Part shown: positions 1 through 48,394 of the stretch, one piece after another
Layout: every line of letters begins with the position of its first letter
Position numbering within the stretch: the first letter of the stretch is position 1
Translations under genes and position numbers: made by a program
The notes under the pieces: model-generated
Told to the model about the DNA's origin: nothing
The model's database searches: none
Seen by the model: the letters and a program-made list of their open reading frames with translations, nothing else
From: Pontibacillus marinus BH030004 = DSM 16465
Lineage (GTDB): Bacteria > Bacillota > Bacilli > Bacillales > BH030062
Assembly: GCF_000425225.1 (NCBI RefSeq)
Contig: NZ_AULJ01000043.1
Span: 1 to 48,394, forward strand
Length of the DNA: 48,394 nucleotides
Reading direction: 5' to 3'

Positions 1-3
1 AAT

Positions 4-39
4 CGGGCGCAATTCTGGAGTAAGGAAAGCCCGTTTTTT
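4..39 (+). terminator. Rho-independent terminator at window edge
   Basis: Arms CGGGC (4-8) and GCCCG (29-33) are followed by six T (34-39). The gene it ends lies outside the window. The loop contains TGGAGTAAGG, which closely resembles the loop of the hairpin at 465-500, so the two belong to one hairpin family. Confidence 0.6.
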
Positions 40-175
40 ATTTATCTTGATATATTATAACCTCTAGGTTTAACTGGATATTTGTATGTTATAAGAATTG
101 AATTAGTTGTGAGAAAATGTACCTATACTAAGGGCTAGTTGAGTTAAAAAGAGAAGTACGAAATGTGGTGATGTT

Positions 176-382
176 ATGAATGATAATTCTTCCTATCAAT
201 GTTGTTTTTGTGATAAGAGGATAATATCAAAAAAACCAGATATTACTTCAATTATAGTAGTATCTAATTGGGATAAGGCTAGTGATACTCAGCAGGAACA
301 ACAAATGTTTTGTCATATGGAATGTTTGAAGAAATCAGTTTCAGACAATTTCCCTTTATATATCGCTGATTTAGAAGATTAA
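176..382 (+). CDS. Small Cys-rich protein, possibly zinc-binding
   Basis: A 68-residue protein of unknown function. It has two cysteine clusters, C9-C10-x-C12 and C46-H47-x-x-C50, an arrangement that could bind one zinc ion; this is inference. The start is ATG 176 behind a weak GGTGAT ribosome site. There is no signal peptide or membrane segment, so it is probably cytosolic. It stands alone and a hairpin element follows it at 442-500. I do not recognise the family. Confidence 0.55.
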   Translation: MNDNSSYQCCFCDKRIISKKPDITSIIVVSNWDKASDTQQEQQMFCHMECLKKSVSDNFPLYIADLED

Positions 383-441
383 AATGTGTGAAAATGAATT
401 TAAACTATTTGGTTAGGGTAAACGTTCATTTTGATAATTAT

Positions 442-500
442 CTTGAATTCAAGTGTTCATGATAAGGGCGCAAATATGGAGTAAAGAGGATTTGCGCCCT
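442..500 (+). repeat. Dispersed element: CTTGAATTCAAG palindrome plus GGCGC hairpin
   Basis: A perfect 12-base palindrome CTTGAATTCAAG (442-453) is followed by GTTCATGATA and a perfect 11-bp stem, AGGGCGCAAAT (465-475) with ATTTGCGCCCT (490-500). No T tract follows, so it is a weak terminator at best. Related copies are at 1167-1229, 47388-47434 (hairpin half) and 48283-48305 (palindrome half). Confidence 0.6.
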
Positions 501-585
501 ATCTTATTTAGGGGAGAACTATTAATTATATAATTACGTAACAAAAATGGGGAACCTTTAATAACTGTTTCCCAAACGTTGTATG

Positions 586-606
586 TTTGAAATAATTGGT
601 ATTAAA
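586..606 (+). promoter_or_regulatory. Copy 1 of TTTGAAATAATTGG motif
   Basis: TTTGAAATAATTGGTATTAA lies 30 bases upstream of the lipoprotein gene at 636. TTGGTATTAA resembles an extended -10 promoter (TG-n-TATTAA). The same block occurs ahead of four other genes in the window. Confidence 0.55.
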
Positions 607-635
607 GTAGGTTTCTGATTGGTGGATGAGAGAAC

Positions 636-1145
636 ATGAGAAAAGGTGTTTACATAATAATTTTGCTTTTATTGATGATGGGCTGCTCCTTAAACGATGA
701 ACAAGAAACCTTGAAAAGTGAAATTAAGAATTCGTTTCCAGAGTCAATTCAAGTACAAAAAATACATCATATAGAAGTAGTAAGAGATGGTGTGCTTGTC
801 TTTTATAGTTCCTTAAATAATGGATTGGATGCGGGGTTCCTTCGTAAAAAATCAAGCAAATGGAAGTGGGTTATGGGGGCAGGTACTGTTAGATTTGGGG
901 AAGAATTCAATTGGATTATTTCTAACGATAAAGAAATCCCCCTTTCCTATGTATATGGTTTTATTAATAATCCTGATATTGAAAAGTTAACTATCGAATC
1001 AACAGAAGAAAAGAAGAAAGTTGCAAAGATCGTAACTCTTCAAAATGGGCAACGTGTATGGTTTGCATTTTATGAATATGGAATTGACGGTAGATTTGAT
1101 TACGTTGGTTTGGGTGAAAATGGGGAGATTGTAAAGGAATATTGA
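636..1145 (+). CDS. Predicted lipoprotein of unknown function
   Basis: A 169-residue lipoprotein. Its signal peptide has a short basic start, a hydrophobic run from residue 5 to 15, and the lipobox M-M-G-C with Cys17 as the lipidation site. The mature part is hydrophilic with alternating beta-like stretches, and no enzymatic motif is visible. It should be anchored on the outer face of the cytoplasmic membrane. It is a single-gene unit between the promoter-like motif at 586 and the hairpin element at 1167-1229. Confidence 0.7.
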   Translation: MRKGVYIIILLLLMMGCSLNDEQETLKSEIKNSFPESIQVQKIHHIEVVRDGVLVFYSSLNNGLDAGFLRKKSSKWKWVMGAGTVRFGEEFNWIISNDKEIPLSYVYGFINNPDIEKLTIESTEEKKKVAKIVTLQNGQRVWFAFYEYGIDGRFDYVGLGENGEIVKEY

Positions 1146-1166
1146 TATGTAAGATTTTTATTTAAT

Positions 1167-1229
1167 CTTGAATTCAAGTATTCCGCACTAGGGTGCAAAC
1201 CTAGAATAAGGTTGTGCCCTTTATTTTTG
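1167..1229 (+). repeat. Dispersed element with terminator hairpin
   Basis: This is a second copy of the CTTGAATTCAAG palindrome (1167-1178). It is followed by an 11-bp stem, AGGGTGCAAAC (1190-1200) with GTTGTGCCCTT (1211-1221), and then a T-rich run. It probably terminates the lipoprotein transcript from 636. Confidence 0.6.
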
Positions 1230-1394
1230 TATTGCTCGTATAATTAGGGGTTAATAAATGTTTTTTTATGTTAAAGTTTTAATTCGATTGTGAAGAAATC
1301 TATTTTGTATAACGAATAGGAATGTTTAAAAAACAACTAGACCTTCCTGGAAAGTTAAAGAGAATATTCTTTGAAAAGTTTGGAGGGAAATTTG

Positions 1395-1868
1395 GTGAAG
1401 AAATTAATTAGTCTTTTCTTCTTTTCATTATTGGTGCTACTCCTCTTAAGCGGTTGTGATTCAAATAATGTAAATAATGATATTTTTAAGTATAAAGGTT
1501 CGTACATAGGAGATAACAATGCAGTTGGAGACATTGTTTCACACTTACCAGGTGGTGACCTCTTACAAGGTTTTGAACTTAAAACTGATACAAGACCTTA
1601 TGGAATGATTTTAATCTATCAAGGAATAAAGGGAGAAAGTTTTGTTAAAGAAAGGGCAATATGCAATGCAACCTTTATTTTTGCTTTGATTCAAAATGTA
1701 GAATGGATTACATTTAAGTTTGAACAACAGGAATATGAATTAACAAAAGAGAATTTACAAGATTGGTATGGTAAGGATTTAAGCGATTTTTCAAGTGAAA
1801 ATGAGCTAAGAGAATTAACGCAAAATTATTTAGGAGATGAAAGTAAAGTAAATCAGTTATTTAACTAA
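1395..1868 (+). CDS. DUF4825-like lipoprotein
   Basis: A 157-residue lipoprotein. I chose GTG 1395 because GGAGGG (1382-1387) lies seven bases upstream and because the protein then begins V-K-K-L, followed by a hydrophobic segment and the lipobox L-S-G-C (Cys21). The mature domain begins Y-K-G-S-Y-I-G-D-N and continues with a conserved-looking L-P-G-G and a T-D-x-x-P-Y-G segment. This resembles DUF4825 domains of Bacillus lipoproteins, whose function is unknown. A strong terminator follows at 1933-1973. Confidence 0.7.
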   Translation: MKKLISLFFFSLLVLLLLSGCDSNNVNNDIFKYKGSYIGDNNAVGDIVSHLPGGDLLQGFELKTDTRPYGMILIYQGIKGESFVKERAICNATFIFALIQNVEWITFKFEQQEYELTKENLQDWYGKDLSDFSSENELRELTQNYLGDESKVNQLFN

Positions 1869-1932
1869 CGTTTGAATTAACTCGGACCATTATACGATCA
1901 AGACAAATAAAAAGTCTGAATGGAAATTTGTA

Positions 1933-1973
1933 GGAGCAGTAACACATGTGAGTGTTACTGCTCCATTTTTTTT
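1933..1973 (+). terminator. Strong rho-independent terminator
   Basis: A 13-bp perfect stem, GGAGCAGTAACAC (1933-1945) with its complement at 1952-1964, has a six-base loop and is followed by T8. It ends the DUF4825-like gene. Confidence 0.85.
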
Positions 1974-2473
1974 GAAAAATAAATAGAGTTTTCCAAATAG
2001 GAGCTATATAGATAAGAGGGTTAATAGTCAGTTTTTAAAAATCCATACTTATCCTATTGTACTAGTCCAAGCGAAAATAGCATCTATGAAATACCTTAAT
2101 AATAGGTCGAAGATTAATGGTATTGATGGGGGTATTTGGGTGATTTCAGGTGCGGGCGCAATATTTTAAAAAGGTTTTGCGCTTTTTTAAATGACTAGAA
2201 TAACTCATCTCTAAATTTTATGGATAATTATGTTAAAATGAAGGGAGCTTTTGGGTAAATGCAAAATGATGGGATGAATGTTGAAGAAGTTTATGTTGCA
2301 TCGAGCGTTAGAAGTGAATTTTCATACATATACTGGACAAAAAATGAAAGAGTTTCACAAATAAGGATATAAAAAAAGATAGGAGAGCCAGAAAGAAATG
2401 CTGTAATAGGAGCAGATTTTATTACTAGCATGTGTTAAATGCAATGAAATTAACTTTTATTTGGGGGGATTTT
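1974..2473 (+). other. 500-base stretch without a convincing gene
   Basis: Apart from the hairpin at 2156-2188, the only candidate is a 37-codon reading frame at 2259-2372. It has AAGGGAG eleven bases upstream and predicts a hydrophilic peptide with no recognisable features. TGTTAAAAT near 2231 could be an extended -10 promoter for it or for the gene at 2474. The stretch reads like decayed sequence. Confidence 0.35.
2156..2188 (+). terminator. Hairpin GCGCAA/TTGCGC with T tract
   Basis: A six-bp stem, GCGCAA (2156-2161) with TTGCGC (2177-2182), is followed by T6. No gene is evident directly upstream, so it may mark a deleted or decayed gene. It is similar in arms to the other GGCGC hairpins. 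Confidence 0.5.
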
Positions 2474-3805
2474 TTGAAGAATAATATAAAGAAAAATAGA
2501 AATCCAATATTTTGGGTGATTGTTATATTAATATTATTCTTAATATCATGCGACACTCAAAAAAAGACTAAAGTGGCTGAAACGAAAGAAATAACTACTA
2601 CGAAGAAAAACAATTTAGATTTAGAAGAGCAAGAGGGGGAACAGAGCAACAATAATAAATCTTTGGATAAATTTTCAAAAAAATTATCCTTATCTAAAGA
2701 TGATTTCTCTGACCTAGAGTTTTTAAAAGAAACACTTAGTGATAAACGAGTTGTTATGCTTGGGGAAAGCTCTCATGGTGTATCGGAATATAATGCAATG
2801 AAAACTCGATTAATAAAATTTCTTCATCAAGAAATGGGCTATCAAGTTCTTGCATTTGAAAGTCCTATGGCTGATGTGTGGACTGCTCAGCAAACAAGTA
2901 GCCAATACTCATCTAAGGAATTGGTAAGACGTTCACTCTTCGTTGTTTGGCACACAAAGAATGTGGATACTTTGTATGACTATATAAAAGGTTCTCATCA
3001 AAGTGAACCCCCTTTGAATCTAGTTGGTTTTGATATGCAAGCACCAATTGGAGCCTATGGTGTGTATTTTAAAGAGAAGTATAAAGGTACGAACCCTGAA
3101 TTAGCTATGAGTGTTTACGAAAGTGAAATTCAATTTAGAGACTTATATAATAGAGGGGAATTAAATCAAGAGAAAATCAATTCCCTTATAAAAGGTTATA
3201 AAAAGATTGAGGAAATGTTACCCGATGCGCAAAATGAATTGGCGAACTTTGAGGTTCATAAACACTTTATTGAAGATAGAGTCAAAAGTTTAGAAGGTTA
3301 TTATAGTTTACCTAAAGATTCAAACGATCGAAGTATCATCCGCGATAAAATCATGGCAGAAAATTTGGACTGGTTATTATCAGAGTTATATCCTGACCAA
3401 AAGATCATTGTATGGGCACATAATGAACATATTCGTAATAATGTTTCTAATGGTAAGAAAAATGCTTCCATGGGAGAATTACTAGAGCAATCCGGCAAAT
3501 ATTCAACATATACACTTGGCTTATATTTGGTGGACGGTGATCTGGCGAATAATTATGGGGAAATATATAGTGCAAGGGTATTTGACAAGAATAGTTTAGA
3601 AAAACGAATTGCTAAGAGTGGATACCCCATTACATTTTTGGACATCAATGGAGCGACAGAGTTTGAAGAGAATGGATGGCTGAATGATTGGACTACTACT
3701 TATATTGCTGGTAGAAAAATATCGAGTCTAAAACCTGCCAAGAATTATGACGGTGTTATAGTCTTCAATGAAGTGTCACCTCCGGAATATTTAATATTTG
3801 AGTAA
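2474..3805 (+). CDS. Erythromycin-esterase family lipoprotein
   Basis: A 443-residue protein of the erythromycin esterase / succinoglycan-biosynthesis fold family (PF05139). I chose TTG 2474 because a GGGGGGA ribosome site (2463-2469) precedes it and the protein then opens with a basic start, a hydrophobic stretch and the lipobox L-I-S-C (Cys26). Next come a Lys/Glu/Asn-rich linker of about 45 residues and the catalytic-type domain. The domain carries G-E-S-S-H-G (97-102), F-E-S-P, and W-A-H-N-E-H with the conserved His. Characterised Ere enzymes hydrolyse the macrolide lactone, but this membrane-anchored form may act on another substrate. Family membership is firm; macrolide resistance is unproven. 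Confidence 0.8.
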   Translation: MKNNIKKNRNPIFWVIVILILFLISCDTQKKTKVAETKEITTTKKNNLDLEEQEGEQSNNNKSLDKFSKKLSLSKDDFSDLEFLKETLSDKRVVMLGESSHGVSEYNAMKTRLIKFLHQEMGYQVLAFESPMADVWTAQQTSSQYSSKELVRRSLFVVWHTKNVDTLYDYIKGSHQSEPPLNLVGFDMQAPIGAYGVYFKEKYKGTNPELAMSVYESEIQFRDLYNRGELNQEKINSLIKGYKKIEEMLPDAQNELANFEVHKHFIEDRVKSLEGYYSLPKDSNDRSIIRDKIMAENLDWLLSELYPDQKIIVWAHNEHIRNNVSNGKKNASMGELLEQSGKYSTYTLGLYLVDGDLANNYGEIYSARVFDKNSLEKRIAKSGYPITFLDINGATEFEENGWLNDWTTTYIAGRKISSLKPAKNYDGVIVFNEVSPPEYLIFE

Positions 3806-3853
3806 GTAGTTGAATACAACTATTGCTGAGAAGAAAACAATTAGACAATATAA

Positions 3854-4051
3854 ATCATAGATACAAACTATCGAAGAAAAGGAATAGGAAAAATACTAAT
3901 AGAAGAAGTGGAAAGCTGGGCAGAAAAGCAAGGCGCTATTGCAATAACTTTAAACAGTGGAAACCGTTCAGAGAGAGCAGAAGCCCATCAATTCTATTCT
4001 AGTATGGGATATACCTCTAAAAGTATTGGGTTCGGAAAGAAGCTATTGTAA
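3854..4051 (+). pseudogene. C-terminal remnant of a GNAT acetyltransferase
   Basis: Sixty-five codons read as the C-terminal half of a GNAT enzyme: the acetyl-CoA loop N-Y-R-R-K-G-I-G-K, then W-A-E-K-Q-G-A, then a typical end H-Q-F-Y-S-S-M-G-Y followed by F-x-K-K-L. An in-frame TAA (3851-3853) lies directly upstream and no start codon or N-terminal half is present. The gene is therefore a relic truncated at its 5' end. It directly precedes the DUF4269 gene. Confidence 0.75.
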
Positions 4052-4073
4052 AAATACTGGGAGTGACGGCACT

Positions 4074-4610
4074 TTGAATGATTTATTTAAAGAAATGGAA
4101 ACAGGTAATAAAAAACAACAAGAAGCTTATGCTGCAATAAAGAACCTAGATATTTTAAAACATTTAAAGAGTTACACTCCTGTGTTATGTGGAACACTGC
4201 CGATCGGTATAGATATCACGAGTTCGGATTTAGACATCATAATGGAAGTACATGACTTCAATCTCTTTGAAGAAAAAGTGAAAGCTCTATATTCTAATAA
4301 GAAAAATTTTAAAGTGAAAAGAATAACAATAAGAGGAAGGGAAGTAGTTAAGTCAAATTTCATATTTAATAACTTCGAGTTTGAACTGTTTGGGCAATCT
4401 ACCCCTGTACATAAACAAAATGCGTATCTCCATATGATCATAGAACATAATTTGATGGAGAATGACCCCAGTTTAAAGGAGGAAGTGATAAAACTAAAAA
4501 AACAAGGCTACAAGACTGAACCAGCTTTTTGTAAGGTTTTAAACATTACCGGAGATTCCTATTCTGGTCTTATACAATTTGGTGTGAAGCAAGGAATTAT
4601 AACAGATTAA
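4074..4610 (+). CDS. DUF4269 nucleotidyltransferase-like protein
   Basis: A 178-residue protein resembling the DUF4269 family. The segment G-T-L-P-I-G-I-D-I-x-x-S-D-L-D-I matches a nucleotidyltransferase-fold active-site strand with paired acidic residues. The start is TTG 4074, with GGGAG (4059-4063) ten bases upstream. An upstream ATG at 3957 in the same frame would run through the acetyltransferase relic and is unlikely. The substrate is unknown. The protein is probably cytosolic. Confidence 0.75.
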   Translation: MNDLFKEMETGNKKQQEAYAAIKNLDILKHLKSYTPVLCGTLPIGIDITSSDLDIIMEVHDFNLFEEKVKALYSNKKNFKVKRITIRGREVVKSNFIFNNFEFELFGQSTPVHKQNAYLHMIIEHNLMENDPSLKEEVIKLKKQGYKTEPAFCKVLNITGDSYSGLIQFGVKQGIITD

Positions 4611-4688
4611 TTTTGTTAAAATTTGATTTAGATTGAAATGTTCTCAAGTTACTGTTACAGAAATGTTAAATAAGGAATGAGGTTCAAA

Positions 4689-5519
4689 ATGATTTGTGAA
4701 CTTGATAAAGATGAGTTCTATAAATGTAAAAAGTTAATAAATCAAGAAGGTCATTTGGAAGTTAAGGCAGTAATAGAAGGACGCAACCCTGGTCGAATTT
4801 TTGTAGATAATAATATATCACCTAGTACAGGAATGATTTGGTTAGGTAATAATGATGGTTTTTTCTTTATTGGAAATGAAGAGAATGAGGTATTTAATAA
4901 TCATATAAATGATTTTATTGATAAGGTGATTTTTCCAGAATTAAAGAATTTGCGATCAAAGAATTTTATAGCAATTGGTAATCATTCAAAATGGGATAAG
5001 ACCTTAGAAATTATCTTTAAAAATCACCAAATAACAAAATTGAATCAAAATGTTTATACTCTAGAAAATGGTGATTATAAAGGTAATACTGAACCTTCGA
5101 TTGAACATGACTATAAAGTAAAAGTAATTAATAAAGCTCTTTTTAAGAATGAAAATAATACTCTAGAAAACATTGGGTTCCTACGCACGAAAATATCAGA
5201 ATTCTGGTCTTCTCCCGATCATTTTTTTCAAAAGGGAATTGGTTATTGTATAGTCTATCAAAATAGAATAGTGAGTTTATGTTTTTCGGCATTTGTAGCC
5301 GGAAATGTTCATGGTTTAGACATAGAAACAATCGAGGCTCACCAAGGGAATAAATTAGGTCAAAAAGTAGGCCACTATGTGGTAAAAGATTGTTTGAGTA
5401 GCGGTATGGTTCCATACTGGGATTTTATGGATAATAACAAGCCTTCCAATATAGTTGCTAAAAAGATAGGGTTAGAAAAGTATTTTAATTATTCCGTGTA
5501 TCTTTTTCCAATTGATTAA
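4689..5519 (+). CDS. GNAT acetyltransferase of the ZmaR-like family
   Basis: A 276-residue protein resembling the GNAT_acetyltran family (PF12746), which includes the zwittermicin A resistance enzyme. The N-terminal half is a variable lobe. The C-terminal half has C-I-V-Y-Q-N-R-I-V-S as a beta strand, then D-I-E-T-I-E-A-H-Q-G-N-K-L-G as the acetyl-CoA loop region, and a final P-Y-W-D-x-x-x-x-N-x-x-S segment. I prefer ATG 4689, with GAGG six bases upstream, over ATG 4677, whose ribosome site is too close. The acceptor substrate cannot be read from sequence. Confidence 0.75.
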   Translation: MICELDKDEFYKCKKLINQEGHLEVKAVIEGRNPGRIFVDNNISPSTGMIWLGNNDGFFFIGNEENEVFNNHINDFIDKVIFPELKNLRSKNFIAIGNHSKWDKTLEIIFKNHQITKLNQNVYTLENGDYKGNTEPSIEHDYKVKVINKALFKNENNTLENIGFLRTKISEFWSSPDHFFQKGIGYCIVYQNRIVSLCFSAFVAGNVHGLDIETIEAHQGNKLGQKVGHYVVKDCLSSGMVPYWDFMDNNKPSNIVAKKIGLEKYFNYSVYLFPID

Positions 5520-5600
5520 ATCAACATCATTAACCAATTGGTAGAAAGCTATCTCAATTAGTCCCTGACTTTACTTTCTAGTTACCGTATAAATATAGAA

Positions 5601-5633
5601 ATTCCACTGACAGATAACGTTAGTGGAATTTTT
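5601..5633 (+). terminator. Terminator after GNAT gene
   Basis: ATTCCACT (5601-5608) pairs with AGTGGAAT (5622-5629) and is followed by a T-rich run (TTTTTATATTT). Confidence 0.7.
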
Positions 5634-5781
5634 ATATTTCTTTAAAGGACCCCGTTCTAAAAGTATATCGGGGGTTCTAAGATTCTAACTCCAGCACACA
5701 GGCAACCAGACTGATGTTTATCCCATAGTTTTACTAATCAAAGCCTTTTTCATTTACTTTACACAATCGACCATGATTTAT

Positions 5782-5806
5782 GTTTTAACCTCAAGGGAAA
5801 GGGATA
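5782..5806 (+). promoter_or_regulatory. Sigma-B-type promoter for csbB operon
   Basis: GTTTTA (5782-5787), a 13-base spacer and GGGATA (5801-5806) fit the sigma-B consensus GTTTAA, 12-14 bases, GGGTAT. The predicted transcript would start near 5813, about 64 bases before the csbB ATG. In B. subtilis csbB is known as a sigma-B-controlled gene, so the match is where it is expected. Confidence 0.7.
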
Positions 5807-5876
5807 AAGTAACGTGAGGTAATGGAACGCTCTTCATCTATTCTCTTAACTACATAATAAATTGGAGCGATGACAT

Positions 5877-6833
5877 ATGTATGGGAAGCTCATTTCTTTT
5901 ATTCTTCCTTCATTTAACGAAGAAGAAAATATTCCACTAATTTTTGAATCAGTTCACCAAGATACTTCACATCTTTACTACGAATATGAATTCATTTTTA
6001 TTGATGATGGGAGCTCAGATCAAACGTTAGCTGCCATACAAGATCTTGCAAATGAACATCAGCATGTGAAATATATCTCGTTTACTAGAAATTTTGGAAA
6101 AGAAGCTGCTTTGTTAGCAGGTTTACAGAAAGCTAGAGGAGATGCAGTCATTGTTTTAGATGCTGATATGCAGCATCCGAGCTACCTTATTCCAGAGATG
6201 CTTGAAGGGTATGAAGAGGGCTATGACCAGGTGGTTGCCTGTCGTAATCGTGATGGGGAATCAACTACAAGAAAAACGCTTTCAACATTGTATTATAAAT
6301 TTGTAAATAAACTTGTCGATGTGAAATTGAAAAACGGTGTTGGAGATTTTCGATTACTTAGCCGAAGTGTTGTGAATGATATTTTGAAATTAAGTGAAGG
6401 AAATCGATTTTCAAAAGGCTTGTTTTCCTGGGTAGGGTATGAAGAAAAGATCATTCATTATGATAACATATCGCGTAATGCAGGGGATTCGAAGTGGTCG
6501 TTTGGAAAATTATTAAACTATGCGATTGATGGGTTAGTATCTTTTAATACAAAACCCCTTCGAATTTGTTTATACGTAGGACTTCTTATATTAATGCTGT
6601 CGTTAAGTTACATTACGTTCATATTTGTTGAGATTATAAGAAACGGAATCGAGGTGCCAGGCTACTTTAGTGTGATCTCTTCCATTCTCTTTCTTGGTGG
6701 AGTCCAGTTGGTCAGTTTAGGCGTAATTGGAGAATATATAGGTCGTATTTATAATGAAGTAAAAGGTCGCCCTCACTATCTAATAAAGGAAACGAATGTA
6801 CATGAATCTCAAAATCAAATCACTCAACAATGA
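5877..6833 (+). CDS. csbB: Undecaprenyl-phosphate glycosyltransferase CsbB
   Basis: A 318-residue family 2 glycosyltransferase. The GT-A catalytic part holds I-D-D-G-S-S-D (42-48) and the metal-binding D-A-D-M-Q-H-P (95-101). Two C-terminal membrane helices lie at about 228-253 and 262-290. CsbB-type enzymes load a sugar, in B. subtilis GlcNAc, onto undecaprenyl phosphate at the inner face of the membrane. The next gene overlaps its end and the third gene is a YfhO-type transferase, which is the order expected of the three-part lipoteichoic acid glycosylation system. The start is ATG 5877 with GGAG nine bases upstream. A sigma-B-like promoter lies at 5782. Confidence 0.88.
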   Translation: MYGKLISFILPSFNEEENIPLIFESVHQDTSHLYYEYEFIFIDDGSSDQTLAAIQDLANEHQHVKYISFTRNFGKEAALLAGLQKARGDAVIVLDADMQHPSYLIPEMLEGYEEGYDQVVACRNRDGESTTRKTLSTLYYKFVNKLVDVKLKNGVGDFRLLSRSVVNDILKLSEGNRFSKGLFSWVGYEEKIIHYDNISRNAGDSKWSFGKLLNYAIDGLVSFNTKPLRICLYVGLLILMLSLSYITFIFVEIIRNGIEVPGYFSVISSILFLGGVQLVSLGVIGEYIGRIYNEVKGRPHYLIKETNVHESQNQITQQ

Positions 6834-7188
6834 ATTAACTCGATTTATACTTGTCGGGGGCATTAACACAGTTAATTATTATATTGTGTTTTTGTTCCTT
6901 CATAATGTAATAGACCTACATTATATGGTCTCCCATATTACTGGCTTTTTAGTAAGCTATGTTATTTCTTTTTTTCTAAATACCTATTTTACGTACAAGG
7001 TAAAGCCAACTTTATCTAAATTTTTAAAATTCCCATTAACACAAGTCGTAAATATATCAACCTCCTCATTACTTTCAATCGTATTTGTGGAAGGGTTGCG
7101 AATAAATAGTAATGTTGCACCGATCATCGCTGTATTTTTTACCGTTCCCATTACATTTATCGTAACTAGTAAAATATTAAAACAATAA
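6796..7188 (+). CDS. gtcA: GtrA-family flippase-like protein GtcA
   Basis: A 130-residue protein of the GtrA/GtcA family with four membrane helices and the typical opening F-I-L-V-G-G-I-N-T-V-N-Y. Family members are thought to move undecaprenyl-phosphate-sugar to the outer membrane face. It overlaps csbB by 38 bases and its stop overlaps the start of yfhO by one base (TAATG), so translation is probably coupled. ATG 6796, or ATG 6802, lies behind AAAGGA. Known work in Listeria and B. subtilis places GtcA between CsbB and YfhO in lipoteichoic acid glycosylation. Confidence 0.85.
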   Translation: MYMNLKIKSLNNELTRFILVGGINTVNYYIVFLFLHNVIDLHYMVSHITGFLVSYVISFFLNTYFTYKVKPTLSKFLKFPLTQVVNISTSSLLSIVFVEGLRINSNVAPIIAVFFTVPITFIVTSKILKQ

Positions 7189-9788
7189 TGGTGACTATTA
7201 TGAGTAAAAGAAGCTGGATTGCATTAGTATCAGGAAGCTTAATGGTCTCCGTTCTCTCTCACCTTTTCTTTCTGTACAAATGGGGAGAGGGGAGTTTTAT
7301 GACGGGACCGAATGATGGTTTAAATCAAATGCTTCCTTTTAAACAATTTATATATGAAAACTATACAAGTGGGAATCTCTTTTATTCTCTTCAGTTTGGA
7401 TTTGGGGGAGATTTTTATGGTCAGCTTGGCTATTATTTCTCTACAAACCTTTTCTTTATCATGACGATTATCGTTGTATTTTTGTTGGAACTCCTTCATA
7501 TCATTGAGCAGCCGGATGTTTTGTTCTGGGCTCAGGCTATAGTGTTCACGAGTATCATTAGGATGACCCTTGTTATTACATTAACAACATTGGTCTTTAA
7601 ATATTTTTCATTCAGAAGTATGCCCGCATTTGTAGGAGCATCTCTTTATGGGTCCAGTGTGATCTATTTTAGACATGCTACATACTGGGAGTTTTTTGCG
7701 GATGCGTTTTTGTTCATCCCGTTACTGGTTCTAGGTGTGGAGAAAATTATTCGAGAAGGAAAGCCAGCATGGTTTGTTTTTGTCGTGGCAGCAACGATTT
7801 TTAACAACTTTTACTTTGCCTATATTAATTTTATCTTTATAGGAATTTATATCCTTTTCCGCTGGATGATTCCACTTAATGAAAACGAAAGCCATAAACT
7901 GAAACAGGTGAAGCTTTTCGCAACTTCTGGGGTTCTAGGTTTTGGTATTTCATCGATCGCCTTTATCCCAACCATCTATGCCTATTTTCAAAATTATCGT
8001 CCATCATTCAATCAGGAGATTCCTTTATTCGATCTTTCTGATAACATTTTACTGAATAGCTATACTTTTTTACTGTCTACCATTGTGGTACTTTTTCTGT
8101 TTATGTTTTCTTTTTACAAAAATAACCTGTTTCGTCTATTTGCTGCACTGACTTTGTTGCTGATCGTATTTCATTTTAGTCCTTTCATGGGAAGCGCGTT
8201 TAATGGCTTTTCCGCACCTAGGAACCGCTTTGAATACGTTGCCTTTTTTACGGCTGGAGGAATGGTAGCAGCCGGACTTCAACTACTGCAACAAACCAAA
8301 CTATTACGTTTACTAATAGCATCCCTGCTGACTTGTGTGGCCTATATCTTGTGTGGCTTTTTTGATCAAACCTATAGCATAAGTACGATTTATGATCAGT
8401 ACATGATTGCACTGCCTATTTTTATGATAACTGCTTTTTTTCTCCTAAACCTTCGTAACCAAAAGGTATGGATCACCGCGTGTGTATTAGTGTTACTAGC
8501 GAATGCGGGAATGGTGAACGTGTACCAATATGACAAAATATATAAAGCGGCAGGTGTAGAGGATACAACAAAACAATATATCACTAGTGATGGATACTAT
8601 TCCGAAGCTCAAAGGGAGATCGTTGAACGTGTGAAGAAGCAAGATACATCTCCGTTTTACCGATTCCAATGGAGAGGAGCGGATGAACGAAATAATATTC
8701 CTCTAATCCAGGATTTTTATGGGACCAGTGTGTATTCAAGTATTTTGAATCAAAATATCCTCTTTTGGTATTACAAGGATTTAGAAATTGATATGAAGCA
8801 TGAAAGTATTAGTAGATACTCTGGGTTTGGGGATCGCGCTAATGTATTTAGCTTGCTTCGGGGAAAGTATTTTATGGTGAAAAAAGGTGATGACCGAAAC
8901 ATTCCTTATGGTTTTGAGCACTATATGGAAAATCAAGAATATCAGGTCTATCGAAATACCAATATACTTCCTTTCGTACGAACAACAAGTACGGTGTATA
9001 GTGAAAAAACATTAGAAAAAGTCCCTATAGTAGCCAGGGAGCAAGCCATGCTTGATGGTGTGATTGTCAAAGATCCAGAGGGTAAGACAAAAAAGCCAAA
9101 TCATCTCGTAAATTTATTGGATCAAGTTGAAGTCGAAGCTGTAGGGGCTACTTATGAAGATGGACAGCTTAAGGTTACTGAAGAAAAAGGTGGCATTGAC
9201 CTAAATATATCTTCTCTTCCGAAAGAGGCAAAGGATCTGTATGTATCGTTCTACCTGCAAAACAATGACAAGGACGCTCCACTGTTTCATTTATCTGTAA
9301 ATGATTTTGAAACAGCTAGGAAATCACGCTCGTCATTTTATCGTACTGGAATGAATGACATTACCATCAGAGTGCCTAAAGATGATCAGATCTCCATAAG
9401 GGTTCCAAAAGGCAGTTATACACTTGAGGAATTAGATCTTTATCATGAGAACTACCGTACCTTGGAGCGTGCTGCAAAGAAATCTAATCCGCCTTCTGAT
9501 GTGAAGATCAATGGGAATCACATTCAGATCGAAGTAGAGAATAGCCAAAATGCCCGTTATCTCACTATCCCAGTTCCTTATGAAAAGGGCTGGCATGTAG
9601 AGGTAAATGGCGAGAAGAAAAAAGTCCAAGAAACGAATTATGCGTTTTTAGGAGTGAAGCTTGAACAGGGGACGAACCATATATCTTTTACCTACTACCC
9701 ACCGTATTTTAAGGTCCTATTAGCAGTATCTATTCTATCCCTGGTCTGCTCCATTCTTTGGGTTTTAATGCGAAAATATAAAAGCTAA
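7188..9788 (+). CDS. yfhO: YfhO-family membrane glycosyltransferase
   Basis: An 866-residue polytopic membrane protein, matching the length of B. subtilis YfhO (about 860). It has an N-terminal membrane helix, then G-P-N-D-G-L-N-Q-M-L-P-F with an acidic residue typical of GT-C active sites. About a dozen helices follow, then a large extracellular domain (about 450-835) and one last helix near the C-terminus. YfhO is the transferase that moves the sugar from the lipid carrier to lipoteichoic acid outside the cell. It is the third gene of the csbB operon. ATG 7188 overlaps the gtcA stop; ATG 7200 is an alternative start. Confidence 0.87.
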   Translation: MVTIMSKRSWIALVSGSLMVSVLSHLFFLYKWGEGSFMTGPNDGLNQMLPFKQFIYENYTSGNLFYSLQFGFGGDFYGQLGYYFSTNLFFIMTIIVVFLLELLHIIEQPDVLFWAQAIVFTSIIRMTLVITLTTLVFKYFSFRSMPAFVGASLYGSSVIYFRHATYWEFFADAFLFIPLLVLGVEKIIREGKPAWFVFVVAATIFNNFYFAYINFIFIGIYILFRWMIPLNENESHKLKQVKLFATSGVLGFGISSIAFIPTIYAYFQNYRPSFNQEIPLFDLSDNILLNSYTFLLSTIVVLFLFMFSFYKNNLFRLFAALTLLLIVFHFSPFMGSAFNGFSAPRNRFEYVAFFTAGGMVAAGLQLLQQTKLLRLLIASLLTCVAYILCGFFDQTYSISTIYDQYMIALPIFMITAFFLLNLRNQKVWITACVLVLLANAGMVNVYQYDKIYKAAGVEDTTKQYITSDGYYSEAQREIVERVKKQDTSPFYRFQWRGADERNNIPLIQDFYGTSVYSSILNQNILFWYYKDLEIDMKHESISRYSGFGDRANVFSLLRGKYFMVKKGDDRNIPYGFEHYMENQEYQVYRNTNILPFVRTTSTVYSEKTLEKVPIVAREQAMLDGVIVKDPEGKTKKPNHLVNLLDQVEVEAVGATYEDGQLKVTEEKGGIDLNISSLPKEAKDLYVSFYLQNNDKDAPLFHLSVNDFETARKSRSSFYRTGMNDITIRVPKDDQISIRVPKGSYTLEELDLYHENYRTLERAAKKSNPPSDVKINGNHIQIEVENSQNARYLTIPVPYEKGWHVEVNGEKKKVQETNYAFLGVKLEQGTNHISFTYYPPYFKVLLAVSILSLVCSILWVLMRKYKS

Positions 9789-9815
9789 ATAAACGATTTG
9801 CCGAGATCACTTTTA

Positions 9816-9839
9816 TTTGAAATAATGGTTACTATTAAA
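9816..9839 (+). promoter_or_regulatory. Copy 2 (variant) of TTTGAAATAATTGG motif
   Basis: TTTGAAATAATGGTTACTATTAAA contains the two conserved halves with three extra bases between them. It lies 58 bases upstream of the small membrane protein at 9898. Confidence 0.45.
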
Positions 9840-9897
9840 TCTACTCAAGTGTAACTGGGGTATAAACGAAATGGACATTTAAATGGGGGTTCTTAGC

Positions 9898-10155
9898 TTG
9901 GAGATCAATTTGAAACTAAGTAAGTGGAGGGAACAAGGTGTAAAGGGAAGAATAGGATTAATAATTCAAAATATAGGTGTTCTCGGCTTCTTTGGATCTT
10001 TAATACATAACTCTCTAAATTTGAATTTTGTTTCGTTCAGTTCTGTTTTACCATATGTGTTTTTTATTTTAGGTATTGTAGGTACTATAGTTGTGTTTTG
10101 TTTTGATAAAAAGAGAGAAATCGATGTTAAACCCTTAAAACGGCCAATAGATTAG
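9898..10155 (+). CDS. Small two-helix membrane protein
   Basis: An 85-residue protein with two hydrophobic segments (about 24-40 and 50-70) and a basic C-terminus; the function is unknown. I prefer TTG 9898, eight bases after GGGGG (9885-9889), over ATG 9883, which has no ribosome site and itself overlaps the G run. It is a single-gene unit between the promoter-like motif at 9816 and a terminator at 10188. Confidence 0.6.
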   Translation: MEINLKLSKWREQGVKGRIGLIIQNIGVLGFFGSLIHNSLNLNFVSFSSVLPYVFFILGIVGTIVVFCFDKKREIDVKPLKRPID

Positions 10156-10187
10156 AAAAATAACATTTTCACTACCAACATGATGAG

Positions 10188-10217
10188 GATGCGTTTATTT
10201 AAAAACGCGTCTTTTTT
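10188..10217 (+). terminator. Rho-independent terminator
   Basis: GATGCGTTT (10188-10196) pairs with AAACGCGTC (10203-10211), with one G-U pair, and is followed by T6. Confidence 0.85.
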
Positions 10218-10277
10218 GTTTTCTTATTCTCTTAAAAGTATTTAGTTAAAAAATACTATTGAGGATATGTAAATTTT

Positions 10278-10299
10278 TTGTAACGATTGGTCTTAAGTT
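10278..10299 (+). promoter_or_regulatory. Degenerate copy of TTTGAAATAATTGG motif
   Basis: TTGTAACGATTGGTCTTAAG shares the ATTGGT-TTAA core with the motif at 586, 11396, 21571 and 40590. It lies about 40 bases ahead of the lipoprotein start at 10338. Confidence 0.3.
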
Positions 10300-10337
10300 A
10301 ATGTGGAAGTGTTAAGTAAATGTATAAGGGGTGCATT

Positions 10338-10892
10338 ATGAATAAGAATATCGTATTTTCATTACTGATTGTATTTGTTTTAAGTGCTTGTACACAGTCG
10401 TCTAGTTACCTAGGTGAACAAGAAATTAAAAATAGTGATAAATTAAAAGAATTTAACCGTACAATTAAATTTCCGACTTACTCACCATTTGAAGTAGGTA
10501 AGACCTCTGTTGATATAAAATATAGAGGCCCTCAAGAGATTAAAGATGATAAGGTTATAAAATCAAAAGAAGGCGAACCTAAATTTCAAACAATAATAAC
10601 TCGTTATACATCTAAAGATTCACCAACAACCATTCTGGAAATTGAACAAAGCAGTTCTTCTGTTTCTCCTTTAGAAGTCAATAGCCGTTATTCTAAAGAC
10701 AATTTAATAGATATAGGAGATGGCTTGAAAGGTTTATATTACTTTAATGGAAGGGCACAAATACTCTCATGGGAAGATGAGGGTTCTACCTATAACATGT
10801 ACGTAATGACAAAATCTAAAGAAAAACAAGAAAGAGAACCGGTCGATAAGAAAGAAATATTTAAAATAGCTAAGTCCTTTAAAACGTATTAA
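10338..10892 (+). CDS. Lipoprotein with DUF4367-like features
   Basis: A 184-residue lipoprotein. ATG 10338 lies behind AAGGGG and gives a clean signal peptide M-N-K-N-I-V-F ending in the lipobox L-S-A-C. The mature domain has F-P-T-Y-S-P-F near its start and an aromatic W-E-D-E-G-S-T-Y-N segment near the end. Both resemble DUF4367-type domains found in extracellular parts of Bacillus sporulation and sigma-related proteins. The similarity is read by eye and is only suggestive. It lies just upstream of a second lipoprotein gene, and the two may share a transcript. Confidence 0.65.
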   Translation: MNKNIVFSLLIVFVLSACTQSSSYLGEQEIKNSDKLKEFNRTIKFPTYSPFEVGKTSVDIKYRGPQEIKDDKVIKSKEGEPKFQTIITRYTSKDSPTTILEIEQSSSSVSPLEVNSRYSKDNLIDIGDGLKGLYYFNGRAQILSWEDEGSTYNMYVMTKSKEKQEREPVDKKEIFKIAKSFKTY

Positions 10893-10948
10893 TCTTATCA
10901 ACTAAAGTAGTGATTAGTAGTGGGATAGAAAGTTTAGGTGATTGCTTA

Positions 10949-11296
10949 ATGAAAAAATCCTTTTTGTTTATTTTACTAATATTTGCAGCTTCTATCCTTT
11001 TTAGCTGTAGTGATAGTAGCGGCAATAACGATAATGGCTTTAAAGGAGAAATAATAGAGGTTAAAACTATAAAAGAGCAAGAAGATGAGATTGACTATAT
11101 CAAAATAAATCTTGAAAGTGGAAGTTTCAAGGGAGCATATACGTTAATTGTTAACATTCATGAAGAAGAATTGGAAATAGACATCAATAGATTAAAAGTA
11201 GGTCAAAAAGTAGAAGTGATTACTAATGGTATCATTGCTGAATCTAAGCCACCCAAAGTTCTAGCAAAAGAAATTAAGATTATCGAAAATGAATAA
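10949..11296 (+). CDS. DUF3221/YobA-like lipoprotein
   Basis: A 115-residue lipoprotein. ATG 10949 follows AGGTGA and gives M-K-K-S, a hydrophobic core and the lipobox L-F-S-C. The mature part is a small beta-rich domain whose end, L-K-V-G-Q-K-V-E-V, then G-x-x-A-E-S-x-P-P, then A-K-E-I-K-I, resembles the OB-fold-like DUF3221 family (YobA). Function is unknown. It starts 57 bases after the previous lipoprotein gene and is followed by a terminator, so these two form a likely operon. Confidence 0.7.
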   Translation: MKKSFLFILLIFAASILFSCSDSSGNNDNGFKGEIIEVKTIKEQEDEIDYIKINLESGSFKGAYTLIVNIHEEELEIDINRLKVGQKVEVITNGIIAESKPPKVLAKEIKIIENE

Positions 11297-11305
11297 TGTT
11301 TTTTT

Positions 11306-11336
11306 AGTGGCCACGCATTAAGTGTGGTCACTTTTA
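11306..11336 (+). terminator. Terminator after lipoprotein pair
   Basis: AGTGGCCAC (11306-11314) pairs with GTGGTCACT (11324-11332), with one G-U pair, and is followed by a short T run. A T-rich run also precedes the stem. Confidence 0.75.
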
Positions 11337-11395
11337 TATGAGATTTTCTAACCAATTTGATAATTAAAAAGAAAGTATTGAGGAAATTACCTTTA

Positions 11396-11416
11396 TTTGA
11401 AATAATTGGTATAAGA
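11396..11416 (+). promoter_or_regulatory. Copy 3 of TTTGAAATAATTGG motif
   Basis: TTTGAAATAATTGGTATAAG lies 51 bases ahead of the gene at 11468. In this copy TGGTATAAG is close to a canonical extended -10 element, which supports the promoter reading. Confidence 0.55.
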
Positions 11417-11467
11417 TGAGCGGATGTGGATGTCATTATAAAATCATACCTATGAGGAGGCTAAAGT

Positions 11468-11668
11468 GTGGAAGTTATTATTGTTAATGTTGTTTTTGTA
11501 ATTTTAGTTGTAACACTCATTGGCTTTATCATATACAGAGATCATAAGAGTAACAAACAAAACCCTTCAACAAACCATAAAGGGAAATCAAAAAGTGATG
11601 TAAATCAAGATAAAGAACATGCTGAAAAATTGACAGAAGCACAAAAAGGCAATGGTCGAGCTTGGTGA
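11468..11668 (+). CDS. Small single-pass membrane protein
   Basis: A 66-residue protein with one N-terminal membrane helix (about 4-22) and a charged Lys/Asn/Gln-rich tail. GTG 11468 lies seven bases after GAGGAGG. The topology suggests a cytosolic tail. It is followed after 75 bases by a member of the paralogous membrane family and may be cotranscribed with it. The family is not recognised. Confidence 0.6.
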   Translation: MEVIIVNVVFVILVVTLIGFIIYRDHKSNKQNPSTNHKGKSKSDVNQDKEHAEKLTEAQKGNGRAW

Positions 11669-11743
11669 CCTTTTTGGATTTTGGCTTGAAGGTGCAGATC
11701 TCATTTTTGGAAAGTTATTTTCGAGTAGTAAAGAGGTGTTTAT

Positions 11744-12142
11744 ATTAAGAAGAATATCATTTTTGTAATATTAATTTTATCTGGTTTATCGATCTTCATG
11801 CATTTATCAATATCGACATATTGGGATTTGAAAGAAGCTGAAGACAATGGGGTTTTGTCAACTACTCTAAGTATAAAACTAAGCTTATGGGTGTTTGTGT
11901 TTGGCGTTTTATTAGAATGGAAGAGCTTAAAGCGTTTAATCCAGGGACAATTTAAAATCACCTGGTTGTTCATTCCTGCGATCATTTTAACCGTGTTAAG
12001 CTTTATTCCAAGCTACCACTGGGTATCTTGGTTCGGAGTGGGGTATCCATTTTTTATAGAAATGTTCTATATTCCAAAAACACAACCATTACTAGATGCA
12101 GCATCTGGCATTCTATTTATTCGTTCCATCAGTGGGGAATAG
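11744..12142 (+). CDS. Four-helix membrane protein, paralogue family member 1, ATT start
   Basis: A 132-residue membrane protein of an unnamed family with two paralogues at 21615 and 22035. Helix 1 is N-terminal, helix 2 ends in L-L-E-W-K, helix 3 is W-L-F-I-P-A-I-I-L-T, and helix 4 ends in I-R-S-I-S. No ATG, GTG or TTG lies between the upstream stop (11729-11731) and helix 1. ATT 11744 has GAGGTG (11733-11738) five bases upstream. Read from ATT, D-L-K-E-A falls at residues 28-32, exactly as in the 21615 paralogue. The first ATG (11798) lies inside helix 1 with no ribosome site. The function is unknown. Confidence 0.65.
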   Translation: MKKNIIFVILILSGLSIFMHLSISTYWDLKEAEDNGVLSTTLSIKLSLWVFVFGVLLEWKSLKRLIQGQFKITWLFIPAIILTVLSFIPSYHWVSWFGVGYPFFIEMFYIPKTQPLLDAASGILFIRSISGE

Positions 12143-12203
12143 AAGTAATTAATTGAGCTTTATGATGTATTGTTATGACTTTGAGAAAAGAGGCGTTTGT
12201 TTT

Positions 12204-12824
12204 ATGGTCACTCTATATATCACCAGACATGGAGAGACAGTTTGGAACACAGAAAAAAGAATGCAAGGCTGGTCAGACTCCAAACTGACAGAAAACGGAG
12301 AACGAAATGCTGAATCCTTAGGGAATCGATTAAAAGATACTAATCTATCTGCTATATACTCGAGTCCTAGTGATCGAACGAAAAGAACTTCTGACTTAAT
12401 AAAGGGAACAAGAGATATACCGATCTTTTACGATGACAATCTAAAGGAGATTAATATGGGGGAATGGGAGGGACAAACGCTACCAACCATTAAAGATACA
12501 TTTCCGTTAGAATTTGACTCTTTCTGGAACACTCCTCATCTATTTACTCCAATTGGAGGAGAAACATTTGAACAAGTGAGAGATAGAACAATTGATTTTA
12601 TAGATCATATTAGAAAAAACCATGAGTCAGGTAATGTGTTAGTAGTTTCTCACTCAAACGTGATCAAATGCATGTTTTCAATTTTTAAGAATCTCAAAAC
12701 AGAAGATATATGGGCACCTCCTTATATACAGGATACAAGCTTGAGTATTGTAGAGCTTCATCAAAGTGAATGCAAAATCTTATTAGAAGGTGATGTTTCC
12801 CATAAGGAATACCTAAAAACCTAA
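12204..12824 (+). CDS. Histidine phosphatase family protein
   Basis: A 206-residue protein of the phosphoglycerate-mutase-like histidine phosphatase superfamily. The catalytic R-H-G-E-T is at 8-12, the second Arg lies in S-S-P-S-D-R, the acid/base Glu in N-M-G-E-W-E-G, and the second catalytic His in V-V-S-H-S-N. Typical members dephosphorylate small metabolites; the substrate here is unknown. ATG 12204 is chosen, with AGAGG upstream, because it places the RHG motif near the N-terminus as in the family. Confidence 0.85.
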   Translation: MVTLYITRHGETVWNTEKRMQGWSDSKLTENGERNAESLGNRLKDTNLSAIYSSPSDRTKRTSDLIKGTRDIPIFYDDNLKEINMGEWEGQTLPTIKDTFPLEFDSFWNTPHLFTPIGGETFEQVRDRTIDFIDHIRKNHESGNVLVVSHSNVIKCMFSIFKNLKTEDIWAPPYIQDTSLSIVELHQSECKILLEGDVSHKEYLKT

Positions 12825-12908
12825 TTATAAGCATAGTTAAATTGTAACTCACTCATACATCTGGTGAATTAGGAAAGCATTTTCACCTAAAAAGGAGAGT
12901 TCAAGAGA

Positions 12909-13673
12909 TTGAGAGATATTCAAGAAATGCAGCAACAACTTAAAGGTACCTTTAAAGTATTAAATGGACTTCCAGATTATATTCTAATTGAAGAAAAAGA
13001 CGAATCGATATATGAACAATCAAAAATTCAGGAACAGCTGCAATATATAATTAACGCAGGTATATCCCTTGGTATAAAAAGGATAAGTGCTGTTATACAT
13101 AGAAGTACCAAGCATTATCAAGAGCTCTCTAACCTAATGATCTCACATGGCTTTGAACCATATGCTAATAAAGTTGAAGTGTTTAAAGAGCTGATCGATC
13201 TGCCTAACGTAGTACATGATTATAAATGGCATTCAATAAGTGATCTCTCCATTTCTGAAGATGCATTTAAACACTATTGGGAGCAATGTATGAGCGATTC
13301 TGAAAATGAACCGTCAACTCTATCAATGGAGCAATATCTGGATTCAGTTAAAAGTGAACTAGGGGACTCTTGGAAGGAGACATGTAAGGTTGTTTTTCTT
13401 GAAGGTAAACCACTAGGAGTAACAATGCCCCATATTGAACCTGGTACAAATGATGAAGGTAGATTATTTTACTTTGGAATATTACCAGAAGAAAGAGGCA
13501 AGGGACATAGCACCCCCATTCACTATCAATCTCTTATTCATTTAAAAGAAATGGGAGCGACGTATTACATTGGTAATACTCACGAAGATAACGTAAAGAT
13601 GCAGCGGGTATTTGAGAGGAATGGTTGTAAGGTAAGGGCAAGAACGGAATCCTATTATAAGTATTTTGAATAA
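12909..13673 (+). CDS. GNAT family acetyltransferase
   Basis: A 254-residue protein whose C-terminal half is a GNAT domain. It shows V-V-F-L-E-G-K-P-L-G-V, then F-Y-F-G-I-L-P-E-E-R-G-K-G as the acetyl-CoA binding loop, then the end segment N-V-K-M-Q-R-V-F-E-R-N-G. The N-terminal half is probably a second degenerate lobe. TTG 12909 follows GGAGAG. The next gene starts 14 bases after its stop, so the two are probably cotranscribed. The acceptor is unknown. Confidence 0.8.
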   Translation: MRDIQEMQQQLKGTFKVLNGLPDYILIEEKDESIYEQSKIQEQLQYIINAGISLGIKRISAVIHRSTKHYQELSNLMISHGFEPYANKVEVFKELIDLPNVVHDYKWHSISDLSISEDAFKHYWEQCMSDSENEPSTLSMEQYLDSVKSELGDSWKETCKVVFLEGKPLGVTMPHIEPGTNDEGRLFYFGILPEERGKGHSTPIHYQSLIHLKEMGATYYIGNTHEDNVKMQRVFERNGCKVRARTESYYKYFE

Positions 13674-13687
13674 AAGGAGAGATCTTT

Positions 13688-14254
13688 ATCGAAGAATATG
13701 TCTATCATATGGTTCCTAAGAAGATGTTTGGAGATCAACTCATGCCTTTGAACAGATTAAAGGTGAAAGATGAAGAGCTTTATAAGAAATATATTAAAAA
13801 GTACGAAGATCATCCAAAACGTAAGAAATTACCTCAAAGGAAAATCCCTAAGCTTGATTGTTTATGGAACGGTGTCCTTCATTTTCTCCCTCTACACCCA
13901 AACCATGTATATGAAGCTCTCAAGACATTTGAAGTGAATGCAAGAACAGATTTACTCTTTTTTGAAATACCTATAGATAACCTATCAAACAACCAAAATG
14001 TTATATATCAAACTGATAAAACAAGTTATCGAGGCCCTGATAAAGTTATTCCTGATGAACATATACATACCATAGATACCCAGCAATATCATGAACTTAC
14101 CTCAATCCCTCAAGACACAGTTGATTACTATAAAGAGGAAAGTGGAAAAGGGAACAAGTTTGGAATGTTTCAATTCATTCCACATCTCTTTAGTTATGGA
14201 GAAGTAGATATTTCGAATGCAGAAGTGGTTAATTGGAGTAATAAATTGCACTAA
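13688..14254 (+). CDS. Uncharacterised protein, ATC start likely
   Basis: A 188-residue cytosolic protein resembling a group found in Bacillus genomes that begins Y-H-M-V-P-K-x-M and continues with P-L-N-x-L-K and L-W-N-x-V-L-H. I know no function for it. AGGAG (13675-13679) lies eight bases before ATC 13688. The first ATG (13709) is 29 bases from that site, and the upstream frame has a stop at 13667. An ATC start is therefore the best reading. It follows the GNAT gene by 14 bases. Confidence 0.65.
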   Translation: MEEYVYHMVPKKMFGDQLMPLNRLKVKDEELYKKYIKKYEDHPKRKKLPQRKIPKLDCLWNGVLHFLPLHPNHVYEALKTFEVNARTDLLFFEIPIDNLSNNQNVIYQTDKTSYRGPDKVIPDEHIHTIDTQQYHELTSIPQDTVDYYKEESGKGNKFGMFQFIPHLFSYGEVDISNAEVVNWSNKLH

Positions 14255-14296
14255 TTATAATTTTTAAATTGCGTTATCTAAAATGGAGGAGTTCGC

Positions 14297-14656
14297 GTGA
14301 AAGGACTGCTAATAAGATCACCATGGATTGATCTAATCTTAGAAGGTAAAAAGACTTGGGAGATACGAGGGTCCAATACTAAAAAGAGAGGGAGAATTGG
14401 GTTAATCAAAAGTGGCTCAGGCATCGTTTATGGAACAGTCAATATTGTTGAAAGTAAAGAACTTACTTTAGATGAATATAAAAATGGTTCACATCTTCAT
14501 TGCGTGAGTAGTGAAGACACTATCCAACTCCCATACAAGAAAACTTATGCTTGGGTTTTAGATAATCCAATCATTTATGACACCCCAATTCCATACCAGC
14601 ATCCTATGGGGGCAGTAATTTGGGTTGATCTTTCAAAGGCTCTAAATATTAAATAG
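14297..14656 (+). CDS. ASCH domain protein
   Basis: A 119-residue protein matching the ASCH fold, which is related to PUA domains and tied to RNA binding or nucleoside hydrolysis. The opening G-L-L-I-R-S-P-W-I-D-L-I-L-E-G-K-K-T-W-E has the conserved G-K-K-T-x-E motif, followed by R-G-R-I-G-L. GTG 14297 lies behind GGAGG. It is the last gene before the terminator at 14694 and may belong to the transcript starting at 12909. Confidence 0.8.
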   Translation: MKGLLIRSPWIDLILEGKKTWEIRGSNTKKRGRIGLIKSGSGIVYGTVNIVESKELTLDEYKNGSHLHCVSSEDTIQLPYKKTYAWVLDNPIIYDTPIPYQHPMGAVIWVDLSKALNIK

Positions 14657-14693
14657 CTACTTGGATTAAAATATCCATTAATAATGATATGAA

Positions 14694-14734
14694 AAAAGAC
14701 TTCCAGTTTTATAATATTTGGAAGTCCTTTTGTG
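14694..14734 (+). terminator. Bidirectional terminator
   Basis: AAAAGACTTCCA (14694-14705) pairs with TGGAAGTCCTTTT (14719-14731) with a bulge. The run of A before and T after the stem can end both the plus-strand ASCH transcript and the minus-strand gene at 14779. Confidence 0.75.
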
Positions 14735-14778
14735 TTATAGAATTAATTAAGTAAAGAATCCTGTCAGCAATATATTAT

Positions 14779-15270
14779 TTACGACTCTGTAACATCTACC
14801 TCTAATGAATAAGGAATACCAAGATACGTGTATTTTATATTTAAGGTTTTAGGCACTTCATTACCAAATACCCGTAACCCATAATGTTTTATGATTTTTT
14901 TGTCACCCTTTTGATATAGCTTTCTTTGTTCATCAAGTGGTAACACAGGTTGAATTTCTAATTCACTAAGTTTGTGGAAAGTAATATATCGATCTTCATC
15001 CAGACCTCCCCCAGCAATCATATGATTTGACCTACTTACGCCCAATTCAACTTTTTCAGCTTTAAATCCATTAACTAATACATCTTTAAGTTTAAGATTT
15101 GCAAATCCGTTGTTTTCTATTTCCACAACTCTTTTTGTTTCATAATCTGCATAAAAGCTTACTCCCTTTGACGATAATGGTGGGTTAGATTTTAGATATA
15201 TGAAGCACCCACATAACAAAAAGACAAAAATGAGACCAGTTATTAGAAGTTTTCTTCTCAGAATAATCAC
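14779..15270 (-). CDS. Membrane-anchored secreted protein of unknown function
   Basis: About 163 residues with one N-terminal hydrophobic segment ending L-L-C-G-C-F, either a non-classical lipobox or a membrane anchor, followed by an extracellular domain. The start is uncertain: GTG 15270 overlaps the AGAGG ribosome site, while ATT (15264-15262) and CTG (15261-15259) are five and eight bases from it. It is transcribed alone, opposite to its neighbours. No family was recognised. Confidence 0.55.
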   Translation of the reverse strand: MIILRRKLLITGLIFVFLLCGCFIYLKSNPPLSSKGVSFYADYETKRVVEIENNGFANLKLKDVLVNGFKAEKVELGVSRSNHMIAGGGLDEDRYITFHKLSELEIQPVLPLDEQRKLYQKGDKKIIKHYGLRVFGNEVPKTLNIKYTYLGIPYSLEVDVTES

Positions 15271-15477
15271 CTCTCTTCAAGGTATATGAAGTTGATATAT
15301 GTATGGAAGTATAGTTACCAAATTGTAGCATTCGTTATCTAAATAAGATACCCTTCTGAATTCTATTATACTTTTTATCAATTTAGCTCCTTGAAATAAC
15401 AATCATTTGTTATAGTATTAGTAAGAATATTATATAATAGTAAAATGTGAAAAGCATTAAACAAATGGAGTGTTCAT

Positions 15478-15672
15478 ATGCAAAAATTAGACAAGTTTTT
15501 AACCTACTTTTACATCATTTTAGGTGCTATCTTCGGAATATCATTCTTGTACACCCTATTTACCGCAGGGGAACTGATACTTATTGATGGCGCCTTTACT
15601 GTTGTGGCCTTTTTTGCAGCTTACATGGCAAAGAGAAGAAGAGAGAAAATGATGGGCGGAAATACCAACTAG
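15478..15672 (+). CDS. Small two-helix membrane protein
   Basis: A 64-residue protein with two hydrophobic segments (about 8-28 and 33-50) and a basic end, K-R-R-R-E-K. ATG 15478 is preceded by a purine-rich AAATGGAG. The function is unknown. It converges on citA, with a shared terminator between them. Confidence 0.6.
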   Translation: MQKLDKFLTYFYIILGAIFGISFLYTLFTAGELILIDGAFTVVAFFAAYMAKRRREKMMGGNTN

Positions 15673-15685
15673 GTTCTACTTCTAT

Positions 15686-15725
15686 AAAAAGGACTCGTGA
15701 AGTTATGCTTTCGCGAGTCCTTTTA
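15686..15725 (+). terminator. Bidirectional terminator between 15478 gene and citA
   Basis: AAAAGGACTCG (15687-15697) pairs with CGAGTCCTTTT (15714-15724) around a TGAAG/CTTTCG extension. The symmetrical A and T flanks suit both strands. Confidence 0.8.
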
Positions 15726-15732
15726 AAATACA

Positions 15733-16836
15733 TTACTTATCTAAATTCTTCTCATAAAGGGGTCCTACATATTGTGCTGATGGCCTGAAGATTGTATTAT
15801 CCTCTAACTGCTCCATAACATGTGTCGTCCATCCCACCATACGACTTGCAGTAAATGTAGCTGTGAACAGGTGACTTGGAATATTCAATTCTCTTAGAAC
15901 AGCAGCTGCATAGAACTCTACGTTCGTGTAAAGTTTTCGGCCAGGCTTAAGTTCTTCTAATACCTCAATAGCTGTCTTTTCAACTTTTAGTGCAAGGTCA
16001 AACCAATCATCTTCCTTTTTGTTATCCTGAAGAGTCTCTTTAATTGCCTGCGCTCTTGGATCCATGGTTTTATAAACTCGATGCCCGAATCCCATAAGCT
16101 TTTCCCCGTTTTCCACCTTTTGTTGAATGCTTCCTCGAATATCTCCACTTTTAGCAATGTCATTTAATAGATCTATAACGCCAGAAGGAGCACCGCCGTG
16201 TAAAGGACCTTTCATTGTTCCAATCGCAGATGTTGCTGCTGACCCCAAATCAGACTCCGTTGAAGCGGTCACTCTAGCTGAAAAGGTAGAAGCATTTAAC
16301 CCATGCTCCATGGTTAAAATCATGTAGGTCTCTAACGCTTTTACATAAGAGGGAGATGGCTCTTCTCCTGTTAACATATAAAGATAATAAGCAACGTGGT
16401 CTAAATCAGTTCGTTCCTCTGGATAGGTAGTGTTGTTTTGAATGGATTCTCGGTAAGAAATTATGGCAGGTACAAGTGAAGTCAGTGTAATGGCATCTTG
16501 GAGTGTAATTCGTTTTGTATCGTATAGTTCTATAGATGAGATAGCCGTTCTTAAAACACTTAACATCTCATGGTTAGCTGGAATATTGTCTATTATATTT
16601 TTTACGTAATTTGGAAGCTTACGTGATTGTTTAAACTGTTGTTTTGTGTTACTTAATTCTTCGGTATTAGGAAGCATACCATTCCAAAGTAAATAAGCTA
16701 CTTCTTCAAATGAATGCTCTTTTGCTAGGTCTTGTGCCGAGAAACCCCGGTAAATTAATCTTCCTTTTTCTCCATCAATATGACTGATTTTAGTTTCTGT
16801 ACAGACTACACCTTTTAATCCTTTTTGTATCATCAT
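15733..16836 (-). CDS. citA: Citrate synthase CitA
   Basis: A 367-residue citrate synthase of the short bacterial type. Conserved sites are M-E-H-G (His178), G-P-L-H-G-G-A (His213), G-F-G-H-R-V-Y-K (His252) and the catalytic-acid segment N-V-E-F-Y. That segment has Glu307 where most family members have Asp. The enzyme condenses acetyl-CoA and oxaloacetate to citrate for the TCA cycle. Length and divergent arrangement with a LysR-type gene match B. subtilis citA (366 residues) and citR. Methylcitrate synthase is the main alternative. Confidence 0.87.
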   Translation of the reverse strand: MMIQKGLKGVVCTETKISHIDGEKGRLIYRGFSAQDLAKEHSFEEVAYLLWNGMLPNTEELSNTKQQFKQSRKLPNYVKNIIDNIPANHEMLSVLRTAISSIELYDTKRITLQDAITLTSLVPAIISYRESIQNNTTYPEERTDLDHVAYYLYMLTGEEPSPSYVKALETYMILTMEHGLNASTFSARVTASTESDLGSAATSAIGTMKGPLHGGAPSGVIDLLNDIAKSGDIRGSIQQKVENGEKLMGFGHRVYKTMDPRAQAIKETLQDNKKEDDWFDLALKVEKTAIEVLEELKPGRKLYTNVEFYAAAVLRELNIPSHLFTATFTASRMVGWTTHVMEQLEDNTIFRPSAQYVGPLYEKNLDK

Positions 16837-16944
16837 TGACCTCCTAAATATTTGCTTATTTTTAGTATAAAATGTATTGTGAATTTAGAAAATTAAATAA
16901 AATTAATGGAAGTGATTAAAAATATTAATGCATGAGGTGTGCCA
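16837..16944. promoter_or_regulatory. Divergent citA/citR control region
   Basis: A 108-base AT-rich region separates citA (minus) from citR (plus). LysR regulators usually bind between divergent genes at a T-n11-A dyad. Candidate AT-rich dyads are present, but I could not single one out. Confidence 0.45.
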
Positions 16945-17826
16945 ATGGAATTATCATGGATGAATACCTTTATAACGGTTGCGGAGGAAGGGAGCTTTCG
17001 TAAAGCAGCCGATGTTTTATACGTCTCCCAGCCAACTGTAACGGTACATATTAAGTCATTGGAAAAAGAATTAGGGGTCAGTCTTTTTGAAAGGAATAAT
17101 CGGTTTGTCAAGCTAACTGAGGAAGGTAGAAGGTTCATTAAACATGCTCGAAGGATGATTGATGCTCATCGAGAAGGTATTGAGGATATGAATTCTTTTG
17201 GTCAAGGGTATAGAAAGAAGTTGCGATTAGCCATATCTCCTTCCATAGCGGATACGATTATGCCAACTGTTTTAAAAGGGTTTTTGAAGAGCAATCCAGA
17301 AGTAGAGATTGACGTAGAAATTATGGAATCAACGAATATTGAAAAGGCAGTTAGCCATGAGGAAGTGGATATTGGTTTTTCACTACTTAAAAGCCAAGAT
17401 GATCAACTGAACTGTGTTGAACTATATGAGGACCAAATCATTTTTTGTGTCCCGCATGACGGGTATGATTCTGAATCTGCACCTCTAAGCTATCCAGAGG
17501 AATTTTTAAAACATAACTATTTACTCACACACAATTATCCGGGCGTTTGGGACACTTTGCATCAAAAAATTAAGTCAAGATTTCCGAGAACAAAAACGAT
17601 GAAAGTGTCTCAGGTTCATATTACGAAGCGGTTTATTGAAAGTGGTCTGGGGGTTTCGTTTCTACCCAAATCTACAGTGAGGAAAGAATTGCTGGAAGGT
17701 AGGATATTAGAAGTGCCTATCCCGCAAATTGATCTTCCTCAAGCACATACTTTTGCTCTAACGAAGTATAACCATTCTTTAGAAAACGATTTTATCTCAT
17801 ACGTTTCCAACCATCAGTTTAAATAA
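16945..17826 (+). CDS. citR: LysR-family regulator CitR
   Basis: A 293-residue LysR-type regulator. The winged helix-turn-helix at about 2-60 contains F-R-K-A-A-D-x-L-Y-V-S-Q-P-T-V-T, followed by the typical L-E-K-E-L-G-V-x-L-F-E-R. The rest is a two-lobe effector-binding domain. In B. subtilis CitR represses the divergently transcribed citA, and the same arrangement here supports the name. ATG 16945 is chosen because GAGGTG lies five bases upstream. Confidence 0.85.
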   Translation: MELSWMNTFITVAEEGSFRKAADVLYVSQPTVTVHIKSLEKELGVSLFERNNRFVKLTEEGRRFIKHARRMIDAHREGIEDMNSFGQGYRKKLRLAISPSIADTIMPTVLKGFLKSNPEVEIDVEIMESTNIEKAVSHEEVDIGFSLLKSQDDQLNCVELYEDQIIFCVPHDGYDSESAPLSYPEEFLKHNYLLTHNYPGVWDTLHQKIKSRFPRTKTMKVSQVHITKRFIESGLGVSFLPKSTVRKELLEGRILEVPIPQIDLPQAHTFALTKYNHSLENDFISYVSNHQFK

Positions 17827-17850
17827 CAAGGGTACAGTAGGAGGGGGAAT

Positions 17851-18405
17851 ATGAAAGAAGAAAAGGTGATGTGGCAAAGTAAAAGCCCTATTGGATGTGA
17901 ATATCTTAAATTAATTCAATATCCTCAAGAAATAACCGCCCAAGGTACAGTGATATACGCTGATGAAAAGGATGCTTACAAGGTGATGTATCAAATAGAG
18001 CTAGAGAAAAATTGGGTGACGAAAAGTGTTGAAGTAGCTGTAGAAGGTAAAGACCACACGTTACATCTACGTTCAAACGGAATGGGCGATTGGTGGTCAA
18101 ATGATACATATTTAGAGGGCATGCAGGGAGCTATCGATGTAGATATATCTGTAACCCCTTTTTCTAATTCGCTTCCCATCAATCGATTTGAATGGGCAGT
18201 AGGAGAGAGGAAGTCCTTTCATATGTTGTATATAGACGTGCCTTCACTAGAGTTATTACAGTTAAAGCAACATTATACGTTGGTTAATGAAGACGAGGGA
18301 AAGAGATTTTTCCAATACGAATGTCGAGACTATAAAACTACCATTCGTGTGGACCAGGACGGCTTAGTTGAAGATTATCCTGGATTATTTACTCGAGAAT
18401 TTTAA
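17851..18405 (+). CDS. Putative glycolipid-binding domain protein
   Basis: A 184-residue protein resembling the glycolipid-binding family PF06475 (formerly DUF1089). It has a W-x-S-x-x-x-x-G-C-E-Y-L opening, L-R-S-N-G-M-G-D-W-W, then D-I-D-V-type acidic beta strands and a C-terminal D-x-x-G-L-V-x-D-Y-P-G-L segment. The biochemical role of the family is poorly known. ATG 17851 follows GGAGGGGG and lies 24 bases after citR, so cotranscription with citR is possible. Confidence 0.75.
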   Translation: MKEEKVMWQSKSPIGCEYLKLIQYPQEITAQGTVIYADEKDAYKVMYQIELEKNWVTKSVEVAVEGKDHTLHLRSNGMGDWWSNDTYLEGMQGAIDVDISVTPFSNSLPINRFEWAVGERKSFHMLYIDVPSLELLQLKQHYTLVNEDEGKRFFQYECRDYKTTIRVDQDGLVEDYPGLFTREF

Positions 18406-18437
18406 GGTTCATCAGTATTTGAAAGGGGAGATGTATT

Positions 18438-18506
18438 ATGAAAATGACCATGACACTTTACAGGGGACTAAATCAATCGAGGGTGAACGTATCACTACCC
18501 CTATAA
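18438..18506 (+). CDS. Possible 22-residue peptide
   Basis: ATG 18438 has AAGGGGAG at a good distance and opens a 22-codon frame. It begins M-K-M-T-M-T-L-Y-R-G. It could be a real small peptide, a leader for the kinase-like gene 33 bases downstream, or a relic. Composition gives no clue. Confidence 0.25.
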   Translation: MKMTMTLYRGLNQSRVNVSLPL

Positions 18507-18539
18507 ACTACGTGATCCCATAAATAGGAGGATCATTAC

Positions 18540-19403
18540 TTGGACAATTTAATTACGATAGAACTTGGGAGTTTAGAGTTTCAATTACAAGAACATCATG
18601 ACTTCTCTTGGTTAGAGAATATGGGCGAAGTATTTTGTGTTTTTGATGAGCAAGATTCCGGTAATATAAGTTTTGGATTAAAAAGAGATAACCAGAAGTT
18701 TTTTGTGAAATACGCTGGTGCAAAACCAATGGAATATAACGGAAATCCTGAAGATGCTGTAAACCGGTTAAAAGAAGCTATACCCGTTTACCAGACCTTA
18801 GATCATCCTCATTTGATCAAGTTGGTTGATCATTTCAAAACAACAGATGGATTTGCAGCGGTTTTTGAATGGTTTAATGGGGAATGTTTGCATGCTCATT
18901 GGTCTTTTGGAGGAATAGCTAAATACACAAATCCAGCCTCACCTTTTTATCGTTTTAAGAGACTTCCGATTTCGAAACGATTAGAAGCATTAGATAGACT
19001 CTTCTCTTTTCATAGCTTTGTAGAGTCACAGGGGTATGTAGCTGTTGATTTTTACGACGGGAGTATTCTATATAATTTTGAAAATGATGAGGCAAAAATC
19101 TGTGATATAGATTTTTACCAAAAATCTCCGTCTGTAAATGATATGGGGGAGAGCTTCTGGGGAGCAGACAGATCAAAATCTCCAGAAGAGTATAAATTAG
19201 GGGCTCCCATTGATTCCATAACGAATGTATATAATTTAGGAGCTATTGCTTTTGGATTGTTGGGTGGAGAAACCGATCATTCATTTTCAAAATGGGAAGC
19301 GGATGAAAATCAATATTATGTAGCTATTAAAGCAACTTCAGAGGATAGGGACGCACGTTTTTTATCTGTTAAAGAATTTTATCAAGCTTGGCAAAATGTT
19401 TAA
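18540..19403 (+). CDS. Protein-kinase-like protein
   Basis: A 287-residue protein with a kinase-like fold read by eye. An F-F-V-K-Y-A-G lysine strand is near residue 59. A hinge F-E-W-F-N-G follows, then Y-V-A-V-D-F-Y-D-G-S-I-L-Y at the place of the catalytic loop. A C-D-I-D-F segment sits at the metal-binding DFG position. The canonical HRD and DFG are altered, so it may be an atypical Ser/Thr or small-molecule kinase. TTG 18540 lies behind GGAGGATC. A terminator follows immediately. Confidence 0.65.
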   Translation: MDNLITIELGSLEFQLQEHHDFSWLENMGEVFCVFDEQDSGNISFGLKRDNQKFFVKYAGAKPMEYNGNPEDAVNRLKEAIPVYQTLDHPHLIKLVDHFKTTDGFAAVFEWFNGECLHAHWSFGGIAKYTNPASPFYRFKRLPISKRLEALDRLFSFHSFVESQGYVAVDFYDGSILYNFENDEAKICDIDFYQKSPSVNDMGESFWGADRSKSPEEYKLGAPIDSITNVYNLGAIAFGLLGGETDHSFSKWEADENQYYVAIKATSEDRDARFLSVKEFYQAWQNV

Positions 19404-19423
19404 TCTAAGAGAGAAGGAAGATA

Positions 19424-19459
19424 GACACAAACCCATGTGACAGGTTTGTGTCTTTTTTT
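19424..19459 (+). terminator. Rho-independent terminator
   Basis: GACACAAACC (19424-19433) pairs with GGTTTGTGTC (19443-19452) and is followed by T7. Confidence 0.9.
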
Positions 19460-19554
19460 CTATACAGAAGGATTACATAAATACATATAGAAGAGGTTTG
19501 AAATGGAAATTCCCTTACATCATGAAACTTTATATTTTTTTAGTAGGTGATGAC

Positions 19555-20781
19555 TTGAATGGATGGATAAGTAAGTATGTGCTCCTGCTCTCTGGAGTAG
19601 GGATATCTTATCTAGGTAACTGGATATATCTGATCGCCATTAATATTACAATTTTAAACTTAACGGGATCTGCAGCAGCTGTAGCTGGCCTCTATATTAT
19701 CAAACCTATTGCACTCTTAATCACGAATTTCTGGTCTGGAAGTGTCATTGATCGAGTAAATAAAAGAAAGCTCATGATAATAGTGGATATTGTTAGAGGG
19801 ATTTTAGTTTTTTGTATTCCTTTTGTAGGCTTTCTATGGGGGATATATGGATTGATCTTTCTTATCAATATCGTGGGAGCTTTTTTTGGTCCTAGCTCTG
19901 CGGTCTATATAACAAAGCTTATTCCACCAGAGCGGAGACAGCGATTTAATTCCATGATGAGCATGACTAATTCAGGTGCATTTTTGTTGGGGCCTGCTAT
20001 TTCTGGCATTCTTATCATGTATGTCGGTACTGAATTATGTATAATCATCAATGCTTTTTCATTTATTGTTTGTGCCTTTTTCATTTTCCTTCTTCCAGAT
20101 GTGGATGAAGAGACTGGTGAAGTTCGTGAACCTATAAAATGGAAGACTCTTTTAAAGGATCTAAAAGCTGTAGTCGATTTTTCAAAGAGGGCTACTTTTT
20201 TTATAACAGTCTACTTGCTATTTCAAATAGCTATGCTGATTGGGTTTGCATTGGATTCACAAGAGGTTACTTTTATCAAACAAAACTTAGAGCTTTCGGA
20301 ACGTGATTACGGCCTTATTGTAAGTATAACTGGAATCGGCGCTCTTCTTGGAGGGAGTGTAGCTGCTGTTCTGTCGAAAAAGATACAGCTTCGCTTTTAT
20401 ATTGGTGGAGGGATTCTGCTTTCATCAGTTGGTTATGTGATGTTTTATTCTTCCTTTAACTTTATCTCAGCTACTTTTGCATTCGTTTTCTTAGGATTCT
20501 TTATGGCGTTTGCGAATACTGGCTATGCTACCTTTTTTCAAAACAGTATCCCAGTCGATCTTATGGGGAGGTTTGGTAGTATTGCGAATATGGTTCAAGG
20601 ATTGATTCAAATAGGATTTACATTATTATTAGGTCTAACTTCTGAGTGGTTTTCTCTTCAAATCGTATGTTTGATTTTTGCTAGTGTAGGAACATTAATT
20701 GCAGCGATCCTATTTTCAATCTTTTTATTTTCAGAAAAAGCCAAATTTGATAAGGAACAATCAAATGCGTTTACGAGCTAA
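19555..20781 (+). CDS. MFS transporter
   Basis: A 408-residue major facilitator protein with about 12 membrane helices. The loop 2-3 motif is present as G-S-V-I-D-R-V-N-K-R-K, typical of drug or metabolite exporters related to MefA-type proteins. TTG 19555, six bases after AGGTGA, is preferred over TTG 19498, because homologues usually start just before the first helix. The substrate is unknown. It is a single-gene unit after the terminator at 19424. Confidence 0.8.
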   Translation: MNGWISKYVLLLSGVGISYLGNWIYLIAINITILNLTGSAAAVAGLYIIKPIALLITNFWSGSVIDRVNKRKLMIIVDIVRGILVFCIPFVGFLWGIYGLIFLINIVGAFFGPSSAVYITKLIPPERRQRFNSMMSMTNSGAFLLGPAISGILIMYVGTELCIIINAFSFIVCAFFIFLLPDVDEETGEVREPIKWKTLLKDLKAVVDFSKRATFFITVYLLFQIAMLIGFALDSQEVTFIKQNLELSERDYGLIVSITGIGALLGGSVAAVLSKKIQLRFYIGGGILLSSVGYVMFYSSFNFISATFAFVFLGFFMAFANTGYATFFQNSIPVDLMGRFGSIANMVQGLIQIGFTLLLGLTSEWFSLQIVCLIFASVGTLIAAILFSIFLFSEKAKFDKEQSNAFTS

Positions 20782-20869
20782 AGTAAGAAAATAAATCAAA
20801 CACCTATTGAACTATCATGCCCTCCATGATAGGATGTACTGACGTTTACCTTACAAGGAGGGGAGAAAA

Positions 20870-21505
20870 ATGAATCGGATCTACCTAAGAATCCTGTATT
20901 ACACACTTGGCATTGTGATTTTAACTGCAGGAATCTCTTTAACCATCCTTGCCAAATTAGGGACTTCTCCTTTTGATGCCCTGCTTGTGGGTTTGTATCG
21001 AACATTTGGCTTAACGATAGGAAGCTGGGAAATTGTTGTTGGCTTAAGCATGATTCTGTTTAACTCAGTAGCAGAAAAACGCAAACCTGAGATCATTGCT
21101 ATATTTACATCCTTGCTTACGGGAGTAGGGATTGATTTTTGGGTCCATTTATTTAGTGGGTGGATTGCACCACAGTCGATTGTGTACCAAATCATATGTT
21201 CTTCACTTGGATTGATCATTTCTGCTTTAGGTATTGCGATCAATCTTCAAGCGGATTTTGCCCCTAATCCTTTTGATCGTATGATGCTTGTTGTTAAGAA
21301 TTTAACGGGTAAATCAGTCTCATTTGCTCGAGCTTTAATTAGCATTGTTTTAGTGATCATTGCTGCCTTTTTTGGGGGAGCAATTGGTATAGGAACGTTG
21401 ATCATCGCTTTTACAAGTGGAATGGTTATTCACTTGTTTATGAAGGGCATGTATCATATCGACCAACGACTTTTAAGTTATAAACCAAGTGTAAGTAAAT
21501 CATAA
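20870..21505 (+). CDS. YczE/YitT-type integral membrane protein
   Basis: A 211-residue protein with five or six membrane helices. It resembles the YczE/YyaS family, with G-x-x-L-T-I-L-A-K-L-G-T-S-P-F-D in helix 1 and the internal repeat-like A-P-N-P-F-D-R-M-M. The molecular function is not known. ATG 20870 lies behind AAGGAGGGG. A terminator follows at 21506. Confidence 0.78.
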   Translation: MNRIYLRILYYTLGIVILTAGISLTILAKLGTSPFDALLVGLYRTFGLTIGSWEIVVGLSMILFNSVAEKRKPEIIAIFTSLLTGVGIDFWVHLFSGWIAPQSIVYQIICSSLGLIISALGIAINLQADFAPNPFDRMMLVVKNLTGKSVSFARALISIVLVIIAAFFGGAIGIGTLIIAFTSGMVIHLFMKGMYHIDQRLLSYKPSVSKS

Positions 21506-21540
21506 GACGTTTTCCTTGTTTTAAGGAAAGCGTCTTTTTT
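21506..21540 (+). terminator. Rho-independent terminator
   Basis: GACGTTTTCCTT (21506-21517) pairs with AAGGAAAGCGTC (21523-21534), with a G-U pair, and is followed by T7. Confidence 0.85.
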
Positions 21541-21570
21541 TACGAAAAAGGATTGAGTTAAATGGTTCCT

Positions 21571-21591
21571 TTTGAAATAATTGGTATTAAA
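21571..21591 (+). promoter_or_regulatory. Copy 4 of TTTGAAATAATTGG motif
   Basis: TTTGAAATAATTGGTATTAA ends 23 bases before ATT 21615. If TATTAA is the -10 element, the transcript would start near 21597 and still include the GGAG ribosome site at 21602. Confidence 0.6.
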
Positions 21592-21614
21592 GTGAAGTAT
21601 TGGAGTGTGATTTT

Positions 21615-22016
21615 ATTTATAAAAAAATTGCTTTACATGCAGCATTAATTGTTGGAGCTCTGATTCTTCTTTATCTAATGGTAGATTCCTATGATGATTT
21701 GAAGGAAGCTAATAATAGAAATGATAATATAAGGTTTTTACTTACAAAAATGACACTTTGGGGTTGTTTATTTGGAGTTCTTTTGGAATCCAAAAGAGTA
21801 ATCGCATTAATTCTAGGAAACATCAGACTAAATTGGTTACTTGCACCGGTTATTATTCTATTAGTGTTAGTATTCATACCTCGAACTTACGTATTGCATT
21901 GGTTTGGAGTAAATGAGCCGTTTTATATTTGGATGTTCCTGGTGCCAGACACACATATGGCACTCAGTATTCTATCTGGAGTACTCCTTGTGAGGTCTTT
22001 GAGTCCTAATGAATAA
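21615..22016 (+). CDS. Four-helix membrane protein, paralogue family member 2, ATT start
   Basis: A 133-residue paralogue of the genes at 11744 and 22035. Shared landmarks are Gly14, D-L-K-E-A at 28-32, L-L-E-x-K after helix 2, N-W-L-x-x-P in helix 3, W-F-G-V-x-x-P-F, and a final V-R-S-L-S. ATT 21615 is nine bases after GGAG (21602-21605) and gives an N-terminus that aligns exactly with member 1. TTG 21600 is possible but has no good ribosome site and would add five residues. The function is unknown. The next paralogue starts 18 bases after its stop. Confidence 0.65.
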   Translation: MYKKIALHAALIVGALILLYLMVDSYDDLKEANNRNDNIRFLLTKMTLWGCLFGVLLESKRVIALILGNIRLNWLLAPVIILLVLVFIPRTYVLHWFGVNEPFYIWMFLVPDTHMALSILSGVLLVRSLSPNE

Positions 22017-22034
22017 AGAAGGGGATGGAAAACG

Positions 22035-22469
22035 ATCAAAACGTTTATTCAATATGTTGTTGTGTTTTTAACCGGTTTAATCATCTTAAATACTATAGCA
22101 GATATTTTGAGAAGCATGGCGATGAATTCGGAAGCAATTGCGAGAATAGATGCGAAGAGGTTATGGATTTACTTTTCTATCTCACTACTTAGCATATTAT
22201 TCGGGATTCTTATTGAGTGGAAGCGGGTTTTGAAGATTTTGAAGGGTGATCTTAAGATTAATTGGCTCATGATCCCTACAGTTATTTTGCTAATGATCAG
22301 CCTAACTCCATATACTTACACATTTAAGTTCGTTGGTATTGCTTCTTTTCGTCACATTCCATTTGGGATTTTATTCGCCCCCATGCAACAAACCCATGTT
22401 TTATTAATGATTGGGATTCTTACAGGGATTATGTTGGTTAGATCTTTAAAGAATGATTCTGTAACGTAA
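22035..22469 (+). CDS. Four-helix membrane protein, paralogue family member 3, ATC start
   Basis: A 144-residue third paralogue, directly behind member 2 as a tandem duplicate. Helix 2 ends in L-I-E-W-K-R, helix 3 is N-W-L-M-I-P-T-V-I-L, and the end is M-L-V-R-S-L. Read from ATC 22035, ten bases after AAGGGG (22018-22024), the T-G-L at residues 13-15 aligns with S-G-L and V-G-A of the other two. The first GTG (22062) lies within helix 1 and lacks a ribosome site. The function is unknown. Confidence 0.62.
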   Translation: MKTFIQYVVVFLTGLIILNTIADILRSMAMNSEAIARIDAKRLWIYFSISLLSILFGILIEWKRVLKILKGDLKINWLMIPTVILLMISLTPYTYTFKFVGIASFRHIPFGILFAPMQQTHVLLMIGILTGIMLVRSLKNDSVT

Positions 22470-22503
22470 TAAAATCTTTTGATAATGGAATGAGGTGTGG
22501 AAC

Positions 22504-23010
22504 TTGAAGAAGCGTTATATAAAGGATTTACTTATATTTCTTTTCTCCGGATTGGTAGTCGTACTGGGGGGAATGGTGTTTCAACATAATAAAGTAGAAC
22601 GTGAAAATTATGAAGAAGCAGCTAAGGTGTTCTATCACAATCTTCATCATGCAGACCTATATTTGCAAAAATCTTTAAATAGTAAAGAGGGTGAGGACCA
22701 ATTTACTAAGCATGTCCATAGCTCGGCCATGTGGCTCAAAGGAACGGTTACAGCTTATAGAGGTTTGCGTTACGAAGCAGCAAAGGAAGGGATTGCATTT
22801 AATCGAGATGTAGAGGAAGTGTTTGTTTTAACGAATCTCGATCAATTAATTGATATGAAAACGAATAGCCCTTCAAATCTAGAGCGGATTAATTCACTTT
22901 ACGAAGAGATCCATAAGATTAAAGTAGGGTTGAATGATTCTATCTTACTTCATAAAAAACCTAATGAGATTCAAAAGGCTATTCATGAGGTGAGCAGTGC
23001 GATTGATTAA
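22504..23010 (+). CDS. Membrane-anchored helical protein of unknown function
   Basis: A 168-residue protein with one N-terminal membrane helix (about 8-25), followed by a mostly alpha-helical, charged domain probably outside the cell. TTG 22504 is six bases after GAGGTG, and the N-terminus is then M-K-K-R-Y. It follows paralogue 3 by 34 bases and may complete the same transcript. No family was recognised. Confidence 0.6.
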   Translation: MKKRYIKDLLIFLFSGLVVVLGGMVFQHNKVERENYEEAAKVFYHNLHHADLYLQKSLNSKEGEDQFTKHVHSSAMWLKGTVTAYRGLRYEAAKEGIAFNRDVEEVFVLTNLDQLIDMKTNSPSNLERINSLYEEIHKIKVGLNDSILLHKKPNEIQKAIHEVSSAID

Positions 23011-23038
23011 TTAGAAGGGCTATTGATGGTCAGTTTCT

Positions 23039-23290
23039 TTAAATCGGCATCATTGAAACAATTTGCTGAATACGTACAAAGAAAAGAGAGTCTCCAGCTT
23101 GTAGCACAATGTGGTCAGGTTGAACTTCTACTAATTCCCCTCTAATGGTATCTTTCGTTGTTTCAACAATTAAATTCTCTCCCCGTAATAATTGCAGTCG
23201 AACGACTACAAAGGGATCGATAACCGTTGTATATTGAGGATTCATCCATTGGTTATCATGTTGAGGTTGCTGACGATAATACATATACAT
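23039..23290 (-). CDS. DUF2642 (YuzF-like) protein
   Basis: An 83-residue protein with a Tyr/Gln-rich start and a compact beta-rich domain: L-L-R-G-E-N-L-I-V-E-T, T-I-R-G-E-L-V-E-V-Q-P-D-H-I-V-L and F-V-R-I-Q-Q-I-V. This matches DUF2642 proteins of spore-forming Bacillaceae. ATG 23290 lies behind GGGGGA. A CATAAGTTA segment about 25 bases upstream resembles the -10 element of mother-cell sigma factors (CATA-n3-TA); this is tentative. The function is unknown. Confidence 0.75.
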   Translation of the reverse strand: MYMYYRQQPQHDNQWMNPQYTTVIDPFVVVRLQLLRGENLIVETTKDTIRGELVEVQPDHIVLQAGDSLFFVRIQQIVSMMPI

Positions 23291-23410
23291 TCCCCCGGTT
23301 TTAGTATCTGTATAACTTATGCATGGGGAATGGGTGTAGTGAACGATAAGATAGGCTATCTAGGAATCTATCACATAAAATTACATTAGTGTAGGAGGAG
23401 GGAAGTGTAC

Positions 23411-23917
23411 ATGCGATCCATTCTAATACCTATAGTATTGATAGCTACAATGATCATGACATCTTGCTCCACTAGTACTAACAATACAAAAGAGTTTCAA
23501 AAACTAAATGAAAAGATTACAGAACTGCAAACACAACAAGAAGATTTGCAATCTAAGCTAGAAAAAAGTGAAAAACGTCTATACATACTACAGTCTAAAA
23601 TGGTAAAACAATCCGACATCTTAGAAATCAAGGAAGACACTACATATATAAAAAGCATGGTTGGAAATTTAGAGGGAATTTATATATCTGAAGGAGCAGC
23701 CCGTAAAAAAGCAGAATCCCTAACAAGTAATGAGGTTGAAAAGTGGTCTGTGACGTTTAACGAAGATTACGACTATGATGAAAATAATGAAGATAACTTA
23801 GTTCGAGATGTGTGGGTTGTTAAAGCCTTTCATCCACCTGGTAATAAAACTATATATTACATCGACGCTATTACCAAAGAAGTTGTAAATTTATCTGAAA
23901 TAGAAAGTAAGCACTAG
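23411..23917 (+). CDS. Coiled-coil lipoprotein
   Basis: A 168-residue lipoprotein. The signal peptide ends with the lipobox M-T-S-C. A Leu/Glu/Lys-rich coiled coil of about 45 residues follows, then a C-terminal domain with W-S-V-T-F and a D-V-W-V-V-K-A-F-H-P-P-G segment and a final I-Y-Y-I-D-A-x-T-K-E-V-V that resembles a PepSY-like strand. ATG 23411 is chosen over GTG 23405 for its better spacing to GGAGGAGGG. The function is unknown. Confidence 0.65.
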   Translation: MRSILIPIVLIATMIMTSCSTSTNNTKEFQKLNEKITELQTQQEDLQSKLEKSEKRLYILQSKMVKQSDILEIKEDTTYIKSMVGNLEGIYISEGAARKKAESLTSNEVEKWSVTFNEDYDYDENNEDNLVRDVWVVKAFHPPGNKTIYYIDAITKEVVNLSEIESKH

Positions 23918-24003
23918 GGGTAATTCCTTTGAAAAACTACGTATTGTTTTTCGAGCAGATACAATGTTCTTTATATATTAATGAATGCTAGGAGAGAGTT
24001 AAG

Positions 24004-24606
24004 ATGCACAGGAATGGGATAGCAAATGCTTTGACAGTCTTTGGGGTAGTGGAAATGATCGCAGGAGTTATAATAGGTTTGGTATTAGGGGATGAATTCG
24101 GAGCAACATTGGGATTTAGTGTTTTTATAACTTCTATCGTTAATGGGTTTTTGTTTTTAGGATTTGCCGAGGTTATCAAGTTATTAGAATGGTCAAATGA
24201 GAATAATTACAGCAATAATAAAGATATAGCTAAAAAACTTGATAAGCTTATAGAGTTACAAGAGCAAAATAGTTCTCAAGAGAATGAGGATAACCTAAAA
24301 AACAAATCCAAATATAATACGAAGGATACAATAGAAAAAACTACTGAAATAGAAGGAGAACCAGATGAATACTTTAATGCTCCTTCACAAGTAGCACTTA
24401 CTATTAAAAGTAATTATCCTAAACAATGGGATGGAATGAAAGCTGTTAAGGCAACGCCATTCAAGTCTTATTATGTAACCGTATTCAATACATATTTTGA
24501 AATTGTAAAGCTTGATGAACATACGCCTAAGATTATAGATCAAAATACAGACAGTAACTATGAAGAAATTCATAAATGGATTGAACAAAATAAAAATAAA
24601 TTTTAA
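24004..24606 (+). CDS. Membrane protein with cytosolic tail
   Basis: A 200-residue protein. Two N-terminal membrane helices (about 8-28 and 35-58) are followed by a charged coiled linker and a C-terminal soluble domain with repeated Lys/Tyr segments. ATG 24004 lies behind AGGAGAG. It heads a run of three small membrane-protein genes ending at 25133. The two-helix N-terminus resembles small Bacillus membrane proteins of unknown role. Confidence 0.6.
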   Translation: MHRNGIANALTVFGVVEMIAGVIIGLVLGDEFGATLGFSVFITSIVNGFLFLGFAEVIKLLEWSNENNYSNNKDIAKKLDKLIELQEQNSSQENEDNLKNKSKYNTKDTIEKTTEIEGEPDEYFNAPSQVALTIKSNYPKQWDGMKAVKATPFKSYYVTVFNTYFEIVKLDEHTPKIIDQNTDSNYEEIHKWIEQNKNKF

Positions 24607-24667
24607 TCGCCATTAAGAAAAAAGCTGGTACTAACGAAGTAGTAAGGTGAGGAAAGGAAGAAATGAA

Positions 24668-24838
24668 TTGAAAAAAGTTTTGTGGAGAGTCTTATTTTCA
24701 TCATCTATTATGCTTTCTTTAGCAATTGGTGACTATTTTCTAGATGGGTGGATGAAATTTATACCTATGAGTTTACTATTTGGATTTTTGGTTCCTTTTA
24801 AGAATGAAAAAGGAGAACTAGGTGAAGTCAATGAATAA
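24668..24838 (+). CDS. Small two-helix membrane protein
   Basis: A 56-residue protein with two short hydrophobic segments around 5-22 and 29-42. TTG 24668 is six bases after GGAAG; GTG 24647 would add seven charged residues and has no clear site. Its stop overlaps the start of the next gene, suggesting translational coupling. The function is unknown. Confidence 0.5.
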   Translation: MKKVLWRVLFSSSIMLSLAIGDYFLDGWMKFIPMSLLFGFLVPFKNEKGELGEVNE

Positions 24839-25133
24839 GAAAAATAAAAACAAATGGGAAAAGGTTAGAGAAAAAGGAAAAAAGCATTTTATAATTTACT
24901 ACGGTGTTTTTGGATGGGGATTATCGGCAGGAGTATTATCTTTCATTCTAGGTGAAGTATTTGATCATGGAATTATGGTTTCTAGATACTTCACTGGTGA
25001 TTGGGTAAGAGAACTTATTATATGGTTATTTTCCTTTTTACTATGTGGAATCCTTTTTGGTTATTTAATGTGGGGAGTAAATGAAAATTTCTATCATGAT
25101 GAATATTCTCAAAAAAGTGGTAATGCAGAGTAA
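24831..25133 (+). CDS. Small two-helix membrane protein
   Basis: A 100-residue protein with a very basic N-terminus, M-N-K-K-N-K-N-K, two membrane helices (about 22-42 and 60-80) and an acidic tail. ATG 24831 overlaps the previous stop by eight bases and lies behind AGGTGA; GTG 24822 is an alternative. It is probably cotranscribed with 24668. Confidence 0.6.
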   Translation: MNKKNKNKWEKVREKGKKHFIIYYGVFGWGLSAGVLSFILGEVFDHGIMVSRYFTGDWVRELIIWLFSFLLCGILFGYLMWGVNENFYHDEYSQKSGNAE

Positions 25134-25238
25134 GAGCTATGAAAGGGAGAGGTAACATAGTTTTATTTCAATTAAACGATCTTGAAATAGTCCATCTATA
25201 TAAGAATCAAAAATAATAATATATGAGTTTGAGAGTTC

Positions 25239-25249
25239 GGGGGGGGGGG
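25239..25249 (+). promoter_or_regulatory. Run of 11 G serving as ribosome binding site
   Basis: Eleven consecutive G lie six bases before ATG 25256 and form its only possible ribosome site. Homopolymer runs of this length are prone to slippage, which would alter the spacing or strength of the site. The exact length could also be a sequencing estimate. Confidence 0.6.
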
Positions 25250-25255
25250 CTTTAA

Positions 25256-25456
25256 ATGGAGTATGAGATTTGGATCTTTATAAGTTTAATTTATCTACTC
25301 ATTTTGTTTCTAATTATTAGAGCTGCAGTTTCAAAAGGTATAGATGACTCGAAGTTGCTAAGAGAATTAAGAAAAGAAATAAAAGAGTTAAAAAAGCAAA
25401 ATTCCGAAGAGCAATTTAACAACGAATCTAAGCACATTATTAATAGAAAAGCGTAA
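25256..25456 (+). CDS. Small single-pass membrane protein with coiled tail
   Basis: A 66-residue protein. One membrane helix (about 5-24) is followed by a Lys/Glu/Leu-rich helix likely to form a coiled coil, L-L-R-E-L-R-K-E-I-K-E-L-K-K. ATG 25256 sits behind a run of 11 G. Similar small proteins occur in Bacillus without known function. It is followed after 30 bases by the nucleotidyltransferase gene. Confidence 0.6.
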   Translation: MEYEIWIFISLIYLLILFLIIRAAVSKGIDDSKLLRELRKEIKELKKQNSEEQFNNESKHIINRKA

Positions 25457-25486
25457 ATCGATACCAAAGATTTTTGGAGGAGTAAA

Positions 25487-26311
25487 ATGAATTTAATACA
25501 GAAGTCTAAAGATATGGCAGAAATTTATAGGCAAAACCCAAAAATAGAAGCAATTATTCTTGCTGGCTCGGTTTCAAAAAACTTGCAGGATCAACATTCA
25601 GATATTGAGTTACATATTTTATGGTCAGCATCTCCAGAAGATGAAGATCGCCTTGGACCGATTCATCTAGTGGGTGGGAGCATTTTGGGATACCACCCTT
25701 ATGAGGAGGAAGAGTGGTCCGAATCTTACCTTACTGAAGATGGAATTAAATTAGAAATTAGTAATTTTTTATCTTCAACAGTTGAACGTTTTATCTCTGA
25801 TGTGATTGATAAGTACGAAACGGACTATGATAAACAATGTATTGTAGCTTCCATTTATGATGGAGTGAGCTTATATGGTGAGGAAACAGTTCATGAGTTA
25901 AAATCTAAAGTTGCAGAATATCCTTTAGAGCTTTCTAAACAAATGATATCCAAAAATCTTTGGCTTGGTAACCGCTGGAATAACCGAGAAGCTCTTTTAA
26001 ATAGAAAAGATTGGCTTATGCTCTATGATGTAATATGTGACGTACAAAAGAAATTATTTGGTGTTTTGTTCGGTATGAATCATATGTATGTACACCACCC
26101 CACATTTAAGTGGATGGAGTTCAACATAGAAAAAATGAGAATTAAGCCTGAGAACCTCTATGACCGACTAACCAATACATTAATAGGAAATCCAGAATCT
26201 AGTGTGAAGGAGTTGGAATCCCTAATTGAAGAGGTGTTAGTTTTGGCAGAGAAACACACCCCTGAATTAAACATTACTGAACAAAAGAAGCATATTGGGT
26301 TTGCAAAGTAA
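25487..26311 (+). CDS. Nucleotidyltransferase domain protein (DUF4037-like)
   Basis: A 274-residue protein. The N-terminal nucleotidyltransferase fold has I-L-A-G-S-V-S-K and S-D-I-E-L-H-I, with the acidic pair in the position used for metal binding. A helical C-terminal domain resembles DUF4037 or aminoglycoside-adenylyltransferase C-termini. The activity may be transfer of AMP to a small molecule or protein; this is inference. ATG 25487 is behind GGAGGAG. A terminator follows. Confidence 0.75.
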   Translation: MNLIQKSKDMAEIYRQNPKIEAIILAGSVSKNLQDQHSDIELHILWSASPEDEDRLGPIHLVGGSILGYHPYEEEEWSESYLTEDGIKLEISNFLSSTVERFISDVIDKYETDYDKQCIVASIYDGVSLYGEETVHELKSKVAEYPLELSKQMISKNLWLGNRWNNREALLNRKDWLMLYDVICDVQKKLFGVLFGMNHMYVHHPTFKWMEFNIEKMRIKPENLYDRLTNTLIGNPESSVKELESLIEEVLVLAEKHTPELNITEQKKHIGFAK

Positions 26312-26333
26312 AAGATATCGAGTCTTTAGATAT

Positions 26334-26367
26334 AAGGCGCAATCAATAGTAATGATTGTGCCTTTTT
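26334..26367 (+). terminator. Rho-independent terminator
   Basis: AAGGCGCAATCA (26334-26345) pairs with TGATTGTGCCTT (26353-26364), with a G-U pair, and is followed by T5. The GGCGC arm resembles the hairpins near the start of the window. Confidence 0.85.
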
Positions 26368-26444
26368 AATGAGTGGAGAAGGAAAAATTAGGATTTGATC
26401 GAAGTTATTAAAATGAATTTCTTAATCAAAAAAGGAGGGGGAAT

Positions 26445-27287
26445 ATGTGGGAGCAAAAGTTTGTTAATACAGACAGAGGACGATTTGAAGTATTTGTTTC
26501 AGGTAGCGGAGAACCGTTATGTGTAACACATTTGTATAGTGAGTTTAATGAACGTGGGAATTACTTTGCAGATATGTTTTTAGATTCGTTTCGTGTTTAC
26601 CTGGTTAATTTAAAAGAAGCGGGTAATTCGAGTCGGATCGAATACAAAGAAGAGTTAAGTATGAATGAAACAGTACATGACTTAGAAGCCATACGTAAAG
26701 CTTTAGACTTAGATAGGTGGAGCTTTGCGGGCCATTCAACAGGTGGAATGTTGGGGTTGGTGTATGGTTTCACTCACCCCCATTCTTTGAATAGATTGTT
26801 AGTTGGAGGGGCTACTGCTACAAATAGTTATATGGAACATGTAGATAGCATTTATAGTGAGAAAAATCGAAAGAATAAGAGGCTTAAAGAGATATTTTCC
26901 ATTCTAAAATCCAATGATTATACACGAGAAGAAAGAATACAAGCAGGAAGAGAATGGACTGAAATGTCACTCTATGATCCAAGTAGATTTGATGAATACT
27001 TTTCAAAGCCGAGTAGTGGCAAAGTAGTTCATAAACGGTTGGACTACTACTCATATAAAGAACTACCTGGTTATGACATTAGAGATGATATTACTAACAT
27101 CATTACTCCGACAATTATTTTTTGCGGCAAGCATGATTCCCAATGCCCGCTGGTTTATTCGCAGGAAATCCATCAACTTGTTCCGGAATCGCAGCTTTAT
27201 GTTTTTGAGAAAAGTAATCATATCCCTTACTTAGAAGAAAAAGAAAAATTTACTCAGTTGGTCAATGATTATTTAAATATAGTTTGA
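26445..27287 (+). CDS. Alpha/beta hydrolase
   Basis: A 280-residue alpha/beta hydrolase. The nucleophile elbow is A-G-H-S-T-G-G (Ser98). The acid is likely the Asp in C-G-K-H-D-S-Q-C-P and the His lies in S-N-H-I-P-Y. The substrate is unknown; relatives include proline iminopeptidase-like and lactonase-like enzymes. ATG 26445 lies behind GGAGGGGG. It is a single-gene unit. Confidence 0.82.
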   Translation: MWEQKFVNTDRGRFEVFVSGSGEPLCVTHLYSEFNERGNYFADMFLDSFRVYLVNLKEAGNSSRIEYKEELSMNETVHDLEAIRKALDLDRWSFAGHSTGGMLGLVYGFTHPHSLNRLLVGGATATNSYMEHVDSIYSEKNRKNKRLKEIFSILKSNDYTREERIQAGREWTEMSLYDPSRFDEYFSKPSSGKVVHKRLDYYSYKELPGYDIRDDITNIITPTIIFCGKHDSQCPLVYSQEIHQLVPESQLYVFEKSNHIPYLEEKEKFTQLVNDYLNIV

Positions 27288-27334
27288 TCATACATTAAAA
27301 TTATTAAATGATAGGTATGCCATTAGAAACCATA

Positions 27335-27372
27335 AAGTCGAGTAGCCTCCTTACAGACCAACTCGACTTTTA
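27335..27372. terminator. Bidirectional terminator
   Basis: AAAGTCGAGT (27335-27344) pairs with ACTCGACTTT (27362-27371). It lies between the convergent hydrolase and the small minus-strand gene. Confidence 0.8.
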
Positions 27373-27376
27373 TGAT

Positions 27377-27532
27377 TAAACCTCTCGTCCCGTTGCACCT
27401 GGGTGTTCTGTTGATTCATTAGGGTTATTTGTTTTCTTATCTTTATTTTCGCCACGTTTTCCATTGCCAAGATATGTCGTTTTTTCTTTTTCTTGATACT
27501 TCACAAACTTATCAAAGTCTTCGTTAATCATT
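27377..27532 (-). CDS. Small hydrophilic protein (51 residues)
   Basis: An intact reading frame begins at ATG 27532 with GGAGGG seven bases upstream on the minus strand. The product opens M-I-N-E-D-F-D-K-F-V-K-Y and continues with a Lys/Asn/Glu-rich stretch; there is no membrane segment. The strong ribosome site and the terminator directly behind it (27335-27372) argue that it is real. The composition is unlike the known small acid-soluble spore protein families I can recall. The function is unknown. Confidence 0.6.
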
Positions 27533-27635
27533 AGGAAACCCTCCTTCTTTCAATAAAATACCCAATTGCTTGTACATTCATTTATTTAAATTTGAAAGAA
27601 AGCAATATCTTTTATATGTGCCGTTAACTAACAAA

Positions 27636-27676
27636 AAACACATGCGATTTCTTATAAAGAAACCACATGTGTTCTT
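27636..27676 (-). terminator. Terminator of rlmN
   Basis: On the minus strand AACACATGTGGTTTCTT pairs with an AAGAAA-CATGTGTT arm and a T run follows. The hairpin starts just behind the rlmN stop. Confidence 0.8.
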
Positions 27677-27679
27677 CTT

Positions 27680-28765
27680 TTAGCTATTTTGCAACTTTTT
27701 CTTCTTACGTGCTTTTTCTTTTTCAATCTGCTTACTGCGTAGCTGACCGCATGCTGCGTCGATATCTGTGCCGTGCTCGGTACGAACACCGCATTTAATG
27801 CCACGGTCCATTAGGGTTTCATAGAACGTTAAGATGGATTCTTTTTCACTACGTTCATATGGGTGGTCTGCTACTGGGTTGTAAGGGATTAAGTTAACGT
27901 AAGATAAGTGACGTTTGTTCTTGAGCAATCTTGCAAGTTGTTCAGCTTCCTCTTTATGGTCGTTAACATCCTTCAATAAGATATACTCAAACGTAATACG
28001 TCTGTTTGTCTTCTCTAAATAATAATCAATGGCTGGCATTAGATCTTCTAATGGGTAAGCCTTGTTGATCTTCATAATTTTAGAACGTAATTCGTTGTTC
28101 GGTGCGTGAATGGATAGGGCTAAGTTAACCTGAATTCCTTCATCTGCAAAGTCGTACATTTTCGGTGCAATTCCGCTTGTAGAAACCGTAATGTGACGCG
28201 CTCCGATTGATAAACCTTTTTGATCGTTAACCACGTTTAGGAAATCCATTAAGTTGTCATAGTTATCAAATGGTTCACCGATACCCATAACAACGATGTG
28301 ACTTACACGCTCATCTTTACCTTGCTTATCCAAGTGTTGTTGTACTTGCATAATTTGTTCAACGATTTCGCCGCCTGATAAGTCACGGTTTTTACTCAAG
28401 ATACCACTTGCACAGAATGAGCAACCGATATTACAGCCTACCTGCGTTGTTACACATACCGACAGTCCATAGTTAAAACGCATGAGTACTGTTTCAATAA
28501 CGTTACCGTCTGCAAGTTTAAATAGGAATTTGATCGTTCCGTCTTCGGATTCTTGTTTTAATTCTTCTGCTAAGGTCTCAATGGTAAAATGTTCATCTAA
28601 AAGATCGATACAAGATTGGTTCAAGTTCTTCATTTGGGAGAATTCTGTTACACGCTTTTGATAAAGCCAATCCCAGATTTGCTTCGCGCGGAACTTCTTC
28701 TCACCGTGCTCTATAATCCAGTTCGTCAGTTGTTCGAACGTTAACCCGTAAATGGATTGTTTCAT
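27680..28765 (-). CDS. rlmN: 23S rRNA (adenine-2503-C2)-methyltransferase RlmN
   Basis: A 361-residue radical SAM enzyme that methylates A2503 of 23S rRNA and A37 of some tRNAs. The cluster-binding C-x3-C-x2-C is at Cys111, Cys115 and Cys118 (G-C-N-I-G-C-S-F-C). The methyl-carrying cysteine is Cys339 in A-A-C-G-Q-L. The G-I-G-E-P motif is also present. The final 20 residues are strongly basic. Start ATG 28765. It is transcribed alone and ends at the hairpin at 27636. Confidence 0.96.
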
Positions 28766-28868
28766 ATATTATAGACTCCTCTTTAAAAAATTCGCTATTC
28801 CTATATTAAGGGATTTGCGCTCTGTAAACAACAGTATGAGCAATATTGTAATTTTCTCGCAATTTTGC

Positions 28869-30116
28869 TCAATCTGTTTTAGCTAAAGTAGGGAAAAGAA
28901 TAAACAGGATGAATACTGTAAACATGAGAGGTAATGAACTCCAAAGCATGATGGTGTTGATCTCAATTCCTAGTGAAAGTAAAAAGGACGTTGTGGCAAA
29001 AGATAGCGGCCCAAGACCAAATGCAGCCATTTTGATTAAAGCCATTACTCTACCCAATTTTTCCTGATCCACTTTTTCTTGTAGAAGCGCAATAATGGGA
29101 ATGTTAATGATAGGGTTACACATTCCAATCAATGATATAACAAAGATTGCCAACCATAAGAAGGGAAGTTGACTAAAGGAAAACATTAGAACTCCCAATA
29201 CGCCCATAAAAATCATTGCAACCAAACCACGTTTCTTTTGTAAATTGAGCCATCCAATTAGAATAGACCCTACGATCATTCCTAAAGTTAAGCCACCTTC
29301 AACCATACTGAAATGGATGGCCTCACCTTGAAGAATGTTTTTTACAAAAATGGGAAGGCCCATGAATAAAGGTCCGGACATAAAGAAGTTCACCACTAAA
29401 GCAATGATAAATAACGCTTTAATTAATGATGAATCCCACGCGTATTGAAGTCCTTCTTTTAATTCTTTGAACATATTTTCATGAGTACGCGCTTCAGATG
29501 CGTCCTTACTTTTCGCAATGAATTTTATGCTGATTGCCCCTATTAGTAGACATATTCCAACCCCAATAAATCCAGTCGTGTAAGTAAAAAAGCTGATCAT
29601 AACACCACCTATAAGAGGACCAGAAAACATAGCTACTTGCATGGAACCTTGTATTACGGAATTCGCACGCGTGATTTGGTCTTGGTTTACAACAGTGGGC
29701 AAAATGGAGTCACGTGAAGGTTCAAACACGCCACCTAATGTGCCAAACAATGCTGCTAAAATCATTAATCCCCATATGGGTAATGTGGGCACGATGAATA
29801 GTAAAACCGCAAACACAATGGCAAGCATTCCTCTGGACAAGTCTGAATAAAACATAATTCGTGCTTGATCAAAACGGTCTGATAGAACACCGCCAAATAA
29901 CATGGAAGCAATACGAGGAATAGATAATGATATAAGTACGATTCCTAATACAGCTTCAAGACCTAATCCTTTTACGACGTACCAAGATAAAAGAAAATTG
30001 AACATAGACATGCTAAGAGTAGATGCAAGCGTTGCAATCCAGAGCATCAAGAATGACCGAGAACGAAATAAGTTTACCTGCTTATGTTCAGTTTGGTTCA
30101 TGATTAGTTCACTCAT
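28869..30116 (-). CDS. MFS transporter under HTH regulator
   Basis: A 415-residue major facilitator protein with 12 predicted helices. The loop 2-3 signature G-G-V-L-S-D-R-F-D-Q-A-R and the segment R-D-S-I-L-P fit the MFS_3 / enterobactin-exporter-like group. It may export a drug or siderophore; the substrate is unknown. ATG 30116 lies behind GGATGGTGG. The promoter region contains a palindromic site (30148-30167) matching one ahead of the upstream HTH gene, so it is probably controlled by that regulator. Confidence 0.85.
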   Translation of the reverse strand: MSELIMNQTEHKQVNLFRSRSFLMLWIATLASTLSMSMFNFLLSWYVVKGLGLEAVLGIVLISLSIPRIASMLFGGVLSDRFDQARIMFYSDLSRGMLAIVFAVLLFIVPTLPIWGLMILAALFGTLGGVFEPSRDSILPTVVNQDQITRANSVIQGSMQVAMFSGPLIGGVMISFFTYTTGFIGVGICLLIGAISIKFIAKSKDASEARTHENMFKELKEGLQYAWDSSLIKALFIIALVVNFFMSGPLFMGLPIFVKNILQGEAIHFSMVEGGLTLGMIVGSILIGWLNLQKKRGLVAMIFMGVLGVLMFSFSQLPFLWLAIFVISLIGMCNPIINIPIIALLQEKVDQEKLGRVMALIKMAAFGLGPLSFATTSFLLSLGIEINTIMLWSSLPLMFTVFILFILFPTLAKTD

Positions 30117-30147
30117 GAAAAACCACCATCCTTAAATAAAATTTACA

Positions 30148-30167
30148 CCGTAAAATAATTTTTACCG
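30148..30167. promoter_or_regulatory. Operator-like palindrome ahead of MFS gene
   Basis: CCGTAAAATAATTTTTACCG is an imperfect 20-base dyad 32 bases upstream of the MFS start. Its arms match those of the perfect dyad at 30837-30856, the likely site for the HTH regulator. Confidence 0.65.
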
Positions 30168-30182
30168 TTAGTCTGAAAAGAA

Positions 30183-30202
30183 AAGCCTTTTTAGAAAGGC
30201 TT
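30183..30202 (-). terminator. Terminator overlapping regulator stop
   Basis: AAGCCTTT (30183-30190) pairs with AAAGGCTT (30195-30202), and a T-rich run follows on the minus strand. It overlaps the stop of the HTH gene. Confidence 0.6.
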
Positions 30203-30818
30203 ATTCTTTATCATTCTGTTTAAATTCTTCAAACAACGTGTCATCTACTTGGAAACCTAAAGTATGGATGAAATAGGATTTTGCATCTTCTGTTGGAGCA
30301 TCCTTCTGAATTTGTGCTAATTCTTTCATAAGCTCATTGTACTTTTTGAGAAAGTTTTTAAAATCTTCTTCAGTAGCTTTTATATTGTAATAAACATTGT
30401 GATATTTCCAATCGGTAAAATCTTTAGATCCTGTATCTTCTTGGAAGGATTCATTTGGAGCGGAAATCACTCTTTGTTTGGTGCGTTCCAGCATATTTAC
30501 AATCATTAGTTTAACAGGTTCTGACACATCTTCAATGTAAGGGAGCAGTTCCTTGTCAGCTACAAACCCTCTTGAAGTGCTTTGGTAGAACTTCTGAACA
30601 ATTCCGTTCTTTTCTTGCTTCTTCACAACTTCAACTAAATCGTTCTTTTCTAACTCCTTCAAGTGATAATGGATACGAGCTCGTGACAATTCAAAGATTT
30701 CCGAAAGCTGTTGTCCGGTAAAAGGTTTCTCCATCAGTCTTAGCATGAGATCCGAACGAAAAGGGTCACTTAGAGCTTTTAGTTGTGCATGGGTTGTTAT
30801 GACTTTAATATCCTGCAT
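30201..30818 (-). CDS. ArsR-like HTH repressor
   Basis: A 205-residue regulator. The N-terminal winged helix (about 8-75) has L-K-A-L-S-D-P-F-R-S-D-L-M-L-R-L, a recognition region L-S-E-I-F-E-L-S-R-A-R-I-H-Y-H-L-K-E-L and a beta wing. The remainder is a helical domain for ligand or dimer contact. A perfect palindrome upstream of its own start and a similar one ahead of the MFS gene suggest autoregulation and transporter control. No ligand can be inferred. Start ATG 30818, with AGGAG upstream. Confidence 0.85.
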   Translation of the reverse strand: MQDIKVITTHAQLKALSDPFRSDLMLRLMEKPFTGQQLSEIFELSRARIHYHLKELEKNDLVEVVKKQEKNGIVQKFYQSTSRGFVADKELLPYIEDVSEPVKLMIVNMLERTKQRVISAPNESFQEDTGSKDFTDWKYHNVYYNIKATEEDFKNFLKKYNELMKELAQIQKDAPTEDAKSYFIHTLGFQVDDTLFEEFKQNDKE

Positions 30819-30836
30819 CAGTAAACTCCTTCAACT

Positions 30837-30856
30837 CGGTAAAATTTATTTTACCG
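30837..30856. promoter_or_regulatory. Perfect palindromic operator
   Basis: CGGTAAAAT (30837-30845) and ATTTTACCG (30848-30856) form a perfect dyad around TT, 19 bases upstream of the HTH gene start. It shares its half-site with 30148-30167. Confidence 0.75.
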
Positions 30857-30943
30857 TAGTATATGTTACTTTTGTGGAAAATGCAACCAAAACATGACAA
30901 ACTAACATTATATTCATGCTAGCTGTGTAAAGGGGAGTAGGAG

Positions 30944-31885
30944 ATGGACTTACAAAAGAACTTTGTAGACTCAGTAAACTTATTTTTTAAAGAGAAAGGG
31001 AAAGAATGGTTAGATTCTTTACCTGAGCTAATTTCGTATTGTGAAGAAAAGTGGTCACTTTCTATGAGAGATCCCTATACTTTATCTGTTAATTATGTGG
31101 CACCGGCTATCAAAGAGGATGGCACAGAAGTTGTCGTAAAAATATGTATTCCGGGTGAAGGTTTCTTAGACGAACTTGAGGCGTTACGTTTATTTAAGGA
31201 TCAGGGAATGGCTTCTTTATTAGATTATGATCAGGAAAAGGGGATCTTCATTTTAGAAAAGCTCTCACCAGGCCACACGCTAGCAGAAATCTCTGACCAT
31301 GCAGAAGCATGTCGGTGTGCAGCTCATGTAATGAGTAACATAATTGTTCCAGCACCTTCAGAAACAAGACTACCCACTACAAAAGGTAGAGAAGAAAACT
31401 TAAGAAGAACCTTTAATCAGAACCCAAACGGATTTGGGCCATTTTCAAAAGAAACACTAGAGAAAGCTTTGAATGTTTTTACATACTTGAACCAAACGAT
31501 CGAAAAATATTGGCTACTTCATGGCGATTTTCATCATTACAATATCTTAGCATCAGAAGGTGACTGGTTAGCAATAGATCCAAAAGGCGTAGTGGGGGAA
31601 ATTGAGTATGACCTTATTCAGTACATGTTAAATCGTTTGCCGGATCATAATGTTTATGATGTTACAAAAACACGTGTAGACGTGTTTACTGAAGAACTGA
31701 ATCTAAATAAAGAACGCTTAATCTTATATGGCTATTGTCACACGGTTTTATCAACGACTTGGACGGTTGACGTTGATGGTTCGTATGAAGGGAACTTTCA
31801 TCAATTTGTAGCCATCTTTGAAAAGATGTATGCGTCCACATTTGGGAAGAGTATTGAAGATAGGTTATTAGAGGATGAGTTCTAG
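30944..31885 (+). CDS. APH(6)-like aminoglycoside/hydroxyurea phosphotransferase
   Basis: A 313-residue kinase of the APH(6)/hydroxyurea phosphotransferase family (PF04655). The ATP-binding Lys66 lies in V-V-V-K-I-C, the catalytic loop L-L-H-G-D-F-H-H-Y-N is at 191-200 with Asp195, and the metal-binding A-I-D-P-K-G has Asp212. Members phosphorylate streptomycin or hydroxyurea; chromosomal versions often have unknown substrates. ATG 30944 lies behind GGAGTAGGAG. It is a single gene. Confidence 0.8.
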   Translation: MDLQKNFVDSVNLFFKEKGKEWLDSLPELISYCEEKWSLSMRDPYTLSVNYVAPAIKEDGTEVVVKICIPGEGFLDELEALRLFKDQGMASLLDYDQEKGIFILEKLSPGHTLAEISDHAEACRCAAHVMSNIIVPAPSETRLPTTKGREENLRRTFNQNPNGFGPFSKETLEKALNVFTYLNQTIEKYWLLHGDFHHYNILASEGDWLAIDPKGVVGEIEYDLIQYMLNRLPDHNVYDVTKTRVDVFTEELNLNKERLILYGYCHTVLSTTWTVDVDGSYEGNFHQFVAIFEKMYASTFGKSIEDRLLEDEF

Positions 31886-31977
31886 TCAGTTTATATATAA
31901 CGAATTGTCATAAGTTAGAGGGACTAGTATAGTGAATGAGCGAGAATAATGACAGAAAGCAGGTGAGGTCCATGCAA

Positions 31978-32889
31978 ATGAGTAAAAAAGGAGAATGGCT
32001 TGAAATCACTATTCCACAACATTGGGTAGGGCATTCTATTGAGTCGGTTTTAAAGAATGAATTGCATGTTCCTAAGAAGTTATTGCACCACATTCGAATG
32101 AGTAAAGGGGCCAAACAAAACAGTAAGGAAGTTCCTTGGTCAACAGTTCTACAAAAAGGGGATAAGCTCCAAGCTCTTTTGTTCCAGCCTGAAGAGTTAG
32201 GCGTAACTCCTACATATATGGATATTGAAGTGTTATACGAAGATGACCATGTACTGGTCGTAAACAAGCCTGCTGGAATGAACGTACACCCCAATGAAGA
32301 GAGGCAGACCAATACGTTAGCAAACGGAGTGGCTTATCACTACCAAAGTCAGGGGTTAGCGGTGAAAGTCCGTCATATTCACCGACTAGACCAAGATACA
32401 ACAGGAGCAGTTGTGTTTGCCAAGCATCCATTAGCAGTGGCCACAATGGATCGGCTGCTAGAACAAAGGTCCATTAAACGAACCTATTTGGCTTTAGTCC
32501 ATGGTAAGCTGAAGAAGAAAAAAGGAGTCATCAATGAACGGATTGGCAAGGATCGTCATCACCCTTCTAGACGAAGAGTTTCTCCGACTGGTCAAGAAGC
32601 TGTAACCAACTATGAAGTCCTTAACTATATGAGTAAACACGAGCTCTCTATAGTGAAAATTCAATTAGATACAGGGCGTACGCATCAAATTCGAGTGCAC
32701 TTAGGTCACCTTGGTCATCCTCTGTATGGTGATAGCTTGTACGGAAGTAATATTAAGGGTTCCCGTCAGGCTTTACATGCAGCAGAGGTTACGTTTCCGC
32801 ATCCGATATCTGGAGAGGTTATTGACTGTGTAGCTCCTTTTATAGGTGGAGATAATTTATTCCCAGGTTCAGTACGGGATTATATCTAG
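31978..32889 (+). CDS. RluA-family pseudouridine synthase
   Basis: A 303-residue enzyme that isomerises uridine in rRNA or tRNA. The N-terminal 70 residues look like a divergent S4-type RNA-binding domain. The catalytic motif H-R-L-D-Q-D-T-T-G is at 135-143 with Asp138. Later motifs are R-T-Y-L-A-L-V-H-G and G-R-T-H-Q-I-R-V-H. The target base cannot be read from sequence. ATG 31978 is preferred; ATG 31972 is also close to GGTGAGG. A strong terminator follows. Confidence 0.88.
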   Translation: MSKKGEWLEITIPQHWVGHSIESVLKNELHVPKKLLHHIRMSKGAKQNSKEVPWSTVLQKGDKLQALLFQPEELGVTPTYMDIEVLYEDDHVLVVNKPAGMNVHPNEERQTNTLANGVAYHYQSQGLAVKVRHIHRLDQDTTGAVVFAKHPLAVATMDRLLEQRSIKRTYLALVHGKLKKKKGVINERIGKDRHHPSRRRVSPTGQEAVTNYEVLNYMSKHELSIVKIQLDTGRTHQIRVHLGHLGHPLYGDSLYGSNIKGSRQALHAAEVTFPHPISGEVIDCVAPFIGGDNLFPGSVRDYI

Positions 32890-32910
32890 GAATCTTTATA
32901 CCAGATTTGA

Positions 32911-32940
32911 AAAAGCTTGGAGGCAGCTCCAAGCTTTTTT
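32911..32940. terminator. Rho-independent terminator
   Basis: AAAAGCTTGGA (32911-32921) pairs perfectly with TCCAAGCTTTT (32928-32938) and a T run follows. Confidence 0.9.
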
Positions 32941-33033
32941 ATGTATCTACAAAAGGTTTCACATTTGAGAAGGAGGAAAAAGAGTAGATATAGAAATATA
33001 TTACAATCCGATGCTATGGAGAGGTGTCCATTC

Positions 33034-33681
33034 ATGAGAGTTGAAGAACAAATTGTTGTTGTTAAGGAAAGAAGTATTCCATATACACATATTCAAAACA
33101 ACGCCAGAAAGGTTTGCTTTATGTTTTCAGGAGCAGCATACACCTATAATAAACCCTTGCTTTACTATTCCACTATGATAGCGTTAGAAAATCACTTTGA
33201 TGTTGTGCATATTCATTATTCTTATACTGAAGAAGAGTTAAGCCAACCATTGGAGCAATTTGTTGAACTTATAGTAGGTGACGTGAAACCAGTAGTAACA
33301 GAAGTACTAACGAAAAATAAGTATGAAGAAACGATCTTTATAGGAAAGTCGTTGGGCACAATTCCGATCATTCAAGAGTTTCTAAAGGATAATGATTTTG
33401 CCACCTCTAAGATGGTTCTGCTCACTCCTTTACTAAAAAGACAACAACTCTTCGACTCGTTACCCAGATCGAAGGGTGACATTTTTATTGCAATTGGTAC
33501 ACAAGATCCTCACTACATACCAGAAAAAATAGAGGCATTAAGAAATATCCCTTCTATATACTTACAAGAGTTAGAGGGTGCAAATCATTCTTTAGACATA
33601 GAGGGATTTGATACAAGAGAATCCCTTTCTTTTTTATACTCAACCATGGAAAGCTTAAATCATTTTCTTAGAGAGGGGTAA
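33034..33681 (+). CDS. Alpha/beta hydrolase-like protein
   Basis: A 215-residue protein with a small alpha/beta hydrolase core. The nucleophile elbow is I-G-K-S-L-G (Ser106). Also present are I-A-I-G-T-Q-D-P as an acid-loop candidate and G-A-N-H-S-L as the His. ATG 33034 is chosen because GGAGAGG lies just upstream; frames opening earlier would overlap the terminator at 32911. The next gene starts five bases after its stop, so both are probably cotranscribed. Confidence 0.7.
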   Translation: MRVEEQIVVVKERSIPYTHIQNNARKVCFMFSGAAYTYNKPLLYYSTMIALENHFDVVHIHYSYTEEELSQPLEQFVELIVGDVKPVVTEVLTKNKYEETIFIGKSLGTIPIIQEFLKDNDFATSKMVLLTPLLKRQQLFDSLPRSKGDIFIAIGTQDPHYIPEKIEALRNIPSIYLQELEGANHSLDIEGFDTRESLSFLYSTMESLNHFLREG

Positions 33682-33686
33682 AATCT

Positions 33687-34409
33687 ATGGAGAAATATGC
33701 AGCCTATGATCCGTTTGCATGGATCTACAACAAATATTGGGGTCGCATGCCTAAAGGAATAGAACCTATTATTGATAAACTATTTTTCACAAGTTTGCCT
33801 CAGAAAGCTTCCGTACTTGACCTATGCTGTGGGACAGGCCAATTAGCTCAAATTTTAAACGAAAGAGGTTATGAAGTCACCGGAATTGATGGTTCAAGAG
33901 AGATGCTGAAATTAGCGCAAGAAAATTCTCCATCTAGTACGTTTCTGGAAGATGATGCAAGATCATTTAACGTAGATAAACAGTTTGATGGAATTATTTC
34001 TACTTACGATAGTTTAAATCATATCATGAGCCTTGAGGAACTACAGGCCGTTTTTCGTAATGTCAATGAGTTCCTTGTAGAAGATGGTTTATTTTTATTT
34101 GATATGAACATGGAATCTACTTATAAGGGACACTGGAATGGTTCCTTCAATATCGTAGAAGATGATCACGTATGTGCAGTCCGCTCAACCTCTAAACATG
34201 AAGATAGATTAGCTCAAATGGACATCACGATGTTTATGTTGGAGGATCAGCAATGGAAGCGGTCTGATCTAACTTTAGAACAAACCTGGTACCAAAAAGA
34301 AGAGGTTATTCACTTGTTAATCGAAGAAGGATTCAGGGAGATCAACGCCTATCCTTCAGAGGATTTTCGTATGCAAAAAGGGAGAATGTTTTTCTTATGT
34401 GAGAAGTAA
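33687..34409 (+). CDS. Class I SAM-dependent methyltransferase
   Basis: A 240-residue methyltransferase. Motif I V-L-D-L-C-C-G-T-G (43-51) binds SAM, motif II G-I-D-G-S follows, and motif IV is G-I-I-S-T-Y-D-S. The substrate is unknown. ATG 33687 is behind GAGGGG. The gene lies in a same-strand run from 33034 to 36857 with short spacers. Confidence 0.82.
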   Translation: MEKYAAYDPFAWIYNKYWGRMPKGIEPIIDKLFFTSLPQKASVLDLCCGTGQLAQILNERGYEVTGIDGSREMLKLAQENSPSSTFLEDDARSFNVDKQFDGIISTYDSLNHIMSLEELQAVFRNVNEFLVEDGLFLFDMNMESTYKGHWNGSFNIVEDDHVCAVRSTSKHEDRLAQMDITMFMLEDQQWKRSDLTLEQTWYQKEEVIHLLIEEGFREINAYPSEDFRMQKGRMFFLCEK

Positions 34410-34422
34410 TGTAGGTAAGGTT

Positions 34423-34932
34423 GTGATATTCATTAATAAAATTATACTGATTGGTTCAGGTGGTTCTGGGAAGTCCACGCTCGCCAGAAAAATGGGGGAG
34501 AAGCTTAACATTGAAGTGCATCACTTGGACTTACTTTTTTGGAAGCCTGGATGGGTAGGAGTTCCAAAGGATGAACAAAGAAAAATACAAAATGATTTAG
34601 TGGAAAAAGGACAATGGATCATAGATGGAAACTATGGCGGAACGATGGATATACGAATACGTGCAGCGGATACGATTATATTCTTAGATATGCCAAGGTT
34701 GTTGTGTGTTTATAGAGTATTTAAAAGGTGGTTCCAATATCGAAATCAAACGCGACCTGATATGGGAGCTGGAACTGAAAGAGTTAGGCTAGAATTTCTG
34801 AAATGGGTTTGGCACTATCCTAAAACGAAAAAGCCTCAGATCTTAGAAAAACTTGAGGGATTGTCTGATGAAAAAGATATTATCATTCTTAGGTCACCAC
34901 AAGAAGTTCGTAAATTTCTTCAAAACATATAA
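34423..34932 (+). CDS. P-loop adenylate-kinase-like protein
   Basis: A 169-residue protein resembling the topology-modulation/adenylate-kinase-like family. The Walker A G-S-G-G-S-G-K-S-T is at 11-19. It also has H-H-L-D-x-L-F-W-K-P-G-W, a typical segment of this family, and W-I-I-D-G-N-Y. GTG 34423 has AGG seven bases upstream; ATT 34432 would give an N-terminus like that of homologues (N-K-I-I-L-I-G). The function is unknown. Confidence 0.75.
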   Translation: MIFINKIILIGSGGSGKSTLARKMGEKLNIEVHHLDLLFWKPGWVGVPKDEQRKIQNDLVEKGQWIIDGNYGGTMDIRIRAADTIIFLDMPRLLCVYRVFKRWFQYRNQTRPDMGAGTERVRLEFLKWVWHYPKTKKPQILEKLEGLSDEKDIIILRSPQEVRKFLQNI

Positions 34933-35005
34933 TAATAAACATGTAATCTTGAGAGTAAGTACATATGGTCATGTAAGATGGTATGACGGGGAGGTGGAGG
35001 AATTG

Positions 35006-35353
35006 GTGAAGCGATTATTGCATAGCGAAGGGTTAGTTGTATTTATTCTTTCAATCTACTTTTATTCACAAATAGGGGAAAGTTGGTGGATGTTCTTCCT
35101 TCTATTATTAGCACCTGATTTATCCATGCTAGGTTATTTAATTAATAACAAATTAGGCTCGGTTACATATAATGTGTTCCATTCCTACAGCGTTCCATTA
35201 CTTTGTTTGCTAGTAAGTGTAATACTAGAAAGTCCGCTTTTCATTGGCATCGGAATCATTTGGGTTGCTCATATCGGTATGGACCGTACAGTAGGGTATG
35301 GATTAAAATATCCTACTCAATTTAAGGATACGCATTTACAGAAGATTGGTTAA
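35006..35353 (+). CDS. DUF4260 membrane protein
   Basis: A 115-residue membrane protein with three or four helices. It resembles DUF4260, with L-L-H-S-E-G near the start, F-L-L-L-L-A-P-D-L-S-M-L-G-Y and a late H-I-G-M-D-R-x-x-G-Y-G-L-K-Y. GTG 35006 lies five bases after GGAGG; this fits the usual family length of about 115-120. The role is unknown. Confidence 0.78.
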   Translation: MKRLLHSEGLVVFILSIYFYSQIGESWWMFFLLLLAPDLSMLGYLINNKLGSVTYNVFHSYSVPLLCLLVSVILESPLFIGIGIIWVAHIGMDRTVGYGLKYPTQFKDTHLQKIG

Positions 35354-35408
35354 AACTTATAGGGACCGGCATTTTATAAACTCTAGAAAAGAAAGTGGAG
35401 GATACAAA

Positions 35409-36212
35409 TTGATCCAATACAAAACCAACAACATAACCGTATTTCAAAGTACATTATACAAAACATCCTCAGCCATTATTGAAACCAAACATTCCATGGT
35501 TATGACCGATCCGAATTGGTTGCCTGAAGAGGTGGAATCCATAAGGCAATATGTCATGAAACATATAGGAGATAGGGAACTATATATCATCTATACACAT
35601 AGTGATTTTGATCACATTATTGGCGCAGGTGCATTCCCAGAAGCCAAAGTTATTGCTTCAGAAGAATTTAATGAAAATCCTCATAAAGAAGAAATCATAA
35701 AACAAAATTATGATTTTGATCAAAAATACTATCTCCAACGCTCTTACTTACATACCTATCCAACAGTGGATATTGGCATATCAGAAGATGGGCAAACCCT
35801 GGAGTTAGAAGATATTACATTAAGCTTTTTCAAAGCCCCTGGCCATACTAATGATAGTTTATTTACCGTTGTTGAACCTTTTGGCATTTTCCTCTCTGGA
35901 GATTACTTATCTGATGTAGAGTTTCCATTCATATTTAGCAGCTACAAGGATTATGTTGATACAATTGAAAAAGCCGCAAACGTGTACCAAAACTACGATA
36001 TTACGATACAGGTTCCCGGTCATGGGTACACAACCGATAATCAACAAGAGATGAGGGATAGACTTGTCTTTTCTCAGTATTATCTACAGAACCTTTTAAC
36101 AAAGAAACAAGCGTTAGTGGATGAGTTATCTAAGAAGTACACATTTTTTGAAGGTATGAAGGATATTCATGATTCGAATGTTGAGTTAGCCAATCAAGAA
36201 CTAGAATCGTAA
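35409..36212 (+). CDS. Metallo-beta-lactamase-fold hydrolase
   Basis: A 267-residue protein of the metallo-beta-lactamase superfamily. The metal motif H-S-D-F-D-H (64-69) is followed by P-G-H-T-N-D-S, S-G-D-Y and a final V-P-G-H-G. The substrate is unknown; relatives act on lactones, thioesters and quorum signals. TTG 35409 is six bases after GGAGG. Confidence 0.82.
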   Translation: MIQYKTNNITVFQSTLYKTSSAIIETKHSMVMTDPNWLPEEVESIRQYVMKHIGDRELYIIYTHSDFDHIIGAGAFPEAKVIASEEFNENPHKEEIIKQNYDFDQKYYLQRSYLHTYPTVDIGISEDGQTLELEDITLSFFKAPGHTNDSLFTVVEPFGIFLSGDYLSDVEFPFIFSSYKDYVDTIEKAANVYQNYDITIQVPGHGYTTDNQQEMRDRLVFSQYYLQNLLTKKQALVDELSKKYTFFEGMKDIHDSNVELANQELES

Positions 36213-36227
36213 AAGGCGAGGAATCAA

Positions 36228-36857
36228 TTGGTAATGAAAAAAGTAATTTGGATTGGTGGATCACCAGATTCAGGTAAAACTACAGTTGCAAAAGCATTGG
36301 TGAGAAAGTATCAAATGGATTACTATGATTATGATCTATATGAAGACAAGCATCATCAATTAATGGCAAGTGGTTCAAAGGAAGGCGAGATAGAAATCCC
36401 CTCATCTCCTGAGGATGTATGGCTTCACACGTCAAAAGAAAACCTCTTGAGTTGGGCTCATCAGTCATTCAATGGGCGGTTTCCTTATGTTTTAAGAGAT
36501 CTCTCCAAATATCAGACATCTTCGACTATTTTAGCAGAAGGTTTTGGTCTTACACCTGAACTGGTTTTTCCTTACCTTGATCATCCTAAAGATGCTGTTT
36601 GGATAATCTCTAGTGAAGAAAAGAAAAGAGAAATGATGCTGAAAAGAAACAAAATGAACGGGATGTTTAATGACCCAGAAAAAGAAATTCAGGCAGAAGA
36701 AAACATGCTACAACGGGACCTTAAAATAGGGAGCATGATTAAAGAACAGGCCGATGAGTTAGGACTTAGCGTGATCCATGTAGATAAAAATACATCAATA
36801 GAACAAGTTTATAATACTGTTGAAAAACAATTTGAACGGATTTTACATTGTTACTAG
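36228..36857 (+). CDS. P-loop kinase-like protein
   Basis: A 209-residue P-loop protein. The Walker A G-S-P-D-S-G-K-T-T is at 11-19. An Asp-rich D-Y-Y-D-Y-D-L follows as the likely phosphate-acceptor region, and L-A-E-G-F-G lies mid-protein. TTG 36228 is seven bases after GAGG and ATG 36234 thirteen. It resembles small-molecule kinases of resistance type, but the substrate cannot be inferred. It ends a same-strand cluster. Confidence 0.7.
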   Translation: MVMKKVIWIGGSPDSGKTTVAKALVRKYQMDYYDYDLYEDKHHQLMASGSKEGEIEIPSSPEDVWLHTSKENLLSWAHQSFNGRFPYVLRDLSKYQTSSTILAEGFGLTPELVFPYLDHPKDAVWIISSEEKKREMMLKRNKMNGMFNDPEKEIQAEENMLQRDLKIGSMIKEQADELGLSVIHVDKNTSIEQVYNTVEKQFERILHCY

Positions 36858-37026
36858 AAAAACATATGTCAGCTATAAACGAAAAAATAGTTGACCAACT
36901 TCTCACCTCACTGTTATGCTAGCTTTTATTAGAAGAAAACAAGGTTCCATGAGGACTTATTGAACAGCTTCTTATAACAAAATATAAATGCTATGAAGGT
37001 TATGGGTAACACTATAACTGGAGCAC
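36858..37026 (+). other. Upstream part of riboswitch leader
   Basis: This stretch carries no gene. It probably contains the promoter for the riboswitch transcript; GTTAT and ATAAC (about 37000-37018) can form a small stem just ahead of the aptamer. Confidence 0.4.
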
Positions 37027-37089
37027 ATTCTGGAGAGACTACATTTTGTAGCGCCGAAGGGTTCACAATCTCAGGCAAATGGACAGAAT
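37027..37089 (+). ncRNA. Glycine riboswitch aptamer
   Basis: The core CTGGAGAGAC (37030-37039), GCGCCGAAGG (37051-37060), ATCTCAGGCAAATGGACAG and the closing ATTCT/AGAAT (37027-37031 with 37085-37089) match the glycine aptamer consensus. The P2 stem is CTACA (37039-37043) with TGTAG. Only one full aptamer is apparent; a neighbouring hairpin may be a ghost aptamer. A terminator at 37132 follows and the ACT-domain gene starts at 37238, so it likely controls ACT and UPF0210 expression by attenuation. Confidence 0.85.
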
Positions 37090-37131
37090 CGTTGTAGCAC
37101 GTGTATGAATATGTGTTAAACGTTTTTGCTG

Positions 37132-37158
37132 AGATTGGATACTGTCCAATCTTTTTTT
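37132..37158 (+). terminator. Riboswitch-controlled terminator
   Basis: AGATTGGA (37132-37139) pairs with TCCAATCT (37145-37152) and is followed by T7. It lies between the glycine aptamer and the ACT-domain gene, so it is the expression platform. Confidence 0.8.
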
Positions 37159-37237
37159 ATTGGCTTTTTTTGCTAATACCCATAAAGATTGGCCTAGATA
37201 ATGAAACATATTTTAACGACCAGAAGAGGTGGACAAC

Positions 37238-37513
37238 ATGGAAAATAGACGCGCAATCGTTAGTGTTATCGGTAAAGACCAAGTAGGGATTATTGCCAAG
37301 GTAACTCAAGTGTTGGCAAGTAAAGAGATTAATGTACTTGATATTAGTCAAACCATTTTAGAAGAGTTTTTCACAATGATGATGATTATAGATGTATCTG
37401 ATAACGAACAGTTGGATGACATCCGACATAAGCTTCAAACTGTTGGTGATGAAATGGGACTAAAAATTAACCTGCAGCTTGAAGATGTTTTCCAAGCAAT
37501 GCATCGTATTTAA
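37238..37513 (+). CDS. ACT-domain protein (UPF0237)
   Basis: A 91-residue single ACT domain. It opens R-A-I-V-S-V-I-G-K-D-Q-V-G-I-I-A-K-V, the classic ligand-binding GKDxxGI strand-turn, and continues N-V-L-D-I-S-Q-T-I. ACT domains bind amino acids; its placement behind a glycine riboswitch suggests glycine or serine metabolism. ATG 37238 follows AGAGGTGG. The UPF0210 gene starts 12 bases after its stop, an arrangement common across Firmicutes. Confidence 0.85.
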   Translation: MENRRAIVSVIGKDQVGIIAKVTQVLASKEINVLDISQTILEEFFTMMMIIDVSDNEQLDDIRHKLQTVGDEMGLKINLQLEDVFQAMHRI

Positions 37514-37525
37514 GGAGGTACCATC

Positions 37526-38899
37526 ATGACTAGAAATATTGGCTTACATGAAATGACAGAAACGATCCGAATGGTTCAAATGGAAAATCTTGATATACGT
37601 ACGGTCACGATTGGTATCAACCTACGCGATTGCACGGATCCGAACTTTGAACAAATGCAAGAACGTGTCTATGAAAAAATACTTCAATATGCCAAAGACT
37701 TAACAAAAGTGGCGGAATCTGTTGAAAGAGAATATGGCATTCCTATTATCAATAAGCGAATTTCTGTAACTCCTATTGCAGAGCTTCTAGGTCAAGCCAC
37801 TGTTGAACAAGCTATAGCACTGGCAAAAACATTAGACGAAGCAGCAAAAGATCTAGGTGTTGATTTTATTGGTGGATATTCAGCTTTAGTACATAAAGGC
37901 GTTACCAAGGGAGAACAAACGCTAATAAATGCTTTACCTGAAGCCTTAAGTGTAACTGAACGGGTATGTGCTTCTGTTTCCGTTGCAACAACGAAAACAG
38001 GGATTAATATGGATTCAGTACAACAAATGGGCAAAGTGATCAAAGAGGCATCCGAAAAGACTCGTGACCAAAACGGCCTTGCGTGTGCGAAACTAGTCGT
38101 TTTCGCTAACCCAGTAGAAGACAACCCATTTATGGCAGGAGCTTTCCACGGTACCGGTGAAGGTGAAGCAGTACTTAATGTCGGAGTAAGTGGACCGGGC
38201 GTTGTGTTAAATGCATTGAAGCGTCATCCAAATCCGAATGCAGACCTTGGTTCTGTGTCTAGCGTCATTAAGAACACTGTCTTTAAAATCACTCGTGCCG
38301 GAGAGTTTCTAGGACGTGTTGTCGCTGAACGTATCGGTGTTCCGTTTGGCATAATGGATTTATCCTTAGCTCCGACAAATGCATTAAACGATAGCGTTGC
38401 TGAAATATTAGAAGAAATCGGACTTGAACGCGTCGGTACACATGGAACGATCGCAGCCCTCGCCCTGATGAATGATGCTGTAAAAAAAGGCGGAGCGATG
38501 GCAAGTGAATATGTCGGTGGCCTAAGCGGCGCTTTCATACCTGTTAGTGAAGATAATGGGATGATAAAAGGGGTTTCTGATGGCGCATTATCGTTATCAA
38601 AATTAGAAGCGATGACATGTGTATGCTCTGTCGGCTTAGATATGATTGCGATCTCAGGAGATGCCCCAGCTACTACGATTGCAGGTATGATTGCTGATGA
38701 AGCAGCCATCGGAATGATTAACAAGAAAACAACCGCAGTCCGCGTCATTCCTGTTCCAGATAAAGAAGAAGGAGAAATTGTTGAATTTGGTGGACTTCTC
38801 GGTCGCGCACCTGTAATGGGCGTCAACCCTTATGGATCTGACAAACTTATCAACCGTGGTGGACGCATACCAGCTCCTCTCCAGGCTCTAATCAACTAG
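37526..38899 (+). CDS. UPF0210 (PFL-like, DUF711) family protein
   Basis: A 457-residue protein of UPF0210, structurally related to glycyl-radical/PFL-like folds by family annotation. It has I-T-P/V-T-P-type turns, [29 protein letters not shown] and a Gly-rich end, [10 protein letters not shown]-x-N. I see no glycyl-radical signature that would prove such chemistry. It is paired with the ACT gene as in many Firmicutes and lies under the glycine riboswitch. AGGAGG lies just upstream. A terminator follows. Confidence 0.85.
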
Positions 38900-38925
38900 A
38901 ATAAGCACACTTTTATAAAAATAAG

Positions 38926-38970
38926 AAAAACGCACAACGAGCAGGTCTTATCCCCTCGTTGTGCGTTTTT
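38926..38970 (+). terminator. Strong rho-independent terminator
   Basis: AAAAACGCACAACGAG (38926-38941) pairs perfectly with CTCGTTGTGCGTTTTT (38955-38970). Confidence 0.9.
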
Positions 38971-39088
38971 TATGCAAAATATTCAATTCTTCCTTAATAG
39001 AGCCATCCTATTTGTATTATAAGATGCTTTTAATCTTATAATAATGTTAGTAAAATATGGTATATAAAAAGAAGAGAGGGTGATATAC

Positions 39089-39526
39089 ATGAAAAGAGTC
39101 GATGTAGCGTACGTAATTCTTTTTGATGAAAGTGAACAAAAGGTGTTGATGGTTAAAAATAGCGGAAGTCCTACTTCTTACTATACTTTACCAGGAGGAG
39201 CAGTCGAAAAGGGTGAAACACTTCAAGACGCTGCGATAAGGGAAGTTAAAGAAGAAACGGGCCTTGATGTGGAAGTCGAGGGAATGTTTAGTGTCAGCGA
39301 AGCCTTCTTTGAAGACAGAGGGCATCATGCAATCTTTTTTACATTTATAGGAGAGATTATTGGGGGAGAGATTTCCATAACTTATCCTGAAGAAATAGAG
39401 GAAGTGGTATGGATGGATGCTCAAGAAGCGGAAAAGCATATGCGCATTCCTAGTGATTTGGAAGGTTTGTTATTCAAGCGTGATTCGGTTCCTTATATGT
39501 TTCAAGGAAGTATTGTTCATACATAG
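39089..39526 (+). CDS. Nudix hydrolase
   Basis: A 145-residue Nudix enzyme. The Nudix box runs from residue 37 to 59 with G37, E43, R51-E52 and E55-E56, matching G-x5-E-x7-R-E-U-x-E-E-x-G-U. It hydrolyses a nucleoside diphosphate linked to another moiety; the substrate is unknown. ATG 39089 has AGAGGG eight bases upstream. It converges on the TerC gene across a shared terminator. Confidence 0.88.
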   Translation: MKRVDVAYVILFDESEQKVLMVKNSGSPTSYYTLPGGAVEKGETLQDAAIREVKEETGLDVEVEGMFSVSEAFFEDRGHHAIFFTFIGEIIGGEISITYPEEIEEVVWMDAQEAEKHMRIPSDLEGLLFKRDSVPYMFQGSIVHT

Positions 39527-39532
39527 CGTATT

Positions 39533-39567
39533 AAAAAGATCTCTACATGAATCGCAGAGATCTTTTT
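39533..39567. terminator. Bidirectional terminator between Nudix and TerC genes
   Basis: AAAAAGATCTCT (39533-39544) pairs with AGAGATCTTTTT (39556-39567), flanked by A and T on the two sides. Confidence 0.88.
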
Positions 39568-39586
39568 ATGAATTCATTTGTTTAGA

Positions 39587-40351
39587 TTATGATTCAGATG
39601 ATTTCTTGCCTGGTGCAAACCATCCGATTAATGCAATAGCCACTAGAACACCATAGAAAGTCAGTGTCCAAAGTGTACTGTGAGGGAAGTCGTGATCCAA
39701 GACACCAATATCATCATGGGCAAGCGTTATAACAGCTAATTTAACTCCGACCCAGGCGACAATTGCATAGGCTGTTGTTTCTAACGCTGGGCGCTTGTCA
39801 AGTAGCTTTACAAACCAAGTTGCAGCATATTTGATTAAAATAAGCCCTGCGATTCCACCAAGCACAACGACAATAAATTTACCGCCATCCATGCCACCGA
39901 AATCTCCGAGTGGGGAATCTGGAAGGCCGAGTGCAAGAGCAACAGCAGCTAGAATCGAGTCAATTGCAAAAGCAAGATCTGCTAGTCCGATCTTACCTAC
40001 TGTTGGCCAAAAACCTTTTCCTGCAGCTTCTTCTTCTACTTCGTTTTCAATATTTTCATTTTCTTTACCAAACTTCGCTTTTATCACATGTTTTAAACCT
40101 AAGTAAAGAAGATAAGCGGCTCCGATAGCTTGTATTTGCCATATATTCGCAATAAACGATATTGCAAAAAGAGCTATAAACCGAAAAGCAAATGCCATGA
40201 ATATTCCATATTTAATCGCTCTTTCTTTTTGTTCTTCCGGTAAGTGCTTGGCAATCACCGCTAGAACAAGCGCATTATCCGCTGATAATAATCCTTCTAG
40301 TCCTATTAGAATTAATAAAGTCCAACCGTATTCTAACCAAATTGATTCCAA
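39587..40351 (-). CDS. TerC family integral membrane protein
   Basis: A 254-residue TerC-type protein with about seven helices. Helix 2 has L-E-G-L-L-S-A-D-N-A-L-V-L-A-V, and the second repeat has L-A-D-L-A-F-A-I-D-S-I-L-A-A-V-A with the conserved acidic residues. Family members export metal ions such as Mn2+ in Bacillus. TTG 40351 (minus) has AAAGGAG seven to eight bases upstream; an earlier in-frame start at 40372 lacks a site. I looked for a yybP-ykoY Mn riboswitch upstream and found none. Confidence 0.85.
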   Translation of the reverse strand: MESIWLEYGWTLLILIGLEGLLSADNALVLAVIAKHLPEEQKERAIKYGIFMAFAFRFIALFAISFIANIWQIQAIGAAYLLYLGLKHVIKAKFGKENENIENEVEEEAAGKGFWPTVGKIGLADLAFAIDSILAAVALALGLPDSPLGDFGGMDGGKFIVVVLGGIAGLILIKYAATWFVKLLDKRPALETTAYAIVAWVGVKLAVITLAHDDIGVLDHDFPHSTLWTLTFYGVLVAIALIGWFAPGKKSSES

Positions 40352-40672
40352 ACTGATTCTCCTTTCTAACAATAACTTGTGTCATCTTAGGCTTATTAAG
40401 GTTTTTGGATATCGAGAATCAATATAAACAAGGTAGTTATATTATTACCTTTTTAACAAAGATTCTATGAGTAACAATACCTTACTACAATTTACCATAA
40501 ACTTTATAGTTAAATCATCCAATGGTTATCTTTCCAACCTTAAACAAATTCATTCTTATATTGTGTAGTAGTTGTGGTTTTCGTTTTGTTTTGAAATAAT
40601 TGGTATTAAATTCAATTGCTCATTTTAATGTAATTTATGAAACGGTTAGTTAATAAAAAAGGGGGGATCTAT
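40352..40672. other. Divergent intergenic region, TerC and GNAT
   Basis: A 321-base AT-rich region between divergent genes. The only feature I can support is the promoter-like motif at 40590-40610; a short AGGTA/TACCT stem near 40436-40450 is not convincing. Confidence 0.4.
40590..40610 (+). promoter_or_regulatory. Copy 5 of TTTGAAATAATTGG motif
   Basis: TTTGAAATAATTGGTATTAA, identical to the copies at 586 and 21571, lies 62 bases ahead of the GNAT start. It stands about 19 kb from the nearest other copy. Confidence 0.6.
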
Positions 40673-41131
40673 ATGTACACATATTTCAATGGATTCATTA
40701 TACGAGAAGGTATAGATGGTTTTGATGAATCAGCCTTGAAAGCATTATATATTGATGCAGGTTGGGTAGGTAATAACACCCCGAAATGGCAGGATGAAAA
40801 ATTCAAATTAGCTTTTGAGAACTCTACATGGGCATTTACTGTTTGGAATGATGAAGAGCTTGTGGGAATGGTAAGAGTTTTATCAGATAAAATCATGTTT
40901 GCTACGATTCTGGACTTAATCATTAAACACCCCTATAGAAAGCATGGAATTGGGAAAAAGCTAGTTGAATCTTGTATGAGTAAATTGCCACATGGCACTT
41001 GGTATGCTCATACAACTTCTAATAATTATAGTTTTTATGAGAAATGCGGGCTAAAACTACAAAACCCTAGTGAAAGTGGTAATTGTGTTTATTTTGGGAG
41101 GAGAAAGGCAAGAGAGGAAGGTCATTTATAA
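40673..41131 (+). CDS. GNAT family acetyltransferase
   Basis: A 152-residue GNAT enzyme. The acetyl-CoA segment is I-I-K-H-P-Y-R-K-H-G-I-G-K-K-L-V and the end segment is F-Y-E-K-C-G-L. ATG 40673 follows a GGGGGG ribosome site. Upstream ATG 40637 would add 12 basic residues and lacks a site. The substrate is unknown. It is a single gene. Confidence 0.83.
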   Translation: MYTYFNGFIIREGIDGFDESALKALYIDAGWVGNNTPKWQDEKFKLAFENSTWAFTVWNDEELVGMVRVLSDKIMFATILDLIIKHPYRKHGIGKKLVESCMSKLPHGTWYAHTTSNNYSFYEKCGLKLQNPSESGNCVYFGRRKAREEGHL

Positions 41132-41140
41132 AATAGCGTT

Positions 41141-41178
41141 AAAAAACTCTCATCCTGAACCATTTACAGAATGAGAGC
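41141..41178 (-). terminator. Terminator of AI-2E-family transporter gene
   Basis: CTCTCAT (41147-41153) pairs with ATGAGAG (41171-41177). The run AAAAAA at 41141-41146 gives a U tract on the minus strand, so it ends the transporter transcript. Confidence 0.7.
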
Positions 41179-41183
41179 CTAAA

Positions 41184-42254
41184 TTAAGCTGTTTTTTTAT
41201 GATTTTTATAGAATTGATATAAATCCAACACTGTGACTTTTACAACTGCATACAACGGGATTGCAATGAGCATTCCGATAAATTTATATAAGGCTGCAGC
41301 TACTAGTAGAAGGAGGATGATTGTCAGTGGATGGATATTTAACTTGTTCCCTAATACCAGAGGTGCGACTAAATTCCCTTCTATTTGCTGGACGACAACC
41401 AATGTAATCAGAACATAAATGATCATACTTGGTTGTTGTGTTAAAGCTACAACAAGTGCAGGCAGCACTCCGAGGATTGGGCCAAAAAACGGGACAACTG
41501 CTGTGATTGTTACAAATATGGCTAGTAATAAAGCGTAAGGCAGTCCAATAATGGCATAACCAATATACATAAGAACACCATCAACTATAGCGACAGTAAT
41601 TTGTCCGATGATGTACCCTGATAGTTTCACACTTATATCTTGAAATACTTTGGTACCTTCATCTCGGTGTTTTTTTGGAATGAAATTAAGTATGAATGGA
41701 ATGAAGCGGTTATCATCCTTAAGAAAATAAAATAAAACAAATGGCACAACGACTAGAACTGTAGTAGCTCCAGTCAAAGCAGATGCAATTTGGCTAATAT
41801 TTTCCCCTAAGTTTTGAGTAATTCCACTTAAATAAGAGCTTGCTTCTTGACGTAGTTGATTGACGGACAACATTCCCATATCATGCTTATCAATCGTTTC
41901 TTGGGCCTTATTTGCTGTTTCTTTTAATTGTTTAGGAAGCTTTTGCGTAATATTAGAGAATTGGGTACTAATTTTTTGTGCAAATAATCTTCCTGCTAAA
42001 AACAGAAGTCCTGCAATAGCTGCGAACACAGACAAAATAGCAACCTCTTCAGGGATGAATTTTATTTTTCGTATCAGACGCACAATCGGTTTTAGTATGT
42101 AATACAAAAATCCAGCAATTAAGATTGGAAAGAATAACGTGCTAATGGCTGTCTTAAAAGGCGCTAATATATTTAATAAATTCAAGAAATAAATCAGGAT
42201 TAAGAATAGAATAGCTCCTGTAACGAATTTAAAATAAGGATGTTTGATCCACAT
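41184..42254 (-). CDS. AI-2E family transporter
   Basis: A 356-residue integral membrane protein of the AI-2E/PerM family. It has three N-terminal helices, a soluble insert from about 90 to 150, then five helices with the family block T-A-V-V-P-F-F-G-P-I-L-G and P-L-V-L-G-x-x-L-x-I-H-P. Despite the name, family members carry a range of substrates or ions, and none can be assigned here. ATG 42254 is preceded on the minus strand by AGGAAGG. It is a single gene. Confidence 0.88.
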   Translation of the reverse strand: MWIKHPYFKFVTGAILFLILIYFLNLLNILAPFKTAISTLFFPILIAGFLYYILKPIVRLIRKIKFIPEEVAILSVFAAIAGLLFLAGRLFAQKISTQFSNITQKLPKQLKETANKAQETIDKHDMGMLSVNQLRQEASSYLSGITQNLGENISQIASALTGATTVLVVVPFVLFYFLKDDNRFIPFILNFIPKKHRDEGTKVFQDISVKLSGYIIGQITVAIVDGVLMYIGYAIIGLPYALLLAIFVTITAVVPFFGPILGVLPALVVALTQQPSMIIYVLITLVVVQQIEGNLVAPLVLGNKLNIHPLTIILLLLVAAALYKFIGMLIAIPLYAVVKVTVLDLYQFYKNHKKTA

Positions 42255-42448
42255 ATGCCTTCCTCCTACATCGTCTTAACTTACTATTTAATACCACGCA
42301 CGCGATATGATGTAACATCCTTTATTTGGAGAGGACTGTTTATAGGATTTGTATAAGGAACTTTCATATGCAGTTGGATGAAGGTTTTTTTGAATAGAAT
42401 CTGGAATATTAAGGGATAGAAAGTGATGTTTAAGAAAAGAGGGATAGC

Positions 42449-42913
42449 ATTCGTTATAAATCGTTCATACTATTATTTGTTTTAATCTTGGTCACTTCCT
42501 GCTCAGTTGATGAAACAAAAACACTAAGTATAGAAAAAACAGATGAGTTTAAACAAGTAATAATTCAAAAAGTGGATACGGAAAAGTCTATATTTAACTT
42601 CACTAGTGAAAAAACTTCACTTATTTCGGAGATTATCGAATTGGTTAATAAGAAGTCTGTTAAACGGTTGAAAGATACAGAAGGTCATTTTAACGAATTG
42701 AAAGATAAGAGTTACTATTCCTTTACTTTTATAGATGAAAAGGGGGAGGTTCAAGATCTTCATCCTGAATTTGCTTTCTTGATTCTGGAGGATGGAACGC
42801 TTCTCTATTCCGATCAAGAGAGAGAAGATAAACAACTTTCACTGATTAGTATAGAAAAGCATCCAAAAGTGCTGGAGGATTTAAAAAAGGTCATTGATGT
42901 TACTAAACAATAG
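42449..42913 (+). CDS. Lipoprotein with ATT start
   Basis: A 154-residue lipoprotein of unknown function. The upstream in-frame stop is at 42431-42433. Between it and the lipobox the only canonical start is TTG 42488, inside the signal peptide and without a ribosome site. ATT 42449 lies five bases after AGAGGG and gives a complete signal peptide R-Y-K-S-F-I-L-L-F-V-L-I-L-V-T-S-C with Cys18. The mature domain is charged and small. Reading it from ATT is the best explanation. Confidence 0.65.
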   Translation: MRYKSFILLFVLILVTSCSVDETKTLSIEKTDEFKQVIIQKVDTEKSIFNFTSEKTSLISEIIELVNKKSVKRLKDTEGHFNELKDKSYYSFTFIDEKGEVQDLHPEFAFLILEDGTLLYSDQEREDKQLSLISIEKHPKVLEDLKKVIDVTKQ

Positions 42914-42967
42914 GCTTTTACGGACATCAAACCTAATAGCAGATTTGATGTCGCTAAAGCTTCTTTA

Positions 42968-43696
42968 TTATAAGATTTTCTCCAAGAAATCCTGTGCTCT
43001 TTGGGTTTCTGGTTTACTGAAAAATGTGGATGGAGGGGAGTCCTCAACTAACTTGCCATGGTCTAAGAAGAAAACACGATCAGCTACTTCTTTTGCAAAC
43101 CCCATTTCGTGAGTTACCACAGCCATTGTCATTCCGGACTTAGCCAAGTCTTTCATTACGTCTAGTACCTCATTAACCATCTCAGGGTCCAGGGCAGATG
43201 TTGGTTCATCAAATAGCATGATTTCAGGTTCCATAGCTAGCGCACGAGCGATAGCAACACGTTGCTTTTGTCCACCTGATAAATTATTCGGATAGGCGTT
43301 CGCTTTATCAGTTAGTCCTACCTTCTCCAAGAGGGACTTTGCTTTCGTCTCAGCTTGATCAGCTGTTTCACCTTTTACTTGTTTAGGTGCATACGTTATA
43401 TTATCGATAACCGTTAAGTGTGGAAACAAATGAAAATGCTGAAAGACCATACCAATATGCTCTCTAGCTTTAAGGATATTGGTTTTAGGATTCGTAATTT
43501 CATAGTCTTGTATCCAAACACTTCCGTTTGAAGGTGTTTCTAGTAGGTTTAAACAACGTAGGAAAGTGGACTTTCCTGAGCCTGATGGACCTACAATAGA
43601 GACCACCTCACCCGAGTTCACCTGTGTAGAAATATCACTTAATACCTCTGTTTTACCAAATGTTTTGGATAGATCTTCTACTTTAATCACTGACAC
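42968..43696 (-). CDS. artM: Polar amino-acid ABC transporter ATPase
   Basis: A 242-residue ABC ATPase. The Walker A is G-P-S-G-S-G-K-S-T (36-44), the signature L-S-G-G-Q-K-Q (139-145) and the Walker B I-M-L-F-D-E-P (159-165), with the switch His in V-T-H-E-M. It powers uptake of a polar amino acid through the permease at 43683. It overlaps that gene by 14 bases and is last in the order binding protein, permease, ATPase. Arginine is the likely substrate by analogy with B. subtilis ArtPQM, but glutamine or cystine cannot be excluded. Confidence 0.85.
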
Positions 43697-44342
43697 GTAA
43701 CCTCCGTTCTAATAGCTTACCAAGCATCGTTAATCCCATAACTAATAGATAATAAATAAGTCCAACAAATAAAAGGGGCTCAAAGTTTCTATAAATATCA
43801 GAGCCAACTACCTGTGCACGACGCATGAGATCTAAGTAACTGATGGTCGACACAATAGCTGATTCCTTTGTGAGTGTAATAAATTCATTCATCAATGCTG
43901 GTAAAATGTTTTTTAATGCCTGAGGTAAAATCAAGTCTTTCATCATCGGACGATAGGGAACCCCAAGTGCTTGAGCAGCTTCTGTTTGCCCTTTCTCAAC
44001 AGCTTGAATTCCTGCACGGATGATCTCAGATATATAGGCAGAAGAATTTAGACCAAAAGCAAGAACAGCCGCAAAAAATGGTGGAATATTATATCCCGTT
44101 AATTGTGGGATAGCAAAATAGATAATCATAAGCTGTAGAATTAATGGCGTCCCTCGAAATACGGAGGTGTATGCATCAGCTAACCCAACCATGAATTTTA
44201 TTCGACTGATTTTAATTAAAGCTATTAATGTTCCTAAGATAAAACCAAATATGATTGATACACTTACAAATCCTAACGTTACCCATATTCCTTCTAGCAT
44301 AAAAGGAATATAAGGCACGATTTGGGTAAAATCCAAATTCAT
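43683..44342 (-). CDS. artQ: Polar amino-acid ABC transporter permease
   Basis: A 219-residue permease of the HisMQ/GlnP type with five helices. The EAA loop is [22 protein letters not shown]. The region F-R-G-T-P-L-I-L-Q precedes it, as in this family. It overlaps the ATPase gene by 14 bases and starts 35 bases after the binding-protein gene, forming one operon. Confidence 0.86.
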
Positions 44343-44377
44343 GCCTTCACCTCATTTCTAAATCGTGATGTTATAGT

Positions 44378-45136
44378 TTATTCTAAGTCTTCAAGCCATT
44401 CTTTCTTTAATTCCTCAAGTTTTCCGCTTTCTTTCATCTCTTTCAATACCTTATTTACGTCTTCTTTAAGGTCACTACCTTTTGGAAAAGCGACAGCCAT
44501 TCCTGGAGAACTAGAAGTAGGGTCTTCAAAGCCACCAAGATTTTGTTCTTTGATATAACCTTTAGCTGCTGCTTTGTCCATATATGCAACATCAATACGG
44601 TTAGTTTTTAATTCCTGAATAAGTGTAGAGCTGGTATCTACTTGTTTCATCTTAAAATCTACTTTTTCCTGAATTTTTTTAGCGCCTTCTTCTTGAATCG
44701 TTCCAAGCTGTACGCCTACCGTTTTACCTTCTAGTTGTTCTAGTGAATCAATGTTTGCATCTTTATTCGTAACGAACATTTCACCGGAGTGATTATATTG
44801 AGTAGAAAAATCTACGTTTTGGCTACGCTTTTCTGTTGCAGACATGCCAGCTAGAACCATATCTACTTTCTCTGTTTGAAGAGCTCCAATTAATCCATCA
44901 AATTTCATATCCTTAATTTCAAGGTTGTAACCTAGTTCGTCAGCAATATATTTCGCTAAATCAATATCGAATCCAACGATCTCACCAGATTCATTTCTAG
45001 ATTCAAATGGAGCAAAATCTGCTGATGTTCCCATAACCAATGTTTTCTCATTTTCACTTGCTGAAGAATTACTACATCCAATTAACCCAATTGATAAGAT
45101 AATCATTAGTGCGCTTACTACAAATTTGTTTTTCAT
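44378..45136 (-). CDS. artP: Amino-acid ABC transporter substrate-binding lipoprotein
   Basis: A 252-residue periplasmic-binding-type lipoprotein. The signal peptide ends in the lipobox L-I-G-C (Cys21). The class 3 binding fold shows A-D-F-A-P-F-E, G-F-D-I-D-L-A and later D-M-V-L-A-G-M-S-A-T, typical of basic or polar amino-acid binders. ATG 45136 lies behind AGGAGG; the frame extends upstream without a better start. It is the first gene of the transporter operon. Confidence 0.86.
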   Translation of the reverse strand: MKNKFVVSALMIILSIGLIGCSNSSASENEKTLVMGTSADFAPFESRNESGEIVGFDIDLAKYIADELGYNLEIKDMKFDGLIGALQTEKVDMVLAGMSATEKRSQNVDFSTQYNHSGEMFVTNKDANIDSLEQLEGKTVGVQLGTIQEEGAKKIQEKVDFKMKQVDTSSTLIQELKTNRIDVAYMDKAAAKGYIKEQNLGGFEDPTSSSPGMAVAFPKGSDLKEDVNKVLKEMKESGKLEELKKEWLEDLE

Positions 45137-45178
45137 GACTTTTCCTCCTAGATAATTATAAGTGTTCATGTATTTTTA

Positions 45179-45217
45179 TTAGTATTTAGAATACTAACAC
45201 ACATAATTATTCATTAA
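45179..45217. promoter_or_regulatory. Control region of artPQM with dyad and ARG-box-like site
   Basis: TTAGTAT (45179-45185) and ATACTAA (45191-45197) form a perfect 7-5-7 dyad. The adjacent ACATAATTATTCATTAA (45201-45217) reads on the minus strand as TGAATAATTATG, close to the ArgR/AhrC box. Arginine control is plausible but unproven. Confidence 0.45.
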
Positions 45218-45416
45218 AAGAGGTTATTTATAAATTATTATACATTCTTATGCATTTATTTGTTTTTGAGGTTGGATAATAAGATTTTTAAGTCCGTGAT
45301 CAAGGGGTTAAGTTTTTCTAGATAAATAAAAAAAGGAGTGTATAATTTTAAGAGAGAAAAAGTCTAATAGTAGATCAAAGTACCTTTGCAATAGTGTTAT
45401 AAATGGAGGTCACGGT

Positions 45417-46319
45417 GTGAAAAAGAAAGGAAACGTAAAAAGAAGTCAAGATCAAAGAGCCAGACGGTATAAAGTAAGAGAATCAACGACTTTACTTCCG
45501 TTTTTACAACAGGTTCTATCCCATCTGAGTCGTAATGCTGTTAAATCTGTCCTTACTAGTGGGAATGTAGTGATAGAAGGAAATGTAGTTACGAAGCATA
45601 ATTATCCACTTCAACAGGATCAAGTGGTGGAAATTCACAAAGATAACGTGCGATCTGAACATACGTTGAAAGGACTTACAATTCTTTATGAGGATAAGGA
45701 CATCATTGTAGTAGAAAAGGATTCAGGTCTTTTATCTATTTCTTCAGGTAAAGAGAAAACTTTAACGGCTCACCGCCAGCTTTCTGATTATGTTAAAACG
45801 AGTCATCCTAAAAATCGCATTTTCATTGTTCATCGGTTAGATCGAGATACCTCTGGTGTCATGATCTTTGCAAAGTCAGAACAGGTGAAAAACAAGCTGC
45901 AGAATGCATGGAAAGACATGGTGAAGGAGCGAACTTATATAGCTCTTGTAGAAGGGAAGATGCAAAAATCAGAAGGTGTGATAACATCTTGGCTAAAAGA
46001 AACAAAAACACATGTCATGTATTCTAGTAAGAAACCAAACGATGGTAAAAAGGCTGTAACCCATTATAAGGTGTTGCAGTCGAATCTAAATGTCTCCTTA
46101 GTTAAACTTAACCTTGAAACTGGGAGAAAGAATCAAATCCGCGTACACATGAAGGATATCGGCCATTCGATTGTTGGGGATAAAAAGTATGGAGCCACAA
46201 GTAATTCATTAGGTCGGTTAGGACTTCATGCAAAAGAAATTGCGTTTAAACACCCTTCCCGAAGTGAGATTTTACACTTTGAATCACAAGTGCCTGAAGT
46301 GTTTTTGGAGAAGTTCTAA
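45417..46319 (+). CDS. RluA-family pseudouridine synthase with S4 domain
   Basis: A 300-residue enzyme. The very basic first 20 residues are followed by an S4-like RNA-binding domain (about 28-75). The catalytic H-R-L-D-R-D-T-S-G has Asp142, and G-R-K-N-Q-I-R-V-H is a later family motif. It makes pseudouridine in a structured RNA; the site is unknown. GTG 45417 follows GGAGGTCAC. A terminator follows at 46368. It is the second RluA-type gene in the window. Confidence 0.88.
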   Translation: MKKKGNVKRSQDQRARRYKVRESTTLLPFLQQVLSHLSRNAVKSVLTSGNVVIEGNVVTKHNYPLQQDQVVEIHKDNVRSEHTLKGLTILYEDKDIIVVEKDSGLLSISSGKEKTLTAHRQLSDYVKTSHPKNRIFIVHRLDRDTSGVMIFAKSEQVKNKLQNAWKDMVKERTYIALVEGKMQKSEGVITSWLKETKTHVMYSSKKPNDGKKAVTHYKVLQSNLNVSLVKLNLETGRKNQIRVHMKDIGHSIVGDKKYGATSNSLGRLGLHAKEIAFKHPSRSEILHFESQVPEVFLEKF

Positions 46320-46367
46320 ACATTGTGTGAAAAGAGAAGATAGGAAGGCAATACAATAGTATATTTA

Positions 46368-46404
46368 AAGGCTTAGAGAAAGTTTATCTCTAAGCCTTGT
46401 TTTT
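46368..46404 (+). terminator. Rho-independent terminator
   Basis: AAGGCTTAGAGA (46368-46379) pairs with TCTCTAAGCCTT (46387-46398), followed by GTTTTT. Confidence 0.88.
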
Positions 46405-46654
46405 ATATCCCCAATATGTAGTTGAAAAAGAGTTCTCTGTATTATTTTGTGTAGATTTTTATTGATCAGTCTTCGTCTTAAGGGCCAGATTGTGGAAGAC
46501 TCAGTTTCGAAATAAATATTGAAATATATATACTAAAATGAGACTACTTAAAAATAATAAAGATTAGATGTACTTTGTACGATATTATCAATGAAAACAT
46601 AAATGTTATATAGAACAATTGTTGTATAGTTGTCCTAATTAAAGGTGGAATACT
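46405..46654 (+). other. Intergenic region with inverted repeat
   Basis: The region has no gene. AGTCTTC (46468-46474) and GAAGACT (46495-46501) form a seven-bp inverted repeat around an AAGGGCCAGATTGTG core. The rest is AT-rich with possible promoter elements near 46615 for the gene at 46655. Confidence 0.45.
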
Positions 46655-47008
46655 ATGAGTTTTCAACAAACAGACATTAATAAGGGATTTGTTTATAAAG
46701 TTCAACATATTCCCACTGGTGAGTATGTTTCTGAAAGTGGTGTATTGGAAAGTAACATTGAATTTGACCAATTAGCAAAGTTTAGAAGTAAAGAAGAAGC
46801 TAACTATTTTATAAATACCTTTATAAAGATAGGTGAAGGAGATCAACCCAATCAATTTAAATTAGTAAAACACAATACATTTTTATTGGATATTGATATT
46901 CCGTTCATGAATGACTTAAGGGATACAGATTTTCATAGCATTTCTGTTTTTTTTAAGCAAAAGGTGAAAAAGTTTAAACGCTTTAAGAATAAATGGATGA
47001 AGAAGTAG
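46655..47008 (+). CDS. Uncharacterised 117-residue protein
   Basis: A soluble protein of unknown function. The first half is mixed, with G-F-V-Y-K-V-Q-H-I-P-T-G-E-Y-V opening like a small beta domain, and the end is very basic (K-V-K-K-F-K-R-F-K-N-K-W-M-K-K). ATG 46655 follows AAAGGTGG. It may bind nucleic acid or membrane through its basic tail, but that is a guess. I recognise no family. Confidence 0.55.
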   Translation: MSFQQTDINKGFVYKVQHIPTGEYVSESGVLESNIEFDQLAKFRSKEEANYFINTFIKIGEGDQPNQFKLVKHNTFLLDIDIPFMNDLRDTDFHSISVFFKQKVKKFKRFKNKWMKK

Positions 47009-47057
47009 ATAGCTGTCAATTAAAAAAATAAGAGTTAGGTTATAGGGGGAGATACTA

Positions 47058-47369
47058 CTGCTATATGTTTTAATAGGAATTATATTAGGTTCCATTAAAT
47101 TAAAACACGTCTTTAAAGCAAAAACTAAGTATAAAAAGTATCAACAATCAGGTTTTGTAGTGTTTTTCTATGGTCTTGCTGTAGTCAATTCAATATTTTT
47201 CTTTAGTGAAGATGAGCAAATTAACCAACTCTTTATATATGTATTTCTTTTGATCATAATGATTTCCTGTATCCCTTTATTTATTGATGAAAATATACTA
47301 AATAAAATATCTAGAACTAGGTCACGTGGGAAACCTAAGAAGGAGGATATAGGAAAGGACGTTAAATGA
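47058..47369 (+). CDS. Two/three-helix membrane protein, non-canonical start
   Basis: A 103-residue protein. The frame opens after TAG 47043-47045 and has no ATG, GTG or TTG until GTG 47160. The sequence from 47058 encodes an extra helix, L-Y-V-L-I-G-I-I-L-G, a basic loop and then the helices near F-F-Y-G-L-A-V-V-N and F-I-Y-V-F-L-L-I-I-M. CTG 47058 is seven bases after GGGGGA; ATA 47052 is too close. Using GTG 47160 would discard the first helix and leave no ribosome site. The function is unknown. Confidence 0.5.
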   Translation: MLYVLIGIILGSIKLKHVFKAKTKYKKYQQSGFVVFFYGLAVVNSIFFFSEDEQINQLFIYVFLLIIMISCIPLFIDENILNKISRTRSRGKPKKEDIGKDVK

Positions 47370-47387
47370 AAATATTACGATATCAAT

Positions 47388-47434
47388 CCTTCATGATAAG
47401 GGCGCTATTCTGTAATATGAATAGCGTCTTTTTT
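47388..47434 (+). terminator. Hairpin of the dispersed GGCGC family
   Basis: TTCATGATAAGGGCGC (47390-47405) is identical to bases 456-471. The stem is GGCGCTATTC (47401-47410) with GAATAGCGTC (47419-47428), followed by T6. It terminates the gene at 47058. Confidence 0.75.
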
Positions 47435-47576
47435 ACACAGTAACTTGAGAGTAGCCAGGTACTTTTTCTATAGTAAGAAGTGGCTGTTATATTATAGTAG
47501 AATTGAAATTAATTTAAATAAACAAGTTTACGAACGATATTAAAAGTATTAAGCAAACGTTAGAGGGGGGACAATA

Positions 47577-48173
47577 TTGTTTAAACAAAGAAAATTTTTA
47601 TCACTACGACAATATGAACTTCAAAAAGATGGAGTAAAAGTTAAGGCAAAAGGTATCACAAATAATCATGAATATAAAATAAATTTTGAGACGCTTGGGA
47701 GAGATATAGAGTACTATAAAAACGGAAGTCTAGGTTGGCTGATAGGGGCTATAATTACTACGATAGTCCCGCTAGGCGTTTTAATAGAGGACTTCTTTCT
47801 GGGGACAGAAGAGGCTAGTTTTGGAGCGGGATTTTTTTATTTATCTATCTCATTTATATGTTTTACTGTATATTTTTCAAAAGCGAAAAATTATCTCATT
47901 ATAACTGGTGGAAGCCATAATCTTGCATTTTTTAAAAATAAGCCATCTTCATATGACTTAAGTGAATATATAGAAGATATTCTTCTTGCAAGAAAAGATT
48001 ACTTAAGAGACAAATATACTAAAATTGATATAGGTTATTCATTTGAGGATCAAGTAAACATTTATAGAAGGTTACGAGAGGAAAAAATTATTACAGAACA
48101 AGAGTATGAGAACTTAGTAAAAGTTCGTATTGATTACGAGGAACAACCCAAGGAGAAAGCAGGGTTCATATAG
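47577..48173 (+). CDS. Membrane protein with SHOCT-like tail
   Basis: A 198-residue protein. Two helices lie at about 53-72 and 85-103. The N-terminal part is beta-rich and cytosolic. The last 40 residues, E-D-Q-V-N-I-Y-R-R-L-R-E-E-K-I-I-T-E-Q-E-Y, resemble a SHOCT-type short helical domain. TTG 47577 lies behind a GGGGGG ribosome site. It stands alone. The function is unknown. Confidence 0.62.
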   Translation: MFKQRKFLSLRQYELQKDGVKVKAKGITNNHEYKINFETLGRDIEYYKNGSLGWLIGAIITTIVPLGVLIEDFFLGTEEASFGAGFFYLSISFICFTVYFSKAKNYLIITGGSHNLAFFKNKPSSYDLSEYIEDILLARKDYLRDKYTKIDIGYSFEDQVNIYRRLREEKIITEQEYENLVKVRIDYEEQPKEKAGFI

Positions 48174-48282
48174 GATAGGTAATTGAGAACTCATCAATCT
48201 CGTTACACAAATAAAACTATATAATTCAAATCATACCAAACAATACAAGCCACCTGACTAAATTGAATTGAGCTTTGAAAGT

Positions 48283-48305
48283 TATCTCGAATTCAAGTCT
48301 TCCAC
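48283..48305 (+). repeat. Palindrome half of dispersed element
   Basis: ATCTCGAATTCAAGTCTTCC (48284-48303) matches the element at 442 and 1167 except for one base in the palindrome. No GGCGC stem follows, so it is partial or degenerate. The rest of the tail from 48174 to the window end holds nothing I can identify. Confidence 0.5.
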
Positions 48306-48394
48306 ATAAGACCAGCTATAAAAAGTCAAGTATCTAAATCAATGTTTCTTTAGGTTTAAAGGAATAAAATTTGGCATGCCAAATAAACCTCACG

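Follow-up and report, generated by a model that had tools for sequence, protein, structure and literature searches.

The window analysed here is a 48,394-nucleotide stretch of the Pontibacillus marinus BH030004 = DSM 16465 genome (contig NZ_AULJ01000043.1). It carries three paralogous genes, each read from ATT or ATC (Table 1). Paralogues 1 and 3 show 42% and 29% identity, respectively, to paralogue 2. As the preliminary description had reported, the three start codons are present and in frame, a ribosome site lies upstream of each, residue 14 counted from them is glycine in all three proteins, and DLKEA occupies residues 28–32 in paralogues 1 and 2. It had also found no good canonical start for paralogues 1 and 3, and this is borne out. 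None of the four codons from the upstream in-frame stop to the ATT of paralogue 1 is canonical, and the first canonical codon downstream is an ATG at +18. For paralogue 3, there is likewise none between the upstream stop and the ATC, and the next one downstream is a GTG at +9. In paralogue 2, a TTG lies five codons upstream (-5), but its site is weak (-3.4).

Table 1. Features of the three paralogues in the window.
Feature	Position	Strand	Remarks
TTGAAATAATTGG box, then TATAAG	11397..11409	+	upstream of gene 11468-11668; included in the genome count of exact copies
Shine-Dalgarno site of paralogue 1, AAAGAGGTG	11730..11738	+	duplex -9.7 kcal/mol; spacing to ATT 5 nt
Paralogue 1	11744..12142	+	132 codons, start ATT
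TTGAAATAATTGG box, then TATTAA	21572..21584	+	5' of paralogue 2; included in the genome count of exact copies
Shine-Dalgarno region of paralogue 2, GGAGTGTGA	21602..21610	+	duplex -11.7 kcal/mol
Paralogue 2	21615..22016	+	133 codons, start ATT; L014 (same genus) likewise ATT
Shine-Dalgarno region of paralogue 3, AGAAGGGGAT	22017..22026	+	duplex -9.7 kcal/mol; abuts the stop of paralogue 2
Paralogue 3	22035..22469	+	144 codons, start ATC; L019 (same genus) has GTG-ATT there

Two further paralogues were found elsewhere in the genome, on contigs C66 (ATT) and C6 (ATC), with the same column and strong Shine-Dalgarno sites. The non-canonical first codon noted for three relatives is therefore common to five; all five paralogues found read ATT or ATC at one column, with Shine-Dalgarno duplexes of -9.7 to -12.0 kcal/mol. 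A promoter-like TTGAAATAATTGG box is common to paralogue 1, paralogues 2/3 and the C66 copy. There are 12 exact copies of the box in the genome, and the window holds 4 against 0.01 expected. We infer that the box is a promoter element and that the gene directly 5' of paralogue 1 is co-transcribed with it.

The family comprises membrane proteins of about 133 residues with four predicted helices. A Pfam/NCBIfam profile scan with the three window proteins and 12 members gave no significant match (best E-values 0.012–0.15, from single members each). A Foldseek search of the PDB with a model of mean pLDDT 87 returned no match at E ≤ 0.001 (best E 1.3), and the best hit of a profile search of PDB sequences had an E-value of 0.19. 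The plasmid collection searched for the family gave no match. Among the titles and abstract openings covered, a body of literature that leaves out most subscription journals, there was no description of this family or of any paralogous AUU-start family.

The start column in relatives

Homologues were aligned at the first codon, a check proposed in the preliminary description, and ATG, TTG, ATT or ATC fall in one column. The start-column table had 41 rows. Seven were dropped: L038 (E 1e-3), L042 and L043 (frame breaks), L062 (TAG), L067 (TAA), L069 (column TAT, with an in-frame ATG upstream) and L019 (GTG adjoining ATT). The partial or broken L015, L017 and L035 never entered the table, nor did duplicate records of a locus. 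Of the 34 intact, unambiguous loci that were counted, comprising relatives and the five paralogues, 20 have ATT or ATC at the column and 14 a canonical codon. Several species thus share a codon other than AUG, GUG or UUG at the aligned start position. The ATT/ATC state spans several genera, and most of the 34 loci lie outside this genome, several of them outside the genus. L021, L026, L028, L047 and L051 carry an exact GGAGGTTTTACT-ATT block, and L027 and L050 close variants of it.

ATG or TTG stands at the same column in L010, L023, L024, L039, L059 and L009, the last being nearest to the C66 copy among the relatives and reading ATG. Relatives with ATG or TTG and a well-aligned N-terminus start at the column, L022 being one residue off. 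Because close homologues have ATG or TTG there, and because many members have nothing canonical from the upstream in-frame stop to the column (no ATG, GTG or TTG in 15 of the 20 ATT/ATC loci, counted from the start-column table), the column is very probably the true start, non-canonical codon included. ORF lists restricted to ATG, GTG and TTG begin several members downstream.

The best tree requires seven switches and places the five paralogues of this genome in different clades. It was built without L038, L042, L043, L062 and L041; the count of changes scores L019 as ATT and omits L069.

Initiation context and genome background

Strong, properly spaced Shine-Dalgarno sites, as expected of AUU-start genes, precede the column in the 25 ATT/ATC rows, with a median of -11.7 kcal/mol and a range of -18.1 to -8.2. 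Sites are about equally strong in the 16 remaining rows (-11.45) and in genome genes (-10.7), so that no special compensation is apparent. When the local RNA at the starts was folded, no common closed structure emerged. The base at -1 is U in 18 of the 23 ATT/ATC rows scored; among canonical starts it is U in 3 of 15 family rows and in 110 of 334 starts from a genome sample. L019, L038 and L069 were omitted from this count, and L042, L043, L062 and L067 were retained. The U may aid the ATT/ATC members via extended pairing with the anticodon loop of the initiator tRNA, a codon–anticodon interaction that Esposito et al. (2003) reportedly described. Such pairing is unproven, because the association comprises only two independent supported pairs on the tree. 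The -1 base is C in the host infC and in the gene at 42449.

To gauge the background, 459 kb of the same genome with 435 gene-like ORFs served as control under a single criterion: candidates had to combine a strong site and a non-canonical codon, and to lack any nearby canonical start that has a site of its own. The coding-score cut-off was set low; under a stricter one, paralogues 1–3 fall outside the gene set. Five non-family ATT candidates were found. The excess of the family (5/5) is significant against all ORFs (5/430; Fisher p 2e-9) and against small ORFs with a hydrophobic N-terminus (5/64; p 2e-5), although both values overstate independence because the paralogues have common descent. 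ATG starts 280 of 374 sampled genome genes. Two other small window genes, at 42449 and 15264, probably start at ATT, and the G006 homologue of 42449 reads ATT as well. C1:16580 is another non-family candidate of this genome; it has no relatives in the other seven genomes of the genus.

A PF00707 search identified one IF3 gene. Inspection of infC and the initiator tRNA, also proposed beforehand, showed that infC starts at ATT, as in other bacilli, and that two sites carry GGGCTCATAACCC, which we take to be the initiator-tRNA anticodon arm; both have CAU and look normal.

Readings of the non-canonical starts

It is very improbable that the genes are decaying and their starts are mutated ATGs. 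Several relatives do carry broken copies: frame breaks or internal stops occur in L042, L043, L062 and L067, and L015 and L017 are truncated or broken. At the sequence level, however, the family protein is shown to be under purifying selection (dN/dS 0.14–0.42 in 10 pairwise comparisons, in some of which the same member recurs), and a pseudogene family was rejected on this ground. The counted loci have intact frames of 127–144 codons, as far as tabulated, and the ATT and its Shine-Dalgarno site are kept between genera. The stretch from the column codon to the first canonical codon shows roughly the same conservation as the remainder, over a short 8–22 codons per pair; in some pairs pN is near pS (for example, 0.15 and 0.16 over nine codons for L050/L051), so N-terminal constraint is not evident pair by pair. 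With the agreement of homologues on the column, these data sustain the earlier argument against decay of a single start. A true start elsewhere, at a downstream ATG, GTG or TTG that would remove part of helix 1 or at an upstream canonical codon, also seems very unlikely. Candidates exist downstream (ATG at +4 in L021; TTG at +5 in the C6 copy and L011) and upstream (TTG at -5 in paralogue 2; GTG at -6 in L014; codons in L029, L033 and L051), L019 has a GTG with a strong site immediately 5' of its ATT, and restricted ORF lists favour downstream starts for several members. Yet these positions are not common to members, the column has the stronger site except in L019 (upstream from the family table, downstream from the genome control), 18–23 residues of helix 1 would be missing from paralogues 1 and 2 and from the C66 copy, and canonical relatives begin at the ATT column. 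The start-column table and alignments led us to reject both kinds of canonical start.

The preliminary description had left a choice between regulated, weak initiation and relaxed start selection. General relaxation was rejected as unlikely: most starts in the sampled 459 kb are canonical, with five non-family ATT candidates, infC reads ATT as elsewhere in the bacilli, and the initiator arms look normal. Weak initiation, possibly regulated, is the better option. An altered initiator tRNA or IF3 that decodes AUU/AUC as normal starts is extremely improbable: nothing was found in its favour, both arms found have CAU, the PF00707 search gave one IF3 gene, read from ATT, and most sampled genes have ATG. 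A milder relaxation deserves more weight, because a few unrelated small lipoprotein and membrane genes also seem to use ATT. Small, weakly expressed genes of this kind in the lineage, from which little protein is needed, would drift to ATT, ATC or CTG under genome-level tolerance, and the family would be the largest instance, without regulation. The non-family candidates (42449, 15264, C1:16580 and others), the ATT of the G006 homologue and the broken family copies of several genomes fit this. So does a set of 68 strong-site small ORFs whose N-termini are hydrophobic: in 10 of them the best codon is non-canonical despite a bonus to canonical ones (four family members, two judged spurious at 654 and 22236, and four others). 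Against it, the family exceeds the background both here and among the 34 loci, and strong sites and protein sequence are retained. We consider this tolerance unlikely, though a serious contender.

Our preferred reading of the sequences, and a probable one, is genuine but weak initiation that IF3 discriminates against and that holds dosage down; that such weak, IF3-sensitive output is itself under selection is somewhat less assured but still likely. An ordinary initiator tRNA would start the mRNA at AUU or AUC, positioned by the strong Shine-Dalgarno site; the third-base mismatch and IF3 proof-reading would make initiation weak, and falling IF3 or initiation fidelity would raise output. The family starts presumably have reduced output and IF3 sensitivity. 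We propose that selection favours a low dose of this membrane protein and so retains the weak codon; recurrent switches between ATT/ATC and canonical codons may then tune that dose. Weakness is not obligatory, given canonical codons in 14 of 34 loci, and selection on dosage may be loose, as broken copies are common. It is rather improbable that unrelated small membrane proteins and lipoproteins of these bacilli form a 'start-codon regulon' with AUU/AUC (possibly CUG), its common level set via IF3 and initiation fidelity and part of it sharing the TTGAAATAATTGG box.

The conserved AUU-type start is a known kind, seen in infC, ccpN, cvfC1 and pcnB, the gene for poly(A) polymerase; this family is new. 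Like the family, infC (AUU/AUA) has a conserved non-AUG start with a strong site, but it is a single gene whose product feeds back on it, as described for E. coli (PMC9410913), whereas the family is accessory, multi-copy and membrane-bound. In E. coli pcnB, an AUU codon is reported to limit translation (PMC9410913); it is one gene, in another phylum. S. aureus cvfC1 (AUU) and ccpN (AUA; also in B. subtilis) share conserved non-canonical starts, strong sites and the phylum Bacillota. The AUU/AUA starts of these S. aureus genes, with extended sites, reportedly give about 10% of AUG output in poor medium, and ccpN up to 30% in rich (PMC13009471). They are single genes for unrelated proteins, while the family has several old paralogue clades switching between weak and canonical starts. 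ATT, ATA and ATC starts also exist and tune output in Listeria (rsbW start mutants; infC, ATT; rnhC, ATC), where reporter output ranked ATG > ATA > ATT; the rsbW changes came from laboratory acid selection (PMC13068326), whereas the state seen here is old and common to several genera. The Borrelia nicotinamidase is described as a single AUU-start gene (PMC13398362). AUG-to-AUU switches were given as 1 of 61,358 annotated starts in 36 genome groups, a figure that relies on annotated starts (PMC5622118).

AUU starts are usually known from single genes; here, AUU/AUC is the commonest start of a family. ORF lists limited to ATG, GTG and TTG trim part of the first membrane helix from some of its proteins. 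With seven switches on the best tree, the family is a natural experiment in which the evolution of a weak start is replicated; it could help to test what purpose such starts serve and to what extent IF3 controls protein dose.

Five paralogues with ATT or ATC first codons

When the genome was searched with the product of paralogue 2 at E ≤ 10, five places were found: the three paralogues of the window and one copy on each of two other contigs, C66 and C6. A profile search with all five rows returned the same five places again. The sequence bears out the first codons given in the preliminary description, namely ATT at 11744 (paralogue 1), ATT at 21615 (paralogue 2) and ATC at 22035 (paralogue 3), as well as Gly14 in all three and DLKEA at 28–32 in two, counted from ATT or ATC. 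Each is preceded by a Shine–Dalgarno site, as had been described, with duplex energies of −9.7, −11.7 and −9.7 kcal/mol, respectively. The start region of the C66 copy reads AAAAGGGGGAGAAACCA-ATT-AAG-AAC and that of the C6 copy GTAGGGGGGAGCATT-ATC-TAT-AAA; neither has a canonical start, and an ATT adjoining the ATC of the C6 copy is a possible alternative first codon. The non-canonical first codon, claimed for three relatives, is thus common to five: ATT or ATC stands at one column in all paralogues found in this genome (5/5).

The family protein has no significant match in Pfam, NCBIfam, PDB sequences or PDB folds. Alignments show a conserved SLW-FLFG-L-EW motif, a WFG loop and a C-terminal GILLVRS. 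A gene that we read as histidine-phosphatase-like lies near paralogue 1 (window 12195–12824) and near the C66 copy (locus L006, 353–997), perhaps reflecting an old segment duplication.

The start column among relatives

Family matches occur in five of the eight genomes of the genus (own genome counted), in 12/22 genomes of the family f2 and in 23/397 genomes of the order. GTDB contigs gave 12 named loci, several of which coincide with loci from the other genome searches. Across 41 loci the column reads ATT 20, ATC 5, ATG 10, TTG 4, GTG 1 and TAT 1. Removal of seven broken, marginal or ambiguous rows left 34 loci (ATT 15, ATC 5, ATG 9, TTG 4, GTG 1). The ATT carriers among these include Halobacillus aidingensis, Sediminibacillus terrae, S. 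albus, Alkalibacillus salilacus, A. almallahensis and Lentibacillus saliphilus, and an exact block, GGAGGTTTTACT-ATT, is common to five genomes. Alkalibacillus filiformis carries ATG, and Filobacillus and Aquisalibacillus carry TTG. Gracilibacillus halophilus and a Thalassobacillus have ATT followed by a broken frame. Frame breaks, internal stops or a lost 5' end mark several relatives (L042, L043, L062, L067, L015, L017), and the family therefore seems to be often lost.

Could a canonical codon elsewhere be the true start? By our count, the codons from the column back to the preceding in-frame stop include no ATG, GTG or TTG in 15 of the 20 ATT/ATC loci that are intact, and the downstream canonical codons are scattered from +4 to +55. 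The alignment of homologues, proposed earlier as a check, placed the canonical codon of relatives well aligned at the N-terminus at this same column. Locus L009 of a same-genus genome (G004) has ATG where the C66 copy has ATT, with similar leaders; five further loci (L010, L023, L024, L039, L059) behave likewise, L022 is one residue longer, and in a distant canonical group (L034, L036, L037, L040, L041) the position is less closely fixable. The genes show dN/dS of 0.14–0.42 in ten pairs whose members recur (dS 0.28–1.25). Ahead of the first canonical codon, in a stretch of only 8–22 codons, pN is 0.00–0.17 versus 0.06–0.16 for the whole gene, so both change at about an equal rate; in some pairs, pN in this stretch is near pS. 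The predicted model (pLDDT 87) places the first helix at residues 2–35, and a later start would therefore shorten it. We judge that most members of this one protein family do use weak start codons and that this use is conserved.

In a tree of 36 rows, from which the start codon was excluded, the five paralogues fall into different clades, most beside a close relative from another genome. The split between ATT/ATC and canonical codons needs seven changes on the best tree; no direction is claimed because 12/33 inner branches, drawn open, are weakly supported. One survey of 36 genome groups counted, among 61,358 annotated starts, a single change from AUG to AUU (PMC5622118).

Start selection in the host and other candidate features

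The alternative of generally relaxed start selection, also raised in the preliminary description, is not supported. Over 459 kb of this genome, 355/378 genes have a canonical start with a good site no more than 50 codons from the coding edge. The checks proposed on infC and the initiator tRNA found ATT in infC, a single IF3 gene (PF00707 search) and two normal initiator-type anticodon arms; together with the dominance of canonical starts, these ordinary features argue against general relaxation. In a looser set of 435 ORFs, non-canonical codons that follow a strong site and have no canonical competitor numbered ATT 8 (three family), ATC 2 (both family), ATA 2 and CTG 2. Since ordinary sense codons also score (AAG 5, three at family genes adjoining ATT; TTA 4), part of these counts is noise.

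Read from ATT, the 42449 gene has a lipoprotein-type signal peptide; starting instead at TTG 42488, the first one listed, would truncate this peptide. Its relatives in two other genomes have ATT with one internal TAA (L098, G006) and ATG (L099, G003). ATT 15264, aligned by eye, corresponds to ATG in a paralogue on contig C12 (L105) and TTG in G005 (L104), and a GTG at 15270 overlaps its Shine–Dalgarno site. These two cases suggest that the ATT habit extends beyond the family to small secreted-type genes in the window. For the L071 ORF, no relative was found in the other seven genus genomes.

A 13-base box, TTGAAATAATTGG, has 12 exact copies in the genome, four of them in the window versus 0.01 expected; with up to one mismatch there are 32, versus 18 for a reversed control pattern. 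TATAA or TATTAA follows directly or one base on at 8/12 sites. An open frame lies behind most sites, often a small membrane, lipoprotein or acetyltransferase-like gene by our reading; the site on contig C42 has no clear gene. The box stands upstream of paralogue 2 (paralogue 3 lies behind), of the C66 copy and of the small gene immediately 5' of paralogue 1; the C6 copy is without it. It is retained in G004 before both relatives, L009 and L014; the exact box was not found before other relatives. The box resembles a promoter or operator common to an unnamed regulon.

Box copies and candidate non-canonical starts
Feature	Position	Strand	Remark
Box TTGAAATAATTGG	window 587	+	exact match
Box TTGAAATAATTGG	window 11397	+	exact match
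Box TTGAAATAATTGG	window 21572	+	exact match
Box TTGAAATAATTGG	window 40591	+	exact match
Probable ATT-started lipoprotein gene	window 42449–42913	+	AAAAGAGGGATAGC-ATT; IRYKSFILLFVLILVTSC
Small secreted-type gene	window 14779–15264	-	start column ATT 15264, then CTG
Small membrane ORF, 99 codons	L071 16580 (contig C1)		strong site + ATT
Putative ATT, CTG or ATA start	window 34432	+	strong site
Putative ATT, CTG or ATA start	window 47058	+	strong site
Putative ATT, CTG or ATA start	contig C2 67566	-	strong site
Putative ATT, CTG or ATA start	contig C2 17404	-	strong site

Proposed weak initiation

The ordinary initiator tRNA would read AUU or AUC with a third-base mismatch, against which IF3 would act, and a strong Shine–Dalgarno site would partly rescue initiation. 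A U at −1 is present in 18/23 ATT/ATC rows versus 3/15 canonical rows and 110/334 genome starts. In 2003, Esposito et al. reportedly described extended pairing that involves the anticodon loop of the initiator tRNA. The U would suit such pairing, although it may be due to shared descent.

Such starts in S. aureus give approximately 10% of AUG output in poor medium and, for ccpN in rich medium, up to 30% (PMC13009471), and Listeria reporters rank ATG > ATA > ATT (PMC13068326). Weak-start use is of a kind already known; the family and the extent are new. We infer that weak initiation would keep the dosage of these membrane proteins low and sensitive to initiation fidelity.
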